Source: Enterovibrio coralii (GTDB lineage: Bacteria; Pseudomonadota; Gammaproteobacteria; Enterobacterales; Vibrionaceae). From it: 64,000 bases of DNA. The stretch covers positions 1 to 64,000 of the forward strand of contig NZ_LNTY01000030.1 in assembly GCF_001559595.1 (NCBI RefSeq). Reading direction: 5' to 3'. Positions 1 to 64,000 of this stretch are shown here, piece after piece; position 1 is the stretch's first letter, and every line of letters starts with the position of its first letter. Under the pieces are notes generated by a model, which saw nothing but the letters and a program-made list of their open reading frames with translations, was not told the origin of the DNA and searched no databases. The position numbers and the translations under genes are program-made.

Positions 1-229
1 AGTTAGCGGGATAAAATCAATCCGAGGGGTTATCGCAAGGGGCGTGCCAGCTACTAAGGCTATAAGAAACAAGGAGATATATTGATAACTCGCTGAGTGT
101 TGCAAGGGGTTGCTTGGTGAGTGAGTAAGAAATTGCTGGCTGGCAAAAAGTAGACAGTGTGTCGAAATACAAAATGCTTCGTACTAAGAAAGGTTTGCTA
201 CGTTTAAAGAAAACAACGAGTAAACAGCG

Positions 230-757
230 ATGCCAGTTCAGGGGACAACACCAAGAGCTACCTTTCTCACCTCGCCCATTTTTGCGATGGGTGAGTCTAT
301 TCCCGGTGAAAAGGGTCTTCGGATTAATGAAGCTGCGACGCGAGCAAGGGCAGGTCTGCTCAATATCCTTTCTGCCCTGACCATGTTCATCCTCTACGTT
401 TCACCGGAAAGTAACCCTATTGCCTATGTCGCACCTTATGTCATCTTCGACATGACCATGGCTGCGTTATTCGGTTTGACTCCCTTAAGTCCGAGCGGCT
501 TGATTGGCACGGCGATAACATTGAAAGCCAAGCCCGTTTGGAAACCCACACAACCCAAACGATTTGCTTGGTCTTTAGGCGCTTTGATGGGCATGGCCTG
601 CTTGGCTTTTTGGTGGATGGCACTACCCAACGTTTGGCTATACGCCGTTTTGGGTGTGTGCTTTATGTTGACTTGGCTGGAGGCAGTATTGGGATTTTGT
701 GTGGGGTGTTGGATGTACGACAAGCTGTTTGGCTGCGAGCCATGCCAACCTGACTAG
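230..757 (+). CDS. DUF4395 family integral membrane protein
   Basis: The protein of 175 residues is hydrophobic from about residue 45 onward, with roughly four membrane segments. It carries the family signature near the end, FCVGCWMY, and an early GESIPG...INEAATRA segment, both typical of DUF4395. The Cys pair in the C-terminal FCVGC motif suggests a redox or metal role, but the family has no assigned function. The start is uncertain: there is no clear ribosome binding site before the ATG at 230, and an in-frame ATG at 287 (first residues MGESIPG) is an alternative. The preceding 229 bases show nothing I can support. Confidence 0.75.
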   Translation: MPVQGTTPRATFLTSPIFAMGESIPGEKGLRINEAATRARAGLLNILSALTMFILYVSPESNPIAYVAPYVIFDMTMAALFGLTPLSPSGLIGTAITLKAKPVWKPTQPKRFAWSLGALMGMACLAFWWMALPNVWLYAVLGVCFMLTWLEAVLGFCVGCWMYDKLFGCEPCQPD

Positions 758-820
758 CACCGCCCGCGTTTGGTATTCATGGTAGACTCCAGACTTTAAT
801 ACCACTGTGTAGATGTCACG

Positions 821-1030
821 ATGCTAGAAAAAGAAAACATGCTCAAGCTTGCTCGCATGAAGATGCCGTTTGGTAAGTATGCAGGAAGAGTACTGATTGA
901 TTTACCGGAAGAGTATTTACTGTGGTTTGAGAAGCAAGGTTTCCCAAACAATGAGCTGGGGAAATTAATGCAGCTGTGCTTGGCATTAAAAATCGAAGGG
1001 CTAGACGAGGTCATTAAGCCGCTAAAATAA
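821..1030 (+). CDS. DUF3820 family small protein
   Basis: This 69-residue protein contains the DUF3820 core: MPFGKYAGR, then LIDLPEEYLLWF, then GFPNNELG and a C-terminal ALKIEGLDEVIKPL. DUF3820 proteins are small and soluble; some are annotated as putative quorum-sensing-regulated virulence factor proteins, but I would not assign that function here. The length fits the family. An internal ATG at 839 is a possible alternative start. A decayed second copy of the same family lies at about 2791-3011. The 210 bases downstream hold no gene I can support. Confidence 0.8.
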   Translation: MLEKENMLKLARMKMPFGKYAGRVLIDLPEEYLLWFEKQGFPNNELGKLMQLCLALKIEGLDEVIKPLK

Positions 1031-1240
1031 AAGCAAACAAAGGCATTTCAGTGACCAGGCTTAATGCTTGTTCAATTCAACGCGACATCGCTGCGATGAT
1101 TTATCAGGCTCGCATTTTGGTCTTCGTACGCTAGGGTTTCGTCGAACGTATGTATAACGTAACTGATACACTTTCTTAGAGTTCATTGCTTGGTTTCTTG
1201 CCCTGTCGGTAGCTCTAGCTTGTCGTCATCAAGGGACATT

Positions 1241-1603
1241 ATGCGAATACAAGAAGCGTCAGTAGTGAGCGGCTTGAGTTGCCATACACTCAGATACTAC
1301 GAAAAAAGTGGCTTAATCTACCCCATTCCAAGAGATAGTGCGGGGCATAGATACTATCGCGAACACGACATTCGTTGGTTACAGTTTGTTCAGTGTTTAA
1401 AAATCACTGGTATGCCACTTAAAGATATAAAATCATACGCAGAACAAGTTGAGGACTGTGAAAATAAAGCTGAGCAGTTGCTGACGATCCTGTTCAAACA
1501 CAAAGCGCGTCTTGAAAACAAACTTGCGGAGACACAAGACTTTCTCAAGCATATTGATTGGAAAATCAATCACTACAGCGAGATTTTGCAACAGCATAAA
1601 TAG
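1241..1603 (+). CDS. MerR family transcriptional regulator
   Basis: The N-terminal winged helix-turn-helix of the MerR family is clear: MRIQEASVVSGLSCHTLRYYEKSGLI, followed by an R-x-D-S-x-G-H-R-Y-Y segment and then a long coiled-coil dimerisation helix (about residues 75-115). I chose the ATG at 1241 because it starts exactly at the family N-terminus and follows AAGGGA; an in-frame upstream GTG-type extension at 1190 adds residues unlike the family. Members of this subgroup often sit beside and control aldo/keto reductases or other oxidoreductases, and here the gene is convergent with a broken aldo/keto reductase. It has no obvious metal-binding cysteine cluster at the C-terminus. Confidence 0.85.
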   Translation: MRIQEASVVSGLSCHTLRYYEKSGLIYPIPRDSAGHRYYREHDIRWLQFVQCLKITGMPLKDIKSYAEQVEDCENKAEQLLTILFKHKARLENKLAETQDFLKHIDWKINHYSEILQQHK

Positions 1604-1617
1604 TCGCCTTTTAGCAA

Positions 1618-1638
1618 AGCAGGCCGCAGGTGCCTGCT
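1618..1638. terminator. possible hairpin between convergent genes
   Basis: AGCAGGC and GCCTGCT form a 7-bp stem with a 7-base loop, between the MerR gene and the end of the aldo/keto reductase remnant. There is no strong T-run, so terminator function is only a guess. Confidence 0.3.
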
Positions 1639-1658
1639 GCTTTGAGTTCTAGTATGCG

Positions 1659-2632
1659 TTACGACACCGTTGTCATGCGTTGTCTTTCGAAAAAGTCATG
1701 TATTCTCGAAATATCGTCGTCTGACAGCTCAACCTCCGATGCGTTAATAAGTCCATCGAGCTGTTCGGGAGTGCGAGCACCAACAATTGACCCTGTGGTT
1801 GCATTGTGAGATAGCGTCCAAGCAATACTGACCTCTGCAACGCTACAGTTCCTATCCCTTGCGATTTCCTCCAGTAACTCGACGAGTAATAAGTGTTTTG
1901 AGAACTCTGGTTCTTGGAATAGATGGTTTTTGTGGCGCCAATCATTTTTATCCAGTTGGGAAAATCTCGTTTTGGTCATTGAACCGGTAAGAAGTCCTGA
2001 TGCCATTGTGGAATGGTGGATGGTGCCCACATTATGCTGAGCGCACCACGCAGTACGTCGTTTTCAGTGGTGCGATTGAGTAATGAGTAGGCAGATTGGT
2101 TGGACACAATCGGTGTGATCGCATGCGTCATAGCTAACTGCTCGGCTGAGAAGTTCGATACACCGATATGACGAACTTTCCCTTGCTTCTTCAAATCGGC
2201 AAGGGTTTCCCACGCTTCAATGATATCGGCTTCGGGTAGCGGTCAGTGTATTTGGTAAAGATCAATCGTTTCAATCGCCAGTCGTTTCAAGCTGTCTTCA
2301 ACTTCCTGAATCACTGATTTTCTCGAAATTCGATTGAACAGTTCGGTCTCACCAGGGTTCCAGCACAAACCGCATTTGGTAAAAATATAAGGTTTGCTGT
2401 TCGCATGCTTCAGGGCTTTTTGGATCACTGATTCGGCGTTACCTAAGCCGTATGCTGTTGCTGTGTCAATCCAGTTGATGCCGCTGTCTAATGCAGCAAG
2501 GACGGTATTGATTGAGTCTTGTTCTGATTGTTTGCCCCATCCCCAATCACCTATGTCGCCACCAATCGCCCAACTTCCGAGTCCTAGACGGCTAATATTC
2601 AAATCTGAGTTACCAAGGATCTTTGTTTCCAT
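1659..2632 (-). pseudogene. aldo/keto reductase, broken by a stop codon and a frameshift
   Basis: Read on the minus strand from METKILGNSDL, the sequence gives a typical aldo/keto reductase of about 324 residues: Asp and Tyr of the active site in DTATAYG, Lys in FTKCG, and RHIGVSNFS further on. It is broken twice. At 2243-2245 a TGA follows DLYQIH, where the family has Trp (TGG); the frame then continues unbroken with homologous sequence. Near 2048 one base is missing: the frame ends in unrelated residues while the next frame resumes with WCAQHNVGTIHHS and GLLTG. The start at 2632 follows AAGGAAG. Two independent lesions make real decay more likely here than in the other frameshifted genes. 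Confidence 0.85.
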
Positions 2633-2790
2633 GTCCACTTCCTTTTGCATTATGAAGACCAATCGAGGACGTTAGAAATAAGGGTTTGAGTAAGCTCTAA
2701 GTCAAACTCTCCATCGATGGAAATTAGGCGGATGGGTATCTTTTAGAGGTATGTCACAACAGCTATCTAGTGTTTCTCTTGGCTTTCATT

Positions 2791-3011
2791 ATGTGCACTT
2801 TGCAAGGCTGCCAACTTCCCACAAGTAGAAGTTTTTAGGTGAGATAGCAGGTATCCGATTCGCCAGACGGGTGAAGCCATTTTGTCTGGAAGTTTTATTC
2901 AAGCGGAACATGGAGGTTCCCAAAAGGAGGGCTAGGCCAGTTGTTGGCACTTTGCCTAGCCCTAAAATTGAGGGATTGGACGCTGTTGTTAAGCCCCTCA
3001 AAAATATGTGA
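2791..3011 (+). pseudogene. relic of a second DUF3820 gene
   Basis: The plus strand between two minus-strand genes still reads as a decayed paralogue of the DUF3820 gene at 821. One frame gives FPKGGLGQLLALCLALK and, after one missing A in the run at 2964-2967, the next frame gives IEGLDAVVKPLKNM and a stop. This matches ALKIEGLDEVIKPLK of the intact copy. Upstream, pieces such as GEIAG and DSPD...VW resemble the GKYAG and DLPE...LW segments, but with stops and shifts. The upstream boundary is approximate. Confidence 0.55.
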
Positions 3012-3020
3012 GGGTATTTG

Positions 3021-3808
3021 TTATTTAGAGTATTGAGCCGCACTGCCGCTTTGTGTTGAAGCATCTTTCTTAGTGCCGAAATAGGCAAAGAGATATTGCC
3101 TGACGCCCAAAATGCCGTGCTCACGAACTATATTGACGTGTCGATTGATTATCCTGTTTAAAAAGGCTTTGTACGCCCACTTCTTCAGCCCCGAAAGATT
3201 GCTGCCGTATTGATGAAAAAACGCATCGGGGGAGTCGAAAGTGCCGAAATCGTCAGCAATTCCTTCAGCCTGAATATAAGTGTGACTGCCATCAAAGCTA
3301 TTCTGAGGCGATTGAAGGCAAGGTGTTGCGATGCCATAGCCTTGGAACGCCTCCGCGTTTGGATAGGCCTTCTGAACTTGCTTGAGAAAAGGCGTATCAA
3401 TGATAAAGCCTTCTAGGTTAATCCAGTTGCCCTCGAAATAAACTTCCACCCAACTATGAATAATGCGGCGCGGTGCGATTGGCATCACGTAGGACGGCAG
3501 CGCACCTTTTTGCAGGGCGTTGTAAATGGTAAATCCATGAAACCGACAAGGCACACCTAAACCACGCAATAAGGCCATTAGCAAAATGCCCTTGGTATTG
3601 CATTGACCGTAACCATCTCTCAGCACATCGCTGGCAGACATGGCATCGTCCATGTTGTAGCCGAACGCAATGTCATCCCGGACAAAGTCATACACGGCTT
3701 TAATAGCGTGTTTGCCGTTTAGGTTTTTCCCCCTTTGAGTGATATTAAAGATTGAATACCGGGATGCGTGTAATCAAGTAAAGGTGTTGTTTCTAAATAA
3801 TTTGCCAT
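3021..3808 (-). pseudogene. transglutaminase-like domain protein, one frameshift
   Basis: The reconstructed protein is about 262 residues. The catalytic Cys lies in GYGQCNTKG, the His in IIHSWVEV and the Asp/Asn position in WINLEGF, the papain-like triad of transglutaminase-core proteins (peptidase-like or cross-linking enzymes, often cytoplasmic in this group). The true N-terminus is MANYLETTPLL at 3808, preceded by GGAG. Its frame stops after SLISLKGGKT, while the next frame resumes with NLNGKHAIKAVYDFVRDD; one base is missing within the adjacent T5 and C5 runs at 3724-3733. If intact in the cell it would be a normal-length family member. The substrate is unknown. Confidence 0.8.
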
Positions 3809-3875
3809 AGTGCATTTCTCCTTGGGCTCATTTGAACTCTAAGTGATCTGCTGTCATGAAAATTGTATAAACTTG

Positions 3876-4604
3876 CTAACGTCGATTTTGGGATTTGGCG
3901 AAGCTGGCGATTAACTCTTTGCTTGTCATGCCAAACGTGGCTTTGATGGTTTTGCTAAGGTGGGCACTGTCACTGAAGCCTGCAAGATAGGCGGCTTCGG
4001 TCGCGTTTACCCCTCTTTTGATGGCAGAGACAGCACAAATTAGTCTGCGCCACAGAAGATAGGGACGCCAAGCAATACCCAGCTCGTCCTTCACTAGATG
4101 TAAGAATCGACTTTCTGATACAGCGAGCCAATCGGCCACCTCTCTTGCTCGCCATTGTTCCGGCTTTAGACAATCACCTGAAAAGCAATGATCGAGGTGT
4201 TTGAGCAAACGCAGCAGTCGCTGGTCTTTGACCTGATACGGGTTGGTTTGTAGTGCTTGTGCGGTAGCGGGGTGATCGACAAAGGCAGCAGCAAGGGAGG
4301 AGAGGGAAGGTATTTCTGGTGCCGTGGGCAAAGGCTCTTGCAGTGCTTTTATGGCTTCACCGAGTTTACTTTCTGGCTCGGCCAAGATCACCCAACCCTC
4401 AGGCATGGACAGTTGGTGAATGGTATTGGGGGCAATGACAGAGCCGTGATTAAGAATCTCCCCGTTTAGGGTACTTTCTGACGTTGGCAACCATAGCTGC
4501 CAAAGCGGGTGCTTGTGAGGACGGGCGTCAATAGCTTGTCCGAAAGCGACAACCATTCCGGGTGCGAAATGCGCGAATTTATGTTTGTCAGAAATAGCGT
4601 TCAT
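3876..4604 (-). CDS. AraC family transcriptional regulator
   Basis: The C-terminal part (about residues 150-240) has the two helix-turn-helix motifs of AraC proteins: ADWLAVSESRFLHLVKDELG and ATEAAYLAGFSDSAHLSKTIKATFG. The N-terminal 140 residues form a short cupin-like sensing domain with several His residues (DARPHKHPLWQLW). The length, 242 residues, is on the short side for the family. GAGG lies about 8 bases before the ATG at 4604. It is transcribed in the same direction as the downstream transglutaminase-like gene, so it may regulate that gene; this is inference from position only. Confidence 0.85.
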   Translation of the reverse strand: MNAISDKHKFAHFAPGMVVAFGQAIDARPHKHPLWQLWLPTSESTLNGEILNHGSVIAPNTIHQLSMPEGWVILAEPESKLGEAIKALQEPLPTAPEIPSLSSLAAAFVDHPATAQALQTNPYQVKDQRLLRLLKHLDHCFSGDCLKPEQWRAREVADWLAVSESRFLHLVKDELGIAWRPYLLWRRLICAVSAIKRGVNATEAAYLAGFSDSAHLSKTIKATFGMTSKELIASFAKSQNRR

Positions 4605-4718
4605 GCATTTTCCTCAACGTTTTGCTGAAGACTAATGCCCTGCATTTGCAGGTGAAAGCATTACTCAAACGGACAACCTAAATTGCAAGGGTGACTCGCA
4701 ATCCGTGCAGATTCATCC

Positions 4719-5054
4719 TCACATTTTAATGGCGTAAATAAATGCGTCGACGCTTGACTCATCTTCCAAGATAACGCGGGTGACAACGCGTTCATATGCG
4801 TTTCCCTCAAACTCATCCAACATATCCCAATGAAGATCGAGTGAATCTGAAGTGAACAGGTTACCTTGAACAAGATCGTCGGTGTTTTTCAGTTCGATGC
4901 CGGGAAAGCCCATGGCGGCTCCCCATCCTTTTTGATGAAGCACGCCTTGCACTTTTCCTGGCTGCCAGTGGCCCGGAATATCAGCGAGAACGTGTTCGTT
5001 TGGCTTACCGGGAGCCAACGTACCGTAAACAAATAGAGCGTTGATTTTGTTCAT
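4719..5054 (-). CDS. gamma-glutamylcyclotransferase-like (AIG2/YtfP) protein
   Basis: This 111-residue protein begins with the family's substrate-loop signature FVYGTLAPG and has the conserved Glu-rich segment WDMLDEFEGNAYERV, which carries the probable catalytic Glu of gamma-glutamylcyclotransferase-fold proteins. It ends with DAFIYAIKM, matching the final strand. Members cleave gamma-glutamyl amines or are of unknown function; the substrate cannot be told from the sequence. It is a single gene with its own upstream gap. Confidence 0.8.
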   Translation of the reverse strand: MNKINALFVYGTLAPGKPNEHVLADIPGHWQPGKVQGVLHQKGWGAAMGFPGIELKNTDDLVQGNLFTSDSLDLHWDMLDEFEGNAYERVVTRVILEDESSVDAFIYAIKM

Positions 5055-5155
5055 GAGGATAATCCTTATCCGATGAAAAGCATCCAGTTAAATACTATGA
5101 CACTATGCGCAAGATTAGCGCGTAAGAGCCGAGTAAAAGGTGGCTGATCGCCACC

Positions 5156-6124
5156 TTACTGCTCACTTGCGTAGTGTGTCATCGAGTCTAAAAACAGGTC
5201 GAGCAACGCCCTGTCGTTTACCGCGATAGCGACATTTTGCGCAGGTTTGTCTTTCCACTCGTCCGTTTTATGTTTGGTCTCGCGGTACTTTTGCAATGTC
5301 ATGCCTTCGGCTGGGCCATCACAGACGACGCGAATCGGTCCTTTTCTGACCTCGAACAGAGCGGGGTTAATCACATAAGCGATGGCCGATGGGTCATGAA
5401 CAAAGCATCCTTCAACGCCCATACGCTCCTTATAAAAGGCCAGGTAGAAACGGCTAATGTCCCACATGAACTGGCCAATATCGCCACAGGTATCTCTTAC
5501 TGTATCGAGGTACTGAGAGGAGAAAAAGGCTTCGTGAGTCACATCCAGACCAACCACGGTGACTGGCCAGTTTGCCGTCAAAACAATGTCGGCAGCGTGC
5601 GGGTCATCGTGAATGTTGGCTTCTGCAAAAGGCGTGACGTTACCTGTGTGTTCATGGGTACCGAAAGCACCGCCCATGATGACCACTTCTTTGACCAAAC
5701 TCGCGATTTCGGGTGCGTGCTCAATGGCGAGCGCAAGGTTTGTCAGAGGGCCTACGGCAACCAAGGTGATTTCACCAGGGGACGCTTTGACTGTGTCGAT
5801 AATGTATTGATGAGCAGAACGAGGGTCAGCTTCAATGCTTGGCTCCTCAAGAGGCACATCACCAAACCCGTTTTCGCCATGAACAACGACGCTTGCACCA
5901 ACGGGGTCTCGAACCAATGGGCCTGATGCACCTTTTGCCACATCACATGCGAAGTTGAAGCGTTGTTTTAGGTAAAGGGCATTACGCGTGCTGGTGTTGA
6001 TTTCCGCATTGCCATAGACAGTGGTGAGCGCAACAAGCTCTACGTCAGGGTTTGCTTCGGCGAACAGGATTGCCATTGCATCGTCTATGCCGGGGTCGGT
6101 ATCAAGGATGATTTTCGTTGTCAT
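5156..6124 (-). CDS. nucleoside hydrolase (inosine-uridine preferring type)
   Basis: The protein of 322 residues starts with the calcium-binding signature DTDPGIDDAMA and later has VAVGPLTNLALAI, VIMGGAFG and the HDPSAIAYV segment, the ordered motifs of nucleoside N-ribohydrolases (RihA/B/C family). It would hydrolyse ribonucleosides to ribose and base in the cytoplasm as part of salvage. The length is typical. The His in HDPSA fits the catalytic histidine region. No permease lies beside it, so specificity cannot be inferred from context. The 204 bases upstream hold no visible gene. Confidence 0.9.
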   Translation of the reverse strand: MTTKIILDTDPGIDDAMAILFAEANPDVELVALTTVYGNAEINTSTRNALYLKQRFNFACDVAKGASGPLVRDPVGASVVVHGENGFGDVPLEEPSIEADPRSAHQYIIDTVKASPGEITLVAVGPLTNLALAIEHAPEIASLVKEVVIMGGAFGTHEHTGNVTPFAEANIHDDPHAADIVLTANWPVTVVGLDVTHEAFFSSQYLDTVRDTCGDIGQFMWDISRFYLAFYKERMGVEGCFVHDPSAIAYVINPALFEVRKGPIRVVCDGPAEGMTLQKYRETKHKTDEWKDKPAQNVAIAVNDRALLDLFLDSMTHYASEQ

Positions 6125-6328
6125 TGTTTACCCAAAATTCAGCGAAGGGATGTGAGCAAGGTTTTGTCACATCTTCAGTGAAAATCATTGTAATTCGAAG
6201 GGGTGGGCTGCGAGGAAGTTCCTTTATTGAGGAATGTGATTGTTATCACCGAGAAAGAGAGTCGTGCGTGACCACTTTTCTGACGAAAGCAGCAAGTGCA
6301 TAGACACCTGCAACTATCGTTTAAATCA

Positions 6329-7881
6329 TCATCTCTCTTTTTTGTGTTTTGGCGGAGGCCCTTTTGGCATTTCGCTCTCGCTCAGGTATCCATCCTGATT
6401 AGCATCAAACTTTTCAAAGTCGCGTTGAAGTGGTCCTCTCACTTCGGCATAGGAGAGTTTCCCATCCTTGTTGCTGTCTAAATCAACCATAGGATTTGGA
6501 CGTTCTTGCTCTGGCTCTCTGCGTTCTTTTTCTGATGCACGCTGGAATGAAAATTGGTCTCTGCGCAACTGAGGCTGTTGCGCTTGTGTGCCTTGTGCAT
6601 CACTCTCAAACGCTTGCTTGGTGCGGGCAATCAAGGCTGGGGAGGTATCGAAAGTGACATTACCTCCAGCGACGCAGCGGGCGAAGTTTTGAATTCTAAC
6701 CGCATCACCTTGAGGGCCATGGCCTTCTTTGTAGCGAGAGGCGCTGCCCGTTTTTGGATCGCTCCGTTGTGAACCTGCGCCATGCACATCCATCCAATTA
6801 CCCTTCAAATTGCCTAAAGCACGGCCAAAAGAGAGATACACTGCATTCGAGGCACCTTTCAAATTCAGGTGTGTGGTGCTCGACCAATAGTTTGCATAAT
6901 CTTCCTGGCCCGCTTCGTTAGTGATGACCGTTGCTTGAAAGCGGCTGTCGATAGCTGCCGAATCTGTGGTGGCAGGTGAACGCGTATAGTCGACGATGGA
7001 TTGCAACTCTTTGGCGTTGGGCAATCGCCAGTCATTTCTCCCTGCCAATTCAAGACGCTCGCAATAGGCGAGGGCAGAAGGAAAGTCCATGGCTTTCTGG
7101 CTGTCGTTTTGCTGCCAAACCAAGCTGGTTGCCTTATCCGTAACCACGCCACGAGTTGGGACTGCGTAGTTATTCACACCGTAATTTGGATTGCCGCGAA
7201 CCACCAAGACATAGAATTTCTTCTCGCCCATTTTCGGGTTTGAAATGCCATAGCCCTTGATTCGGCCATCAATAAAATTGACGCCAAAAACGGTTTCATC
7301 TCTTCGCATCGTTGTAGAAACATAGCGAGTGGAAGACACGAACTGGCTGTCGATTAAACGCTCGCCGCGTTGGACATCGCCACTGTTCATTTCAAAGGTA
7401 AGGTTATCGATAAACGGGAGTAGGTTGACCTTGCCAGATTGGCGTAACCCACTTGGGTCTTGGCCATCAAAGAGTATCAATGAATACAGTTCTTTGATGG
7501 TGGGAAGTCGCCAGTCGTTGTAGCCACCCAAACGGAGTAGCTCAGCGTAGGTGCGGGCATTTTTCTCGCTCAGTTTGTCATAACTGTTGATGATGCCGTC
7601 ACGGTGCAAATCGGTAGAGGTGCCCACATTAACCCCGTGACATTGTCTGTCACTGTACCATCTCCATTATTGGTGTAGCTCGGCGGATTACCTTGGTATT
7701 GGGCGTCCTGACCAAAGGTTTTTTCGCCAATATCGGGACACGTGGTGGCGCGGTAAAGACCATAGCACTCGGTTTGGTGCGTATCGACAATCGGGTAATC
7801 CAATGCTTGCTCGGCTTTTGCATTGCTAACCGACAACCCCAGCACAGTGGCTAGCGTGATAGATGAAAAAAAGCGCGCCAT
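6329..7881 (-). pseudogene. secreted DUF1566 (Lcl-type) protein with C-terminal EF-hands, one frameshift
   Basis: A signal peptide (MARFFSSITLATVLGLSVSNAKA) leads into DUF1566 domains marked by NNGDGTVTDNVTGLMW, GGYNDWRLPTIKELYSLI and later NDWRLPNAKELQSIVDYTRS. The C-terminus has two EF-hand loops, DLDSNKDGKLSYAE and DANQDGYLSESE, then a basic tail. So the product is probably an exported calcium-binding protein of about 517 residues. The frame slips once at the CCC at 7623-7625 (GGG in the coding sense): the N-terminal frame ends just after GLMW, and the next frame resumes with GTSTDLHRDGI. Function of this architecture is unknown. It is a distant relative of the DUF1566 part of the cytochrome fusion at 31983-33638. 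Confidence 0.85.
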
Positions 7882-8154
7882 GTTTCCCTACTCCTTGGTT
7901 CCTTGTTGCTTTCTTTTTCTTGTTTTGGGTATATAAACAGTAAGCAAGAAGACAAAAAAATGTAAGGTTTACAGAAGCATTGCCACATTGTTTACACATT
8001 TCCTTCGTAAATACTGACAATGTGAAAATCCATGGCATTTTGCAGCAAGCTGCATGAGTGGTTCGTGATGAATGGCTGTTTTTTATTGCAAAAATCTAGA
8101 AGGAGATCCGAGTTACACCTAGTCTGATAAGACAGTTATGGGGGATAACCGTTT

Positions 8155-9362
8155 ATGTCCGAACACGCTTCACGCCTTTTCCACAAAACCTATATGAAAG
8201 CACTCAAGATAGCGGCGAGGGTGATTCCGATCCCGCGGCCAACACTGTTCACGGGAGCAGACAGTGCTGAACAGATGTGTGAAGCGATCGGATTGATGAA
8301 TTTCAGCAAACTGCTGGTGGTCACTGATCAACCTTGGTGGATATTGGTATTGCTGGGAAGATCGAAGAGCAGTTAACCAAGCATGGCGTCGCGCATGTGC
8401 GCTTTGATAAAGTGACGCCCGATCCCACCTATTCTCAAGCTGAGCTGGGGTTGGATCTCTATCAGCGTGAAGGCTGTGACGGGATCTTGGCGGTCGGCGG
8501 CGGATCGCCCATTGACTGCGCCAAAGTTATCGCCGCACGTGTTACCAACAATAAGCCGATTAAGCGTCTTGCCGGTCTGCTTAGGGTCTGGCGAACGCCT
8601 GCTCCTTTGTTTGCGATCCCTACAACGGCAGGAACCGGATCGGAAGTGACGGTCGCCGCCGTGGTTTCTGATCCTGTCGACCACAAAAAAACGCCACTGA
8701 TGGATCCAAAATTGGTCCCTTTGATGGCAGCGTTGGATCCTTCCTTGATGACGGAGCTCCCGCCACACATTACTGCCGCAACGGGTATGGATGCACTTAC
8801 CCATGCCGTTGAAGCATACCTTTCACTCAACGCCACCACAGAAACCGATGCTTATGCCATCGCGGCGATGAAGCTTATTCATGAGAACCTGATTTCCGCC
8901 TACAAAGACGGCAAATCCTTGAAGGTCAGGCTGAACATGGCGATGGCTTCTTACTATGCGGGATTGGCGTTTACCAAAGCGAGCTTAGGTTACGCCCACG
9001 CCATTGCGCATAACCTCGGTGCGAAATATGGCACACCGCATGGTATTGCCAATTCACTTGCCTTGCCTCATGTGTTGTCAGCGTCTGTGCCGTCGGCAAA
9101 AGCCAAAATGGCGAAGCTCGCGATGATTGTGGGAGTGGGGGATGAACAGTGGGACGATGTCACCAATGCGCAAGCGTTTGTGGATTATGTTGTCTCCCTT
9201 CAAGATGCTATGTCTCTACCCAAAACCATGGCAGAAATTCAGCAGATGGATGTCCCAGACATTGCCAAACGCGCGGTACGAGAAGCGAGATGGAATTACC
9301 CCGTTCCTCACTATCTCTCCTTGCGTGAATGTGAGCAGCTTATCGAGAAGATCAAAGCCTAG
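8155..9362 (+). pseudogene. iron-containing alcohol dehydrogenase, one frameshift
   Basis: The reconstructed protein of about 400 residues is a type III (iron-dependent) alcohol dehydrogenase. The second frame has the NAD-binding GGGSPIDCAKV, TTAGTGSEVT, and the metal-ligand region DALTHAVEAY and YAHAIAHNLGAKYGTPHG with the conserved His residues. The N-terminal frame from ATG 8155 (preceded by GGGGGA) gives PRPTLFTGADS and KLLVVTDQ, then goes out of frame; one A is missing at about 8330-8333, after which LVDIGIAGKIEEQL follows. If the lesion is a sequence error the enzyme is complete. The substrate alcohol is unknown. Confidence 0.85.
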
Positions 9363-9464
9363 CGTGCGCTTTTTACGTCGAAGAGACAAAAGACTCAATA
9401 GCCACTTGTTATAAAAATTAACATCTAAAACAATGCCTCCTGTTGTTCAAAGCATGGAGGCTTT

Positions 9465-10376
9465 ATGTTTCACTTCTCGTCAGTTATGAAGAAAACGGCG
9501 GTTATTGCATCCCTAGTCACGTTGGCAGGTTGTGCGTCGGTACCGGTTATCGATACGTCGAAGATCACCAATGTAAAAAGCGTCACCATCGTAGATATTC
9601 CAGAGGTTCGAACACATGCGTTAGTCGGGCAGTTGCCAAACACCTATGGCATTGTGCACTTCTCTGACGATCTTGCTGCGTTCTATGATACAGGGAAAGC
9701 GCAGCAGACTCTCAACGCCCAGCCGTTAGATACTGACCTTGCCACGGCCGTGGTGGATAACCAATTACTCAATTCACCGGGAATGGCACCCGTCGAGGCA
9801 GGCGTAACGGGCGCAGCAGGGGCGATGACCGCAAGTTTGATTAATGCCATGGGCGGAAAAGCCAACGAGAAGGCTGCGAACTTCAATGCGCTTTTTGCTG
9901 ACAAAAATCCAGACTTAAACATTCGTAAAGACTTCTTAAACAGCCTGACTGACGCGCTTGAACAGCGAGGTGTCGAGGTGTATCTCGCCACCGATCAGAG
10001 CCACAAAATTCCTTACTTCCGTTGGGATGCACCGAAAGGGAAAGGGGAGAGTTTCCAACAACGATTCCCAGCAGATTTACCGACGGTCGATACCGACATT
10101 TTGCTGCAAGTCAGCCCGATAATTCTCTTCAATGCGCAAACTGCGCTTAATGCTTATGCGAAAATCACCAGTGTGGGCGTGGCTGTCTATAACGGTAGAA
10201 CGAAAGAGTTCTTTGGCTATCAGGAAATCGCGACTGTCGATGGTGTGTTTGACTATCATCATTACGACAAGCTGGTTGAAGACCTGCACATAGTTGGTCC
10301 TGAAATTCACCAACAATTGCTTTCTCTTGCCCCCGTTATTGCAGCGGCGTTCGGCGAAGAGACAACTTCTGAATAG
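9465..10376 (+). CDS. outer-membrane or periplasmic lipoprotein, unknown function
   Basis: The start at 9465 follows GGAGG at about 6 bases. A signal sequence ends in the lipobox LAGC (Cys at residue 23), so the product is a lipoprotein. The rest (about 280 residues) has no domain I recognise. It contains a GAAGAMTASLINAMGG stretch that could be membrane-associated, and a segment (DILLQVSPIILFNAQTALNAYAKI) that looks like a beta-rich core, followed by VGVAVYNGRT. It stands alone between an alcohol dehydrogenase and a helicase gene and is followed by a hairpin. Confidence 0.7.
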   Translation: MFHFSSVMKKTAVIASLVTLAGCASVPVIDTSKITNVKSVTIVDIPEVRTHALVGQLPNTYGIVHFSDDLAAFYDTGKAQQTLNAQPLDTDLATAVVDNQLLNSPGMAPVEAGVTGAAGAMTASLINAMGGKANEKAANFNALFADKNPDLNIRKDFLNSLTDALEQRGVEVYLATDQSHKIPYFRWDAPKGKGESFQQRFPADLPTVDTDILLQVSPIILFNAQTALNAYAKITSVGVAVYNGRTKEFFGYQEIATVDGVFDYHHYDKLVEDLHIVGPEIHQQLLSLAPVIAAAFGEETTSE

Positions 10377-10389
10377 ACACTCTGCTTAC

Positions 10390-10424
10390 AACGAGCAGCC
10401 GCGATGAAACTTCGGCTGTTCGTT
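10390..10424 (+). terminator. hairpin after the lipoprotein gene
   Basis: Arms of 12 bases (AACGAGCAGCCG and CGGCTGTTCGTT, one G-T pair) enclose an 11-base loop. A weak T-rich tail follows, so it is a probable but not strong intrinsic terminator. Confidence 0.5.
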
Positions 10425-10592
10425 GTTCATCCTCATCGCGTCAGCAAATCTTGGGTTTGATGCCGCGCCTGTCTCAAGTTCGAATGATCCCCGCAATCAG
10501 TATATTTTTGCTGATATCATGCTAGAATTCGCGCCCTTATCTGGCAGCCTAGCTGCCATACTCGTTATCTATCTTTATTACCGAGATCTCTC

Positions 10593-11993
10593 ATGCCATT
10601 TTCCAAACTGGGCTTAAGCCAGCCGCTTGTTTCTGCAATCAACGAAATGGGGTATCAGGCTCCAACTGCGATTCAGGAAAAAGCTATCCCTGTTGTCCTT
10701 GAAGGCCACAACTTGCTGGCGGCAGCGCAAACGGGCACGGGTAAAACCGCGAGCTTCCTGTTACCGGTTATGGAAATGCTCAGCAAGGGTGAAACCAAGC
10801 GTAAAAAGCGAGTTCGCGCGCTTGTGTTGGCACCTACGCGAGAGCTGGTGGCACAGGTTGAGAAAAATGCAGCGTCTTACGGTAAAAACCTCGCACTGAC
10901 TACGCTCGCTATGTATGGCGGCAAAGATTCTAAAGAACAAAAACAGCGTCTGATTGATGGTGTGGATATTCTCGTGGCGACGCCAGGTCGACTGCTCGAC
11001 ATGATGACGCAACGCGCGGTGCACTTTGATGAACTTGAAATGCTGGTGTTGGATGAAGCTGACCGCATGCTGGACATGGGCTTCATTGAAGACATCAATA
11101 AGATCATCGACCGCTTGCCTGTTGACCGTCAGAACTTGCTTTTCTCTGCGACACTGTCTGACAAAGTTCGTTTTCTTGCGAAAACCGCAGTGCCAAATCC
11201 TGTGGAAATCGCGGCGGAAAGCAACAGCAAAACTGAGATTGAACAATGGCTGACGACGGTAGACAAAGACAAAAAGTCTTCATTGCTTGCGCATCTTATT
11301 ACTGAAAATGCGTGGGATCAGGCTCTGATCTTTATTGAAACCAAGCATGGTGCAGCGAAGCTTGTTGAGCAGTTAGGAAAGCGTGGTATCACCGCGGAAT
11401 CTTTCCACAGCGGCCGAAGCCAACCCATGCGTGAGCAGCTGTTGGAAGAGTTCAAGTCAGGCCAGTTGCAGTTTTTGATTGCTACCGGTGTTGCTGCGCG
11501 CGGTATCGACATTGAAGAGCTGAAGCGTGTTGTGAACTATGATCTGCCATTCCCGGCGGATGACTACATTCACCGTATTGGCCGTACGGGTCGTGCTGGT
11601 GCCAAAGGTGAAGCAATTTCTTTCTTGTCTAAAGATGACTTCAAGAACCTTTGCATGATTGAAAGCCGTTTGGGTCACTTGATTGAGCGTCGTGATATTG
11701 AAGGTTTTGCACCACGTAAACCTGTGCCAATTTCTATCCTCAACTATGTGCCGAAAAATAAGCGTGAAGGCAAACCTGACTCGGAGAAAAAGGCACCGAG
11801 AAAAGAGGCAAAACCGAGCCGCTCGCCTGAGTCCAAAGGTCGCGGGTTTAAATCAGATGCAGACAAACCACGCCAGTCGCGTGACAGTCAAGCGAAGCGA
11901 CGCCCTCAGCGCAGTGACAAGCCGAAAGATCAAAATCGTCGTGAAGACGCGAATCCTTGGGGCAATTTGAAACCACGCTCAGGTAACGAATAA
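10593..11993 (+). CDS. rhlE: DEAD-box RNA helicase, RhlE-like
   Basis: All helicase motifs are in order: Q motif (FSKLGLS...GYQAPTAIQEKAIP), AAQTGTGKT, PTRELVAQ, TPGRLLD, DEADRMLDMGF, SAT, then in the second lobe ATGVAARGIDIE and HRIGRTGRAG. The C-terminal 85 residues or so are rich in Lys and Arg, as in RhlE proteins that use a basic tail to hold RNA. At 466 residues it has the usual length. It would unwind RNA duplexes in ribosome assembly or RNA decay, in the cytoplasm. Several Vibrionaceae carry more than one RhlE paralogue, so the symbol is approximate. A strong terminator follows. Confidence 0.9.
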   Translation: MPFSKLGLSQPLVSAINEMGYQAPTAIQEKAIPVVLEGHNLLAAAQTGTGKTASFLLPVMEMLSKGETKRKKRVRALVLAPTRELVAQVEKNAASYGKNLALTTLAMYGGKDSKEQKQRLIDGVDILVATPGRLLDMMTQRAVHFDELEMLVLDEADRMLDMGFIEDINKIIDRLPVDRQNLLFSATLSDKVRFLAKTAVPNPVEIAAESNSKTEIEQWLTTVDKDKKSSLLAHLITENAWDQALIFIETKHGAAKLVEQLGKRGITAESFHSGRSQPMREQLLEEFKSGQLQFLIATGVAARGIDIEELKRVVNYDLPFPADDYIHRIGRTGRAGAKGEAISFLSKDDFKNLCMIESRLGHLIERRDIEGFAPRKPVPISILNYVPKNKREGKPDSEKKAPRKEAKPSRSPESKGRGFKSDADKPRQSRDSQAKRRPQRSDKPKDQNRREDANPWGNLKPRSGNE

Positions 11994-12012
11994 GCCTTAA
12001 CGAATATGGACA

Positions 12013-12038
12013 AGCCCGCGAAGAACGCGGGCTTTTTT
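12013..12038 (+). terminator. intrinsic terminator after the helicase gene
   Basis: AGCCCGCG and CGCGGGCT form an 8-bp GC-rich stem with a 5-base loop, followed by a run of T. It is a classic Rho-independent terminator for the plus-strand helicase gene. Confidence 0.9.
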
Positions 12039-12077
12039 GTTGGTGTCACTGGGTCAAATTGGCACTTGCTGCTTCAT

Positions 12078-13468
12078 CTAATTCATGCTGGCGGCGAGGT
12101 TTTTAACCCAACGACCGCTATTTAGGCGCCAAACACAAATCAACACTTTGATGCCTTCTTCAAACAACACCAGTCCAAACAAATACACGGGTGGGAAATT
12201 GAGGACATGGGTTAACCAATAGGCACACGGCAGTAAGAAAACCCACTGCGCGAAGATGTCTGTGATCAGGCAGAAACTCGCATCTCCGCCAGCACGCAAT
12301 ACGCCAACAATCAACATCATCGAGAGGCTTTTCACAATGAGTGAAGCCGCCATGATGTCGTAAAGTCCAACGGTTATCTGTTCCGCTGCCGACGGTAAAT
12401 CACTGTGGAAAAAGAGCGAAAGGACAAAAGGCTCAACCAACATAAGCAGCGCAGCACTGATAATGCCAAAGAAAACACTGACGATGATGTGCTGGCGAAT
12501 GGTCGCTGGCAATCTGTCTTGTTGGTTTGCGCCTACTTGGTTACCCACTAACACTGAACCTGCAGTCGCAAGGCCAATGAGTAATGACATGGCAAGGGCT
12601 TCGACAGGTGCCAGCACAGAAAGTGCGACCAAAAGGTTTGGATCGCTGTAACCGAGAATGGCATGAAAAGCGAAAAGACCAGCCGCCCATACCACGCTGT
12701 TCACCGCCGCTGTCGAAGACAGACGTGTGACCAGTAAAACGTCGCTGATCTTTAATTGTTTCAGCAAGACGAGCGGCATGTTGGCGAGCAAGTGGCGTTT
12801 GGATTTGAGATATAAATAGAGAATGGCACATTCAATAAGTGCGCTAAGCAGGGTGCCAAGTGCGGCACCTTTGATGCCCATGGCGGGCATACCCAAATGC
12901 CCAAAGATGAACACCCAATTCAATAAAAGGTTTAAGGCAACGCGATAAAGCTCACTTTGGTGGCAATGCCAGGTTGATGCATCGCACGCAGACCGCAGGC
13001 AATACTTGATGCATACGCAAAGCAAAAAAGGCTGACGGCGATAATAGTGAGGTAATCGCTACCTTTGCCAATAACCTCGGCAGATTGCGAACCCAACGCC
13101 ATTAAGCTTTCAGGGAACCAAAACAGCACGATAAAGAAAATGAAGGAGACAGCGATACTTAGCAGCAAGGTGATGAAGACAGAGTTTTTAAGTTTTCGCT
13201 CTCCGTCTTTGGATTGAATACCGAAGCATTGAGCGGCAATTTGCCCTCCGCCAATACTGAGTCCAATGATAAAAAAGCTGATGATCATTTGTGCTTTTGC
13301 TGCTAAGCCAATCGCGGCTATATCGAGTTCGCTCAGCGTACCCAGCATTAAGGTATCAACTGTGCTTTTACTGGAAAAAATAGCCGTTTGAAGTGCAACG
13401 GGCAGGGCGAGTGCCAACAAGCTTTTATATTGCTGAAGAGAAGAAAAATACGCCATGGTATCGTCCAT
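12078..13468 (-). pseudogene. MATE family efflux transporter, one frameshift
   Basis: The joined product of about 463 residues has twelve hydrophobic segments and MATE features: SKSTVDTLMLGTLSELDIAA near the N-terminus and GMPAMGIKGAALGTL in the middle. MATE pumps export cationic drugs or metabolites in exchange for Na+ or H+ across the inner membrane. The N-terminal frame ends after ATKVSFIALP, while the other frame resumes YRVALNLLLNWVFIF; one T (A on the plus strand, run at 12947-12949) is missing. The start at 13468 gives MDDTMAYFSSLQQYKSL, with a second possible ATG at 13456. If the lesion is a sequence error the pump is complete. Confidence 0.85.
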
Positions 13469-13556
13469 GTATACAAGGTAAGGGGGCGCAGATCCTTCCG
13501 TGAAATCCAGGGCCTAAGGTTTTCATTACGAAGAAAATGAAGGATCTGCGAATAGG

Positions 13557-14264
13557 TTAAGACGCGATATCTAGCTGTCGAATCGCCTCTTCTCGAGGTT
13601 TGTCATTGTCCAGTTGCTTGACGACCTTGGCTGGGTTGCCAAGCGCAATGCAGTTATCTGGCACATCTTGATAAACAACGCTGTTTGCGCCAATCACTGC
13701 GTTTTCACCAATGGTGACACCTTTTAGAATGGTGACGCCCATTCCAATCCATGCGTTGTCTTTAATTGTCACTTTGGCTGAACGCGTGCGTGCTGCATCG
13801 TCGTCTTGCCAACGGTTAGTGATAGGGTGGCCACTGCTGTCCATGATGGTCACTTGAGGGCCGAACAACACCAGATCCCCAATTTCCACATGCTCATAAG
13901 CAACAATCGCTGTTCCCTGCATAACACAACCATTACCTATGGTGATTTTGCCTGGTGGTTTGTCGTTTACTTTGATGGCTGACAGCCTGACTGGGCGGTT
14001 TGCGAAAGACAGGTTATCTTCGGAATACAGCACGGTACCGTCGCCAATGGTGATGCAGTCGTTAAAGTCGCTCTGCTTAATCAAAGAAAACTTGATGTCT
14101 CGATGGTAGTCATCCGAGTCACGCACCAAGGTAAAGGCAATGTGTGGCGCGCCGATAAAATGTGTTTCTTCATGTACCGCGATTTGATCGCGGTACTGGG
14201 CTTCGATGTCTTCAAACGTTTTCCCAGCAGCAACAGGAAAAATATTTTCGTAAACACAAGGCAT
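13557..14264 (-). CDS. hexapeptide-repeat acyltransferase (left-handed beta helix)
   Basis: From about residue 95 the protein shows repeated [LIV]-G-x4 hexapeptides typical of a left-handed beta helix: KITIGNGCVMQGTAIV, VEIGDLVLFGPQVTI, then AWIGMGVTILKGVTIGENAVIGANSVV and ALGNPAKVV. This is the fold of acetyl- or succinyl-CoA dependent sugar O-acyltransferases. I chose ATG 14264 (MPCVYENIF) because GGGGA lies 6 bases upstream; a TTG at 14294 would overlap the preceding gene. It follows the glycosyltransferase gene by 13 bases, so both probably act on the same surface glycan. The acceptor sugar is unknown. Confidence 0.85.
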   Translation of the reverse strand: MPCVYENIFPVAAGKTFEDIEAQYRDQIAVHEETHFIGAPHIAFTLVRDSDDYHRDIKFSLIKQSDFNDCITIGDGTVLYSEDNLSFANRPVRLSAIKVNDKPPGKITIGNGCVMQGTAIVAYEHVEIGDLVLFGPQVTIMDSSGHPITNRWQDDDAARTRSAKVTIKDNAWIGMGVTILKGVTIGENAVIGANSVVYQDVPDNCIALGNPAKVVKQLDNDKPREEAIRQLDIAS

Positions 14265-14277
14265 TAACGGTCCCCAT

Positions 14278-15218
14278 TTATTCCATTGGCTCAATGTGAG
14301 TCGGCTTCTTTGGGCGACTTAGGTAAAGCGAACGGTCAGTCATTGGGTGATTAGGGCTTTCTTTTAACACCTTAATCAGCTTATTCAGCGGCAGATCGTT
14401 AATCTCATGGTCGAGGTTGTAGTAGCTGGTTTGCCAAATGTTGTATTTACCGTGGATAAGTTGCGCAGCACTTTTGGAGCTCTCGCCGGTATCTTTCACT
14501 TCTTTCGGGTGTGGCCAGTGGAAAGACGCCATCGATTTATCGACAATAAACATGTTGTTGTTGAGGAACAGACGCACACCTAGGTCAACGTCTTCGCCAC
14601 CCCAGCTGTTGAAGCGTTCGTCAAACATTCCCGCTTTAATGAGTTGCTCGCGCTCTGCGGATACGTGGCACGTCCAGAATAGGTCAAATGGGGCTGGCCA
14701 ATCACAAATGTTGGTGCCAAGTTCATCATATTGAGCTTGACGGATGTCATGAGCACCTTGTTGGTCAAGCTCTTCGAGAATTTGGTCAACATTGTGAGGG
14801 CTGATAACAGATTCCATTTTCTTCACACCTTCTTCATCAAGGTCGAAGCCGTAAACGTAACCCACAATCGCAATCGGGTGCGTCGATACTTTATGACGGA
14901 ATAAGTGCTCTTCTAGTGTGCTAGATGCCAACAGCACACCTGTGTCTAGGTAAACAACATACTTGCCTTCAGAAATGGCGGTGCTACATTTCTTGCCTTT
15001 CCTGCGCGAAAACCTTTGTCTTCTTGCCAGAAGTATTTGACATTTAGTCGATCTGAAAATGATTTGGCAACAAATTCAGAGTCATCAGAACCACCATCGT
15101 CAATAACAATAACTTCGAAACACTCAGCAGGGAGAGTTTGTTCAACGAGAGACGTAAGAGTGTGTGAAAGTAATTTGGAACGGTTATAGGTTGGTATAAC
15201 AATACTTATTTCAATCAT
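14278..15218 (-). pseudogene. family 2 glycosyltransferase, one frameshift
   Basis: The N-terminal frame has the GT-A start SIVIPTYNRSKLLSHTL and the nucleotide-sugar Asp motif VIVIDDGGSDDS, then QEDKGFRAGKARNV. The frame is lost near 14983, and the other frame continues TAISEGKYVVYLDTGVLLA. The C-terminal part has GGEDVDLGVRLF, a galactosyltransferase-like region (GT7 C-terminal type). So this is a single transferase of about 313 residues for surface polysaccharide, cytoplasmic or membrane-associated. It is followed at once by a hexapeptide acyltransferase gene. The long AT-rich region upstream probably holds its promoter. Confidence 0.85.
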
Positions 15219-15818
15219 GGTTAGAACCTATTATTAATGCTCAACTGACAGCGAAATAATACGGAGAAGACAAACCTGATTCAATGTCACATTTTGACAA
15301 AAACGACTTGCATTAAGTGTAAATAAGCATTTTAAGCCTTTAAAAACAAAGAGTTATACATGTGTCTAGTTTTTTGTCCATTGTGTGATAATGTGACCAA
15401 TTACTCAGAATGTATGAAATAATGTGTAATTGAGAGTTACATCTCTAAAGTGTTTTCTTGTTATTAGCTTAACTGGTAGGTTTCCGCTTGAGAGTATTCA
15501 TGTAATGAATAGTTTTGTAGATAAGGGGAGTATATATTTTTGAGTGTCTTTTTAAGGGCTGTTTTAGATGAAATACAAATGTCATTATTCTATTTTTCAG
15601 ACTATTGATGAGATATTTTAGAAACAGATTAACATTTAATTTAACAAGCCATTAATAGTGTGTTTTGTGGCACTTGCTTTTTTTAAATAGAGACGTTGCT
15701 TTGTTTGTGTCCATTATTTTGGACGAAATCGTGGGATTAAGTCAGAGAGCTGAAAGATTGTTCTGTGAGCCAAACCGAAGTTTTTTGTTCAAGAAACTCA
15801 TACATTTGGTCATGAAGT
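15219..15818. other. 600-base AT-rich intergenic region
   Basis: No reading frame, RNA gene or long repeat is visible here. The segment is much more AT-rich than its flanks. It separates the divergent glycosyltransferase and lipoprotein genes, so it probably holds their promoters. I looked for a JUMPstart element of polysaccharide operons and did not find one. Confidence 0.5.
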
Positions 15819-15839
15819 GTGATTGTTAAGGAATTGTTG

Positions 15840-16406
15840 GTGTCTCGATTGAGTGAGAAAGCACTGTTCATTACCCTATTTGGGGTGGCATTGGGAGGTT
15901 GTGTAACACCGCTCAGCGAGACACTTTGGGTTTCACTTCAAGGAACTCCGGTTCCGCAATCATTTGTTAACGAACTTTCGGTGCGTTGCCTCAAACAAAT
16001 GGATCCGACAGAGAAAGATCCGCTCGCCTTAGAACGTTGCCTTCTTCAATCCGGCGTGCTTCAAGCTTCGTCGTTTTATGAAATTACACCTTATCTTGTC
16101 GAAGCGACTGCAACACGGCTGAATGCCGACACGCCCGTTATGGTGGACGACGCAACTCGTTTAGACTCGGTTGAACATCAAGGAAGAACGCTGCGTCTCA
16201 ACCACACCATTATCGATGATGTGGTTGAAGACATTAATGTGGCACATTTCCGGCGCATGGTGCCCGATCTGGTGAAGCAAAATACGTGCTTTGCTCCCCC
16301 GATGACGGTGCTAATGGAAAACGATGTGGTTTTCCAATACAGCTACATTGATGCCGAAGGCAAGCCCATTACTGAATTCAGCATTACGCTTTCAGATTGT
16401 CAGTAG
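15840..16406 (+). CDS. small lipoprotein, unknown function
   Basis: A signal sequence with lipobox ALGGC is followed by about 168 residues with no domain I recognise. It contains four further Cys, which could form disulfides in the periplasm (RCLKQ, ERCLL, NTCFA, SDCQ at the end). I favour the GTG at 15840 because AAGGA lies 7 bases upstream; a GTG at 15819 in the same frame is an alternative. Its end overlaps slightly with the convergent ArnT-like gene as that gene is read in its last frame. Confidence 0.65.
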   Translation: MSRLSEKALFITLFGVALGGCVTPLSETLWVSLQGTPVPQSFVNELSVRCLKQMDPTEKDPLALERCLLQSGVLQASSFYEITPYLVEATATRLNADTPVMVDDATRLDSVEHQGRTLRLNHTIIDDVVEDINVAHFRRMVPDLVKQNTCFAPPMTVLMENDVVFQYSYIDAEGKPITEFSITLSDCQ

Positions 16407-17865
16407 GGGACACTCTTAGTTGCGTGATACCGCCTTATTCGGCTGACAAAACAACAACACTCTTTCGTTAAACTCCCCACGATGCTGGCAGAATGCCCCC
16501 GCTGCATGCGCATCATGCGCGCGCGATAGACCACAAACGTCGGTCGAAGCAGTTGCTCAATGGTTTCATCCAAGGTGGTTTCAACCAATTGTGCCTTACC
16601 ATTTGAATAGTACTGCGCGGAAAAAGGACGTTGGCCGACGTAATAGAGATCTGAAAATCTCGCTTCCGGTTGCTTCTCCCAAAAAGCCAGCAAGTTGTTT
16701 TGCGTTGATTTACTGGAAAGTCCAAACGCAAGCAACAGAGCGGTACCCAAAATCAGCGCAGGGGTGATAAATCCTGCGGTATAAGCGCGGTTGGAAACCG
16801 GTCTTTCTGACTGATACTGGGATAAAAGCAGTGCAAAGGCGGGTAATGCGGGCATCACATAGCTGGACAGAATGTTACCCGCGAAGGTAAACAACAACAT
16901 GGGGGCAAGCATCCAGCACCATAAATACTGGGTGTAGGCATTATTGATGCTTTCCGTGCCGTGACGAAATCGCTTAAAAAGTTGATAGAAGAATAAGGGG
17001 GTCCAAGGTAACGCGGCAAGGATGGCAAAAAGCCAAATGGTACCCCGCACTTCATTGTGCGCCGTGCCGTAGAGATCGCCTTGCCAGCCAGAGACGACAA
17101 AGCGCATGAAGTGTTCGCCGATGAGGAAGTATTCGAGAAAACCGGGTGTCCGAAATTCTGCTAGGGCGTACCAAGGTAGGGTTAAGGCGAGCAAAAGCAC
17201 AGAGCCGCCCATCCAAGGCAAAACCGAGAGTGCACGTCGCCATCTCTGATCGAGAATAAGCCACATCGAGAGACTGATGCCTACCAGCACGAGGGTAAGT
17301 GGCCCTTTTGCGAGCAGACCAATCGCAAGGCCAACGAAAAACAAATAGCCAAAAAGTCGCGATTGCTGATTCATCGCCAGCCAGAAACTGGTCATGCTCA
17401 AGGTAATGCCTAGCGTCAGCGCGGTGTCTGTCATCACGCGCCAGATATGACAATAAAGGCCGCGCTGGTGGACAGAATGGCGGTTGCTAGCAAGGCTTCC
17501 GCGCGGTGCTTTCCTGCTTTCGTGGCAAAGCCAAACACCAAAAACAAGATTCCCATGCCAGCTAATAAGTGCGGCATCCTGACGGCAAACTCCGTGTTGC
17601 CAAATAGCGCGATACCGCTGGCACTGAGCCAGGTAAATAACGGTGGTTTACCCCAAAACGGCACATCGTAATCAAACATGGGGGTTACCCAGTTTTGGGT
17701 TTCAAACATGATTCTTGCCATTTCGCCGTAACGTGCTTCGGTGGTGTCCATCAGTGGGTAGAGTGGCAAAGAGATGGCGCGAACCAAAAGCGAAAGCACG
17801 ATAAGTCCTGCAGCCAAGAGCGCAAGGTTTGAAAAGGTGAAGGTAAATCGGGTGTTAGTTTTCAT
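16400..17865 (-). pseudogene. ArnT-like (GT83/PMT-type) membrane glycosyltransferase, frameshifted
   Basis: The N-terminal frame starts MKTNTRFTFTFSN and has the catalytic-loop motif MDTTEARYGEMAR and the membrane-protein segment PFWGKPPLFTWLSA, both typical of the ArnT/PMT family. About ten further membrane helices follow. The family transfers sugars from a lipid carrier to lipid A or glycans on the periplasmic side of the inner membrane. One G is missing near 17436: the frame ends at VISGA, and the next frame resumes with MTDTALTLG. The extreme C-terminus may be shifted again near the GC-repeat at 16523, since an alternative frame ends NKAVSRN at 16416 and avoids the convergent gene. The start overlaps the end of the upstream ArnC-like gene by 11 bases. 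Confidence 0.8.
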
Positions 17866-18876
17866 CGGCGTGAGTTCTCGATACATCTTTGAGGTGTTGG
17901 AATGCGGGCTTGGTGGTTTGCTTGTCGATGAGATAAAGCGGGCGTTGTTTGGCTTCAATAAACAATCTGCCGATGTATTCCCCCATCAGACCGATGGAGA
18001 GCAATTGCACACTGCCGAGTGTCAATATCACGAACATCATGCTCGGATAGCCTGCGACGGCCTCACCCCAAACCAAGGTCTTAAACAAAACAACCAGTGC
18101 CATCGCCAATGCGCCTGCGCCAGCGGCGAGCCCTGCAAAGGTGGCAATACGAAGCGGTTTGGTACTGAACGAGGTAATGCCTTCGAAGCAAGGTGAACCA
18201 ACTTAGATGTGTTCCACTTGGTAGTGCCAGCGAGCCTCGGATCTCGGTCGAATTGAATGATGGTGCGTCGAAAGCCCGGCCAGGCAAACAGACCTTTCAT
18301 AAAGCGTGTACGCTCTGGCAAGGCATTGATGGCATTGACGACCCGACGGTCTATGAGACGAAAATCTCCCACATTCTCAGGGATGGGGACATCGCACAAT
18401 CGATTGATTAACTTGTAAAACAAAGACGCAGTGATGCGTTTAAAGGCATTCTCGCCATGTCGCTCACGGCGCTGCATGTCTACAACGTCATAGCCTTGTT
18501 GCCATTTTTCCACCATTGCAGGGATAAGCTCTGGTGGGTCTTGTAGGTCCGCGTCGATAACAATCACAGCTCTACCCCTAGCAGCCTTGATACCCGCTGT
18601 CATGGCGGCTTCTTTGCCAAAGTTTCGGCTAAGACTCAGTGCGATGAGGTCATGGTTGGTTTGCGGCATCGATGCCACAATGTGTGCACTGCCATCATCA
18701 CTACCGTCATCCACGTAGATGATTTCAGATGTGTGGGACAAGGTATCGAGCACGTCCACTATGCGCTGGTGGCAAGATGCCAAAACTTCTTCTTCGTTGA
18801 AGAAAGGAACGATAATGGAAAGCAAAGGTTCTCTGTGGCGTCGGTCGCCAGAGGGCAGATATCGAATAACAGCCAA
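17855..18876 (-). pseudogene. ArnC/DPM1-like polyprenyl-phosphate glycosyltransferase, one frameshift
   Basis: The N-terminal GT-A domain has IIVPFFNEEEVL, YVDDGSDDGSA and VIDADLQDPPEL, diagnostic for the undecaprenyl-phosphate/dolichol-phosphate sugar transferase subfamily. The C-terminus carries two membrane helices (ALAMALVVLFKTLVWG, MMFVILTLGSVQLLSIGLMG then EYIGRLFIEAKQRP), as in ArnC and GtrB. The frame slips once at about 18182-18187: after KLVHLA a base is missing, and EGITSFSTKPLRIA follows in the other frame. The likely start is TTG at 18876, with AAGGAGAG six bases upstream. It would make the lipid-linked sugar used by the ArnT-like enzyme encoded downstream. Confidence 0.85.
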
Positions 18877-18999
18877 TGTCGTCTCTCCTTGGGGGTTTTC
18901 GCCAAGGTAAAACGCCCGCTGTAGAAAAATTGTTTTTGACTTTTTTTCTACTTTTTTTGTGTGAAAATGAAGCGGTTAAACGTTGATATAAGAGGGAAA

Positions 19000-19686
19000 A
19001 TGAAAATACTCCTAGCAGAAGATCATGCCGATATCGCGGGTGTTATTTTTGATTACTTTGAGCTGCTTGGTCACACCATGGATCATGCAGTGTCGGGCAC
19101 TCAGGCTTTATCCCTTGCCACAGAGCAACACTACGACGTGATCATTCTCGACATTATGCTGCCGAAAATGGATGGCATGACGGTATGCAGAAAGCTGCGA
19201 GAAACGGGCGTAGACATCCCAGTATTAATGTTGACCGCCATGGGTGAACGAGACGATATTCTTTCTGGGTTTGATAACGGCGCAGATGATTACCTCGTAA
19301 AGCCATTTGACCTGAAAATCTTAGAAGCGCGTGTCAATGCACTTCATCGTCGAAACGAAGGCTCGGTGTCTGCAAAATTGCTGACATTTGATGAGCTATC
19401 GCTGGATACCTCCACCAACACGGCGACGCGTCGTGGCTGCCAATTTGTGCTTAACCCTTCCATGTATATCGTGTTGCGATTGTTGATGAGCAAAGCGCCC
19501 AAAATCGTCACCAAAGAAGAGTTGAGTGCGGCACTATGGGGCGATGATGAGCCAGAAGGTAACGTGCTTCGAAGTCATGTTTACCAGCTAAGAAACCTCA
19601 TCGATAAACCGTTTGAATTTGGATATATCAAGACGGTGCCTAAAGTGGGATATCAATTGGTGAGAACGCAAGGAGAAGGTGAATGA
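19000..19686 (+). CDS. OmpR/PhoB-type response regulator
   Basis: The receiver domain starts MKILLAEDHADIA, with phospho-acceptor Asp in VIILDIMLPKMDG, the Thr/Ser switch in MLTAM, and Lys in LVKPFD. The winged-helix output domain (about residues 130-225) ends in NLIDKPFEFGYIKTVPKVGYQLV, typical of OmpR/PhoB proteins. I chose ATG 19000 because it starts at the receiver domain and follows AGAGGGA; a GTG at 18961 would add 13 unrelated residues. It overlaps the histidine kinase start by 4 bases and is divergent from the ArnC/ArnT-like pair, suggesting that pair is a target. Confidence 0.9.
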   Translation: MKILLAEDHADIAGVIFDYFELLGHTMDHAVSGTQALSLATEQHYDVIILDIMLPKMDGMTVCRKLRETGVDIPVLMLTAMGERDDILSGFDNGADDYLVKPFDLKILEARVNALHRRNEGSVSAKLLTFDELSLDTSTNTATRRGCQFVLNPSMYIVLRLLMSKAPKIVTKEELSAALWGDDEPEGNVLRSHVYQLRNLIDKPFEFGYIKTVPKVGYQLVRTQGEGE

Positions 19687-20954
19687 GTAAGATTAAGTCT
19701 GCCAAGCAACTGACCTTTTCTTACTTTTCGGGTGTCGCTTTTGCCATCATCGCTATCCACTTTTCCGTGTTCGAGTCCACGGTAGAAAACTTGGAACATT
19801 TCACGGCGCAATATCGGTTGGAACAGATTGCGCAAAATTTGGAAAAGCGAGATATCACCCAATCAGTGATTCCACTCGACAGTTTTTCGGTCGCGTATGT
19901 CGGTTTGAAAAATGTGCCTGAAACACTGACGGTGTCACCTGACCTTCCTCTCAACCAAGCGTTTGAGATTTATAAAGAAGGCGTTGATAGAGAGACGGAT
20001 TACTTCGTGATGCGGGTGGCTATCGAACAAGATGGACAAGCGGTAGATGCCTATATCGTTAACTCAGATCCCGTGTTTGAGTTGGGCGAAGAGCAGGCGT
20101 TGAAGTCGCAAACCAATCAAATCTTTCTCTCTTTGGCACTGCTGTTTTTGAGTCTGTTGGTGGTACTTCGAATTTCCGAACGGTTAACGTCGCCGTTTGC
20201 CGCTTTGGTGACGCAGTTAAAGCAAAAAAATAAAGGGGATTTGTCACCTCTCACCGTCCCTGAAACCGGCAAAACGGTCGAGCTTGTATCCTTGACCGAC
20301 AGCATTAATGACTACCAAGCCCAAATTGGTGGCATGCTGGAGCGCGAAAGGGCGTTCAATCGCTTTGCCAGTCATGAATTAAGAACTCCGCTTATGGTGA
20401 TGAAAGGGTCGTTAACCTTGCTCGAACACTCTAACGACCCCGCGTTTGTCGAAAAGCAACGCGTGAGGATGTCCAGTGCGGTTGATGCCATGCAAGACTA
20501 TGTCGAGGCTTTGCTTTCTTTAACTCGGGAAGAGGAAAGGACACCTCCGTGGTCTTTAGATGAGCAGCAGCTTACGACATTGATTGCCCATTTCAACGAA
20601 TTGGTTGAAGACAAACCGGTTGAGGTCAAAGTGTCGGTGGAGTCTGCTCCTGAACTAGAGGTATCGATGAAAGCGGTGGGTATTTTAATCGGTAACCTTA
20701 TTAAAAATGCCTTTACCTACACTGACCAAGGCCATGTCACGATCACGGTTACGCGCGAAGCCGTGACGATTGAAGACACGGGCATCGGCTTAGATCAGAA
20801 TCGTGCGTCGAACCACGGGTATGGCCTGGGGTTGGTTATCGCGAATGATATCGCGAGAAAATATGGCTGGCGCATCGACCTCAACACGAACGCTTTTGAT
20901 GGGTGTACAGCAACAATAACGGGTTTGAATAACAAGGGAATTAAAGAGGTATAG
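19683..20954 (+). CDS. sensor histidine kinase
   Basis: The kinase has an N-terminal membrane helix (about residues 9-30), a small periplasmic sensor region of about 130 residues, and a second helix (SLALLFLSLLVV). The dimerisation domain has the phospho-acceptor His in FASHELRTPLMV and the ATP-binding domain has the N box NLIKNAF, the G1 box VTIEDTGIGL and the G2 box GYGLGLVIA. The periplasmic domain is short and matches no sensor I recognise. It partners the response regulator encoded just upstream (ATGA overlap). In Vibrio, two-component systems beside lipid A genes respond to cationic peptides or low pH; the signal here is unknown. Confidence 0.9.
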   Translation: MSKIKSAKQLTFSYFSGVAFAIIAIHFSVFESTVENLEHFTAQYRLEQIAQNLEKRDITQSVIPLDSFSVAYVGLKNVPETLTVSPDLPLNQAFEIYKEGVDRETDYFVMRVAIEQDGQAVDAYIVNSDPVFELGEEQALKSQTNQIFLSLALLFLSLLVVLRISERLTSPFAALVTQLKQKNKGDLSPLTVPETGKTVELVSLTDSINDYQAQIGGMLERERAFNRFASHELRTPLMVMKGSLTLLEHSNDPAFVEKQRVRMSSAVDAMQDYVEALLSLTREEERTPPWSLDEQQLTTLIAHFNELVEDKPVEVKVSVESAPELEVSMKAVGILIGNLIKNAFTYTDQGHVTITVTREAVTIEDTGIGLDQNRASNHGYGLGLVIANDIARKYGWRIDLNTNAFDGCTATITGLNNKGIKEV

Positions 20955-21424
20955 GCCTTGGCTGAACATTGGTGTCAATGAAAATAGTCAAAACCAATCT
21001 GCGCTGTCTAGAATGCTTATTTATGCAATTTAGTTGTTAGAAGTGAACCGCACAAATTGCGTCAATCTGCCCCTTGGCACCGTCTTTATGCAATAAATAT
21101 GCTGTCTCTCAACAGATTGTAGAGAGGCCATTTACGATCAGCTATCCACTGCCTTATGCTGATACTCTTCTTAGCGATGCGTCGCTTAGAACTGCCACTC
21201 GTCTTTCTTGACGAACACTCGCTAGCGTAAAGTGACACTAGCGAGTGTTATTCTTTCTCTCCATTTTCTTCATCCTTTTTCCCCCTGAGCTTTGCTCTCT
21301 ACACTCTGAATTTCATTTTTTCTCCATCAATTCTGACATCGTCAACCAAACTCTTACACAGCCTTGTCTCTCTCATTACTTCCATTCGTTAAGGTGCTGA
21401 AAAACGAGAAAGGAAGGAAAAAGA
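20955..21424. other. intergenic region with an inverted repeat
   Basis: No gene is visible. At 21214-21249 two perfect 12-base arms (AACACTCGCTAG and CTAGCGAGTGTT) enclose a 12-base loop. The hairpin lies about 260 bases after the kinase gene and has only a weak pyrimidine-rich tail, so it could be a terminator or a protein-binding site. Confidence 0.55.
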
Positions 21425-22495
21425 ATGAAAGTGCTACGAACAGGTATTGCTGCCATCTTATCGCTGACGGTGATGACCGCCTGTGCGCTCTCGTCAACAC
21501 CAGCGCAAGATGCTGCCCTGATCAAAGCAACGTATGACAGCAATCTCTCTGAACTGTCCGCGTATCAGTTGGGTCACTATGGCTTGCGCATGTATCGCCA
21601 AACGCAGGATGATGACTATCAAGCCGCGGTTTGGACGGATATGGCACGTATCGCGAGCCGGTTAAATGATTACAGTGCCACCCTTCACTCGAAAGACGAG
21701 GTGAAAGCGGAAGGTGAAGCGCGCTTGAAGAGTTACGATTCTGGCGATGGTGAGCGTGATGCGCTTCGTCACAAGGCAGCGCAGGGTAGGGAGGAATACC
21801 TCGTTTTAGGCGCTGGCTTGATCAGCAGTATGGCAAGAGCCAATGAGTATGGTCTTAAACATCGAAACGATGCGCACCTGAGAGAAATCTTGTCTTGGTA
21901 TGACTTTCATGACTACGCGACGAACCCTGAGATGATTCGCGCCTGGGCCGCGCAATTGGCGAATCAGGTCTATTGGCTAAAGCAGTTAGGTGAAGATGAC
22001 CTTACTCAACAATTTGAATTCGCATTCAAAGCAACGTACCCAGACAAGAACGATCCCATGCTGTCTGTGCAGCAGTACAACAACAAACTCTACGGCATGA
22101 CACATATTATTTTGGCTGCCTCCGAGTATTACAGAAAGCCGGTCAATGAAGCCGATTTTCAGTGGATTTACGATTATTTCCGACAACACTTCGATACCAT
22201 CGCGGTGCGCTCTAAGCCGGATGTGATTGCGGAAATTGGCATCACCTTTATGCTCGCAGGGCTTGAAAACGACCCCGTTGCCGCCAAGAGTCAAAGGCTG
22301 ATTCGAGAGGCCATTGATCGTGAAGAGGGTATGATCCCTTCCGTATCTGGCGGCACGGATATCGCCAAAGGTGAGCATCGAAATGTACTGGCGATTATGC
22401 TGCTAGATTGGCACGGGGCAAATGCTACACCAATGGTGAATCAAGAGCCGTCAGTGATTGAATCTGTGCCTTGGGGATTGGTGCCGAAAAACTAA
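21425..22495 (+). CDS. DUF3541-like lipoprotein
   Basis: The N-terminus has a lipobox-like signal sequence ending in VMTAC (Cys at about residue 20). The remaining 336 residues are mostly alpha-helical, with Trp-rich segments such as ILSWYDFHDYATNPEMIRAW and repeated YxxRMYR-type helices, as seen in the DUF3541 family of Vibrio proteins. I recall that family only in outline, so the assignment is tentative. No catalytic motif is visible. It follows a long upstream gap and is ended by a terminator shared with the convergent chaperone gene. Confidence 0.6.
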   Translation: MKVLRTGIAAILSLTVMTACALSSTPAQDAALIKATYDSNLSELSAYQLGHYGLRMYRQTQDDDYQAAVWTDMARIASRLNDYSATLHSKDEVKAEGEARLKSYDSGDGERDALRHKAAQGREEYLVLGAGLISSMARANEYGLKHRNDAHLREILSWYDFHDYATNPEMIRAWAAQLANQVYWLKQLGEDDLTQQFEFAFKATYPDKNDPMLSVQQYNNKLYGMTHIILAASEYYRKPVNEADFQWIYDYFRQHFDTIAVRSKPDVIAEIGITFMLAGLENDPVAAKSQRLIREAIDREEGMIPSVSGGTDIAKGEHRNVLAIMLLDWHGANATPMVNQEPSVIESVPWGLVPKN

Positions 22496-22515
22496 CGAAG
22501 TAGAAAACTGACGAT

Positions 22516-22547
22516 AAAAAAAAGAGCCATTTCTGGCTCTTTTTTTC
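22516..22547. terminator. bidirectional intrinsic terminator
   Basis: AGAGCCA and TGGCTCT form a 7-bp stem with a 4-base loop, with A-run before and T-run after. It lies between two convergent genes, so it can serve both. Confidence 0.85.
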
Positions 22548-22550
22548 GTT

Positions 22551-23903
22551 TTAGCGGAAACATTTCTCTGCGTGACGTACCAAGCCGGATGTCACTGAAC
22601 CAAAGTAGTCACCCGCAACAATCGGCACGCCTGGTAGCGTGGTTTCTAGCAATGCTCGCAGGATAGGTGATCGGGCACTGCCGCCCGTCATAAAGATAGC
22701 GTCAGGCTTGGTTTCTGCTTGCGCCAACGCTTCATTCACCAGCTCCGCCACTTTGGCTACCGGTGATGCAATGGCGTCAGACAACTGTGCGGTAGAAATA
22801 CTTGCAGACAAGGCTTCACCTGACAGGGCGATGTTGGCACTGAACTCAGCTTGCTCAGACAACGCAATCTTCGCTTCTTCTGCACTGCGTACAATCTGGT
22901 AGCCCAAGGTGTGGCGCTGTACTTTCAGCAAGCGTGCAATCAGATCAGGCTCACTCGCATCACGCATCAATTGCTGCAACACCTGACGGTTAGCCGAGGC
23001 ATAAAAATCAGATTGCGCAGCCACGTTGTTAATCGCAATAGGGTTCCAGAACTGTGGAATAGGCATGGCGATGCCACGTTGCAGCGTAGAGTTTTTTCCA
23101 AAGAGCGGCATTAACTGCTCAAAGGCCAGATGAATATCTAGATCGTTCCCGCCAACACGACAGCCAGAGTGCGCCAGTAGCGACGCTCTGCGATCGTCTT
23201 GACCTTGCCAGCTTGGACCCATTTGAATAAGGCTGCAGTCTGTCGTACCACCACCGATATCGACCACCAACACCGTTTTATCGCGGGTTAACGTGCTTTC
23301 GTATTCAAGACCTGCCGCAACGGGCTCGAACTGGAACTGAACGTCTTTGAAGCCTGCCCGTTTTGCCGCTGCCAACAAGATAGATTCAGCTTGAATGTTT
23401 GCCTTCTCACCGCCAATGCCTTGAAAGTTTACAGGGCGTCCAATTACCGCTTGCAGAATATCTTCCTGCAACTCGGATTCAGCTTGTTGTTTGATGTTCG
23501 CCATCATGGCGCAAACCAGATCCTCAAAGAAGCTGATTTGGATATCACGAAGGCCAGTAGCACCCAAGAAAGATTTTGGCGATTTAACGTAGTAGACCTC
23601 TTCCGGGTCTTCCAGATAGGTCGAAAGTGCAGAGCGACCAAAGCGCAGATCGCCAGGTTCAACATCAATGCCTTCTTCGCGGTTAAACGAGACGGCACGG
23701 CGAAGTAATTGCTCACCGACTGTATCGCTAGGTTTGATGTCAAAGTGTCGCCAGAGGTACTCGCTTACCGCTTCTCGTGTCGGTGCACACAAAGTGGAAG
23801 GAATAAAAGGACTTTCGCCTTCCAGTGCTATTAGACGGGGCTTACCGTTCTCTAAAGTCGCCACAGAACAGTTTGCTGTTCCGTAGTCGAAGCCGATAAA
23901 CAT
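22551..23903 (-). CDS. yegD: Hsp70-family ATPase, YegD-like
   Basis: At 450 residues it has the length of E. coli YegD. The ATPase signatures are present: phosphate 1 loop IGFDYGTANCSVA, phosphate 2 loop VLVVDIGGGTTDCSL and adenosine site FMTGGSARSPIL. It lacks the substrate-binding lid domain of DnaK, as YegD proteins do. It is an orphan Hsp70-like protein without a neighbouring DnaJ or GrpE gene, presumably cytoplasmic. Its physiological clients are unknown. Confidence 0.9.
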   Translation of the reverse strand: MFIGFDYGTANCSVATLENGKPRLIALEGESPFIPSTLCAPTREAVSEYLWRHFDIKPSDTVGEQLLRRAVSFNREEGIDVEPGDLRFGRSALSTYLEDPEEVYYVKSPKSFLGATGLRDIQISFFEDLVCAMMANIKQQAESELQEDILQAVIGRPVNFQGIGGEKANIQAESILLAAAKRAGFKDVQFQFEPVAAGLEYESTLTRDKTVLVVDIGGGTTDCSLIQMGPSWQGQDDRRASLLAHSGCRVGGNDLDIHLAFEQLMPLFGKNSTLQRGIAMPIPQFWNPIAINNVAAQSDFYASANRQVLQQLMRDASEPDLIARLLKVQRHTLGYQIVRSAEEAKIALSEQAEFSANIALSGEALSASISTAQLSDAIASPVAKVAELVNEALAQAETKPDAIFMTGGSARSPILRALLETTLPGVPIVAGDYFGSVTSGLVRHAEKCFR

Positions 23904-24179
23904 GGCGTATCTCCAGCAAGAAAAAGACCGGACAGTTTACGCAAAACTAAGATCAACACAAGGACGAGTGAAGGGATTAAATCCCGTTCTGAGTGAAAAA
24001 ATTGTGTTGGTAGGATTGCTAAGTACAAACAAAGGATTACGACTTTAGTCTAATGCCGTCAGAAAACTTTATAGCTTTTGTTGTGAAAACGAGACAGAAA
24101 GAGAGCCTTTGCACAGTAAGCTTTATGCAGGCATTGGATGTCGAATGCCATCGTAAATCCTTGAAGTAAGGAGGACGGT

Positions 24180-24557
24180 ATGAAAAGTGCCAAAGAGTTT
24201 GCGGCATGGCTGATGAACCGTTTTTCAACCCACGCAGATGTGTACCTTACCCGTAAGGACATTTCTGAGCTGACAAGTCGACAGTCACTTCGTAGCGAGT
24301 TTATCCATGACGTGCACTGTGAACTGATGAGCTTTGGACGTGCGCTCGTTGCGGATGTCAAAAATGACCGCTACTACATGGTGGCAGTCAGTGACACTTA
24401 CTGGAAAGATGTTGGCGACATTTACGCGACAACACCTGTGAGATCAGCGCGTTTTCCTGAGGTTGAACAGCCCAAAACCGACACGGTTAGACCTTTCAAA
24501 AAAATACATAACGGTTTCACTCGCTTCTTCTTTATCTCTTCTCTCTTGCCTGTGTGA
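24180..24557 (+). CDS. small hypothetical protein
   Basis: A strong ribosome binding site (AAGGAGG, 6 bases before ATG 24180) supports this gene of 125 residues. The product is soluble and mixed in charge, starting MKSAKEFAAWLMNRF, and has no signal peptide or domain I recognise. The C-terminus is hydrophobic (FTRFFFISSLLPV) and overlaps a terminator hairpin, so the real end may have been altered. The gene precedes an HD-GYP gene in the same direction, but the terminator separates them. Confidence 0.55.
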   Translation: MKSAKEFAAWLMNRFSTHADVYLTRKDISELTSRQSLRSEFIHDVHCELMSFGRALVADVKNDRYYMVAVSDTYWKDVGDIYATTPVRSARFPEVEQPKTDTVRPFKKIHNGFTRFFFISSLLPV

Positions 24558-24574
24558 TACAGGCATTTTTTTCG
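24547..24574 (+). terminator. intrinsic terminator overlapping the stop codon
   Basis: GCCTGT and ACAGGC pair around a GTGAT loop that contains the stop codon TGA, followed by a run of seven T. It would end transcription of the small upstream gene. Confidence 0.8.
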
Positions 24575-24665
24575 TAAAAAAGGCCGTTTCTCGTTCGTCG
24601 TTGCAAGGTAAGTCTGGATGTTCAGGTCTATCTTATTTATGAGACGAAACCTTGAAGAGTGAACG

Positions 24666-25937
24666 ATGAAAGGCCAACGAATTACAAAATCCCAACTTCA
24701 TAAAGGCTTATACATAAAGCTTCCGTTGCGTTGGCATGAGCACCCTTTTCTGAGAAGTGCTTTCGAGGTTCGCACTGCCGAAGAAGTCGCGTTGATCAAA
24801 AAGCTCCCCTTGGACTATTTGCTGTATTTTCCTGAAAAAAGCAGTGAGAAATTGAAAACGGTAGAAGAAGCAGCGAAAGCCAAACAAGTGTCTCCAGAGG
24901 TTGAACCAAGCCGCGAGGAAGTCGTGCAACTCTCTGTTGAGCTTCATCAGCAAAAGCAACAGCAAATTAAAGAGATGACAGCCCTTCGCAATCGTCACTC
25001 TGAGTGTGAGCAGAAATACAAACAGTCGATCCTCAAGCTTCGTCAAGGTATTGGGGAGATGGGGAGAAACCCTGAACGTGCATGTGCCGAGATAAAAGGC
25101 TTGTCGTCTGAGCTATCCGCGATTGCAACGTCGGGCCCCTTGACGATGCATCTGATCGATAAGAAGAACGATAACGACGAGCATTTCACGCACACGCTCA
25201 ATGTGGCCGTTTTTGCGCTGATGATTGGTAAGATGCGTGGCTATTCTGAAACGGAAATGACCGATCTTTTAATGGGAGCCTTTCTGCATGACATTGGCCT
25301 TATCGACATCCATCAGCCAATGGGAGCGGACGGTAAGTTGGCACTGACGTCGGCGGCTAAGCATCGTGAACAGCACACGATCTTTGGTGTACGTATGGTT
25401 GAGGACTTTGAGGGTGTTACGCTGAATGTTCTCAACGTTATTCAAAATCACCACGAATATTTTGACGGCAGTGGGTTTCCGAAAGGCTTACAAGGGGACG
25501 CGGTCGACGATATGTCACAAATCGTCTCTATCGCGAATATGTATGACGACCTTTGCCAGCCGCAAAAATCTGGAAAAGCCTACCAACCAAGCTCAGCCAT
25601 TGCGTTGCTCTACAAAAACATGAAAGCGAAATTCCGCCCTGACCTGATGGAGCTTTTCGTGAAAATGATTGGTGTCTACCCACCAGGCTCTATCGTGCTG
25701 CTCTCAGATCAAAGTGCCGCCATGGTGCTGTCGAACAACCTTGAATCCCTTTTAAAGCCTAATGTGGTGGTGTATGACGCAATGATACCTCGCGATCAGG
25801 CCCCAATATTAGATCTCAGCAACACCGACCTGACCGTCAAGCAGGTGGTGAAGTTGAAATCCGTACCACGACATATCTACGACTACCTTTGCCCTAGCTC
25901 CAAGTTCCATTATTTCTTTGATTCTGCAGTGACTTAA
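24666..25937 (+). CDS. HD-GYP domain c-di-GMP phosphodiesterase (DUF3391 N-terminus)
   Basis: The N-terminal 60 residues resemble the DUF3391 domain that precedes HD-GYP in this class. The HD-GYP domain (about residues 160-350) has FLHDIGLID, the second His region HTIFGVRMVE, and HHEYFDGSGFP with the GYP-like segment GFP. Such enzymes hydrolyse cyclic di-GMP and so lower biofilm and raise motility programmes. The Lys of the usual HDxGK motif is replaced by Leu, so activity is probable but not certain. It is a single gene, with no receiver domain. Confidence 0.85.
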   Translation: MKGQRITKSQLHKGLYIKLPLRWHEHPFLRSAFEVRTAEEVALIKKLPLDYLLYFPEKSSEKLKTVEEAAKAKQVSPEVEPSREEVVQLSVELHQQKQQQIKEMTALRNRHSECEQKYKQSILKLRQGIGEMGRNPERACAEIKGLSSELSAIATSGPLTMHLIDKKNDNDEHFTHTLNVAVFALMIGKMRGYSETEMTDLLMGAFLHDIGLIDIHQPMGADGKLALTSAAKHREQHTIFGVRMVEDFEGVTLNVLNVIQNHHEYFDGSGFPKGLQGDAVDDMSQIVSIANMYDDLCQPQKSGKAYQPSSAIALLYKNMKAKFRPDLMELFVKMIGVYPPGSIVLLSDQSAAMVLSNNLESLLKPNVVVYDAMIPRDQAPILDLSNTDLTVKQVVKLKSVPRHIYDYLCPSSKFHYFFDSAVT

Positions 25938-26109
25938 GCCTCTCGCTTGTTGGTTTGCAACCTAAGTTTTCCGAAACGATAAATGCTGTCACAGCAACAA
26001 GTTAACGGAAATGTCAATTCGTACTCTAAATATTTTCTCGATTTGGGGTTGAATAAAAAACACTGTTCAATAAAATGTCCGCGCTTTATATGTAACTTGG
26101 TATCTATTT

Positions 26110-26574
26110 ATGAAACTTATAAAAACTGCACTTGTTTCTGTAGTGCTTTTCGTCATGGGCTGTTCAAGCATTGTTAATGGCTCAACGCAACCGTTGAAAA
26201 TCAGTGCAACGCCCGATGCGGCGACCATTCGCCTACTAAATAAAAATGGTGATGTGCTAAAAGAGCAAAAAGGACGTTTGGATTACCTAATGAAACGCAG
26301 CACGGGCTACTTTGAAGGTGCTGACTACAAACTCGAAATCTCTTATGAAGGCTACCAAACCCAAACTTTGGAGCTGATGTCGACAGCAAGTGGCTGGTAC
26401 ATCGGCGGCAACATCTTCTTTGGTGGCTTGATTGGCTGGTTGATTGTTGACCCGATGACCGGTGGCATGTGGGTGATTGAATCAAGCAACATGCAAGAAA
26501 CCGATGAAATGAACGTCACGCTACTTAAAAACGCGACGGAAGAGATGATGGAAAAAGCGGTGAAGGTTAACTGA
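26110..26574 (+). CDS. small lipoprotein with membrane-like segment
   Basis: The lipobox VMGCS (Cys at residue 18) marks a lipoprotein of about 137 mature residues. A PEGA-like short beta segment (STQPLKISATPDAATIRLL, YKLEISYEGYQTQTLEL) is followed by a hydrophobic hairpin-like stretch GWYIGGNIFFGGLIGWLI. I do not recognise a named family. The 170 bases before it hold nothing clear. A terminator shared with the convergent GAF gene follows. Confidence 0.65.
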   Translation: MKLIKTALVSVVLFVMGCSSIVNGSTQPLKISATPDAATIRLLNKNGDVLKEQKGRLDYLMKRSTGYFEGADYKLEISYEGYQTQTLELMSTASGWYIGGNIFFGGLIGWLIVDPMTGGMWVIESSNMQETDEMNVTLLKNATEEMMEKAVKVN

Positions 26575-26591
26575 GCTTGCTGATTCTGACC

Positions 26592-26624
26592 AATGCCACG
26601 TCGAACAACGGCGTGGCATTTTAG
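26592..26624. terminator. bidirectional terminator hairpin
   Basis: AATGCCACG and CGTGGCATT form a 9-bp stem with an 11-base loop, followed by TTTT. It lies between convergent genes. Confidence 0.8.
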
Positions 26625-26630
26625 TATCAA

Positions 26631-27566
26631 TCAAGCTCCAATTTGCTGCATGAGATCTTCGGCTTCTGCCATTAGGCTATGAATACTGGCGTGCAGGGTT
26701 GGCTCGTAAGGTACAACGCCAAAGAAATATTCAATCTCTAGTTCATCTGCATGTTGAGCGTTGAAGCTGGTCACTTCATTGTCGAAACGGCACATCACTT
26801 CACTGACCTGCTTCTTATTGGCATTGGACAGTAAAATGACAAACTTCCCATCGGCCAGATGCGCAAAGATATCTGATTCTCGAAACGCATTCTCAAGTAC
26901 TCGCGCAAACCCATACAGCTGTTTTTCGCGGAGCGCGCTGTCAGTTTGCAGTGAGGTTAGGGTCAAGCAAAGAAGCGACGCATTGAGATTGGAACGTTGG
27001 CAGACTTGTAACGTTTGCTGAGCAAGTTCAATAAAGCCATTACGGTTTGAAATGCCCGATATCGCGTCAATGCTCTGTGATTCCGCCATGGCGATTTCAT
27101 TTTCTACCAATTGCCCTAAATCTATGAGGGCCTCTAAATCCTCATCTGTCACGTCTCGCGGTTTATCGTCAATCACGCAAAGGGTGCCAAGTGGTAGGCC
27201 GTTTGGTGCCTTAATCGGACAGCCTGCATAAAAGCGAATATTGGGATGCCCTTGGACGAGTGGGTTGTCAGAAAACCGCGCATCCGTTGAGGCGTCGGAC
27301 ACAATAAACGGCTCATCACCTAAAATCGCATGCCCGCAAAATGAAATATCTCTTGGCGTTTCTTTCGCATCTAACCCCTGTGCGGATTTAAACCACTGGC
27401 GACCGGAATCCACAAGGCTCACTAATGACATCTCAACGTTGAACAAACGCTTCGCCATGCGAGTGATTCGGTCGAAACGCTCTTCAGGTAGAGTGTCTAG
27501 CAGCCCAAATAGCTGGAGGGTGACCAGTCGTTGGCTTTCGTCCTTGTGAGGTGCCGGTGTTTTCAT
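26631..27566 (-). CDS. GAF domain protein with degenerate GGDEF domain
   Basis: The N-terminal 160 residues form a GAF domain (FDRITRMAKRLFNVEMSLVSLVD, then SFCGHAIL and YAGCPIKAPNG, the usual GAF end). The C-terminal part has the layout of a diguanylate cyclase (GISNRNGFIELAQQTL, then FARVLENAFRESDIFAHLAD), but at the GGDEF position it reads ADGKF, so it should not make cyclic di-GMP. It may bind a ligand through GAF and act as a sensor or scaffold. Cysteines in the GAF domain (FCGH, AGC) could bind a cofactor, but this is speculative. Start: ATG 27566. Confidence 0.85.
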   Translation of the reverse strand: MKTPAPHKDESQRLVTLQLFGLLDTLPEERFDRITRMAKRLFNVEMSLVSLVDSGRQWFKSAQGLDAKETPRDISFCGHAILGDEPFIVSDASTDARFSDNPLVQGHPNIRFYAGCPIKAPNGLPLGTLCVIDDKPRDVTDEDLEALIDLGQLVENEIAMAESQSIDAISGISNRNGFIELAQQTLQVCQRSNLNASLLCLTLTSLQTDSALREKQLYGFARVLENAFRESDIFAHLADGKFVILLSNANKKQVSEVMCRFDNEVTSFNAQHADELEIEYFFGVVPYEPTLHASIHSLMAEAEDLMQQIGA

Positions 27567-28084
27567 CTAATGAGCGATCCTTGCTGTTTATAGATAGCGT
27601 TTAGTAAAAATAGGTAAAAGTGGACATCAAAGGAGTATTTTGTCGTCAAATGTTGATAGTGAGCGCAGTATCAGAAAGCGCGTTTCATTCGTAACATGGA
27701 CATCGTTCTGTTTCTTTTGGCGGACCTAATACGCGGCTAGACAACAAAGAAAATGAAACTTTTTCTTTTTTTATTCTCGCTTAATATCAATAAGTTGAAC
27801 TTGAAAGTCGACTTGACAACGGAAAGATCAAAGACATAGACGACATACGGTATTTTTCGTGTATTTGCTTTTCATGGGTCTCTGCTAAATTAGAAATACG
27901 ACGTGAGTTCTTATTGACTGCCAGCCTTCTTATCCGCAGTGTAAAACGTCGTATCTCATGATCTTTTGGTGTGTTTTCGTCGCGATTTTTCATCTTCCTT
28001 GTTCGTCCTTTAAGGGCACGCAGGGCGCCTTCTCTTTTCGAGACACCTACGATCACTACGACTGTTTTTACACAGGAGAGTGTC
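27567..28084. other. AT-rich intergenic region between divergent genes
   Basis: The 518 bases lie between the starts of the GAF gene and the HAD gene, so they should contain both promoters. I see no supported gene. AGGAGAG just before 28085 is the ribosome binding site of the HAD gene. Confidence 0.5.
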
Positions 28085-28837
28085 ATGTTGATGACGGAAA
28101 AGGTTAAGGCGGTTGTTTTTGAACTGGATGGAACGCTGGTGGATACGGCACCGGACATCCGTTGCGCTGCAGAAGAAATGCTGGCCGATCTCAATTTGCC
28201 AAGCCTGAATGCTGAACATGTCAGCGATTGGGTAGGTGATGGGATGGACAGGCTCATCCATCGCATTTTGTCTCGTCAAATTGATGGCAAAGTGCCAGAC
28301 CCCATTTTCCGCTTAGGCAGCGCACTATTCCTTAAAGCCTACCAACGCCGAGAATACAAAGGCGCAACCTTGTTCGATGGTGTCTTAGAGTGTCTTCGAG
28401 AGTTGACGCGTCGCAAGGTGCCGCTTGTCGTCGTGACCAACCAAGCGACATTCGCGGCAAATGAGCTACTGACCGCGTTAGGTATTCGGCACCACTTTAC
28501 CCATGTTCTGGGTCGCGATGCGATGCAGGAGCCTAAACCTTCACCCGATGGATTGCTCGAAGCGGCGTTGCTGCTAGACGTCAAACCTGATCAGCTTCTT
28601 ATGGTAGGCGGTAGCGTCAACGACGTTCACGCATCGAGAAATGCAGGGTGTCCGGTCGTTTGCGTCAGCCATGGCTATAACTATGGTGTAGATATTCGCT
28701 ATGCAGCACCAGACGTGATTATTGACTCGCTCTCTGAACTTGCAGGCTTAATGGATGACAAACCCGCAAATAGGCGCAAGCGAGCATCGAGTCGGAAAAA
28801 GCCGAGCGTGTCCAAAACGGAAAAAGAAAAGCGCTAA
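28085..28837 (+). CDS. Gph-like HAD protein lacking catalytic Asp residues
   Basis: The fold follows phosphoglycolate phosphatase: an N-terminal core, a helical cap (about residues 20-95), then VVVTNQATFA, KPSPDGLLEAA and a final acidic loop. But motif I, normally DLDGT, reads ELDGT (the nucleophile Asp is Glu), and motif IV, normally GDSxxD, reads GGSVND. Both changes remove acidic residues needed for catalysis and Mg binding, so phosphatase activity is doubtful. The last 27 residues or so form a Lys/Arg-rich tail not seen in Gph. The start at ATG 28085 follows AGGAGAG. The whole could be a pseudoenzyme with a binding role. Confidence 0.85.
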   Translation: MLMTEKVKAVVFELDGTLVDTAPDIRCAAEEMLADLNLPSLNAEHVSDWVGDGMDRLIHRILSRQIDGKVPDPIFRLGSALFLKAYQRREYKGATLFDGVLECLRELTRRKVPLVVVTNQATFAANELLTALGIRHHFTHVLGRDAMQEPKPSPDGLLEAALLLDVKPDQLLMVGGSVNDVHASRNAGCPVVCVSHGYNYGVDIRYAAPDVIIDSLSELAGLMDDKPANRRKRASSRKKPSVSKTEKEKR

Positions 28838-28851
28838 ATGCGCTTTTCTTT
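28826..28851. terminator. bidirectional terminator overlapping the HAD stop codon
   Basis: GAAAAGCGC and GCGCTTTTC form a 9-bp stem with the loop TAAAT, which contains the HAD stop codon, followed by TT-rich sequence. It serves the convergent HAD and LysR genes. Confidence 0.8.
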
Positions 28852-28853
28852 AT

Positions 28854-29762
28854 TTATAAGTACTGGACGCCGCGATGTTCGGTGAGAAAGGCTTTATACG
28901 CATCAATAAATGCCTTCACGCGTTGCGTCATATGATCGCGCGAGCGAACAATAATATTCATGTCTACGCGCTTAAAGCGATATTCCGAAAGCACTTGAAC
29001 CAATTTGTGCTCGTTCACAAGCTCTGTTACCTGAAGTTCAGGAAGTAAGGCAATGCCGAGTCCATTTGCGGCGAGCAACCTAGCGATATCCATAGAATCC
29101 GAAGTCACTCGCCCAGATATATCGACAGACTTTTCGGTGCCATCTATGTCTATATAAGGCCAATTCTTTTCTGCGTTCGGACAATTTATATTGGCAATAC
29201 ATAAATGATTAGAAAGTTGAGTTGGGGTTTGCGGAATGCCAAATGTGTTTAAATAATCGGGTGATGCATAACAACAGAAATTACATTCAAATATTTTAAT
29301 GGCAACTAATGATTGGTCTTCGGGCATGATAGGGGAAATCATTAAATCACAATCAGGCATTGATAATAATTGCTTTGGCGTTAGTGTGACCAAATCCAAT
29401 TGAATATTTGGGTAACGTTTTAAAAAGTCAGTAATAAAACTTTCGCTCAGCCATCTTGCCATAGGGTGCAACAAGCCAAGTCTCAGTTTGCCCTTCACAT
29501 CCTGCTCATTGTTCCCCAGAGACTCTAAGCCTCTGTCCCAGGCCTGCGTGACTGCGAGGCTTGTCTTAAATATTTTCTTTCCTTGTGGCGTGAGTGATAA
29601 CTCTCGGTTGCCGCGATGTAAAAGCTTTAGATTGAGTTGTTCTTCAAGCAATTTAATTTTACGACTTAAGGTGGGCTGAGTAACACCGAGTTGGCGTGCT
29701 GCTGAAACAAAGCTGCCTTTTTCAGCAACCGTAATAAACATGCGTAAAGAATCTAAATCCAT
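28854..29762 (-). CDS. LysR-type regulator divergent from the cytochrome operon
   Basis: The N-terminal winged helix-turn-helix is typical: LRMFITVAEKGSFVSAARQLGVTQPTLSRKIKLLEEQL. The 200-residue C-terminal co-inducer domain has the usual alternating pattern, with an FCCYASPDYL segment. At 302 residues its length is normal. It is divergent from the porin gene at 29927 with a 164-base gap between the two starts; LysR regulators usually control such a neighbour, so it is the best candidate to regulate the eight-gene electron-transfer operon. The inducer is unknown. Confidence 0.9.
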   Translation of the reverse strand: MDLDSLRMFITVAEKGSFVSAARQLGVTQPTLSRKIKLLEEQLNLKLLHRGNRELSLTPQGKKIFKTSLAVTQAWDRGLESLGNNEQDVKGKLRLGLLHPMARWLSESFITDFLKRYPNIQLDLVTLTPKQLLSMPDCDLMISPIMPEDQSLVAIKIFECNFCCYASPDYLNTFGIPQTPTQLSNHLCIANINCPNAEKNWPYIDIDGTEKSVDISGRVTSDSMDIARLLAANGLGIALLPELQVTELVNEHKLVQVLSEYRFKRVDMNIIVRSRDHMTQRVKAFIDAYKAFLTEHRGVQYL

Positions 29763-29926
29763 AACCTACTTTTTACCACTAATAACAAGCAAGATACATT
29801 TGGGTTGATCTCCATCTCGTTATTCATTTTTTGAAATGGGGTCATTCAATTTTTGCGTCTCATAAAAATAAACCCCATCGAATACCATAAGTCAATTCCA
29901 ATCTAAAATTAATATAAGAGTCAATA

Positions 29927-30883
29927 ATGAAGACTAAAGCAGTGGCCTCCTTAGTGGCAGGTTTATTTATTGCTCCGGTATATGCGCAAGTGGAATTGCC
30001 TAAGCCAGAGTTTTACGGTGCCATTCAAGGGCAATTGACGTGGGAAGACGGCAAAGATCATCAAACCCAGCTTCAAGAAGCATTAGTGGGTCTACACGGT
30101 TTTATTCCCGCTGAACATTTCCGCATGCGCTACAAGCTGGCCGCGGAGTATTCAGAGACCAATCCAAATCCCGAAGAGCAGGATGAAATCATTGTCAGCG
30201 AAGCAAACCTGCTGTTTGTTTCAAAGCAATTTGGTGGCTTGTATGTCGGGCAAGGCACGACGGGCTCTTGGCAAGATTTGTACAGCAAAGTCGATATCTT
30301 CGATTCAACCAACATGAAGCGTGCTGGCGGCAATGAAAGCTTGTTCCGTCAAGGCTATTACGGCACTAACATCCTTGCTTACGCGTCACCAAGTTTTCAT
30401 AACTTCTCTTTCAAAGTCGCGGCCATGTCTCCTAACGAAACCAACGGCGCAGATATCGATGTGCTGGGTTTGCGTGCGTTGTATAACGCCAAAAACTTTA
30501 GCTTGGTATTGAACCGCGCTGAGATGGATGAAAAGCAAGTCGCAACGGGTTATACCCGCTGGGCATTAGCCTCAAGCTACAAAATGGGTAATGCGTATTT
30601 GGCGGGTCTTGTTGAGTACAACGAGAAAGATCCGCTCGGCGATAGCTGGGTTTACGCCGTTTCAGGCAAATATACCGCAGACAAAATGTCTTATCGCCTT
30701 GGTGCCCAAACCAAGCAATGGGAAGACGATGCGAAGAACGTGGACAAGGAAGACGAAACACTTCTTCTGGCCAACGTTTCCTACCAATTCCACCCGAATG
30801 CATCGCTTTACGCAGAAGTGGCGGAGTACCTCGAAGATTCTCAAAACGACAAGATCAATGTCGGTCTTGTTGCCCACTTCTAA
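29927..30883 (+). CDS. Gram-negative porin, first gene of the operon
   Basis: A signal peptide (MKTKAVASLVAGLFIAPVYAQ) is followed by VELPKPEFYGAIQGQLTWE and a series of beta strands with aromatic ends, finishing with the C-terminal Phe (INVGLVAHF), which is the outer-membrane insertion signal. At 318 residues it is a 16-stranded general porin type. It opens an operon of redox and copper genes, so it may admit their substrate or a metal; this is inference. The next gene begins 9 bases after its stop. Confidence 0.85.
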   Translation: MKTKAVASLVAGLFIAPVYAQVELPKPEFYGAIQGQLTWEDGKDHQTQLQEALVGLHGFIPAEHFRMRYKLAAEYSETNPNPEEQDEIIVSEANLLFVSKQFGGLYVGQGTTGSWQDLYSKVDIFDSTNMKRAGGNESLFRQGYYGTNILAYASPSFHNFSFKVAAMSPNETNGADIDVLGLRALYNAKNFSLVLNRAEMDEKQVATGYTRWALASSYKMGNAYLAGLVEYNEKDPLGDSWVYAVSGKYTADKMSYRLGAQTKQWEDDAKNVDKEDETLLLANVSYQFHPNASLYAEVAEYLEDSQNDKINVGLVAHF

Positions 30884-30892
30884 GGAGCTGTT

Positions 30893-31366
30893 ATGCGCAA
30901 GATAGTGTTGCTGGCAGCCTCAGCGTTATCGTTTGGGGCTCATGCGGGATTAACGGTGTCGGACTGCGTGATCAGAGAGCCTGCGCCGGGTAAGGATATG
31001 ACGGCGTTGTACCTGAACATTCACTTTGAAAACACCGACGAAATAAAGGCACTTCGTATGCCTGCTAACGAAGATGTGGTTGGTGCGGAAGTGCGCGATT
31101 TGGCCAGTATCGTTGAGCTGCACACCACGCAGATGGCTGACGGCGTGATGAAGATGCGTCGTGTACCCAAAATCAAAATTTTGGAAGGCGATAACGCACT
31201 AAAGCCTGGTGGCAATCACATCATGCTGAAGGGATTAAAGGCGCAGCCTAAAGCAGGTGATATTTACCCTGTGACGGTGTGGATGACTTACACCGAAGAT
31301 CTGCAATGTGACGCTGTGGTGAAGAGCAGTGCAGACATTGCAACCGCGCAGGAGACGACCAAGTGA
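30893..31366 (+). CDS. PCuAC-type copper chaperone
   Basis: A signal peptide (MRKIVLLAASALSFGAHA) precedes the PCuAC domain. The copper-binding pattern is present: ELHTTQMADGVMKM gives His and Met ligands, and NHIMLKGL gives the second His-x-Met pair. These periplasmic proteins bind Cu(I) and deliver it to cytochrome oxidase or other copper sites, usually together with SCO proteins. Here SCO (34782) and thioredoxin-like (35333) genes share the operon. The Met-rich motif is complete. Confidence 0.85.
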   Translation: MRKIVLLAASALSFGAHAGLTVSDCVIREPAPGKDMTALYLNIHFENTDEIKALRMPANEDVVGAEVRDLASIVELHTTQMADGVMKMRRVPKIKILEGDNALKPGGNHIMLKGLKAQPKAGDIYPVTVWMTYTEDLQCDAVVKSSADIATAQETTK

Positions 31367-31986
31367 AAAAGCTATTCGCTGAAGCGCGCAATGTAAAGCG
31401 CGCCGTGGTCGCTTTGCTGGTTGCAGTGGGCATGGGTTTAGGCTTGTTGTCTGCGTTGCCTGCAACAGAAGTGATGCATGCATTGAGCACCAATGAATTC
31501 TGTTCATCGTGTCACACCATGGAGCCAATGGCAGAAACCTTTGCGCAGTCGATTCATGGCGGTAATAACTCGCAAGGCTTTGTCGCGGAATGTGTGGATT
31601 GTCACTTGCCAAAGTCTAACGTGGTTGAGGAGCTTTACGTTAAAGGTACGTCGGGCATGCGCCACCTTTGGGGGGAGTATGTGCTGGGGATGGAAAACCT
31701 AGACTATCAAGCTCTGCATGAGAAGCGCACTGACTTTGTGTTCGACTCCGGCTGTGAAAGTTGCCACAAACAAATCGAACCACGTGCTGTGGCAGCGACG
31801 GAAGCATCTTCCATTGCTGACCAAACGCACCAACTGGCATTCAATCGCAAAGAGACTGACGCCAACTTCCAATGTTCTTCCTGTCACTACGACATTGCTC
31901 ACCCGGGTCTAAAACGCAACATGCGCCTGAGAGAAGAAAAGCTTCTTGAGACGCTGGCTGCTCTGCAAGAAGGAACAAACTCATGA
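31363..31986 (+). CDS. NapC/NirT-type tetraheme cytochrome c
   Basis: After an N-terminal membrane anchor (AVVALLVAVGMGLGLLSAL), four CxxCH sites follow: FCSSCH, ECVDCH, GCESCH and QCSSCH. This is the layout of the NapC/NirT/CymA family, which takes electrons from quinol in the membrane and passes them to periplasmic partners. At 207 residues it has the usual length. It starts at GTG 31363, overlapping the upstream stop by 4 bases, so the genes are translationally coupled. The downstream partners are presumably the cytochromes encoded in the same operon. Confidence 0.9.
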   Translation: MKKLFAEARNVKRAVVALLVAVGMGLGLLSALPATEVMHALSTNEFCSSCHTMEPMAETFAQSIHGGNNSQGFVAECVDCHLPKSNVVEELYVKGTSGMRHLWGEYVLGMENLDYQALHEKRTDFVFDSGCESCHKQIEPRAVAATEASSIADQTHQLAFNRKETDANFQCSSCHYDIAHPGLKRNMRLREEKLLETLAALQEGTNS

Positions 31987-33638
31987 GCCTGCGCATGAAA
32001 ACGCTGACTGCTGCCGTTTTGTCGCTGGTGACGTCGTCACCTTTGATGGCCGCGGAAGACATTAATAACGGCTACGAAGACTACACGATTAACCGCACCT
32101 TCGAGACCATGTCGCCAAAAGACAAAGCCATCGCAAACCGCATTATTTATGGCTGTTACATGGGGTGTCACCGTCCAGCGCGAGAAGAAGTCACCGAGTC
32201 GCTGAGTCCTAAACTTGAAGGTTTTGACCCGCAGTATTTCTATGACCAATGGGTCGATATGGATAACGAGCGCAAAGCGGGTATTTCTTCGCAGATGAAG
32301 GAAATCGTTTATCAGTACTCTCCGCATGACATGGCGTCGGTAGCGGTGGTCTTGGGCGAGCGAAAAATGTCCTACAACCCAGAGCCTGAGGTATTGGCAA
32401 GCGATGCGTTCAAGCGTGGTAAGGAAAAGTACGACGCATCGTGCAAGATGTGTCATGGCGAGCAAGGTGCCAGCACCAATCCGGCTTACCCGCCCCTGAA
32501 AGGTCAGATGCCCGCATACATTTTCGAACAAATGACGGCGTATCGTGACGGCAAACGTACCAACCGCCAAGGGCCGATCATGGCACCGTTTGCGCGTATG
32601 CTGAGCGAAGAGGATTACAAAGACATCATCGCGTATGTGTCTGGCAAAGAGTACCGTGCGGTTGAGCGTCGCGAATACATCACGGGTATTGGTATGCCGC
32701 CAGTAAAAGACTTTGTTCTGCCGGATACGGGTCAAATCCAGAACTTTACCGACATCAAAGGGGAAGACAGCGATTACCCGCAAAGCCCAATGAGCTACAC
32801 CATTAGCGAATCTGGCAAAACCGTGTTCGATAACAACACTAAGTTGATGTGGGAACGTGAAAGCTCGCGTATTTGGATGACCGCGGTAGAAGGTCAGGAA
32901 TACTGTGACAGCTTGGAATTGGACGGTTACACCGACTGGCGTTACCCGTTGATGAAGGAGCTGCAGAGTATTGCGGACATGGGCGAATTCCGTCCTGCCA
33001 TCAACACCGATGTGTTTGCCAACATGCCGCGTGCGAACTCAGGTATCTGGACCTTCCCAGTCTCTGATCACCCTGACCACGTTTGGCACGTAGGCTTCCC
33101 GGATGCGCACATCATGGGTCAGCACACGGCATCCACCAAGCTGGTGCGTTGTGTACGTGCTGACAATGGTGCGGCTTACCACAACATGGATTATGTCGAT
33201 AACAAAGATGGAACGGTGACGGAGCGCATTACAGACCGTATGTGGCAACAAAACATCGATTACCAACGCCGTAATTGGGAAGACTCGATTCAGTACTGTG
33301 AAAACCTGAACTACGCAGGGTACGACGATTGGCGTTTGCCAAACATCAAAGAAGCAGTGTCGATTGTTAACTACAACAAAACCTCACCGTCGATTGATGA
33401 AGAGTTTTTCCCGAACACTCCGGTGAAGTATTTCTTCTGGACCAACTCGTCTGATGTAGCGGGACCGACCATCCACATGCGTCCTCTGGGTCTTCGCAAG
33501 AAAGATCAGACCCCTGAAATGCTGGATCTTCGCCATACCGGAGATAACGAAGGCTGGGCTCAGGGTTACCTGATTGGTTCAGGTCTTGGCATGACCAAAG
33601 ACAACCTGTTCTACGCCCGTTGTATCCGTAACCCATAA
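31983..33638 (+). CDS. multidomain cytochrome c with two DUF1566 domains
   Basis: A signal peptide (MSLRMKTLTAAVLSLVTSSPLMA) leads into an N-terminal heme-like site CYMGCH, which has three residues between the cysteines (CX3CH) instead of two. A cytochrome c domain follows with SCKMCHGEQG and a likely distal Met in PIMAPFA. From about residue 265 onward there are two DUF1566 domains (DGYTDWRYPLMKELQSI and AGYDDWRLPNIKEAVSI, with paired Cys). The 551-residue protein is therefore a cytochrome linked to a C-lectin-like binding part. It starts at ATG 31983 with an ATGA overlap. It is likely the central periplasmic component; the substrate is unknown. Confidence 0.85.
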   Translation: MSLRMKTLTAAVLSLVTSSPLMAAEDINNGYEDYTINRTFETMSPKDKAIANRIIYGCYMGCHRPAREEVTESLSPKLEGFDPQYFYDQWVDMDNERKAGISSQMKEIVYQYSPHDMASVAVVLGERKMSYNPEPEVLASDAFKRGKEKYDASCKMCHGEQGASTNPAYPPLKGQMPAYIFEQMTAYRDGKRTNRQGPIMAPFARMLSEEDYKDIIAYVSGKEYRAVERREYITGIGMPPVKDFVLPDTGQIQNFTDIKGEDSDYPQSPMSYTISESGKTVFDNNTKLMWERESSRIWMTAVEGQEYCDSLELDGYTDWRYPLMKELQSIADMGEFRPAINTDVFANMPRANSGIWTFPVSDHPDHVWHVGFPDAHIMGQHTASTKLVRCVRADNGAAYHNMDYVDNKDGTVTERITDRMWQQNIDYQRRNWEDSIQYCENLNYAGYDDWRLPNIKEAVSIVNYNKTSPSIDEEFFPNTPVKYFFWTNSSDVAGPTIHMRPLGLRKKDQTPEMLDLRHTGDNEGWAQGYLIGSGLGMTKDNLFYARCIRNP

Positions 33639-33649
33639 CAATAATGAGT

Positions 33650-33678
33650 GCCCTCAGGCTAACAATCTGAGGGCTTTT
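33650..33678 (+). terminator. hairpin inside the operon, carrying the next gene's ribosome binding site
   Basis: GCCCTCAG and CTGAGGGC form an 8-bp stem with a 9-base loop, followed by TTTT: a terminator-like hairpin in the middle of the operon. The 3' arm contains GAGGG (33669-33673), which is 9 bases before ATG 33683 and is the likely ribosome binding site of the beta-propeller gene. The hairpin could thus both attenuate transcription and mask translation. Confidence 0.7.
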
Positions 33679-33682
33679 CCCT

Positions 33683-34771
33683 ATGAAGAAGATCCTGTTA
33701 CCTCTTACCTTCGCGTTAAGCGCGCAGGTTTCGGCGGAAGAACAACGTTACGTGGATGGTGCGCGCTGGGCGTTTGTGTCGGATGCTGCTTCAACGAAAT
33801 TGGCGGTGGTGGATACCTTTACGCAAAAGCATGTCGATACGCTGAGCCTGAGCGCGATCCCTACGGAACTTGAAGTCTCCGACCTACAAGATTTATTGGT
33901 GTACATCGATGGAAAAACGCCGTCTTTGTACATGTATGACTTGGCTAACGAAAAGCATACCGAGATGCCGCTGTCTTTCGTACCAAATCAAATCGTGTTC
34001 CATCCCGATGGCGCGCAACTGGCGGTTGGCGGCAACGATGCGCTGGTTTTTGTTATGCCGCTCGACAAGAAAATCATGGGTACGTTTGAAGACGTCGACA
34101 GCCCATTTAGCCTGAACTTCGATAACGGCGGCTACAACCTCTACGTTACCGAACAAGACTCTGGAAATACCTTTGTCTATCGCTTTCACGATGGCCATCG
34201 CTCTCAAATGCAGTTAGGTGAAGGACGTGTGTCTGAAATCACCCTGTCGCCGGACGCGCGTCTCGGCATGGTGGCGCAATACAAAGACAACTCTGTGTAT
34301 GTCCGAGATCTGTTCATGGATGCGGAGTTTGGCAAATTCGAGATGCCTGCAACGCCACATCGTCCTTATGTCAGCTCTGACAGTGAGCACATCATTCTTG
34401 CCGCCGACGACGGAAACGGGGTGGTGATTAATGCATGGAGTGGCGAAAAAGTGCGTGATATCAAAGTGGGCGCAAACCCTGGCGCGCTGCGCTCTGGCTG
34501 GCTAGAAACGATTGGGATCGTGTCGTCAGATAGTGCGCTGTCCGTCTTCGATATTGCCCAATCTACACCCGAGAAAACCGTGGCACTGAACGCTCCACTG
34601 GAAGACGTTGTAGTGGTGTCAGATTCGAAAACGCTATTTGCGACCCAAGAGAAATCGTCCTCTTTGTTTGTGTATGACATTCGCACAGCAGCACAGCTTT
34701 CTTCTATCGAAACCGGACTCACCCAGCCACGCCACATGGTCATGGGTATCACCAATACTATCTGTCACTAG
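33683..34771 (+). CDS. secreted beta-propeller (YncE/YVTN-like) protein
   Basis: A signal peptide (MKKILLPLTFALSAQVSA) is followed by about seven repeats of the YVTN/YncE type, recognised by recurrent D-x-x-x-x-x-V-xD segments such as STKLAVVDTFTQKHVDTL and SALSVFDIAQSTPEKTV. At 362 residues the fold is probably a 7-bladed propeller in the periplasm. Similar proteins accompany heme or copper systems (for example NirF-like proteins near cytochrome cd1), but no heme-axial residue pattern is clear here. It starts just after the operon hairpin at 33650-33678. Confidence 0.75.
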   Translation: MKKILLPLTFALSAQVSAEEQRYVDGARWAFVSDAASTKLAVVDTFTQKHVDTLSLSAIPTELEVSDLQDLLVYIDGKTPSLYMYDLANEKHTEMPLSFVPNQIVFHPDGAQLAVGGNDALVFVMPLDKKIMGTFEDVDSPFSLNFDNGGYNLYVTEQDSGNTFVYRFHDGHRSQMQLGEGRVSEITLSPDARLGMVAQYKDNSVYVRDLFMDAEFGKFEMPATPHRPYVSSDSEHIILAADDGNGVVINAWSGEKVRDIKVGANPGALRSGWLETIGIVSSDSALSVFDIAQSTPEKTVALNAPLEDVVVVSDSKTLFATQEKSSSLFVYDIRTAAQLSSIETGLTQPRHMVMGITNTICH

Positions 34772-34781
34772 GAGTGAAACA

Positions 34782-35336
34782 ATGAGAAAGCTGCTGTCCT
34801 CTTCGGCTCTTCTGTGTGCGCTTGTGTCAGGTCATGCACTGGCGAATTTGGACTTCGACCTACAACACGCCACCCTCGGAAACGTGACGGAGAAAAGCTG
34901 GCCCGGGCAATATTTGCTGATAGGCATCGGCTATACCTCTTGTCCAGATATTTGCCCGACGACAGTGATCGACATGGCGGCCACTGTCAGTAAGTTGGGC
35001 GAGAAATCCAGCAAGGTGACACCGCTCTTTATTTCCGTGGATCCGAACCGAGATACCGCAGAGTACATGGATACCTATGTGAAATTCTTTAGCGCGAACA
35101 TGGTGGGCTTGGTTGGTAATGAGGAACAAACCAAACAGGCCATGAAATCCCTGCGCGGTACGTATGGTTATTCCGTAGAAGGTAAACCGGTTTACCCACC
35201 ACTACCTGAACAATACGAAGTGTTCCACTCTGCCTATGTGTATCTCTACAGCCCAGAGGGCATGCTGGTGGACGTTTACGGCTATGGCATGGGTAGTGAC
35301 AAAATAGCGGCTGACATCTCAAGGAATATTCCATGA
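34782..35336 (+). CDS. SCO1/SenC family copper-binding protein
   Basis: A signal peptide (MRKLLSSSALLCALVSGHALA) precedes the thioredoxin fold with the copper-binding motif TSCPDICP (CxxxC) and a conserved His further on (FHSAYVYLYSP). SCO proteins deliver copper to the CuA site of oxidases or reduce its ligands, and they work with PCuAC. The start at ATG 34782 is supported by GGAG 7 bases upstream, and the region before it belongs to the upstream gene. No oxidase genes are present in this operon, so its client here is unknown. Confidence 0.9.
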   Translation: MRKLLSSSALLCALVSGHALANLDFDLQHATLGNVTEKSWPGQYLLIGIGYTSCPDICPTTVIDMAATVSKLGEKSSKVTPLFISVDPNRDTAEYMDTYVKFFSANMVGLVGNEEQTKQAMKSLRGTYGYSVEGKPVYPPLPEQYEVFHSAYVYLYSPEGMLVDVYGYGMGSDKIAADISRNIP

Positions 35337-35842
35337 GGCGAACGTTTCTCGTGCGTCAAGGTTACGCTTTATCAGCGGTACTTTGGCTCTTGTCCGGCTC
35401 GGCTTATGCGTTCGATTCACAGTGTAAACTCCCAACCGAATTTCATGCGGTAAAACCGTATGCATTGCCTGCTAATTTACCGGTCGAGAGCGATAGAAAT
35501 GTCAGCCTAGTGAACTTCTGGGCGGTGTGGTGTGGCCCGTGTTTAAAAGAGCTGCCGATGCTGAGTGAGTTAGCCGCTTCAAGCCGAACATTTGATGTAA
35601 AAAACCTGCATGTTGGCGATAACGATGAAGCCATCAACGGCATGTTCAGCCGCCTTTCTATTACCAACCTTTCCAATGCGCACATTGATGATTTTGATGC
35701 GGTCAGGGAGTTGGGGTTTGTTGGCCTTCCAGCAACCTTAGTGACGGTGAATGGAGCAGTGGAATTTCACGCAACAGGGTACTTAAAAACGCCTGCAGGT
35801 GAACTTCACCAATGGCTGCAATGCTTGGGAGTGTCAGCATGA
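35333..35842 (+). CDS. TlpA-like thioredoxin-fold protein
   Basis: After an N-terminal hydrophobic signal segment (YALSAVLWLLSGSAYA), the protein shows the thioredoxin motif AVWCGPCLKELP and a fold that ends in GLPATLVTVNG with the cis-Pro. TlpA/ResA-type proteins keep heme-attachment or copper-site cysteines reduced in the periplasm. It overlaps the SCO stop by an ATGA and is translationally coupled. This fits a role in maturing the cytochromes or copper sites of this operon. Confidence 0.85.
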   Translation: MRRTFLVRQGYALSAVLWLLSGSAYAFDSQCKLPTEFHAVKPYALPANLPVESDRNVSLVNFWAVWCGPCLKELPMLSELAASSRTFDVKNLHVGDNDEAINGMFSRLSITNLSNAHIDDFDAVRELGFVGLPATLVTVNGAVEFHATGYLKTPAGELHQWLQCLGVSA

Positions 35843-36189
35843 AATGGGTGAAAAAGGCGTTAAATATTTTGGCGGCAGTGAGCCTGCTATCGATGGCTTC
35901 GCCAGTGTTTGCGGATGCCTTGTCTGGCGAGCAACTTTACAAGAATCCGGGACGCGGTGGTTGTATCAATTGCCACGGTGAAGGGGGCAATGTCCCTGTC
36001 ATTCCTTTGTATCCAAAAATTGGTGGGCAGACCGAAATGTACCTGTTCAACCAGATGATGGATTACAAAAACGGTAAGCGCAAAAACGGTCTCTACATGA
36101 CCATGGAAACGGCGATGAAACCTTTCTCCGAAGAGGAAGTGCGTGCGGTGGCTAAGTATCTAGCAGAAGGGGAATGGCCTATAAAGTAA
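35839..36189 (+). CDS. monoheme class I cytochrome c
   Basis: A signal peptide (MKWVKKALNILAAVSLLSMASPVFA) is followed by the heme site GCINCHGEGG and a likely distal Met in MKPFSEEE. At 116 residues (about 90 mature) it is a small soluble periplasmic electron carrier. The start at ATG 35839 overlaps the upstream stop (ATGA). It ends the operon and is followed by a strong terminator. Confidence 0.85.
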   Translation: MKWVKKALNILAAVSLLSMASPVFADALSGEQLYKNPGRGGCINCHGEGGNVPVIPLYPKIGGQTEMYLFNQMMDYKNGKRKNGLYMTMETAMKPFSEEEVRAVAKYLAEGEWPIK

Positions 36190-36219
36190 GTGTATATAGA
36201 TTGACGTTATTTCGAGAGA

Positions 36220-36255
36220 AAAGCCGGGTGTGATGCCCCGGCTTTTCGCTTTTTT
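36220..36255 (+). terminator. intrinsic terminator ending the cytochrome operon
   Basis: AGCCGGG and CCCGGCT form a 7-bp stem, extended by A-T pairs, with an 8-base loop, and a T-rich tail follows. It closes the operon that starts at 29927. Confidence 0.85.
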
Positions 36256-36417
36256 GGTTGTCGACAAACACCGCATTTCTCTTACTGAGAACAGGTTAAA
36301 ATTGCTGGCTATCTCTTTTCGCGGTTTCCGCATTGAAACGAATAAAGATTGTGAATCAAACCTGCCCCCTTGCTGGCGTGATGCACACGGACAGCTGAAG
36401 TATTGAAGGACGTTACG

Positions 36418-37014
36418 TTGAAAAAAGCCATTCTCTTTTTATGTCAGGGGCTCGAAGAATACGAAGCCAGCGTATTCACCGATGCATTGGGTTGGACCAC
36501 AACCTATGGGCTAGAGCCGATTCAACTGGTTACTGTCGGTATCAGGCCAAAGATTAAGTGTGCGTGGAATTTCACCATAGAGCCTGAGTATCAATTGAAT
36601 GATATCGACATTGAAGAGTTTGATGCCTTACTGATCCCCGGTGGAATGACACGCTCGGGGTTTTACGAAGATGCGTTTGACGAGCGGCTTCTGTCTTTAA
36701 TTCGACAATTTGATGAAGCAGGAAAGCTGATAGCGTCTGTCTGTGTCGGCGCAATTCCTATCGCGAAAAGTGGTGTGCTAAAAGGAAGAAATGGCACAAC
36801 GTACCATTTGAGTGAGACTCGTCAGGATCAACTGCGCGAATTGGGTGTTAACGTTATCCAAGAAGCAGTCGTCATCGACGACAATATCATCACCTCCAGA
36901 AGCCCAAGTGCCGCTATGGACGTCGCTTTTGCGGTGGTGGAAAGGCTCACCTCTAAAGCCAATGTAGAACGTATTAAAGAGGGGATGGGCTTTATTGAAA
37001 AGTCGCCGGCCTAG
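36418..37014 (+). CDS. DJ-1/PfpI family protein
   Basis: The family nucleophile lies in ASVCVGAIPIAKSG (Cys in the elbow), and the N-terminal ILFLCQGLEEYEASVF carries the conserved Glu. At about 198 residues it has the normal length. Members include chaperone/deglycase-type and amidotransferase-like proteins; function here is not known. I favour the TTG at 36418, since AAGGA lies 7 bases upstream and the next residues (MKKAILFLCQG) match the family start; a TTG at 36403 is possible. Confidence 0.8.
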   Translation: MKKAILFLCQGLEEYEASVFTDALGWTTTYGLEPIQLVTVGIRPKIKCAWNFTIEPEYQLNDIDIEEFDALLIPGGMTRSGFYEDAFDERLLSLIRQFDEAGKLIASVCVGAIPIAKSGVLKGRNGTTYHLSETRQDQLRELGVNVIQEAVVIDDNIITSRSPSAAMDVAFAVVERLTSKANVERIKEGMGFIEKSPA

Positions 37015-37030
37015 TCACAATTTCGCAATA

Positions 37031-37056
37031 AAAAAACCGGCCTAAGCCGGTTTTTT
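37031..37056. terminator. bidirectional terminator
   Basis: AAAAAACCGGC and GCCGGTTTTTT form a stem with a 4-base loop, A-run on one side and T-run on the other. It lies between the convergent DJ-1 and DcuC genes. Confidence 0.9.
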
Positions 37057-37103
37057 ACGTTCGCAGTTAAGCCAAAGCATATCAGCGATACAGAGAGTGC
37101 ACG

Positions 37104-38465
37104 TTATGCACCTACGATGGTGATGATCAAAATGGTGATCAAACCGCCCATCATTGGGATAGCGGTACGTTTTACCAGCTCAGTAGGTGGAACACCGGCA
37201 ACACCCGCACACGCCATGACTACACCCGCTACTGGCGAGAATGAACGGAAGATGCCCGCAGCCAGCTGCATTGGCATCGCCATTGCTGCTGTTGCCACAC
37301 CTACTTGCGCTGCAACGTCAGGTGCCAAGTTAGAGAAGCTGAAGAATGCTGCGTTACCAGAGCCTGATAGCAGCGCCGTCAGACCAATAATGGTCACAAG
37401 CATCAGCAACATTGGGGTGTAACCCAAGCCCAGATCCGAGGCCATGCCTAGCAGGCCGTCGATAAAGCCAATCGCTTTTAGACCCACCACGAAGGTTTGT
37501 GCAGCAATGATCAGCGATACAACGCCTGCGAATACGTCGCCCATACCTTGCAGATATACTTTCAGTGAGTCCGCCACACCGCGGCCATTGCGGGTGTAGA
37601 GGAAATCACACAGCATCGCTACAGCCAAGCTGATGAACATCGCGGTAACCACATCGATTTTGATAGATGTGATAGCAAACTTACTGAATACCAGCAGCAA
37701 AACCAGTGGCAGTGTTGGCAGAATGGCAAACCAAGTTGGTGCTTCACGCGCGCTGTCTTGGGTGCTATTCAACTCATATTTCACGCCCTTTTCAGCGTCT
37801 TTCTTATCAAACCACTTTTGGCAGAAGAAATGCAGAATAGCAATCACGATGGCTGCGGCAATACCCACGGTCAACTGATGCTGAACGAAGTAGGTTGCAG
37901 CATCTACGCCAATGACTTCCGCCGCTTTATTCGATGCACCAGAAGCAGGACCCAAATCCAAACAGGCTGTGGTTGCCAGCACGGCAGCGACAGACGCAGG
38001 TGTACAGCCAATGTTGACTAGTACTGGGTATAGCGCGACAAGAAGCAACATTGCTAGGCCAACAGCACTTGGAATAAAGACGTTCAGGAACTGGCCAAGA
38101 ATGTAGGTGAAAGCGAGGATAACGTAAGGGTTTTTGATGGTAGAGAGAGGTTTCGTTGTGACTTGAACCAGTGCGTTAGCAGCACCGATATGACCCATGT
38201 ATTTCGAGAAACCACCCACTGCCATAATAATGAGGCCTAACGTGGCGAGTGTAGAAGAGCTAAGTGCTTTGATAACAAGGAAAAAATCGACGACGACTGC
38301 ACCTGATGGGCTAACGCCTTTCGGTAGAAAGTCAGTTTGACCAGCCAGAGCTCCGATGATCATCATCAGAATACCTGCACCGAAAAGTGCTGCCTGCGTA
38401 TTGTATTTTTTAACAATCAGATAGCCAGCCCCAAAAATGATGGGGAGCGCGAGAATTGCAACCAT
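37104..38465 (-). CDS. dcuC: anaerobic C4-dicarboxylate transporter, DcuC family
   Basis: The protein of 453 residues has twelve or so membrane segments and the DcuC pattern (VAILALPIIFGAGYLIVKKYNTQAAL near the start; FIPSAVGLAMLLLVALYPVL; GPASGASNKAAEVIG; then SGSGNAAFFSFSNLAPDVAAQ). DcuC carries C4-dicarboxylates such as succinate and fumarate across the inner membrane during anaerobic growth. I chose ATG 38465 (MVAILALPII), since an upstream extension to 38507 would add a non-family N-terminus. The long gap upstream should contain its promoter, possibly under oxygen control. Confidence 0.9.
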   Translation of the reverse strand: MVAILALPIIFGAGYLIVKKYNTQAALFGAGILMMIIGALAGQTDFLPKGVSPSGAVVVDFFLVIKALSSSTLATLGLIIMAVGGFSKYMGHIGAANALVQVTTKPLSTIKNPYVILAFTYILGQFLNVFIPSAVGLAMLLLVALYPVLVNIGCTPASVAAVLATTACLDLGPASGASNKAAEVIGVDAATYFVQHQLTVGIAAAIVIAILHFFCQKWFDKKDAEKGVKYELNSTQDSAREAPTWFAILPTLPLVLLLVFSKFAITSIKIDVVTAMFISLAVAMLCDFLYTRNGRGVADSLKVYLQGMGDVFAGVVSLIIAAQTFVVGLKAIGFIDGLLGMASDLGLGYTPMLLMLVTIIGLTALLSGSGNAAFFSFSNLAPDVAAQVGVATAAMAMPMQLAAGIFRSFSPVAGVVMACAGVAGVPPTELVKRTAIPMMGGLITILIITIVGA

Positions 38466-38989
38466 TATTGTACCTATATGTATTACTAACGGATAACGCC
38501 AAGCCACCTGAAGATGCTCGAAAAACCTGCATCTTAATGTTGCTTGGTTGACGTCATCTTATTTTTAATTCGATTAATAACGGTATGAGAAAAGGAAAAT
38601 AAAAGGTGTAAGTGTGAGTTGCATAAAACATTGTAATACATTGATTAAAAATGAATCACACTAATTATTTTGTAATTGTTAATTTTGCTATTTAAGTTGG
38701 GTTGTTTGTTGTATGACAGGAGTGGCGTGCAACAACTGGATACAAGTGGTTGATTTGCAATCTAAATTGTTAATTCATGCCAACGGGGCCTTTGTAAGTG
38801 ATTGATATAAATTCATTATGTTTCTCTTTAGAGGTTTGCACATGTTAATGAGTTAATAGTGGTAAATTTCTAGGGTGGTTAAAATTAATGCATTTTGTAT
38901 AAGATGATGAATGGAAATTCGATGCGGGTTAAATATTCGCCTTTTTGATTTTTGTATATTTATAGAACGAATATGAAGGGGAAAAGAGA
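38466..38989. other. AT-rich intergenic region upstream of dcuC
   Basis: The 524 bases between two divergent genes hold no supported gene. A TGATT...AATCA inverted repeat around 38640-38656 has the wrong spacing for an FNR site, so it is not claimed. Promoters for DcuC and the ClbS-like gene should lie here. Confidence 0.45.
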
Positions 38990-39502
38990 ATGTCTATACC
39001 CACCACGAAATCAGAATTAGAAATCGCTATTCGAGATACCTTTATAAAACTTGAGAAAGACTACGTCTCAATTCCTGCCGAAAGAACGAGATTGCTGGAA
39101 GTTGAAGGGAACATCAAAGGTACACAGATCAGTGTTTGCGATACCCTCGCGTATCTCATCGGTTGGGGGCACTTGGTGTTGAAATGGCATGCCCTGAAAA
39201 AAGCCAATCAAGCTGTCGATTTTCCCGAAACAGGGTACAAGTGGAATCAGCTTGGCGAACTCGCCACGCACTTTCATCAACGTTATGAAACCTGGTCCTA
39301 TGGTGCATTGCTGGATGAATGGAGAAATGTTGTCGCTGACATCCTTTTGGTCATTGCATCAGAGAGTAATCGTTCACTTTATGGTGAGCCATGGTATGAA
39401 CAATGGACGATGGGCAGGATGATTCAGTTCAACACGTCATCGCCCATGAAGAATATGCGTACAAAAGTGCGACGCTTTAAAAAGTCTCATGCCATCAAGT
39501 AA
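38990..39502 (+). CDS. ClbS/DfsB family (DUF1706) protein
   Basis: The 170-residue protein has the family segments SVCDTLAYLIGWGHLVLKW, VDFPETGYKWNQLG and WTMGRMIQFNTSSPMKN. These four-helix-bundle proteins resemble DinB; ClbS protects producers from colibactin by hydrolysing its cyclopropane. Whether this one protects against any genotoxin is unknown; no biosynthetic cluster is in the window. The ATG at 38990 follows GGGGAAAAGAGA. Confidence 0.8.
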   Translation: MSIPTTKSELEIAIRDTFIKLEKDYVSIPAERTRLLEVEGNIKGTQISVCDTLAYLIGWGHLVLKWHALKKANQAVDFPETGYKWNQLGELATHFHQRYETWSYGALLDEWRNVVADILLVIASESNRSLYGEPWYEQWTMGRMIQFNTSSPMKNMRTKVRRFKKSHAIK

Positions 39503-39655
39503 TTGATTTTTTGAACTGTTATTTAAATAAAATCTTTTTAAATTATGATGTTGCGACATGTGTCATTAAGTTTGTTACCGTTTTTACTTCCCACCTCTCG
39601 ATAATCTAGTGATACAATCAACCCACGATATAAACAGTGTGGCCAGCTACCCGAA

Positions 39656-40489
39656 ATGGAAATCAAACTGCATTCCAATGCGAGTACAACACCAAGAACA
39701 CGCAAGTACATAAAGAATTCGGATAAGACAGATGCTGAGTTGGCAAGTGAGCTGAGCATCTCTATCGATACCGTCAAAAAGTGGCGCAATCGAAGTGATG
39801 TTTACGATAAATCTCACCGTCCTAATGTCATTCATCGCAGGCTGAGTGCGGAACAAGAACTGCTGATCGTCTATCTGCGCTCCAGATTGTTGCTGTCTTT
39901 AGACGAGCTGTTGGAAGTTTCGCAACTGCTCATCAACAAAGATTTGTCACGTGCCGTACTCAACCGCTGCCTGAAAAAATATCAGGTGCCGCGCGTGAAA
40001 AAGCCTTCGCCTGATGTGTTTGGAGAGGTGTTGATCGATTGCATTCAATTGCCACAGATTCTCTCTTCGAAAGCGACGCATCTTCTTGTGGTCACTGAGG
40101 CCTTTACAACGCATGTGAGTTTTGCGCTGATGGGCACGGAAGGCCAAGAGTCTGTAACGCGTATGGCAGATTTCCTGCAACATGCACTGCCTTACGGTAT
40201 TAGGCGAGCAGTGATTGCGGATAATGAGATTGTCAAAAATGTGGTCAACCAAATGGGCATTGAATGGTCTCAGATGGACGCCTCCGAACTTATTCAGATT
40301 GCGTTAGAATCCGAAGCGGACTTCGAGCAACCCGTTAGCGAATACCTTGCTGGCGAATACTTTGATGCGCGATTGGGTCTTCCTTCGATTTTGCTTTGCT
40401 ATGAAGACTTGCTGAACAAACGCGTGCTTCGCAATCGGTTGAAAAATGCCACGCCGCAAGGCTACTGCAAAACGCAAAAGGGGAGCTGA
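39656..40489 (+). CDS. IS481-like transposase derivative lacking the third catalytic residue
   Basis: The N-terminal part (about residues 1-80) resembles the helix-turn-helix start of IS481-type transposases (NASTTPRTRKYI, ELASELSISIDTVKKWRNRSDVYDKSHRPN). The integrase-like core keeps a first Asp in EVLIDCIQLPQI and a second in RAVIADNE, but the normal HPQTNGxxERFN region with the third acidic residue is absent; a different C-terminus follows (GLPSILLCYEDLLNK). It is an intact reading frame of 277 residues without terminal inverted repeats that I could see, so it may have been taken over by the host as a DNA-binding protein. Confidence 0.65.
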   Translation: MEIKLHSNASTTPRTRKYIKNSDKTDAELASELSISIDTVKKWRNRSDVYDKSHRPNVIHRRLSAEQELLIVYLRSRLLLSLDELLEVSQLLINKDLSRAVLNRCLKKYQVPRVKKPSPDVFGEVLIDCIQLPQILSSKATHLLVVTEAFTTHVSFALMGTEGQESVTRMADFLQHALPYGIRRAVIADNEIVKNVVNQMGIEWSQMDASELIQIALESEADFEQPVSEYLAGEYFDARLGLPSILLCYEDLLNKRVLRNRLKNATPQGYCKTQKGS

Positions 40490-40503
40490 TGCTCCCCTTT
40501 TTT
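40476..40503 (+). terminator. terminator overlapping the transposase-like stop codon
   Basis: AAAAGGGGAGC and GCTCCCCTTTT form a long stem around TGAT, which holds the stop codon TGA; a T-run follows. The same 25 bases occur again at 42728-42752. Confidence 0.85.
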
Positions 40504-40533
40504 CACTAACCTTCTCGTCGTCTTGGACTGCGG

Positions 40534-42471
40534 CTATTGGGTGTTTGATAGAGACACAACATCTGATTCCTGAATACAGATGATGGACTTATCAGCACCA
40601 ATTTTGGAGTTGGTCCAGTAGTGATGATAGTCAATGCCACTGTCACTAATCTGCATGTAATGGAACCTGTTGTTGCTAGGGCCATCCGCTGCAATGATTG
40701 TGTTGTATGAAATAGGGGCAGAAGACTGAAAGTTTGCCTTCACAAAGTCATACAGTTTAAACACATCTGACTTGTAGGCAGGTCTCCCTCCACCAATCAG
40801 ACACTTTTGGAAGAACTGTGGGGGCGTTAGGTGCTGAGTTTCCTCATTGTCATTGTTCATGACATAGAAGGTTTGGTTTCCTATCGTAAATGTATTTTTT
40901 TGCAAACCAATACCTTCATTGTTAAACCTTAACGTGGTCAAGAAATCATCATCACCAACGCTAGCAATAAGGTAAAGCGGTGCAGTCAGTGCTTCGCTGA
41001 GCGATAGCGTGATATTACCCATTACGTCTAAATCAGCGCTATACGTGACCGGTGCTTCGGAAATCAACATAAGTTTCACTTCGGCCAACGCATCGTTTTC
41101 ACTGAGGATATTGAATTTTATCTTTTTATCACTGACTTCCTTCACTTGGATAAGATGTTTGGCCACTTCAATGTTGTTTAGGCTCTGGGCTTTCTCAGTT
41201 GATAGGTAATCCCGAAGATAATTTTCCAACTCGTCGGATATGCCATAGGCCCATCCACTCTCATGGTTTAGGTCATAGGCATGTGCGGTTTCATGGAGAA
41301 TGTAGTTATACAAGGTAAAGTTGAGATCTTTGTAAAAAGAGGATGTTTTATCTACAAACCTATCTTGAACTGATGCCCAACAACTCCGCACATTGAAAAG
41401 ACAATAAGAGTCATTGTATGTTTTCATTAACGTCGGTTTGTAACCAACGCCCAGACCTTGAGGGGCTCCATACACATTACCGAACACCTGCCAAATGACA
41501 TTTTGTGTTTTGGTTGACATGGTGAGGTAAGTATAAAGGTCATGATCGAGTTGGCCTGTATAATTTACACAATCAGGGAAGCCTGAGCAGTGGCTTTTCA
41601 GATACTCTCTAGCGGTATCTAAAAAACTTTTTCTGTTGAAAATATTCTTAATGTTAACGGCCATGACTGCATAATCATTAATTTCATCACCAAGAACAGG
41701 CCGATAACACCTTACACTTATATCTGAACAGTAATCTGATACTTGTGCATTTTGGTTTTCTGGACCAATCGTCAATCTGGGCGAAAACAAACTATTTTGC
41801 AAATGTATATTCGGTAAGTTTCCTTTCGCAAACACTTCCAAAAATACGGCCCCTTCGACTTCTGCAACATGTTTGGCATCGAGTGCTGAATTCAAGGTCA
41901 GTTTTGAGTAGCGTTTGCCGCCGTTGCTTTCAGATGTGGATACGTAAAAGGTGTTGATGGGGCCTAGTGTGTTGTTGACTAAATAGACTTTCTCGCCATC
42001 TCTAGTGAAGTAAATGTCCGAAAAAAGGTGAATGTTCGAGTACGTTACGGGCTTGCTGTCCACCAAATTTATCTCTGTATTTGATGGCTTTTCAATGTCG
42101 AGGTTGAACGTTAGCGTTGAGCTTGTCTTGGACGTGACAAGTTCATTGATTGAAATCTGAATTGAATTACTCTTGGTGTCTCCTTTTTTTGCGTAAACCT
42201 CAGTGCTCCCTATTTGGTTTGCTGAGTAGCTTCCATCTGTATTTTTCGATAGCAAAGAAGGGTTAGAAAAAAACCAAGTGATATCATTGGTCTTTTCAGT
42301 GGTATTCAGTGTAATTTTTTCATTTTTAGAATAAGTTGTTTTTTCAGATGTTATAAAAATCTCCTCCTTTTTCTTTTCTATAGGAGGAGTCACTTGTGTG
42401 GTATTGCTATCTTGGTTGTTACATCCAACCAGCAAAATAGCCAAATACAAGGCGAGTGACTTGTATGTCAT
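40534..42471 (-). CDS. large lipoprotein with zincin-like HExxHxxxxxH motif
   Basis: A lipobox at the start (ILLVGCNNQ) marks a lipoprotein of 645 residues. N-terminal segments resemble Ig-like beta domains (ITLNTTEKTNDITWFFSN...). Near residue 390 the sequence LHETAHAYDLNHESGW contains HExxHxxxxxH, the zinc-binding pattern of metzincin peptidases; the usual Gly is Asp here. A downstream Glu (GISDELE) could act as a further ligand. A surface metallopeptidase is plausible but the overall match to any named family is weak. The gene is AT-rich compared with its neighbours, which may indicate recent gain. It lies between two identical terminator hairpins. Confidence 0.6.
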   Translation of the reverse strand: MTYKSLALYLAILLVGCNNQDSNTTQVTPPIEKKKEEIFITSEKTTYSKNEKITLNTTEKTNDITWFFSNPSLLSKNTDGSYSANQIGSTEVYAKKGDTKSNSIQISINELVTSKTSSTLTFNLDIEKPSNTEINLVDSKPVTYSNIHLFSDIYFTRDGEKVYLVNNTLGPINTFYVSTSESNGGKRYSKLTLNSALDAKHVAEVEGAVFLEVFAKGNLPNIHLQNSLFSPRLTIGPENQNAQVSDYCSDISVRCYRPVLGDEINDYAVMAVNIKNIFNRKSFLDTAREYLKSHCSGFPDCVNYTGQLDHDLYTYLTMSTKTQNVIWQVFGNVYGAPQGLGVGYKPTLMKTYNDSYCLFNVRSCWASVQDRFVDKTSSFYKDLNFTLYNYILHETAHAYDLNHESGWAYGISDELENYLRDYLSTEKAQSLNNIEVAKHLIQVKEVSDKKIKFNILSENDALAEVKLMLISEAPVTYSADLDVMGNITLSLSEALTAPLYLIASVGDDDFLTTLRFNNEGIGLQKNTFTIGNQTFYVMNNDNEETQHLTPPQFFQKCLIGGGRPAYKSDVFKLYDFVKANFQSSAPISYNTIIAADGPSNNRFHYMQISDSGIDYHHYWTNSKIGADKSIICIQESDVVSLSNTQ

Positions 42472-42727
42472 ATTGCTTCCCGTTTCTTAATTTTTGTGGA
42501 ATTACCAAACACCAAATATTGGTCTTGGAAATGAGTACTAAGGTGGGATTTTACGGAATATCAAGAACGCCAATCTCTCAATCTAAAAACATCTAATGTG
42601 TTATTTCAAAAGGTAATGACTGTTGCGCTGTGAAAGCGTGTTGAGTTGGATTGTGCCTTCGTCAAGTTCTCACATGCGTGTCTTGACGAGGTGTGGATTA
42701 GAGGTTTTGGATGTGGAATCCACAGGA

Positions 42728-42752
42728 AAAAGGGGAGCTGATGCTCCCCTTT
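42728..42752. repeat. second copy of the 25-base terminator hairpin
   Basis: This is identical to 40476-40500 (AAAAGGGGAGC...GCTCCCC). It lies between the lipoprotein gene start and the end of the PTS operon, so it probably terminates the minus-strand PTS operon as well. Confidence 0.75.
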
Positions 42753-42769
42753 GTTTTTACGGGTACTGC

Positions 42770-43087
42770 TTACTGCTGAGTGACGCGACGCAGGTCGATG
42801 ATTTCGCCCGCCAAGTCCATTAGCAGTACTGCATTCATCAGGTGGTCTTGGGCATGCACCATTACGATGTGAACTGGCAGTTTGCCTTCGCCTTCATCGT
42901 ATTCAATCAGTTGGGTCTGAATGTGGTGTGCGTCTTTCAAGGCTTCTTTAGCTTGTGCGACAAGCGTATCGGCGGCGTCAAAATTGCCTTGCTTCGCTTC
43001 GCGGATCGCCGTCATGAGCATGCTGCGGCACTGGCCTGCCTGCACAATCAGGGTCATTACGTATTCTTCGTATTGTGCGTGATCCAT
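42770..43087 (-). CDS. PTS lactose/chitobiose-type EIIA
   Basis: This 105-residue protein has the EIIA fold of the lactose/cellobiose class, with conserved His in PVHIVMVHAQDHLMN, the phosphorylation site region. It would receive phosphate from HPr and pass it to EIIB (43093). It is the last gene of the minus-strand PTS operon. The order IIC, glycosylasparaginase, IIB, IIA is unusual in having the enzyme between IIC and IIB. Confidence 0.9.
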   Translation of the reverse strand: MDHAQYEEYVMTLIVQAGQCRSMLMTAIREAKQGNFDAADTLVAQAKEALKDAHHIQTQLIEYDEGEGKLPVHIVMVHAQDHLMNAVLLMDLAGEIIDLRRVTQQ

Positions 43088-43092
43088 CGTTC

Positions 43093-43401
43093 TTACGCTT
43101 CCATCATTGTCAGTGCTTGAGCCAAGATTTTCTTACCGTCTGTCATGCCGTAGTCCATCATGTTGATGAGCGCGATTGGACGGCCGTGTGACTGAGCAAC
43201 ACCTTGGAAATCTGACAACTTGTAGCTGATCTGTGGGGCAATCAGGTAGCAGTCGAAATCTGCTGCAGAATCTTCAAAGTCCTGAGAGCCTTTCGCTTCG
43301 ATCAGTGTTTCGATGCCTTGTGCTTCTGCTGCTTCTTGCATGCGCTTAACAACGAGGCTAGTAGACATACCCATGTCACAGATAAGTAGAATTTTGTTCA
43401 T
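43093..43401 (-). CDS. PTS lactose/chitobiose-type EIIB
   Basis: The 102-residue protein starts MNKILLICDMGMSTSLVV, where the Cys of the CxxGMSTS loop is the phosphorylation site. This is the EIIB fold of the lactose/cellobiose family. It lies 5 bases from the EIIA gene and 15 bases from the enzyme gene in the operon. Confidence 0.9.
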   Translation of the reverse strand: MNKILLICDMGMSTSLVVKRMQEAAEAQGIETLIEAKGSQDFEDSAADFDCYLIAPQISYKLSDFQGVAQSHGRPIALINMMDYGMTDGKKILAQALTMMEA

Positions 43402-43416
43402 TGTGTACTCCTTGGA

Positions 43417-44379
43417 CTATTCAATAGGTGCAGTGATGCGCGCCTGATACGCGTCCAGCCATTCTTGTGTTGCTGGGGAATAATGCGTTTCAGAACCTTT
43501 GCGCTCACACACGTAAATCGTTGCTGGGTGCTTGGAGGTTTCGACAGAAAACGAGAAGCTGTCGATATTGGTCGCGGCTCCAAAATCACCGTCTTTGTTG
43601 ATACAAACGACCGATAGGTCGCCAGCTCTGCCGTAACGAGCGATAAGCTTTTTCTCTAAATCGTTCACTGTGCTGTCAGCCGCTTGTTGCGGTGTCATGC
43701 CTTCGCCCATGCGACGCACGATTTCATAGCTGATGCAGCCTTTCATCAGGTCTTCACCGAGGCCTGTTGCGGTAGCGGCACCAATGTCACTGTCCGCGTA
43801 GTAACCCGAGCCAGATACCGGCGAGTCACCCACACGGCCAGGACGTTTCATAAACAGGCCGCTGGTGGAAGTGCCAACACTGATGTTGCCGTCTAAGTCC
43901 AGTGCAGCGATGCCTACCGTATCGTGGCCCGTATAGGGGGACAGACCACGATACAAGGTTTCTCGGCAACGCTTGATGTAGTGCTGCTGCGCGCGCTCAG
44001 TCAGCATTTCTTTCTTTTCAAAACCCTGTTCAAAGGCCCATTGCTCTGCGCCTTCACCTACCATGAAGCTGTTGAAGCGTTCACGGCTGAGTTTCTCTGC
44101 CACCAGGATTGGGTTAGCGACATCTTTCACACTTGCAATCGCACCCAATGCCATGGTGGTGCCATCCATAAAGGCGGCGTCCAGTTCGACAACGCCTTTT
44201 TCGTTTGGAAGACCACCGTAGCCAACGCTTTTGTAATACGGGTAGTCTTCTACCCGTGTTACTGCTGTCAGGACTGCATCGGTCGCTGACTTATTGTCTT
44301 GGAGCATCGTTGCGCCTTCAGTGATGCCATCAAAGGCCATTCTCCACGTGGCGATAATGCCCCAGTTTTTATTGTCCAT
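43417..44379 (-). CDS. N4-(beta-N-acetylglucosaminyl)-L-asparaginase (glycosylasparaginase)
   Basis: The 320-residue protein has the Ntn-hydrolase layout of glycosylasparaginases: GHDTVGIAALD, whose Thr becomes the N-terminal nucleophile after self-cleavage, and GAIASVKDVANPI and GRVGDSPVSGSGYYAD in the expected order. These enzymes cleave the amide between Asn and GlcNAc in glycoasparagine. Its place inside a PTS operon suggests a substrate imported as a phosphorylated GlcNAc-Asn-type compound; that is inference. There is no signal peptide, so it is cytoplasmic. Confidence 0.9.
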   Translation of the reverse strand: MDNKNWGIIATWRMAFDGITEGATMLQDNKSATDAVLTAVTRVEDYPYYKSVGYGGLPNEKGVVELDAAFMDGTTMALGAIASVKDVANPILVAEKLSRERFNSFMVGEGAEQWAFEQGFEKKEMLTERAQQHYIKRCRETLYRGLSPYTGHDTVGIAALDLDGNISVGTSTSGLFMKRPGRVGDSPVSGSGYYADSDIGAATATGLGEDLMKGCISYEIVRRMGEGMTPQQAADSTVNDLEKKLIARYGRAGDLSVVCINKDGDFGAATNIDSFSFSVETSKHPATIYVCERKGSETHYSPATQEWLDAYQARITAPIE

Positions 44380-44382
44380 TTC

Positions 44383-45702
44383 TTACGCCTTAGCTGGTTG
44401 TAGCGGGGTGTCTTGTTGCGTTTGCTCAACCGGAATTTCCGTTGCGCGGTATTGCTTATCGATGATTCGCAGGAACGGCAGATAAATCATCGCACCTATG
44501 GTCAGGTTGACGATCTGCATGATGGAACCTGTGATGTCGGCGGTGACGATAAAGCCAGAGAGCACAGGAGGCAGCGTCCAAGGAATGAATGCGCCTGTGG
44601 TGGTAGAAACCAGACCCACTGACATTGCCACGTACTGGAAGGTCACCAGAACCAGCGGTACCAAGTTGAACGGGATCAGCATGATTGGGTTCATGATGAT
44701 TGGCAGACCAAACAGCACAGGTTCGTTGATGTTGAAGATGGATGAACCCGCAGCCAGCTTACCGACTTTCTTGATGTGCTGAGAGCGCGCGAAAATCAAT
44801 ACGGCGATGATAAGAGACAAGGTTGCACCTGCGCCGCCCATCCAAATCATGTCGAAGAACTGCTCTGTCACTACGTGTGGTGGTGCAATACCGTTCGCTA
44901 CCGCAGTCAGGTTGTCTTGTTGGTTTTCAGCCCATACTGGACGCATGATGCCGTTAACCATAGAGCCACTGTTGATACCGACAGACCAAAGCAATGTGAT
45001 GGTCAGAGATGTCATCAGCGCGCCGAAGAAAGAGGTACCCAGAGAGCGAATCGGCGTTGCTAGCACTTCATAAATGAACTGGTGGATGGTTTCGTATTGG
45101 GTGCTCGCAAAGCCAAGGCGGATTGCCAGTGCCAAACAAAGTACAGCGGTTGCAGGTACCAGTGCCGCGAAAGACTTTTCAACAGCCGGTGGTACGCCGT
45201 CAGGCATTTTGATGGTAATGCGCTTTTCGATGAACCAGCGGAAGATCTCGGTCCAAAGCAGCGCACCAATCATGGCAACAAACAGGCCTTTAGAACCTAA
45301 CCATTCCGTTGGGATAACCGTTCCTACACCTTCAACACTGGCAAAAGGCGTCAGCACCATGAATGCTGAAAGAGAGAGAATACCAGCAGAAATACGGTCA
45401 ACTTTGTAACGCTCAGCCAAGCGGTAAGCGACCATAAAGGCAATGAATAAAGACATGCCTGAGAAAATAACAGAGAACGGAATTTCAATGTTTGAACCCC
45501 AGTTTGGACCAAACACAGATGCCATGAATTCTTTATAGCCAGCACTTGGGAACGAGCTGATGACCAGCAGAACCGAACCCACGATGATGAAGGGCATAAA
45601 CGAGATGTACGCATCGCGAATGGCACCAAGATGACGCTGCTGAGCAACTTTGCCCGCAATCGGCATCATTCGACTTTCGATGAACCGCATTACCTTTTCC
45701 AT
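44383..45702 (-). CDS. PTS lactose/chitobiose-type EIIC permease
   Basis: The 439-residue protein has about ten membrane segments and typical EIIC features such as GSSIFNINEPVLFGLPIIMNP, the sugar-binding region of this class. It would translocate and, with IIB, phosphorylate a sugar or sugar conjugate. It is the first gene of the operon; the enzyme gene follows 4 bases after its stop. No 6-phospho-beta-glucosidase is in the operon. Confidence 0.9.
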   Translation of the reverse strand: MEKVMRFIESRMMPIAGKVAQQRHLGAIRDAYISFMPFIIVGSVLLVISSFPSAGYKEFMASVFGPNWGSNIEIPFSVIFSGMSLFIAFMVAYRLAERYKVDRISAGILSLSAFMVLTPFASVEGVGTVIPTEWLGSKGLFVAMIGALLWTEIFRWFIEKRITIKMPDGVPPAVEKSFAALVPATAVLCLALAIRLGFASTQYETIHQFIYEVLATPIRSLGTSFFGALMTSLTITLLWSVGINSGSMVNGIMRPVWAENQQDNLTAVANGIAPPHVVTEQFFDMIWMGGAGATLSLIIAVLIFARSQHIKKVGKLAAGSSIFNINEPVLFGLPIIMNPIMLIPFNLVPLVLVTFQYVAMSVGLVSTTTGAFIPWTLPPVLSGFIVTADITGSIMQIVNLTIGAMIYLPFLRIIDKQYRATEIPVEQTQQDTPLQPAKA

Positions 45703-46038
45703 ACTAACCTCTGATTAAGTAATCATGTGATACTTACAAAATGTGATGGAAAAATACACTTAAACAAAAAGGGGTTATAGAGTGGTTGATCACATTCGAT
45801 AGAAAAAAGTATCAAGTGATTATGGATTTCGTTTAGGAGTGTGATCTTCTAAGCAAAAGCGTTAAATCAGAAGGATACATGTGGTTTTAGTCACGAAATG
45901 AAGATGTGAAAGGCGTTGAGGGGATTTGCTAAAAGGTGGAAACAAGGACGTTGATAAATTTGGAGCGCAGACTAATTCTTATAAGTATCACTAGATTATT
46001 GACTTTTCTTTTCCGTATTATTGCCTCTCCGGACAGAC
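45703..46038. other. upstream region of the PTS operon
   Basis: 336 bases without a gene, between two minus-strand operons. A partly symmetric TTGATCACATT segment lies near 45786-45797; it has only one good CRP half-site, so I do not call a CRP operator. The PTS promoter should lie in this stretch. Confidence 0.4.
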
Positions 46039-46066
46039 AAAAAAGGGAGGCTTAGCCTCCCTTTTC
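46039..46066 (-). terminator. intrinsic terminator after the MCP gene
   Basis: AAAAGGGAGGC and GCCTCCCTTTT form a strong stem with a 3-base loop, just after the MCP stop on the minus strand, with A/T runs at both ends. It terminates the MCP gene. Confidence 0.85.
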
Positions 46067-46070
46067 GTCA

Positions 46071-48185
46071 TCACACTTTAAAGTGACTCACCATGTTATC
46101 GAGTGATGCTGCACTTTCCTTAAGCGTTTGACTGCTTCTTTGGGATTGGCTGGCCGCACTTGCCAGCTCACTCACTACTTGGTTGATGTCAGCTAAGTCA
46201 TGGTTTACTTGCTCTGCCACCATGCTTTGTTGAACGGCCACGCTCGCGACTTCATCGTTTAACTGTGAAATGTTGTCCACTTCAACCGTAATTTGATTAA
46301 GTTGCTCCGCCGCTTCGTTCGCCAGAGAGACGCAATCTTGAGCGTTCTGACGGCCATTTTCCATCACAGTGACGGCTTCTGTCGCATCGGCTTGTAGGCG
46401 GTTGATCAGCTCGTAAATTTCCTGCGTCGACGTTTGCGTTCTAAGTGAGAGTGAACGCACTTCATCAGCCACCACCGCAAAGCCGCGGCCATTTGCACCA
46501 GCTCGCGCAGCTTCAATCGCGGCGTTTAACGCGAGTAAGTTAGTTTGGTCAGCAATGCCTTTGATCACGTCGATGATGCTGTGCACACTCTGGCTATTCT
46601 CGCCCAAACGCGTGATGACAACTGCTGCTTCAGAAACTTCCGCTTCCAGCTTCTCGATGGCTGCTTGTACGTCGTTTAGTTTTAACTGACCTTGGTTAGC
46701 GGCTTGTTGGGTAGAGTGAGCCGCATCGGATGCGCTACCAGCATGTGCAGCAACGGTTTGCGCGGTAGCACTCATTTCTGTCGCCGCCGTTGATACTTGG
46801 TTGACCATTTGTAGCTGGCGACTGACACCATCCAGGGTTTGTTGAGAAACCGCAGAAGATTGAATCGCGTTATCGGACACCGCCAGACTGGTTGCGGATA
46901 CCTGCTTGATCACTTCCTGTGTTTTATCCAAGAAGGTATTGCACGCACGTGCCAGCTCACCCGTCTCATCATCCGCTTCGGCTTCTTTACCTAAGCGACG
47001 CGTGAAATCACCATTGGCGACTTGAAGCATAAAATCTGACGTTGAACGGATTGGTGATGCAATGCGTCCTGCAATCACTTGGATCAGAAGCAGGTTAACC
47101 ACCAAGACCAACAGGCCCATGGCGAGAGACAGCAGCGTTTGCTCTTTTTGGTCGCTGTCTGCTTCTGACTGGAGGGCAACGATTTCGCTTAATACCAGCT
47201 CTTTATCCAGTGACACTATCAAGGTCCAAGGCGCAACATCCTTGTTTGGGTTAACAGGGATCATGGCGGTGATGCGACGGCCATCCTCACTGGTAAAGCT
47301 TTGGAAGTCACTGCTACCCAGCTTGTTGGCCCATTGATTCGCTTCTACACCCAATGACTCTAGCGAGTCTCCCAAGGCGCGGTCGTTGCTGTCTGCGGCA
47401 ATCGTGCCTTGGTTTGTCACCAACATGACATGACTTTGGCCGTTATACAGTCGCTGGCTTAGCGACTCAGCGACTTCTGAGAGCGCGGAAAGTGAGATAT
47501 CCAAGCCCGTGACGCCTGCAAACTGGCCGTTCACGATAATGGGTGAAACAACAGAGGTCAGCAGCACGCTTTTGCCGTTTACCGGATAAACGTAAGGCTC
47601 CAGCAGGCAATTTTGACGCGTATCGCGCGAGCAAAGGTAATATTCACCCACACGCGCGCCATTGTTCGCACGGGATTCATCGTTATATCCCGCTAAGGCT
47701 TCCAGTTGTGGGTTACCCAAACTGTCGCGGTTCCAATAAGGAATGAAACGGCCCGTTTCATCGTGTCCCGTCATGTTTTTGTATTGGTAATCCAATCCAT
47801 CCAGCGCGTTTGGTTCCCATGCAGTGAATACGCCCAATGTGTTCGGGTTTGCTTTGAGAACACCTTGAAGCTGGTAATTCAAACTCTCGCGCAAAGCACC
47901 TTTTGTTGTCAACGAACTGGTCGCTTGTTGGCGAGCAAAAGCATCGGCCACCAATGCGGTCTGAAGAAAGCTGTCTGACAGCTCTGAGGCAATGATACGG
48001 GCTGCGAAGTTGAGCTCTGCTTCCAAGCCATTATCAAACATATCCAATAACAGGGTTTGATTGCGTTGGTTTGATTGTTGTTGCAACTGGGAAGAGGAAT
48101 AGAGCGAGAAGGCCGTCATCGCACTGATTGCGGCAAGGGTAGCAACACCAGTGAAGACACTGATTTTCAGCTTAATCGATTTCAT
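46071..48185 (-). CDS. methyl-accepting chemotaxis protein with dCache-type sensor
   Basis: The protein of 704 residues has an N-terminal membrane segment, a large periplasmic ligand-binding part with Cache-like motifs ([32 protein letters not shown]), a second membrane helix near residue 355, a HAMP domain and a cytoplasmic signalling domain with the hairpin tip [21 protein letters not shown] and [12 protein letters not shown]. It would sense a small molecule, such as an amino acid, and control CheA. The ATG at 48185 is chosen since the upstream extension has no family match. Confidence 0.9.
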
Positions 48186-48402
48186 AAAATGTGTTTTAGA
48201 ACCGGATAAAAGAGGAACTAAAGAAAAAGGTGCGCAATAGTGGTGTAGCACGAGAAAAAAGTAAATATTTCAATGAGGTGATGAGAGGAAAAATCTTCGT
48301 TTCTGCCTCACAACTTAGACAGATGTGAAGCCTGGTTCACAATAGGTTGGACTGGTGAAGGTAAACAAATGAGAGGAGCAAGTTGCTCCCCTCATGATGG
48401 TC

Positions 48403-49197
48403 TTATTTCGAGAATTCTTTGTCCCAGAATGCCATTGCTGCGGTTTCCGCATCGGTATCCTTTTTCACGGACTCTTTGCTTCTTAGCTCGCGGTAGATCT
48501 CAATACACTGCGTCATCGCACTGATCAAAGATGCTTTCTCTGGCAGGGCAACGGTTTTACGAAGCTTTTCTGCAAAATCAGGCAGTCTGGTTTCAATTTT
48601 TCTTACGCCAGAGGGCGTTAAGCCTGCTTGTTGCAGAGCCAGCGGCGACAACGCCACATGACGAAGAAACGAGATAAATTCTAAAGTCTCGAAGTATTCA
48701 CCGCGTGCTATTTTGGTGCCGGCGTAATGAATCCAAGTCCAGAACCTGTCTTCAATCCACTGTGCATTTGGCTGCGGATAATGAGGTTCTCGGGTTGCAA
48801 AGGTGTCAGTCAAACAAGAGTCTTTCTCCCAAAGTACTTGGGTATCGTCAACGCGCACTGCTGCATCAGGGAGTGAGACGAATTTGAAGTCAACATGGAG
48901 TGTGTTTGGCTCAAACATGGTGATGATAAGGCGAGGTTCGCCAACATGCTCGCCAGTGAAACCTGATACGCGGCCATTCACTTTGTCGATAAGTTGGAAG
49001 CGTTCTTTCATGACGCCGTCGAAGTGCGTGGGCTCGACAGCAATAACAATGTCGAGGTCGCTATAATCGTCCATTGAATCAGAGGCGAAAGAGCCGCTGG
49101 CACCAATGCCAACAACACGCGGATCAGCAGAAAAAACGCGGATAATGTCGTCCAATAGCTGCTTATGGGCTTGAGGAAGGGAATGTGGATATTTCAT
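48403..49197 (-). CDS. nucleotidyltransferase of the aminoglycoside adenylyltransferase fold
   Basis: The N-terminal part has the nucleotidyltransferase signature GSFASDSMDDYSDLDIVIAV (the G-S, then D-x-D). The 264-residue protein then has a helical C-terminal part as in ANT(4')-like and other minimal nucleotidyltransferases. The substrate is unknown; calling it a resistance gene would be premature. It is a single gene. Confidence 0.75.
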   Translation of the reverse strand: MKYPHSLPQAHKQLLDDIIRVFSADPRVVGIGASGSFASDSMDDYSDLDIVIAVEPTHFDGVMKERFQLIDKVNGRVSGFTGEHVGEPRLIITMFEPNTLHVDFKFVSLPDAAVRVDDTQVLWEKDSCLTDTFATREPHYPQPNAQWIEDRFWTWIHYAGTKIARGEYFETLEFISFLRHVALSPLALQQAGLTPSGVRKIETRLPDFAEKLRKTVALPEKASLISAMTQCIEIYRELRSKESVKKDTDAETAAMAFWDKEFSK

Positions 49198-49383
49198 ATT
49201 TTACCTATTAGAAGTAGAAAGCTGTGCAACAGCCCACTGCGGTAAAATCAGCGCAGCATTACAGAATGACAGAGCCGCATATTTTAAGAAAGTAAAATTT
49301 GATGTTTGGGTATATATTTCGCGCATGCAAAAAGACGGTACTCGCTAAGAGACAACGCTAAGCGAAGAAGTAATAGTAATGAA

Positions 49384-49979
49384 ATGGCGAACCTAGCCCT
49401 ATTTGATTTTGATGGTACGGTGACAAACGATGACTGCTTTACGGCGTTTGTGCTCTTTGCTACGTCCGGAAAGCGGAAACTCGCTGGTTTTGCGTTAATT
49501 TGGCCAGTGGTTCTGCTCTATAAGCTCGGTATTTTGCCTGCGAGTAAGACACGCCCGATTGTAGCTGGTGCAGCATTTTGGCGTCGAAAGGTAGAGACCG
49601 TCGATGTCCAAGCTAAGCAGTTTGTTGATGAATTCTTAGCTCATGTAATGAGAGAGGAAGCCTTACAACGTTTGGCGTGGCATAAAGAAAACGGTGATGA
49701 CATCTATGTGGTCTCTGCTTCGTTAAACCCTTACCTTGCCATTTGGTGTCAGCAAAATGGCATTGAACTGATTTGCAGTGAACTTGAGGCAGTGGATGGC
49801 CGCTATACAGGTCGGTATGTTTATGGTGATTGCAGTAAAGCGAGAAAGGTTGAACGAATAAAACATCGCGTCAATCTATCTCAATACGTTTCTGTGTATG
49901 CCTATGGGGATACCGACGAAGATCTTGCCATGCTGCTTTGGCCGATCATAAGTACATGCGTTGGCAAAAAATCAGCTAA
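49384..49979 (+). CDS. HAD-IB family hydrolase, C-terminal frameshift
   Basis: The nucleophile motif DFDGTVTNDD at the N-terminus and VVSASLNPYL, SKARKVERI, then YAYGDTDEDLAML mark a HAD subfamily IB phosphatase (phosphoserine phosphatase-like). A base is missing near 49935 (CTGCTTTGG): the current frame reads on to 50019 with unrelated residues, while the next frame gives LADHKYMRWQKIS and a stop at 49977-49979. So the intended product is about 199 residues. The end then meets the convergent EamA gene with a 4-base overlap. Confidence 0.85.
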
Positions 49980-50863
49980 CTTCCCCGCGCAGCTAACATC
50001 CGCTTGCCAATCCAGCTGAACCCGCCGCGATAGCCTATCAAGGCGGTTAGAATCAGTAGGCATCCAATGACCTTCTGTGGCGGCATGGGTTCGCTGTACC
50101 AGAGCACACTAAAAATCACTGTAAAAATGGGTTCAAGGATCATAATAAACGCCGCATTGGTGGCGGTGGTGCCTTTCTGGCCTCGTGTTTGGCAAACAAA
50201 TCTCAGGCATGTCGCCAGTACGATGCTCATGGCAAACCACAACCATATATCGGGGCTAATGCTCGTAGGCACTTCTTCGAAAAGGAATGACAAGGTCAGC
50301 CCAAGAATACCTGTTACAAACAACTGAATGCATGTCAGTAACATGGTCGGTAGGGTTTTGGCGACGCGGCTGACAATGTTGAACTGAAAGGCAAAGGTAA
50401 AAGCAGACGCTAAAAACCAGACTTGGCTGCTTGCCAACTCCCAGCCATTGGCCAGTGATAAAAAGCCTAACCCTAAAAGTGCAACAGGCAATGCAATCCA
50501 AAACGACGCATTAGGCGGTTGTTTGAACAGAAGCCAGCCGATAAAAGGGACGAAGAGCATGGTTAAGCTCATGATGAACGCCCCTTCACCTAGCGTATCG
50601 CTTATCGACAAGGAGTAAATCCAAAGCAAGATAGCGATGGCGAGCAGGAGGCCGCATCCAAAGGCTTTTCGGAGTTCTTGTAAGGATGCTTTCAGTAAGT
50701 CCTTGTAGCAAAAAGCCAATAATATGAGAGACGCGAGAAAAAAGCGTGATCCGAGAAAAGCGAACGTTGGCATCTCAGCCAGGGATTCTTTACTGAAAAT
50801 CCATCCGCCTGCAGCGAGTATGGTGGTGAGTACAAGCAAGAGTTCGGCGCGTCTATCTGTCAT
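49976..50863 (-). CDS. EamA/DMT family transporter
   Basis: The 295-residue protein has ten hydrophobic segments in two EamA halves, starting MTDRRAELLLVLTTILAAGGWIFSKES and ending with a basic tail. These inner-membrane proteins export amino acids or metabolites; the substrate is not predictable. It is convergent with the HAD-IB gene. Confidence 0.85.
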   Translation of the reverse strand: MTDRRAELLLVLTTILAAGGWIFSKESLAEMPTFAFLGSRFFLASLILLAFCYKDLLKASLQELRKAFGCGLLLAIAILLWIYSLSISDTLGEGAFIMSLTMLFVPFIGWLLFKQPPNASFWIALPVALLGLGFLSLANGWELASSQVWFLASAFTFAFQFNIVSRVAKTLPTMLLTCIQLFVTGILGLTLSFLFEEVPTSISPDIWLWFAMSIVLATCLRFVCQTRGQKGTTATNAAFIMILEPIFTVIFSVLWYSEPMPPQKVIGCLLILTALIGYRGGFSWIGKRMLAARGS

Positions 50864-51106
50864 TCCTTTCCTTATATGTGTTCGGTGTTTATCGCTAACA
50901 ACGACTAAATATCTAGACTTTCCCTATCTTTTGCATTGTTCCACTGCCTTGTAACACGTTCAACCTGATTGCTTTGCGGCATTGCACAAGCCTGAAATGC
51001 AAACATGTAACATGGAGCGGCATACTCAACGTCGTGTGCTGAACGCGGTATGTTGACTGAGAGAGGCGACAGCCGACACTGTGATTTTTGCTAAGGAGAG
51101 CGAGCA

Positions 51107-51436
51107 ATGAAAATGACGGACATTCCATTCAATGTGACCGATTGGGATACGATTGAGCCAACAAAGCACCAAGGCGAAACGGGATTTGCACTCTGGCGAA
51201 CCAAACATTTCGGTGATATCCGCGTTCGAATTGTGGAGTACTCGCCGGGCTATTTAGCCGATCATTGGTGTTTAAAAGGACATGTACTTTTCTGCCTGTC
51301 TGGTGAGCTGTCCACCGAGCTTGATGATGGTAGCGTGCATGTCTTAAAGCCAGGCATGAGTTACCAAGTGGCGGATAATGCTGAAGCGCATCGCTCGTCC
51401 ACCAAAGAAGGTGCGACGCTGTTTGTGGTTGATTAG
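51107..51436 (+). CDS. DHCW-motif cupin
   Basis: This 109-residue protein has a cupin-like core with the motif ADHWCLKGHV (DHWC, the DHCW family), then VLKPGMSYQVADNAEAHRSS. Family members are small beta-barrel proteins of unknown function, perhaps metal-binding through His/Cys. AAGGAGAGCGAGCA lies just before ATG 51107. Confidence 0.85.
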   Translation: MKMTDIPFNVTDWDTIEPTKHQGETGFALWRTKHFGDIRVRIVEYSPGYLADHWCLKGHVLFCLSGELSTELDDGSVHVLKPGMSYQVADNAEAHRSSTKEGATLFVVD

Positions 51437-51559
51437 CGTCAGAAGCGTTGTTGCTTTTCTTTTCATTCTTTTGTGAAGCGATTCCGAGTTCACATGCCTT
51501 GCTATTTGGATTTGGTAAATTAAATGCTTTACTTAATAAAAATAATAAGGAGATAGGCG

Positions 51560-51985
51560 ATGAAGAGCTACTTTGAGCATGCAAATATCCAACTGGCCGA
51601 CCCGATGGCATCGATTCATTTTCTGACGTCTGCAATACCCGAGTGGTCGATTCGTGGTCAGGGAGACCTTGATTGGTTTGGAAAACCGGTAGTGTGGTAT
51701 CACGTAGGTGATGATGATTCTTACGTGACACTGCAAAGCGGTGGTGAAGGCGAAATCGGTGACTGGAAAGCACATTGGGCGGGGGTGAAACACCTTGGGA
51801 TCGTGGTGCCGAGTGTTGATGATGTCATTGAACGTTTGACGACTGCGGGGTATGAAATCGACCACATGGGCGGTGAGCATCCCTATCGAAAAAGTGTTTA
51901 TTACCTCGACGGCAATAACCTTGAATTCGAATTTATCGAGTACCTCTCTGATGACCCGGTAAAGCGAAACGACTACCTTTTGTAA
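51560..51985 (+). CDS. VOC (glyoxalase/bleomycin resistance-like) family protein
   Basis: The 141-residue protein has a VOC pattern (MKSYFEHANIQLADPMASIHF, then HLGIVVPSVDDVIERL and GNNLEFEFIEYL with the metal Glu). Such proteins bind a divalent metal; the reaction is unknown. TAAGGAGATAG lies upstream of the ATG. Confidence 0.85.
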   Translation: MKSYFEHANIQLADPMASIHFLTSAIPEWSIRGQGDLDWFGKPVVWYHVGDDDSYVTLQSGGEGEIGDWKAHWAGVKHLGIVVPSVDDVIERLTTAGYEIDHMGGEHPYRKSVYYLDGNNLEFEFIEYLSDDPVKRNDYLL

Positions 51986-52119
51986 CAGGAAGATAGTGGC
52001 TTGTTATCAATGGTTATAAAGACGGGAATTTACATGACAGAACCCTCACTTCGAGAGTAAGTCGGTAGTCATGTCATTTCCTTCTATTAGACTCCACGCT
52101 TTCCCGCTAAGGAAATAGG

Positions 52120-52878
52120 ATGTCTAACGAAACAGTCTCCATCGCACTTTGTCAGTTCTCCCCCTCTAAAGGCGACATGCTCGCCAACTTCGCTAAGCAC
52201 AGACAACTTACTCAAAACGCTGCCGATCACGGCGCAGATATTGTCGTTTTTCCCGAACTCTCTTTGACAGGGTATGAGCTCGCTTTACTGCAAAACAATG
52301 CATTACCTGCTCACAGTGATGTGGAACACGACCTCGGCCAATTAGCCAAAGATCTTAACGTGATGATCATTGCTGGCGCGCCACTTCAAAACGACTCGGG
52401 GAAGCCGTTTATTGGTGCGATTATCGCGTGCCCAAACGGCCAAACATCCACCTATGCCAAACAGTATCTACACAGTGGTGAAGAGGTTTATGCTGCGGCG
52501 GGCGAGGGTAACTGTTTTATCGCTATCAATGGAGTAAAAGTCGCGTTAGCGATTTGCGCGGACTTTACGCATCCGCAGCACCAAAAGGATGCCATCGCAG
52601 AGAATGCCGATGTCTATCTCGTCAGCGCGTTGATTTCTGTCGGTGGGTTTGAAGCAGACGCGAAGATACTTTCTGACATAGCGAAGCAGACAAGTATGCC
52701 AGTGTTACTGTCGAATTTTGTGGGTGAATCGGGCGGGTGGCAGACAGGCGGAAACAGCAGCGTGTGGACGACAAGCGGTGACCGCACTCTGCTTGCCAAT
52801 GCGGTTCAAGAGGGATTTGCTTTGTGCACTTTGTGTGAAAAAGTGCTCGTTTCCAGTGAGTTCATCGCTTTGCCGTAA
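52120..52878 (+). CDS. carbon-nitrogen hydrolase (nitrilase superfamily)
   Basis: The catalytic triad of the superfamily is visible: Glu in VVFPELSLTGYE, Lys in YAKQYLHSGEE and Cys in ALAICADFTHP. The 252-residue length is usual. It is an amidase-type enzyme with unknown substrate (omega-amidase or carbamoylase type). It starts with TAAGGAAATAGG before the ATG and ends in a strong terminator. Confidence 0.9.
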   Translation: MSNETVSIALCQFSPSKGDMLANFAKHRQLTQNAADHGADIVVFPELSLTGYELALLQNNALPAHSDVEHDLGQLAKDLNVMIIAGAPLQNDSGKPFIGAIIACPNGQTSTYAKQYLHSGEEVYAAAGEGNCFIAINGVKVALAICADFTHPQHQKDAIAENADVYLVSALISVGGFEADAKILSDIAKQTSMPVLLSNFVGESGGWQTGGNSSVWTTSGDRTLLANAVQEGFALCTLCEKVLVSSEFIALP

Positions 52879-52884
52879 CGCGAG

Positions 52885-52914
52885 AAAAGCCAGTACGTAC
52901 CAGTACTGGCTTTT
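52885..52914. terminator. strong terminator
   Basis: AAAAGCCAGTAC and GTACTGGCTTTT form a 12-bp stem with a 6-base loop, between the convergent hydrolase and LysR genes. Confidence 0.9.
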
Positions 52915-52932
52915 AACTTCTCATATCCTCTT

Positions 52933-53831
52933 TTATCCGTTCATGCGTGCGACCAGAAAGTCGATTAGTACCCTAACGCGTTTAGCCTTTTGAGTGTTCT
53001 GGTGGAAATACACATACATGCCAGGATAGGTGTGCCAGTGTTGCTCCAATATCGGGATAAGCGTTTGTTGCTTCAATTGCTCTTCAACGACAGGTTCGAC
53101 TAAGCGACCAATACCGAGCCCTTTTGTGGCGGCATCAACCATCAAATCCGTGTCATTGACGATCAGCGAGGCTGGCATCGCAACGGTCACTTGCTCGCCA
53201 TTGTCAGTGAGTACAAGAGGCGCGAGCTGATTGGAGGTAATAAAGCGGTATTGAATTTGTTTGTGCTGCTGCAAGTCTTGCAAGGTTTTCGGCGCGCCGT
53301 GTTTTTCAACATAAGCGGGAGACGCAAACAGGGCTTCGCGACAGTCTTTAGTGAGGGGCCTTGCAATCATGCCTTCTTCGATTTTGTGTCCAAATCGGAT
53401 CCCGACATCAAACCCGTCATCAATGATGTTCACAGCGGCGTCAGAGACAGATATTTCCAACTGAATATCCGGATACTGTTTACAAAAATCGGCGTAGATA
53501 GGTTTAAGCAGTATTGATAAAAGAAGCGTGGCGTTGTGAGCCTGACTTTACCCGAAGGCTGAATACTCAAGTCTCTGATGCTTTCAACTGCAACAGCAAG
53601 CTCTGAGGTTGCCGCAAGGGTGCGCTCTAACAACAATTGCCCAGCTTCAGTGAGCTCCATCTTTCGGGTGGTGCGAGTGAAAAGTGGAAGCCCAAGTTGG
53701 GCCTCTAAAGTCTTTAACGCCTGACTGACCGAAGGTGGTGCTATTTCTAGCTTTCTGGCTGCTTGAGATATGCTGCCTTCTTTAACAATGGTGTGAAACA
53801 TGACGAGTTGGTTGTAAGTGGCACCGTTCAT
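52933..53831 (-). pseudogene. LysR-type regulator, one frameshift
   Basis: The N-terminal frame has the LysR helix-turn-helix (LVMFHTIVKEGSISQAARKLEIAPPSVSQALKTLEAQLG). It is lost after TTPRFFYQ, and the other frame continues LLKPIYADFCKQYPDIQLEI and the co-inducer domain to the end. One A is missing at 53514-53516. The reconstructed length is about 299 residues, normal for LysR. It is divergent from the NAD(P)H-quinone-reductase-like gene at 53963, which is a common pair. Confidence 0.9.
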
Positions 53832-53962
53832 CTCTGCTGTTACCCTTTTTGATTATTAGCTTTAGCCTAATAATCTTTTAGGTATCTTTCATCTAAAAGT
53901 TTGGGTGGTTGACAGATAGACTGGCTTCATCGATTCAGAATTCATCGTCAATGGAGTCAGTC

Positions 53963-54523
53963 ATGAGCAAGATTTTGGTTATCTCAGGTCATCCTGATTT
54001 AAAAGCATCCAACACGAATAGCCTTATTATCAACGAATTGAAGGAGTCAATGGAGAACGTGGAAGTTCGCCGTCTCGACACCCTCTATCCGACCTATGCA
54101 ATTGACATTGAGGCAGAGCAACAAGCCTTGATTGATGCAGACATTGTTGTGCTTCAGTTCCCATTCTATTGGTACTCGGTACCCGCATTGTTGAAAAAGT
54201 GGATTGATGATGTATTGGCTTACAACTTCGCGTATGGTTCGCAAGGCGACAAACTTAAAGGCAAAGATATGGTTTTGTCGTTCACCATCGGTGGTCCGAA
54301 AGAGTCTTATGATCCGCAGGGCTTTAACCACTTTCCAATTGAAGAGTTGATGAAGCCGCTTCAACAAACGGCATATCTCACGCAGATGAACTATCACGCC
54401 CCCGTTTACACACATGGCATGGTGTATATCGAAGGGGTTTATAACACCTTAGATGCGGTGGAAGGTAGAGCGAAAGTTCATGCAGAACGCTTGATTGAGA
54501 TGCTGAAAACACTCCTCAAATAG
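53963..54523 (+). CDS. NAD(P)H-dependent flavodoxin-like oxidoreductase
   Basis: The protein of 186 residues has the flavodoxin-like fold of the NQO/KefF type: KILVISGHPDLKASNTNSLI at the FMN site, VVLQFPFYWYSVPALLKKWID and FTIGGPKESY. It would reduce quinones or other electrophiles using NAD(P)H. I chose ATG 53963, which GGAG precedes by 6 bases; an ATG at 53951 lies in the same frame. It is divergent from a LysR gene that likely regulates it. Confidence 0.9.
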   Translation: MSKILVISGHPDLKASNTNSLIINELKESMENVEVRRLDTLYPTYAIDIEAEQQALIDADIVVLQFPFYWYSVPALLKKWIDDVLAYNFAYGSQGDKLKGKDMVLSFTIGGPKESYDPQGFNHFPIEELMKPLQQTAYLTQMNYHAPVYTHGMVYIEGVYNTLDAVEGRAKVHAERLIEMLKTLLK

Positions 54524-54527
54524 TAAA

Positions 54528-54557
54528 AAGGCCGCTGACAAGAGCGGCCTTATTTTT
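54528..54557. terminator. intrinsic terminator
   Basis: AAGGCCGCT and AGCGGCCTT form a 9-bp stem with a 6-base loop; T-rich sequence follows. It lies between convergent genes. Confidence 0.85.
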
Positions 54558-54573
54558 GTCTGCACCCAAGCAA

Positions 54574-56097
54574 TCAAGAAAGCTTACTTTGATATTCAGG
54601 TTTCGCCTCTACGGGTGGGTGCAGCTCATCCAATGATTGCGGTAAGCCATGATCGTTGATCATCTGCGCGTGGAAGCGTTTCAACTTCCGTGGCTCTTGC
54701 ACGCCACAAGAATGCGCAATCACACCCACTTCATACATCAGATTCTTGGCATAGTGGGCGACACGTTCTGCTTTGTCAGACACCACCAGACCTTTTTGGA
54801 GTTTAGGATCGTGAGTGGTGATGCCCGTCGGGCAAGTGTTCTTATTGCATTGCAACGCCTGAATGCAGCCCAGTGAGAACATAAAGCCACGGGCGGAGGT
54901 AATAAAGTCCGCGCCAATACACATGGCCCACGCGACTTCCGCAGGGTTTACCAACTTACCGGAAACAATGACTTTCACTCTTTGCTTTAGGCCATATCTC
55001 TCTAGCGCATCAACGAGCATGGGCAGGCTTCGTTTGATTGGCAGCCCCATAAAGTCCATCAAAGATTGAGGTGCTGCGCCTGTACCGCCATCGGCAGAGT
55101 CTAGCGTGATAAAGTCAGGGGCAGATTCAATACCGCGTGCGTGAATGGCTTCCATTAAGTTGTTCAGCCAGCCATAGGCACCCAGTACGATTTTGAACCC
55201 TACCGGCTTACCCGTGACTTCTCGGACTCGCGCAATCATATCGAGTAGTTCATCGACACTACGAATGTCGGTGTGCCCATTCGGGCTGATGGAGTCTTGT
55301 CCTTCTGGAATGCCGCGAATTTTGGCAATTTCAGCATTCACTTTTTTGCCCGGCAATATACCGCCTTTACCGGGCTTTGCACCTTGACTCATCTTGATTT
55401 CAAACATGCGAACTTGTTCGTGCGCAGCCACTTCTTTGAGCTTTTCATCACTCAAATTACCGTCTTCATCACGTACGCCATATTTCGCGGTGCCGATTTG
55501 AAAAACGATGTCGGCACCGCCTTCAAGGTGATAAGGCGACAAGCCACCTTCTCCCGTGTTCATCCAAATACCGGCTTTTTTCGCCCCTTTAGACAAAGAA
55601 AGCACGGCGGGCACACTAAGTGCACCAAAACTCATGCCTGAAATATTGAAAAAGCTCGATGTGGCAAAGGGCGTGCGCGCAACGCCTTCACCGATGACCA
55701 CGGTGCTGGCAGGTACGGCATCTTCAGACAGCGTCGGAAACGGGCAATTGAGGAAAATCACATCGCCCGGTTGGTTTAAGGGGCGTGTCGAGCCAAAAGC
55801 GACGGTACTGTCGACATTCTTGGCGGCGCGATATACCCAGCTACGCTGAGCACGGTTGAAGGGCAACTCATCGCGGTCGAGGGCGAAGAAGTATTGGCGG
55901 AAAAACTCGCCCATGTGTTCAAACCAATAGCGAAAGCGACCAATCACCGGATAGTTTCGTCGAATCGCTTGTTGTGTTTGCGTGATGTCGCGAATGTAAA
56001 CGTAGATAACCGTTAAAACGGCACAACCAATGAAAAACACGAACAACGCGGCACTTACTTCCAATAGGCGCGTTGCCCAACTTGTTACTGCATCCAT
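54574..56097 (-). CDS. FMN-binding glutamate synthase family protein
   Basis: At 507 residues this is the stand-alone GltS-like domain of glutamate synthase, with an N-terminal membrane helix (SAALFVFFIGCAVLTVIYVYI). Typical motifs: SGMSFGALSVPAVLSLSKGAKKAG, GEGGLSPYHLEGGAD, KMSQGAKPGKGGILPG, TLDSADGGTGAAP, and a Cys cluster (LGCIQALQCNKNTCPTGI) for an Fe-S site. It lacks the glutaminase part. It may be a redox enzyme with a different electron donor; its reaction is unknown. Confidence 0.9.
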   Translation of the reverse strand: MDAVTSWATRLLEVSAALFVFFIGCAVLTVIYVYIRDITQTQQAIRRNYPVIGRFRYWFEHMGEFFRQYFFALDRDELPFNRAQRSWVYRAAKNVDSTVAFGSTRPLNQPGDVIFLNCPFPTLSEDAVPASTVVIGEGVARTPFATSSFFNISGMSFGALSVPAVLSLSKGAKKAGIWMNTGEGGLSPYHLEGGADIVFQIGTAKYGVRDEDGNLSDEKLKEVAAHEQVRMFEIKMSQGAKPGKGGILPGKKVNAEIAKIRGIPEGQDSISPNGHTDIRSVDELLDMIARVREVTGKPVGFKIVLGAYGWLNNLMEAIHARGIESAPDFITLDSADGGTGAAPQSLMDFMGLPIKRSLPMLVDALERYGLKQRVKVIVSGKLVNPAEVAWAMCIGADFITSARGFMFSLGCIQALQCNKNTCPTGITTHDPKLQKGLVVSDKAERVAHYAKNLMYEVGVIAHSCGVQEPRKLKRFHAQMINDHGLPQSLDELHPPVEAKPEYQSKLS

Positions 56098-56302
56098 GAT
56101 TCATTCCTTTTTATTTTGCTCACGAAAGCGATAGACCGGAGTTATCAGCGTAGGCTTTGTGCCATTAGTGAGAGAATCGAAATGGACACCCACAGACCCA
56201 TCATTAATGCGTGAACGCAATGCGACTATTTCTTTGATGTAACAGAAAATTCGCAAAAGATAAGGTAGAGTTGAGGTAATTGAGCTTGCCAAGGAGATGA
56301 TA

Positions 56303-56838
56303 ATGTACAGAAGCGTACTGACATTCTGGTTCGAAGAACTGACGCCAAAAGAGTGGTTTACTAAAGATGATGCGTTGGATGAAACCATTCGAACACGTTT
56401 TCAAACCTTACTAGAGCAGGCTTCCATGTCCGAGTGTTTTGAGTGGCGTGAAGCACCAGAAGGGCGACTGGCAGAGATCATCGTGTTGGATCAGTTTTCG
56501 CGAAATGTCTATCGAGATACGCCAAAAGCTTTTTCGCAAGATCCGTTAGCACTAGCACTAGCACAGGAAGCGGTGAGTCTGGGAATCGATCGTGAGCTTA
56601 CACCCATGCAACGTTGCTTCTTGTACATGCCTTATATGCACAGTGAGTCCAAAGTGATTCACGAAGAAGCAGTGAAGCTCTTCAATCAACCGGGTTTGGA
56701 AAACAATTACGAGTACGAGATTAAGCACAAAGAAATTGTTGACCGTTTTGGGCGTTATCCTCACCGCAATACCATTCTAGCAGAGAAAGCACGCCTGAGG
56801 AAATCGAGTTTTTGAGCCAACCGGGTTCGAGCTTCTAA
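56303..56838 (+). CDS. DUF924 family protein, C-terminal frameshift
   Basis: The protein reads LTFWFEEL...EWF, then IIVLDQFSRNVYRDTPKAF, MQRCFLYMPYMHSE and RFGRYPHRN, the DUF924 pattern. A base is missing near 56779-56782: the current frame ends at 56815 with AEKARLRKSSF, while the next frame gives RESTPEEIEFLSQPGSSF with a stop at 56836-56838, the family's normal end. The ATG at 56303 is favoured since AAGGAG lies six bases upstream; 56297 is also possible. Function unknown. Confidence 0.85.
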
Positions 56839-56844
56839 GCAAAT

Positions 56845-56874
56845 AAAAAAGCGGCTATTGAAGCCGCTTTTTTT
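56845..56874. terminator. intrinsic terminator
   Basis: AAAAAAGCGGCT and AGCCGCTTTTTT form a strong stem around ATTGA. It lies between the convergent DUF924 and lipoprotein genes. Confidence 0.9.
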
Positions 56875-56882
56875 ATAAGATG

Positions 56883-57425
56883 TCAGCAGTTTATCGAAAA
56901 ATATAAGACATCAAAGGTGGTGGTCAGGGAGAATCGAAAAACCATTTCTTCAGACAGCGTATCACCCATGATGATGGCTCCTGGCTTCAACGTTAGCTCT
57001 ATCACTTGTTCTAACGGCGCGTCGGGTAACAAGAATGTTCGAGATAACCAAATCGATTCGCCCGTTTGCTGTTGAAACGCGTATTGGACGGCGAGATCAT
57101 CGCGACCAGCGGGTTGGTTAACCTGCACCTTGGTCAAGTCAAAAGCGACATCATTGATATCCAACTTCGGATTATCAATGGTTGCTGAGACACTTATCGT
57201 GACACCATTTCTGCCATCTTTCTCGGCTTTCACTTTTACGCGATAGTCATCAAAAGACCGCTGCAGAGCATCCAGTTTTGTGCGTTGATATCCGCAGCTT
57301 TGCGATGAAACCGCTTCGCCGAAGCCTGGCTCGGGTTTGTAGTACGTTCTGTCTGTTGGTATTACACACCCGGAAAGGCCTATCATCACTGCACCACTTA
57401 GCAGCATCATCTTGAGTTTCATCAT
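56883..57425 (-). CDS. hypothetical lipoprotein
   Basis: The lipobox GLSGC (Cys at residue 20) is clear in the 180-residue protein. The mature part is beta-rich with no domain I recognise; it has RDDLAVQYAFQQQTGESIWL as a typical strand pair. Two start codons lie close together (57425 and 57422). Confidence 0.65.
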   Translation of the reverse strand: MMKLKMMLLSGAVMIGLSGCVIPTDRTYYKPEPGFGEAVSSQSCGYQRTKLDALQRSFDDYRVKVKAEKDGRNGVTISVSATIDNPKLDINDVAFDLTKVQVNQPAGRDDLAVQYAFQQQTGESIWLSRTFLLPDAPLEQVIELTLKPGAIIMGDTLSEEMVFRFSLTTTFDVLYFSINC

Positions 57426-57520
57426 TGTTCACCCTTGGTTGCAAGAGTGCGCCATTATGGCTTCAACACTTTCACCTTCAATGACATGCCGAGAAGTATC
57501 ACATGCTGTGTCCTAAAGGA

Positions 57521-58435
57521 TCACTGAGTGGCCTTTGCCTCTTGGTGCCAAGGGTAAGGACCCATAAATTCGTCAGACAGAATGCGCCACACATTCATTT
57601 CCAACCATTGGTCATAGCCGACCCAATTCTCATATTTTGGTAGCTTGAGTGTTTTCGGTATTTGCATGGGATTGGTGCCTTTTTGCAATTCTGCATAAAA
57701 GCCAGCGCGGAGATCTTGAATGAATGCTAACTGCGCTTGGATTTCAGCTTTGTCCCCTCCTTGCAGTGGATTGGCTGCTATATTGTGGGAGAAGATGGCA
57801 CGGTCAAAGTCCAGCTCTAGCATTTCGCCCAATGTGCGCTCCCATTCCCGAGGATTGAAATCAGGGACGACGGCAAAAATTACGCGGTTTGGGGTAACAA
57901 GGTCAGCCACATACGCGATGCGTTCTTCGGGCAGAATGAAAACCGTCATACCCATGCCGTGATTTAAGCCAAGGTAGTAGAGTTCAACCTTGGTGTTACC
58001 AAGCTGGAGATCTTTTCGCGTGCCTGACCAAGTATCTGTCGGCATGACCATGTCTGGGTAGGGATTGGCTTTCATCCATGCGGCGGCATCTGTATGCGCC
58101 AGCGTTTTCGCTCCATTGTCGACGAACACTTGCCCACCACTTGAGTGATCCCAATGATTGTGGCTGTGTAGTGCCCATTTAATGGGCTTGTCAGTGACTG
58201 CTTGGATTGCCTCTACCATAGCCTTTGCATGAGGTGTATTGACGGTTTCGAACGCGATAACGCCGTCTTCTGTCACGACAAACATAGAGATATATTCGCC
58301 ATTGGTTGTGAAGCTATAAACGTTATCAGCGATCTCTACTATTTGCTCTTGTGGCTGCTCTGCCTGTGTGGATGTCGCAGTGAAAAGTGCGAAAAACGCA
58401 AATAGCAGTGTGACGCTTTTACTCCGCATGTTCAT
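57521..58435 (-). CDS. exported metallo-beta-lactamase-fold hydrolase
   Basis: A signal peptide (SVTLLFAFFALFTATSTQA) is followed by a metallo-beta-lactamase fold with the metal motif HSHNHWDHSSGG (HxHxDH type), plus LNHGMGMTVF and SHNIAA. At 304 residues the protein is a periplasmic hydrolase of the group that includes quorum-quenching and alkylsulfatase-like members. AGGAG lies before ATG 58435. The divergent LysR gene at 58540 probably regulates it. Confidence 0.9.
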   Translation of the reverse strand: MNMRSKSVTLLFAFFALFTATSTQAEQPQEQIVEIADNVYSFTTNGEYISMFVVTEDGVIAFETVNTPHAKAMVEAIQAVTDKPIKWALHSHNHWDHSSGGQVFVDNGAKTLAHTDAAAWMKANPYPDMVMPTDTWSGTRKDLQLGNTKVELYYLGLNHGMGMTVFILPEERIAYVADLVTPNRVIFAVVPDFNPREWERTLGEMLELDFDRAIFSHNIAANPLQGGDKAEIQAQLAFIQDLRAGFYAELQKGTNPMQIPKTLKLPKYENWVGYDQWLEMNVWRILSDEFMGPYPWHQEAKATQ

Positions 58436-58539
58436 GGTTAACTCCTTTTACTTCGGCCTTTCAAATAACACTAGCAGCAGCGAAAGCGAGCAAGAAAGGT
58501 GCTATTTTGCATTTAACGATTGTCAAAAATGCAATAAGT

Positions 58540-59427
58540 ATGATTTCTCCAGAACAAGCATTTCTCCAAGTGGTTGAAGCGGGCAGCTTTAAGAAAGCCG
58601 CCGAGTTGTTGGGTACCGAGCCCTCGTCACTAAGCCGAAAGGTAGCGGCGTTGGAGGCAAGGCTGCACGTCAAACTGCTGCAACGTTCTACCGCGCGAAG
58701 CGTACCAACGGAAATGGGGCAGACCTATTACGAAGGGCTGCGCAAACTCATCAGTGAACAAACTGCATTGGAGGAGGAGATCACTGGCGGTGCTGCTTCG
58801 GTACGGGGAAGGTTGCGGGTGAGCGCGACGGTCGACTTTGGAGAGCGGTTTCTGGTGCCCGCTATTCAGCAGATCCAAACGCAGGCTCCGGATTTATCAG
58901 TGGAGCTGTTGCTGGGCAGTGACGTGGATAATCTACTAGAGAAAAATCTGGATGTGGCGTTTCGTTTCGGGCCGTTGGCTGATTCATCACTTTATGCCCG
59001 GCAAGTCGGCGTCATTCCTCGTGTGCTGGTGGCGAGTCCAGCATATATAAAGCAGAAGGGGATGCCTAAGCATATTGACGATCTGATATCCCATCAGTTT
59101 GTGTTGTATTCGTTGTCTCAGGCCAGAGTGGATATTGCGTTTGAAGATGGTCGTCTGTTTTCACATCAGGGCATCCATAGCAATGTGGCAGCGAATAGCT
59201 TGCGGGCAATACGTCCGTTGGTGAAAGGTGGTGCAGGGATCCACTGGGGGCCAAGATGGCTTTACCAAGATGATTTGAGGGACGGAAGTGTGGTTGAGTT
59301 ATTACCCGCACTTCCTGTTATGGGATTCTCGGTATTTGCTGTCTACACGGCAAGAGACTACTTGCCGCAGAAAACCCGCCTTTTCATAGACTGTGTGATT
59401 GAGCAACTCTCAGCACTTAAAGATTAA
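58540..59427 (+). CDS. LysR-type regulator
   Basis: The winged helix-turn-helix AFLQVVEAGSFKKAAELLGTEPSSLSRKVAALEARL is typical, followed by a normal co-inducer domain. I prefer ATG 58540 (MISPEQAFL), since a TTG at 58507 would add residues not seen in the family. It diverges from the hydrolase gene at 57521. Its end overlaps the convergent M20 gene by 4 bases. Confidence 0.9.
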   Translation: MISPEQAFLQVVEAGSFKKAAELLGTEPSSLSRKVAALEARLHVKLLQRSTARSVPTEMGQTYYEGLRKLISEQTALEEEITGGAASVRGRLRVSATVDFGERFLVPAIQQIQTQAPDLSVELLLGSDVDNLLEKNLDVAFRFGPLADSSLYARQVGVIPRVLVASPAYIKQKGMPKHIDDLISHQFVLYSLSQARVDIAFEDGRLFSHQGIHSNVAANSLRAIRPLVKGGAGIHWGPRWLYQDDLRDGSVVELLPALPVMGFSVFAVYTARDYLPQKTRLFIDCVIEQLSALKD

Positions 59428-60647
59428 GGTTGAAGGTCGCTAAGCAATCGCATTAAGGCTTCTATCGCCAATCCCATGTCCTCATCACTCGCGAATTCTG
59501 CGGGATTATGGCTAATGCCTTTTTTACACCGGACAAACAGCATGGCAACGGGCGTGAGGTCAGCCATGGCTGAGGCGTCATGTGTGGCACCAGAGGGCAA
59601 GGTAAACACAGGTACCTCAAGTCCGCCAATCGCCGAGGCTATCGCAAGCTGAAGATTCCCGTCGCACACGGTTGCACTTTGACCGTAGGTGCGATTGATT
59701 TCGCAAGCTAGGCCTCTAAGTTGCGCAGTCTCCTTGGCATACGCTTGCAGCATATCGCCTGCTTTTTCTCGCACTTCATCGACGGGAGAGCGAAGCTCAA
59801 GGGTCATGGAAACACTTCCCGGTACGGCATTAGGTACGTTTGGCGTCACATCAAGTTGCCCCACAGTAGCAAGCAGATCTGGAAGTTTAATAGCAAGCTT
59901 TTCTGCTTCCAAGGTGACTGCTGCCGCCGCAGTAAGTGCATCTTTTCGAAGGTGTATAGGCACTGTGCCTGCATGGGCTGCTTGTCCGGTGAAGGTGAGT
60001 TGATGACGCTCGATACCACAAATGGCAGACACCACACCAAGCGGCAATCCTTCATGTTCGAGAACAGGGCCTTGTTCAATGTGTGTTTCAACAAAACCGA
60101 TAATGTCTTCAGAGTTGCGTTTTAGCTGGCCGATTTTTTCCGGTTCTAGCCCGAAGTCTGAAAGTGCTGCTCGCAGCGATTGGCCGTGCTTGTCTTTTCG
60201 GTCAATTACGCTTTCATCCAAGGTGCCAGCCAATGCCCTTGGGCCGACGAGTGCTGTAGGAAAACGGACCCCTTCTTCATCACCGAATGCAAGTACCTCG
60301 ACGGAGTAAGGCAGTATTTTCCCTTGTCGGTTTAGTGCTTGTAACGCGAGGATAGGTAAGACAATGCCCATAATGCCATCGTAGGCACCACCTTGCTTTA
60401 CACTGTCTTGATGGCTGCCCATCAACAAGGTTCGCGTGTTTTCTCCTGCTTCGTAGCGTCCTATCAGGGTGCCCGCATCATCCATATGAACGTGAAGTCC
60501 GGCTTCTTCCATCCAAGCGGTTAGCAGGGCATTGGCACGTCGGTGTTCTGGAGTAAAAGGAAAGCGAGTGACGCCGGTCTCCGTTTCAGAGCATTCGGCA
60601 AGTTGTTTCAAATAGTTCTGTGCGGTTTGGCCTAAAAGGTGGGTCAT
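59424..60647 (-). CDS. M20 family amidohydrolase (allantoate/carbamoyl-amino-acid hydrolase type)
   Basis: The 407-residue protein has the zinc-ligand regions GSHQDSVKQGGAYDG, FGDEEGVRFP and ETHIEQGPVLE, and GQAAHAGTVPI, all typical of the hydantoinase/carbamoylase family (ArgE/AllC/N-carbamoyl-amino-acid hydrolase). It would cleave an N-carbamoyl or similar amide. It lies 3 bases from the DUF1028 gene in one operon, divergent from a peptide-type ABC transporter, suggesting use of an imported amide or peptide-like compound. Confidence 0.85.
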   Translation of the reverse strand: MTHLLGQTAQNYLKQLAECSETETGVTRFPFTPEHRRANALLTAWMEEAGLHVHMDDAGTLIGRYEAGENTRTLLMGSHQDSVKQGGAYDGIMGIVLPILALQALNRQGKILPYSVEVLAFGDEEGVRFPTALVGPRALAGTLDESVIDRKDKHGQSLRAALSDFGLEPEKIGQLKRNSEDIIGFVETHIEQGPVLEHEGLPLGVVSAICGIERHQLTFTGQAAHAGTVPIHLRKDALTAAAAVTLEAEKLAIKLPDLLATVGQLDVTPNVPNAVPGSVSMTLELRSPVDEVREKAGDMLQAYAKETAQLRGLACEINRTYGQSATVCDGNLQLAIASAIGGLEVPVFTLPSGATHDASAMADLTPVAMLFVRCKKGISHNPAEFASDEDMGLAIEALMRLLSDLQP

Positions 60648-60650
60648 CGG

Positions 60651-61304
60651 TTAACGCTCCGGATGTTCGGATGTGGGTAAGGTGTCTCTCCATGCCTGGT
60701 AGTCGGGGTCGCAATGTTTCTCATACAAGGACTGCAGGGCGTTCAATGGTGAGTCGTGATAATCAATACGTAACGTTGTGGGTGGGGCGTCGGGCTTGTA
60801 AACGAGAAGCGCGGCCGATTGCAGCCCGCGGTGATCGCCGCCTAATTGTTCTGCGGCAAAAAGTGCAGCAATCAATCGCTCTTCAAACGGTTTCTCGCTG
60901 GCTTTGAAGGCGTTCATCATGGTATCCAGTACATCGGTGTCTGAAAGTAAATTGCCACACACCACCACGTCATCGTTTATCACACTGCCACGTGCCAACC
61001 CATTTTCAGAACCTGTGTGCACGGCACCTTTGCCTTGCAGATCCAACGCAGCAAGTTGTCGGAAAGCGGCGCCACTATCGACGCTGGTAACAGCATGGAC
61101 TGCCGAGGGAGCACTTGAGCCTGCTGCCATCTGTGACAGTACATCCGCTCCCCACATTGTGCTTGGCTTTGCTCCTTGAGATGCGGACATTCCAGCTCGC
61201 AAATCTCCTCTGATCACCCAGCCGCCCACACAGAGTGCGCCTGTCGCTGCGGCAGCCCCGATTGCGCCAGATTTCGGATCTCGTGCCAATATTGAATAAG
61301 TCAT
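60651..61304 (-). CDS. DUF1028 family protein
   Basis: The protein of 217 residues starts MTYSILARDPKSGAIGAAAATGA and has the DUF1028 pattern (GMSASQGAKPS, RGSVINDDVVVCGNLL, AAEQLGGDHRG). The family has an Ntn-hydrolase-like fold and often lies beside peptide ABC transporters and amidohydrolases, as here. The reaction is unknown. It is the first gene of the minus-strand operon. Confidence 0.85.
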   Translation of the reverse strand: MTYSILARDPKSGAIGAAAATGALCVGGWVIRGDLRAGMSASQGAKPSTMWGADVLSQMAAGSSAPSAVHAVTSVDSGAAFRQLAALDLQGKGAVHTGSENGLARGSVINDDVVVCGNLLSDTDVLDTMMNAFKASEKPFEERLIAALFAAEQLGGDHRGLQSAALLVYKPDAPPTTLRIDYHDSPLNALQSLYEKHCDPDYQAWRDTLPTSEHPER

Positions 61305-61359
61305 AGGTCTCGCTCCTGAGCCAGTGATCTAAGTGTGATGACGACACTTACTCATATCA

Positions 61360-61405
61360 ATTTATCATGATAAATACTTGCGGCAAGTAATTTATAGTGA
61401 TAAAT
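61360..61405. promoter_or_regulatory. symmetric operator-like array in the divergent promoter
   Basis: Three symmetric elements lie side by side: ATTTATCATGATAAAT (61360-61375, a perfect 16-base palindrome), TACTTGCGGCAAGTA (61375-61389, a 7-1-7 palindrome) and ATTTATAGTGATAAAT (61390-61405, two changes from the first). The two 16-base copies are 30 bases apart, about three turns. This lies between the DUF1028/M20 operon and the ABC transporter operon and looks like a binding site for a dimeric regulator. Confidence 0.7.
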
Positions 61406-61464
61406 GTGAATAAAAGTTAACCAAGTGTTAACTTCACATCCACAAACTGGGAAGGAGTTTCCCC

Positions 61465-63048
61465 ATGAAACAAATGAGACGTGCTTTCATGAAAACGCTG
61501 CGGAGTGCAGCTAAAACCGCGCTTCTGGCGTTGTGTGCGATAGTCCCATTATCTGTATCCGCGCAGACACCTCCGAACGTATTGATCGTCGGGCAGGTTG
61601 CAGAACCTAAGTCACTTGACCCGCATGCCGTGACAGCCGTGAATGACTTTCGGATCCTGATGAACCTTTATGAAGGTTTGGTGCGCTACAAAGACGGCAC
61701 CTTGGAAGTTGAGCCTGCGTTGGCAGAGAGCTGGGCGGTCAGTGAAGACGGTAAAACCTACACCTTTAAACTTCGCGATGGAGTGATGTTCCACGATGGA
61801 ACGCCACTCACGGCAGAAGCGGTGAAGTTTAACTTTGACCGTATGCTTGACGAGACACACCCTTATCACAACACAGGTCCTTTCCCGCTGTCATTTTTCT
61901 TCTCGTCGATAGACAACGTAGAAGCCGTTGAACCACAAACCGTGAGATTTACGCTCAACGCGCCTTATGCGCCATTTCTCTCTAATCTGGCCTATCCAAC
62001 GGGGTTAATTGTTTCTCCTGATGCAGTGAAGAAACACGGTAAAGGTTTCGGTCGCCAGCCTTCTGGCACCGGACCATTCCGTTTTGCTGAATGGGCGTCA
62101 AACAGCAAAGTCGTCGTGGTGCGTAATGACGATTATTGGGGCGACAAGGCCAAACTCGAAGCGGTGGTATTCCGTCCCATCACCGATGCCAATACCCGCG
62201 TTGCGGAAATGCTGGCAGGCAGCATCGACATGATGGTTGAAGTGCCGCCAAACGCATTGTCTGAATTCCAAAATGACCGCTATCAAGTGGTGGAGCAAGC
62301 AGGGCCACACGTATGGTTTTTGATTTTGAATGCCAAAGAAGGCCCGTTTGCGGACAAGCGTATGCGTCAAGCTGTGAACTATGCCATTAACAAAAAAGCA
62401 CTGGTAGATGGCGTATTGGAAGGCACAGCAGAGGTTGCTGCGGGTCCAACACCACCTGCTTTTGCGTGGGCATATAACGACAGCTTGCAGCCTTACCCTT
62501 ATGACCCAGAAAAAGCCAAAGCATTGATCAAAGAAGCAGGCCAGGAGGGAGCAAAGCTGACGTTTTACGTCACCGAAGGAGGCTCTGGCATGCTCGACCC
62601 AGTCCCTATGGGTACAGCAATCCAAGCGGATTTGAAAGCGGTAGGCTTGGACGCAGCGATCGAAACGTATGAGTGGAATACCTTCCTTGGCAAAGTGAAT
62701 CCGGGGCTGGAAGGCAAAGCCGACATGGCAGAAATGGCGTGGATGACCAATGACCCTGATACGTTGCCGTATTTGGCGTTGCGCACAGATGCGTGGCCTG
62801 ACAAAGGCGGCTTCAACTCGGGTTACTACTCTAACACTGAGGTAGACAAACTGCTGGAAGCGGCGCGTGAGTCGACTGACCAGAATGAACGCGCGAAGTT
62901 ATATCGTGAAATGCAGACGATCGTTCAGGAAGATGCACCTTGGGTATTTGTGGCGAACTGGAAGCAAAATGCTGTCACCAACAATCAAGTGCAAGATTTC
63001 AAGTTGCAGCCATCGTTCTTCCTCATTCTTAAAGATGTTCAGAAGTAA
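61465..63048 (+). CDS. ABC transporter substrate-binding protein (peptide type, family 5)
   Basis: A signal peptide (AAKTALLALCAIVPLSVSAQ) is followed by the SBP_bac_5 pattern: AEPKSLDPHAV, YEGLVRYKDGTLEVEPALAESW, and FKLRDGVMFHDGTPLTAEAV. At 527 residues it is a normal periplasmic binding protein for dipeptides, oligopeptides, glutathione or nickel. GGAAGGAG precedes ATG 61465. The permease follows after about 115 bases, a gap with no visible gene. Confidence 0.9.
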   Translation: MKQMRRAFMKTLRSAAKTALLALCAIVPLSVSAQTPPNVLIVGQVAEPKSLDPHAVTAVNDFRILMNLYEGLVRYKDGTLEVEPALAESWAVSEDGKTYTFKLRDGVMFHDGTPLTAEAVKFNFDRMLDETHPYHNTGPFPLSFFFSSIDNVEAVEPQTVRFTLNAPYAPFLSNLAYPTGLIVSPDAVKKHGKGFGRQPSGTGPFRFAEWASNSKVVVVRNDDYWGDKAKLEAVVFRPITDANTRVAEMLAGSIDMMVEVPPNALSEFQNDRYQVVEQAGPHVWFLILNAKEGPFADKRMRQAVNYAINKKALVDGVLEGTAEVAAGPTPPAFAWAYNDSLQPYPYDPEKAKALIKEAGQEGAKLTFYVTEGGSGMLDPVPMGTAIQADLKAVGLDAAIETYEWNTFLGKVNPGLEGKADMAEMAWMTNDPDTLPYLALRTDAWPDKGGFNSGYYSNTEVDKLLEAARESTDQNERAKLYREMQTIVQEDAPWVFVANWKQNAVTNNQVQDFKLQPSFFLILKDVQK

Positions 63049-63162
63049 CCGCATAGAAATTGAGTGCGAGTAGGGCGGGGAAACCCGCCCCAATATTGAT
63101 ACCAATCAGAATCATCAACCAATCAATCCAATTGGTATTCATCGCAGAAAGGAGCACTGCGC

Positions 63163-64000
63163 GTGGGTAATTACTTTCTTCGACGATTGCTGTCCGCGAT
63201 CCCTGTCCTTCTTGGGATAACGGTTATCGTCTTTATTATCATGTCGATGATCCCAGGAGACCCTGCGACGGCCATTTTAGGGGCGTATGCCACCCCGGAT
63301 AATGTCGCCAAAATCAATAAAGATCTCGGCCTTGATCAGCCTCTAGTCAGCCAATACTTTATTTGGCTATCCAATATGCTTCAGGGCGATTTTGGTCGCT
63401 CGTATTCGTTAAACCGTCCTGTGATTGATGAAATCCTGGAGCGTTTCAATGCGACCTTGATTCTCGCGGGTGTTTCCTTCGTGCTCTGTGCGGTGCTGGG
63501 CATTATTGCGGGCGTGGTGTCTGCGGCTCGTCAGTTTTCGCTGGCGGACAAAGGGATCACGCTGGTGGTACTGCTCGGGATTTCCATCCCCTCCTTTTTC
63601 CTCGGCATGATGATGATCCTGTTGTTTGCTATCAACCTGCGTTGGCTGCCTGTATCCGGCATGTTTGCAATATACGGCGGCGGTGATTTGCCAGACCTCC
63701 TCAGGCACTTGGTCATGCCCGCGGTGGCGTTGGCATCTGTCGCAACGGGGGTGATAGCTCGACTGTCTCGCTCGGCCATGCTGGAAGTGCTTCGCCAAGA
63801 TTACATCCGTACGGCTCGCGCAAAAGGTGTTCATGAGCGTCAGGTGATTTGGAAGCATGCCTTAAAAGCCGCCATGGTGAGCATCATTCCGGTGCTTGGT
63901 ATTCAGGCGGGATTTGTGCTCTCTGGTGCGGTGTATATCGAGATGGTATTCCAGTGGCCGGGCGTAGGCAAAATGTTGGTTGAGGCCATCCTCAAACGGG
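63163..64000 (+). CDS. ABC permease, DppB-like, truncated by the window end
   Basis: The reading frame starts at GTG 63163 (MGNYFLRRLLSAIPVLLG), with GGAG upstream, and stays open to the last base, so the C-terminus is outside the window. Typical DppB features: IVFIIMSMIPGDPATAIL, LGLDQPLVSQY, ARAKGVHERQVIWKHALKAAM (the EAA-type loop) and a membrane end. It would form the inner-membrane channel for the substrate-binding protein at 61465. Confidence 0.9.
   Translation, partial: MGNYFLRRLLSAIPVLLGITVIVFIIMSMIPGDPATAILGAYATPDNVAKINKDLGLDQPLVSQYFIWLSNMLQGDFGRSYSLNRPVIDEILERFNATLILAGVSFVLCAVLGIIAGVVSAARQFSLADKGITLVVLLGISIPSFFLGMMMILLFAINLRWLPVSGMFAIYGGGDLPDLLRHLVMPAVALASVATGVIARLSRSAMLEVLRQDYIRTARAKGVHERQVIWKHALKAAMVSIIPVLGIQAGFVLSGAVYIEMVFQWPGVGKMLVEAILKR

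Follow-up and report, generated by a model that had tools for sequence, protein, structure and literature searches.

A co-conserved operon in Vibrionaceae that may encode a quinol-fed heme-copper reductase and its copper-loading cassette

Eight genes lying in one direction (+) at positions 29927-36189 of a 64,000-nucleotide stretch of the Enterovibrio coralii genome (the window; NCBI RefSeq assembly GCF_001559595.1, contig NZ_LNTY01000030.1), with a LysR gene divergent on the minus strand, may well encode a quinol-fed periplasmic heme-copper reductase or respiratory branch equipped with its own copper-loading cassette, which is the best explanation that can be offered, albeit tentatively. The NirT protein would draw electrons from membrane quinol; a 551-residue protein would receive them at its c4-type hemes, either straight from NirT or by way of a small monoheme cytochrome, and they would then reach a copper ion at a His/Met cluster in the first of that protein's two Lcl_C (DUF1566) domains; a small oxidant would be reduced at this candidate copper site. 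PCuAC, a β-propeller, SCO and TlpA would form a copper-insertion cassette having that site as its client, while the porin, in those carriers that have it, would let substrate or copper in. The sequences show the gene content and order, the co-conservation, the motifs, the His/Met cluster and a separable copper cassette; it is the quinol oxidation (from the NapC/NirT family), the copper at the cluster, the direction of electron flow and the catalysis that we infer.

The original prediction had described a tightly packed eight-gene set with a divergent LysR gene, and this is confirmed by gene coordinates, by four 4-base overlaps (GTGA at 31363; ATGA at 31983, 35333 and 35839) and by Pfam matches (Table 1).

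Table 1. Features of the operon and its borders (Pfam scores quoted are above the curated cut-offs).
Feature	Position	Strand	Evidence
LysR-type regulator, divergent	28854..29762	-	Pfam LysR_substrate 109.2 bits, HTH_1 76.5
Porin_4 outer-membrane porin, signal peptide-like N-terminus, optional	29927..30883	+	Pfam 78 bits
PCuAC periplasmic copper chaperone	30893..31366	+	Pfam 70.4 bits, cut-off 29.4
PCuAC copper motif, residues 77-111, H..M.M..H.M type	31121..31225	+	
NapC/NirT-family tetraheme protein, presumed quinol dehydrogenase, GTG start	31363..31986	+	Cytochrom_NNT 100.7 bits, cut-off 24.1
551-aa protein, a c4-type diheme cytochrome with two Lcl_C (DUF1566) domains attached	31983..33638	+	Lcl_C 159.8 bits (two stretches), Cytochrom_C 52.9
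CX3CH heme motif C58-H63 (C58-YMG-CH), first cytochrome domain	32154..32171	+	C58, C62, H63 invariant, 15 rows
CXXCH heme motif C154-H158 (C154-KM-CH), second cytochrome domain	32442..32456	+	C154, C157, H158 invariant, 15 rows
His/Met cluster H366, H369, H376, M378, H381, first Lcl_C domain, proposed copper site	33078..33125	+	
H400 of 551-aa protein	33180-33182	+	Likewise invariant
GC-rich hairpin and short T run, between 551-aa gene and propeller gene	33650..33674	+	
Secreted β-propeller of a family linked to copper chaperones	33683..34771	+	
Propeller C-terminus MGITNTICH	34742..34768	+	M354, C361, H362 invariant, 14 rows
SCO1/SenC protein	34782..35336	+	SCO1-SenC 114.6 bits; C54, C58, H149 present
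TlpA/DsbE-like thioredoxin with WCxxC	35333..35842	+	Thioredoxin 27.8 bits
Monoheme class I cytochrome c, one CxxCH	35839..36189	+	Cytochrom_C 32.6 bits
Intrinsic-terminator-like hairpin past last gene	36218..36247	+	11 pairs, T-rich tail

The 551-residue cytochrome was found in 16 of the 296 Vibrionaceae genomes sampled. When co-conservation was checked through this protein and the gene order, as had been proposed, the core genes proved to be together in every carrier: PCuAC, NirT, propeller, SCO, TlpA, monoheme cytochrome and LysR were each found in 16/16, the last always divergent to the operon (G005: partial match). The porin is optional, being found in 14 carriers (in two pieces in L050) and not in the other two. 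Recurrence in 15 further genomes puts the gene set beyond chance. The gene trees largely agree in the carrier groups they recover, PCuAC, propeller, SCO (three of five groups not recovered), TlpA and cytc making exceptions, and the tree of the 551-residue protein (Lcl551) mingles Vibrio and Photobacterium with 100/100 support, from which it follows that the module moves or persists largely as a unit. For residue conservation, G005 (L053), where the genes are in pieces, was left out of the counts for the 551-residue protein and the propeller, and L046, where the locus edge cuts the propeller, out of the latter; L053 was kept for PCuAC, NirT, SCO, TlpA and cytc with frames as found, some of them fused, so that these invariants are lower bounds. 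Searches of wider samples, whose strict limits do not establish absence beyond Vibrionaceae, returned matches to the cytochrome in 3/369 genomes of the class at E≤1e-25 (the window's own and two DUF1566-only), to its CX3CH domain in 2/369 at E≤1e-6 (the window's own and one small cytochrome) and to the cytochrome in 3/147 genomes of the order at E≤1e-30 (the window's own, one Vibrio and one DUF1566-only). A pattern scan of genome contigs yielded 96 stretches of which six were confirmed, all Vibrionaceae; plasmids gave one DUF1566-only match and a single relative of full length, which lies on a 2.1 Mb replicon in Photobacterium sp. DA100, and none of four pattern stretches in viral contigs was confirmed as a relative. 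Among the matches listed from open PMC papers, mostly titles and the starts of abstracts, the operon, the fusion protein and the propeller family were not recognised.

The profile of the 551-residue protein matches cytochrome c4 chains of solved structure (E 1.7e-23, two stretches), and by sequence there are two class I heme domains, the first of which deviates from c4 by its CX3CH motif. Among its 11 His, only the two heme ligands and H366, H369, H376, H381 and H400 are invariant, and the cluster with H400 (H366, H369, H376, M378, H381, H400) is kept in 15/15 sequences. Since conservation is high overall (221/551 positions invariant), invariant His alone would be a weak argument, which is carried instead by the contrast with other Lcl_C domains: columns 366, 369, 376 and 381 hold His in 15/15 family sequences each vs 1, 0, 0 and 0 of 16 controls, and the Met column has no Met among these controls, in a gapped alignment of divergent domains that includes 15 related rows and leaves aside the operon cytochrome's second Lcl_C domain. 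The controls came from a search that gave 30 Lcl_C loci (5 operon cytochromes, 16 controls and 9 weaker or fragmentary ones that were unused). The cluster residues could instead bind zinc, be structural or tune redox properties. In the parts of the source consulted, the Lcl_C domain of known structure is described as C-type-lectin-like and as binding glycan, with no mention of an enzyme role, and Legionella Lcl binds glycosaminoglycan by its DUF1566-containing C-terminal region (PMC11162425). It is conceivable, if improbable, that the Lcl_C domains bind or anchor (to glycan or surface) while the 551-residue protein carries electrons to an acceptor that is external or sits in the outer membrane; the His cluster would then be zinc-binding or structural. 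The lack of heme fusion, judged by eye, at five other Lcl_C loci whose ORFs were read would fit such a role, which nevertheless leaves the copper genes and the family-specific His/Met cluster unexplained, and no outer-membrane cytochrome conduit was recognised by Pfam among the eight genes. The fuller form of the heme-copper reductase reading, which we consider rather doubtful, is that an Lcl_C (C-type-lectin-like) fold has turned redox enzyme, whose putative copper site (His366/His369/His376/Met378/His381), wired by two c-type hemes to the quinol pool, would reduce an undescribed acceptor, its copper coming from a cassette that includes a new metallochaperone propeller family ending in Cys-His (with PCuAC) or Cys-Tyr/Phe (with SCO or TlpA alone).

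NirT has four CxxCH motifs and a hydrophobic N-terminal stretch (a helix, as judged by eye) and falls under the NCBIfam cut-offs for NrfH (76.7/134.2 bits), TorC (61.3/478.2), napC_nirT (50.6/310.6) and NapC (37.7/349); by analogy with the NapC/NirT family it would oxidise quinol. The opposite direction, in which an Lcl_C/copper site oxidises a substrate as a periplasmic dehydrogenase and electrons exit via the c4 hemes and the monoheme cytochrome to cytochrome oxidase, or via NirT to quinone, has in its favour that c4 cytochromes commonly feed cbb3 oxidase and are the best solved relatives of the 551-residue profile. It seems a poor candidate, however, for NirT is kept in 16/16 carriers and the role mostly described for NapC/NirT proteins is to oxidise quinol and feed reductases, according to the portion of the source available (PMC6295460).

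The putative cassette has its motif residues in place: H77, M86, M88, H109 and M111 of PCuAC, C54xxxC58...H149 of SCO (all three residues) and C67 and C70 of the TlpA-like protein are invariant in 16 rows. The propeller has a loose Pfam match (Lactonase 23.1 vs cut-off 21.7) and few invariant His (H92, H169 and H362; 14 rows), and its relatives in G208 and G414 end in MGASNTLCH and MGETNTLCH. Of 16 loci examined outside Vibrionaceae, 15 have a propeller relative next to PCuAC, SCO or TlpA and lack both NirT and the DUF1566 cytochrome, so that the copper cassette is separable, and the 551-residue protein is left as its candidate client. This count omits G193 and G126 (L063, L064; weak, no chaperone recognised by eye) and also G691:C200, G695:C12, G864, G900 and G873, while L108 and L109, with weak or no propeller match, lie outside it; as ORF picking kept the longest overlapping frame, which can hide genes, the neighbour search was repeated by tblastn. 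The propeller is accordingly a member of a family linked to copper chaperones. The idea that it is itself a copper enzyme (N2O reductase-, thiocyanate dehydrogenase- or hydrazine synthase β-like) was dropped, its relatives being found with chaperones rather than these redox partners and its invariant His being few; the nos_propeller domain was not among its Pfam matches at E≤0.1.

A hairpin follows the 551-residue stop codon in 12/15 genomes, and by a fixed criterion in 11/15 vs 1/13, 0/15, 0/15, 0/14, 1/15, 1/15 and 5/15 at the other gene ends. Its place between the 551-residue gene and the downstream copper genes would fit a difference in amount between the enzyme and its assembly factors. 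The operon resembles a pair of cassettes, which lie separately in one genome and are divided by a hairpin in most others, although the split is not clean because PCuAC is upstream of the hairpin. Scans gave 9 terminator sites in total vs 8.3 in shuffles and 3 sigma-70 sites vs 8.4, and a search for LysR T-N11-A in one genome gave one dyad, at 29823.

With four of the eight genes being copper chaperones or their partners, the operon might instead serve copper acquisition or maturation: NirT and the DUF1566 cytochrome would convert Cu(II) to Cu(I) or maintain SCO/TlpA in the reduced state, the chaperones would supply the host's ordinary oxidases and the His/Met cluster would handle copper without being an active site. 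Two neighbourhoods are in accord with this scenario, since in Vibrio sp. 99-70-13A1 the propeller-SCO-TlpA-cytochrome half has divergent CusB- and CusA-type efflux genes a few kilobases away at most, and in two loci elsewhere a NorB-type heme-copper-superfamily gene adjoins the propeller-SCO pair. We nevertheless regard it as unlikely. The operon is present in only 16/296 Vibrionaceae, whereas cbb3-type oxidases are regarded as general in the family; a tetraheme quinol oxidase and a fused diheme cytochrome are more machinery than copper reduction would seem to need; and elsewhere the separable cassette does without either of them.

A known oxidase or reductase adjacent to homologous clusters, which could have accounted for the copper and cytochrome genes, was sought, and no such gene recurs beside the module. 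Among 158 flanking ORFs of at least 100 aa in carriers, picked by the longest-frame rule that can conceal genes, no family occurs in more than two lineages, which argues that no missing enzyme travels with the module. In one of the 16 carriers (G027) reductive dehalogenase genes flank the module at either end, and there its role may be tied to another reductase; reductive dehalogenases form a cobalamin/Fe-S class, and would not account for copper chaperones and c-type hemes. A role of the cassette in maturing NosZ or CuNIR, known copper respiratory enzymes whose genes would lie elsewhere in the genome, is very improbable. PCuAC and SCO do serve such enzymes in other systems, the PCuAC protein AccA being described as loading AniA in the part of the source consulted (PMC13006917), but model searches of 42 genomes largely refute it: the NosZ propeller model is above cut-off in 2/16 carriers vs 2/26 non-carriers and the CuNIR model TIGR02376 in 0/42 (16 carriers among them), the sole strong CuNIR match, in two pieces, being in the non-carrier G029.

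Taken together, the original interpretation stands as regards a co-conserved unit, and the DUF1566 cytochrome as its candidate terminal part gains support from a His/Met cluster that is invariant and absent in controls. The propeller is assigned to the copper-loading part, not the redox chain, on account of its relatives. If the heme-copper reductase reading is true, the copper-heme respiratory proteins would gain a new type, built on a fold so far known for sugar binding, and marine Vibrionaceae would use an undescribed electron acceptor. Whatever becomes of the main reading, the propeller family adds to bacterial copper delivery a component that can be tested, in a field where it is still being established which proteins work with SCO and PCuAC. 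Being compact, self-contained and spread across genera, the module lends itself to deletion or transfer as a whole in harmless laboratory hosts.

As in the NapC, NrfH, CymA and TorC quinol dehydrogenases, a tetraheme NirT (PF03264 above cut-off) lies beside a periplasmic redox partner, which is however a c4-Lcl_C fusion rather than NapA, NrfA or TorA. N2O reductase and thiocyanate dehydrogenase are copper propeller enzymes, and combine propeller, copper genes and cytochrome as the operon does; its propeller differs in that few invariant His and the chaperone neighbours of its relatives suggest a chaperone role. Cytochrome c4 and PdsA-type diheme cytochromes share two class I heme domains with the 551-residue protein, which departs from them by its CX3CH first motif and two fused Lcl_C domains (PdsA model 30.2 vs cut-off 330 bits). 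Legionella Lcl and other Lcl_C proteins likewise have Lcl_C domains, two being above cut-off in the operon cytochrome, but the heme fusion and the His/Met cluster, unseen in 16 controls, set the latter apart. The assembly of CuA or CuB sites by SCO, PCuAC and TlpA involves the same three families, as far as the portion of the source consulted goes (PMC9145763), and their motifs are intact here; in operon carriers, however, no oxidase recurs nearby, and the set is joined by heme proteins and by a propeller, a word that the main text of PMC9145763 does not use. Finally, AztD, a zinc metallochaperone, is according to a partial view of its source also a secreted β-propeller working with metal-handling proteins (PMC6689063), whereas the operon propeller scores 14.1 bits vs a cut-off of 400 (NCBIfam NF038015) and has copper chaperones as partners.

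The eight genes and divergent LysR gene that the original prediction had listed were all found, and Pfam bears out the families it named. Within this operon, four junctions are 4-base overlaps and the remaining intergenic gaps measure 9, 44 and 10 bases; by eye, seven of the products have N-termini resembling cleavable secretion signals while that of NirT has a hydrophobic stretch, and G+C content is 0.504 for the operon vs 0.478 for the window. Judging from sequence, we tentatively favour, at somewhat short of an even chance, a periplasmic reductase fed by quinol, whose heme-copper terminal protein would be the 551-aa cytochrome, served by its own copper-insertion cassette. In the main rival reading, the operon would supply copper to general oxidases.

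Positions of the features discussed, in the window and in loci cut from other genomes
Feature	Sequence	Position	Strand	Remark
Operon	window	29927-36189	+	
GTGA overlap	window	31363		
ATGA overlaps	window	31983, 35333, 35839		
551-aa cytochrome gene	window	31983-33638	+	
Hairpin between the halves	window	33650-33674		
Propeller gene	window	33683-34771	+	
Terminator-like hairpin	window	36218-36247		3' of last operon gene
Second tandem Lcl_C protein	window	6329-7627	-	C-terminal EF-hand motifs
Cytochrome b561-family gene	L022	13699-14394	-	Vibrio renipiscarius
Flanks of the module	L052	8-5075 and 13121-16189		G027; also FMN-binding/ferredoxin, flavodoxin-reductase-like and TPR genes
Whole operon	L053	6086-13467		G005
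Propeller-SCO-TlpA-monoheme block near efflux genes	L141	6429-11406		Vibrio sp. 99-70-13A1 (G513; see also L046)
NorB-type gene, SCO, propeller	L095	5819-9984		
NorB-type gene, SCO, propeller	L097	6221-10363		

The 551-aa cytochrome is present in 16 of the 296 sampled Vibrionaceae genomes (4 of 13 genera), and the protein encoded in the window most resembles its counterpart in Enterovibrio sp. ZSDZ35, with 95% identity. The genes are co-conserved: PCuAC, NirT, cytochrome, propeller, SCO, TlpA, monoheme cytochrome and divergent LysR were detected by tblastn in all 16 carriers and the porin in 14, Vibrio renipiscarius being a carrier in which the porin was not found. Gene order is identical in 15 carriers. 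In Vibrio sp. 99-70-13A1, the operon is split into two blocks a few kilobases apart (LysR/porin-PCuAC-NirT-cytochrome and propeller-SCO-TlpA-monoheme), and the second block lies near divergent CusB- and CusA-type efflux genes. In G005, a carrier whose assembly is 87% complete, the whole operon is present with the PCuAC/NirT, 551-aa, propeller and TlpA/monoheme genes in broken or fused frames, which may reflect either poor assembly or decay.

The tree of the 551-aa protein interleaves Vibrio and Photobacterium, genus labels being presumptive for some genomes, with at least three label changes required for Vibrio; Photobacterium alginatilyticum and V. rotiferianus group together at 100/100 support. 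Most of the same carrier groups are recovered by trees of the other operon genes, the exceptions being group A in PCuAC, SCO and the monoheme cytochrome, group D in propeller, SCO, TlpA and the monoheme cytochrome, and group E in SCO. Horizontal transfer as a block is the simplest reading of these trees, although gene duplication followed by loss, or a degree of exchange between components, may also account for them. The carrier loci have 158 flanking ORFs that are 100 aa or longer; no more than four families among these are shared by two lineages, and none is shared by three, so that no enzyme travels with the module. No respiratory enzyme was recognised by eye in the flanks of 14 of the 16 carriers. 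In V. renipiscarius, a cytochrome b561-family gene lies directly downstream on the opposite strand (Ni_hydr_CYTB, 83.3 bits), and in G027 the module has a reductive dehalogenase gene on either side (TIGR02486 scores of 183.8 and 164.5 bits against a cut-off of 160.35), a type of flank seen by eye in none of the other 15 carriers. Reductive dehalogenases are not known to need copper genes. The G027 neighbourhood is a lead, and because of it our confidence in a quinol-fed heme-copper reductase is slightly lowered. A tie to two other copper enzymes, NosZ and CuNIR, was also considered and dropped. NosZ scored over the cut-off in 2/16 carriers and 2/26 non-carriers and CuNIR in none of these 42 genomes, the single strong CuNIR match being split and in a non-carrier; the cassette therefore does not track either enzyme.

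The copper motifs of PCuAC and SCO are intact in all 16 carrier sequences. For the propeller there is no close named family, as the PQQ-associated, hydrazine synthase beta and AztD models match it only loosely, far under their cut-offs. Its relatives outside Vibrionaceae were examined at 16 loci, 15 of which belong to one gammaproteobacterial family and 1 to another. A same-strand PCuAC, SCO or TlpA gene adjoins the propeller in 15 of the 16, one genome having the arrangement SCO-TlpA-PCuAC-propeller; the remaining locus, L103, is a 7.4 kb contig and shows none of the three. The propeller ends in Cys-His in Vibrionaceae, in all six loci pairing it with PCuAC (among L061, L062 and L094-L107) and in L103, where no chaperone is visible, and in Cys-Tyr or Cys-Phe in all nine loci with SCO or TlpA alone, a correlation drawn from nine genomes that are related or few. 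Because of these neighbours and C-terminal ends, the propeller is likely to be a copper-handling partner, its terminal Cys-His being a candidate copper ligand. When 18 propeller-relative loci were searched by tblastn, NirT, the 551-aa cytochrome and the monoheme gene were absent from all of them. Two loci have a NorB-type gene followed by SCO and propeller, that of L097 combining COX1 with a NorB cytochrome c-like domain. Nitric oxide reductase NorB is generally described as copper-free, and a copper chaperone beside it is odd.

The two halves of the operon are separated by a strong GC-rich hairpin, found right after the 551-aa stop codon in 12 of 15 genomes with a sequence that varies by lineage; the three genomes lacking it are a single clade's three Vibrio. 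When a hairpin is counted only with an energy of -12 or lower and a stem of 8 or more, one follows the 551-aa gene in 11/15 genomes, compared with porin 1/13, PCuAC 0/15, NirT 0/15, propeller 0/14, SCO 1/15, TlpA 1/15 and monoheme 5/15, a control that is imperfect because most other junctions are coding. Its z-scores are weak (-0.9 to -1.3) in 3 of the 12 genomes and several hairpins miss a good T run. In the split operon (L046), the first 55 bases past the 551-aa stop have a short tandem repeat of AACCGATAG-like units and no hairpin. Partial termination or mRNA protection, which would yield more enzyme than assembly factors, fits this placement; alternatively, the hairpin might control translation of the propeller gene.

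On the redox side, NirT is a NapC/NirT member that reaches no named equivalog. The N-terminal part of the 551-aa protein consists of two class I cytochrome domains, followed by two Lcl_C domains, and cytochromes c4 come first among the solved structures found by its profile. In the first domain, CX3CH replaces CXXCH in 15/15 comparable sequences; CX3CH is also reported for some CymA and ImcH proteins (PMC6295460). The only histidines that never vary in the family are the two heme ligands together with H366, H369, H376, H381 and H400, and M378 is likewise invariant. In 16 control Lcl_C domains, which belong to different proteins encoded by related genomes and of which a few are gapped at these columns, His occurs at the H366, H369, H376 and H381 columns in 1, 0, 0 and 0, and Met at the M378 column in none. 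One control (L129) is a domain of the second tandem Lcl_C protein of the window, in which no heme motif was seen by eye. According to a study of Legionella Lcl, the Lcl_C fold is C-type-lectin-like and binds glycosaminoglycans, and the authors of the study speculate on divalent cations at another residue (PMC11162425). A redox metal site in this fold would be new within the open PMC literature searched.
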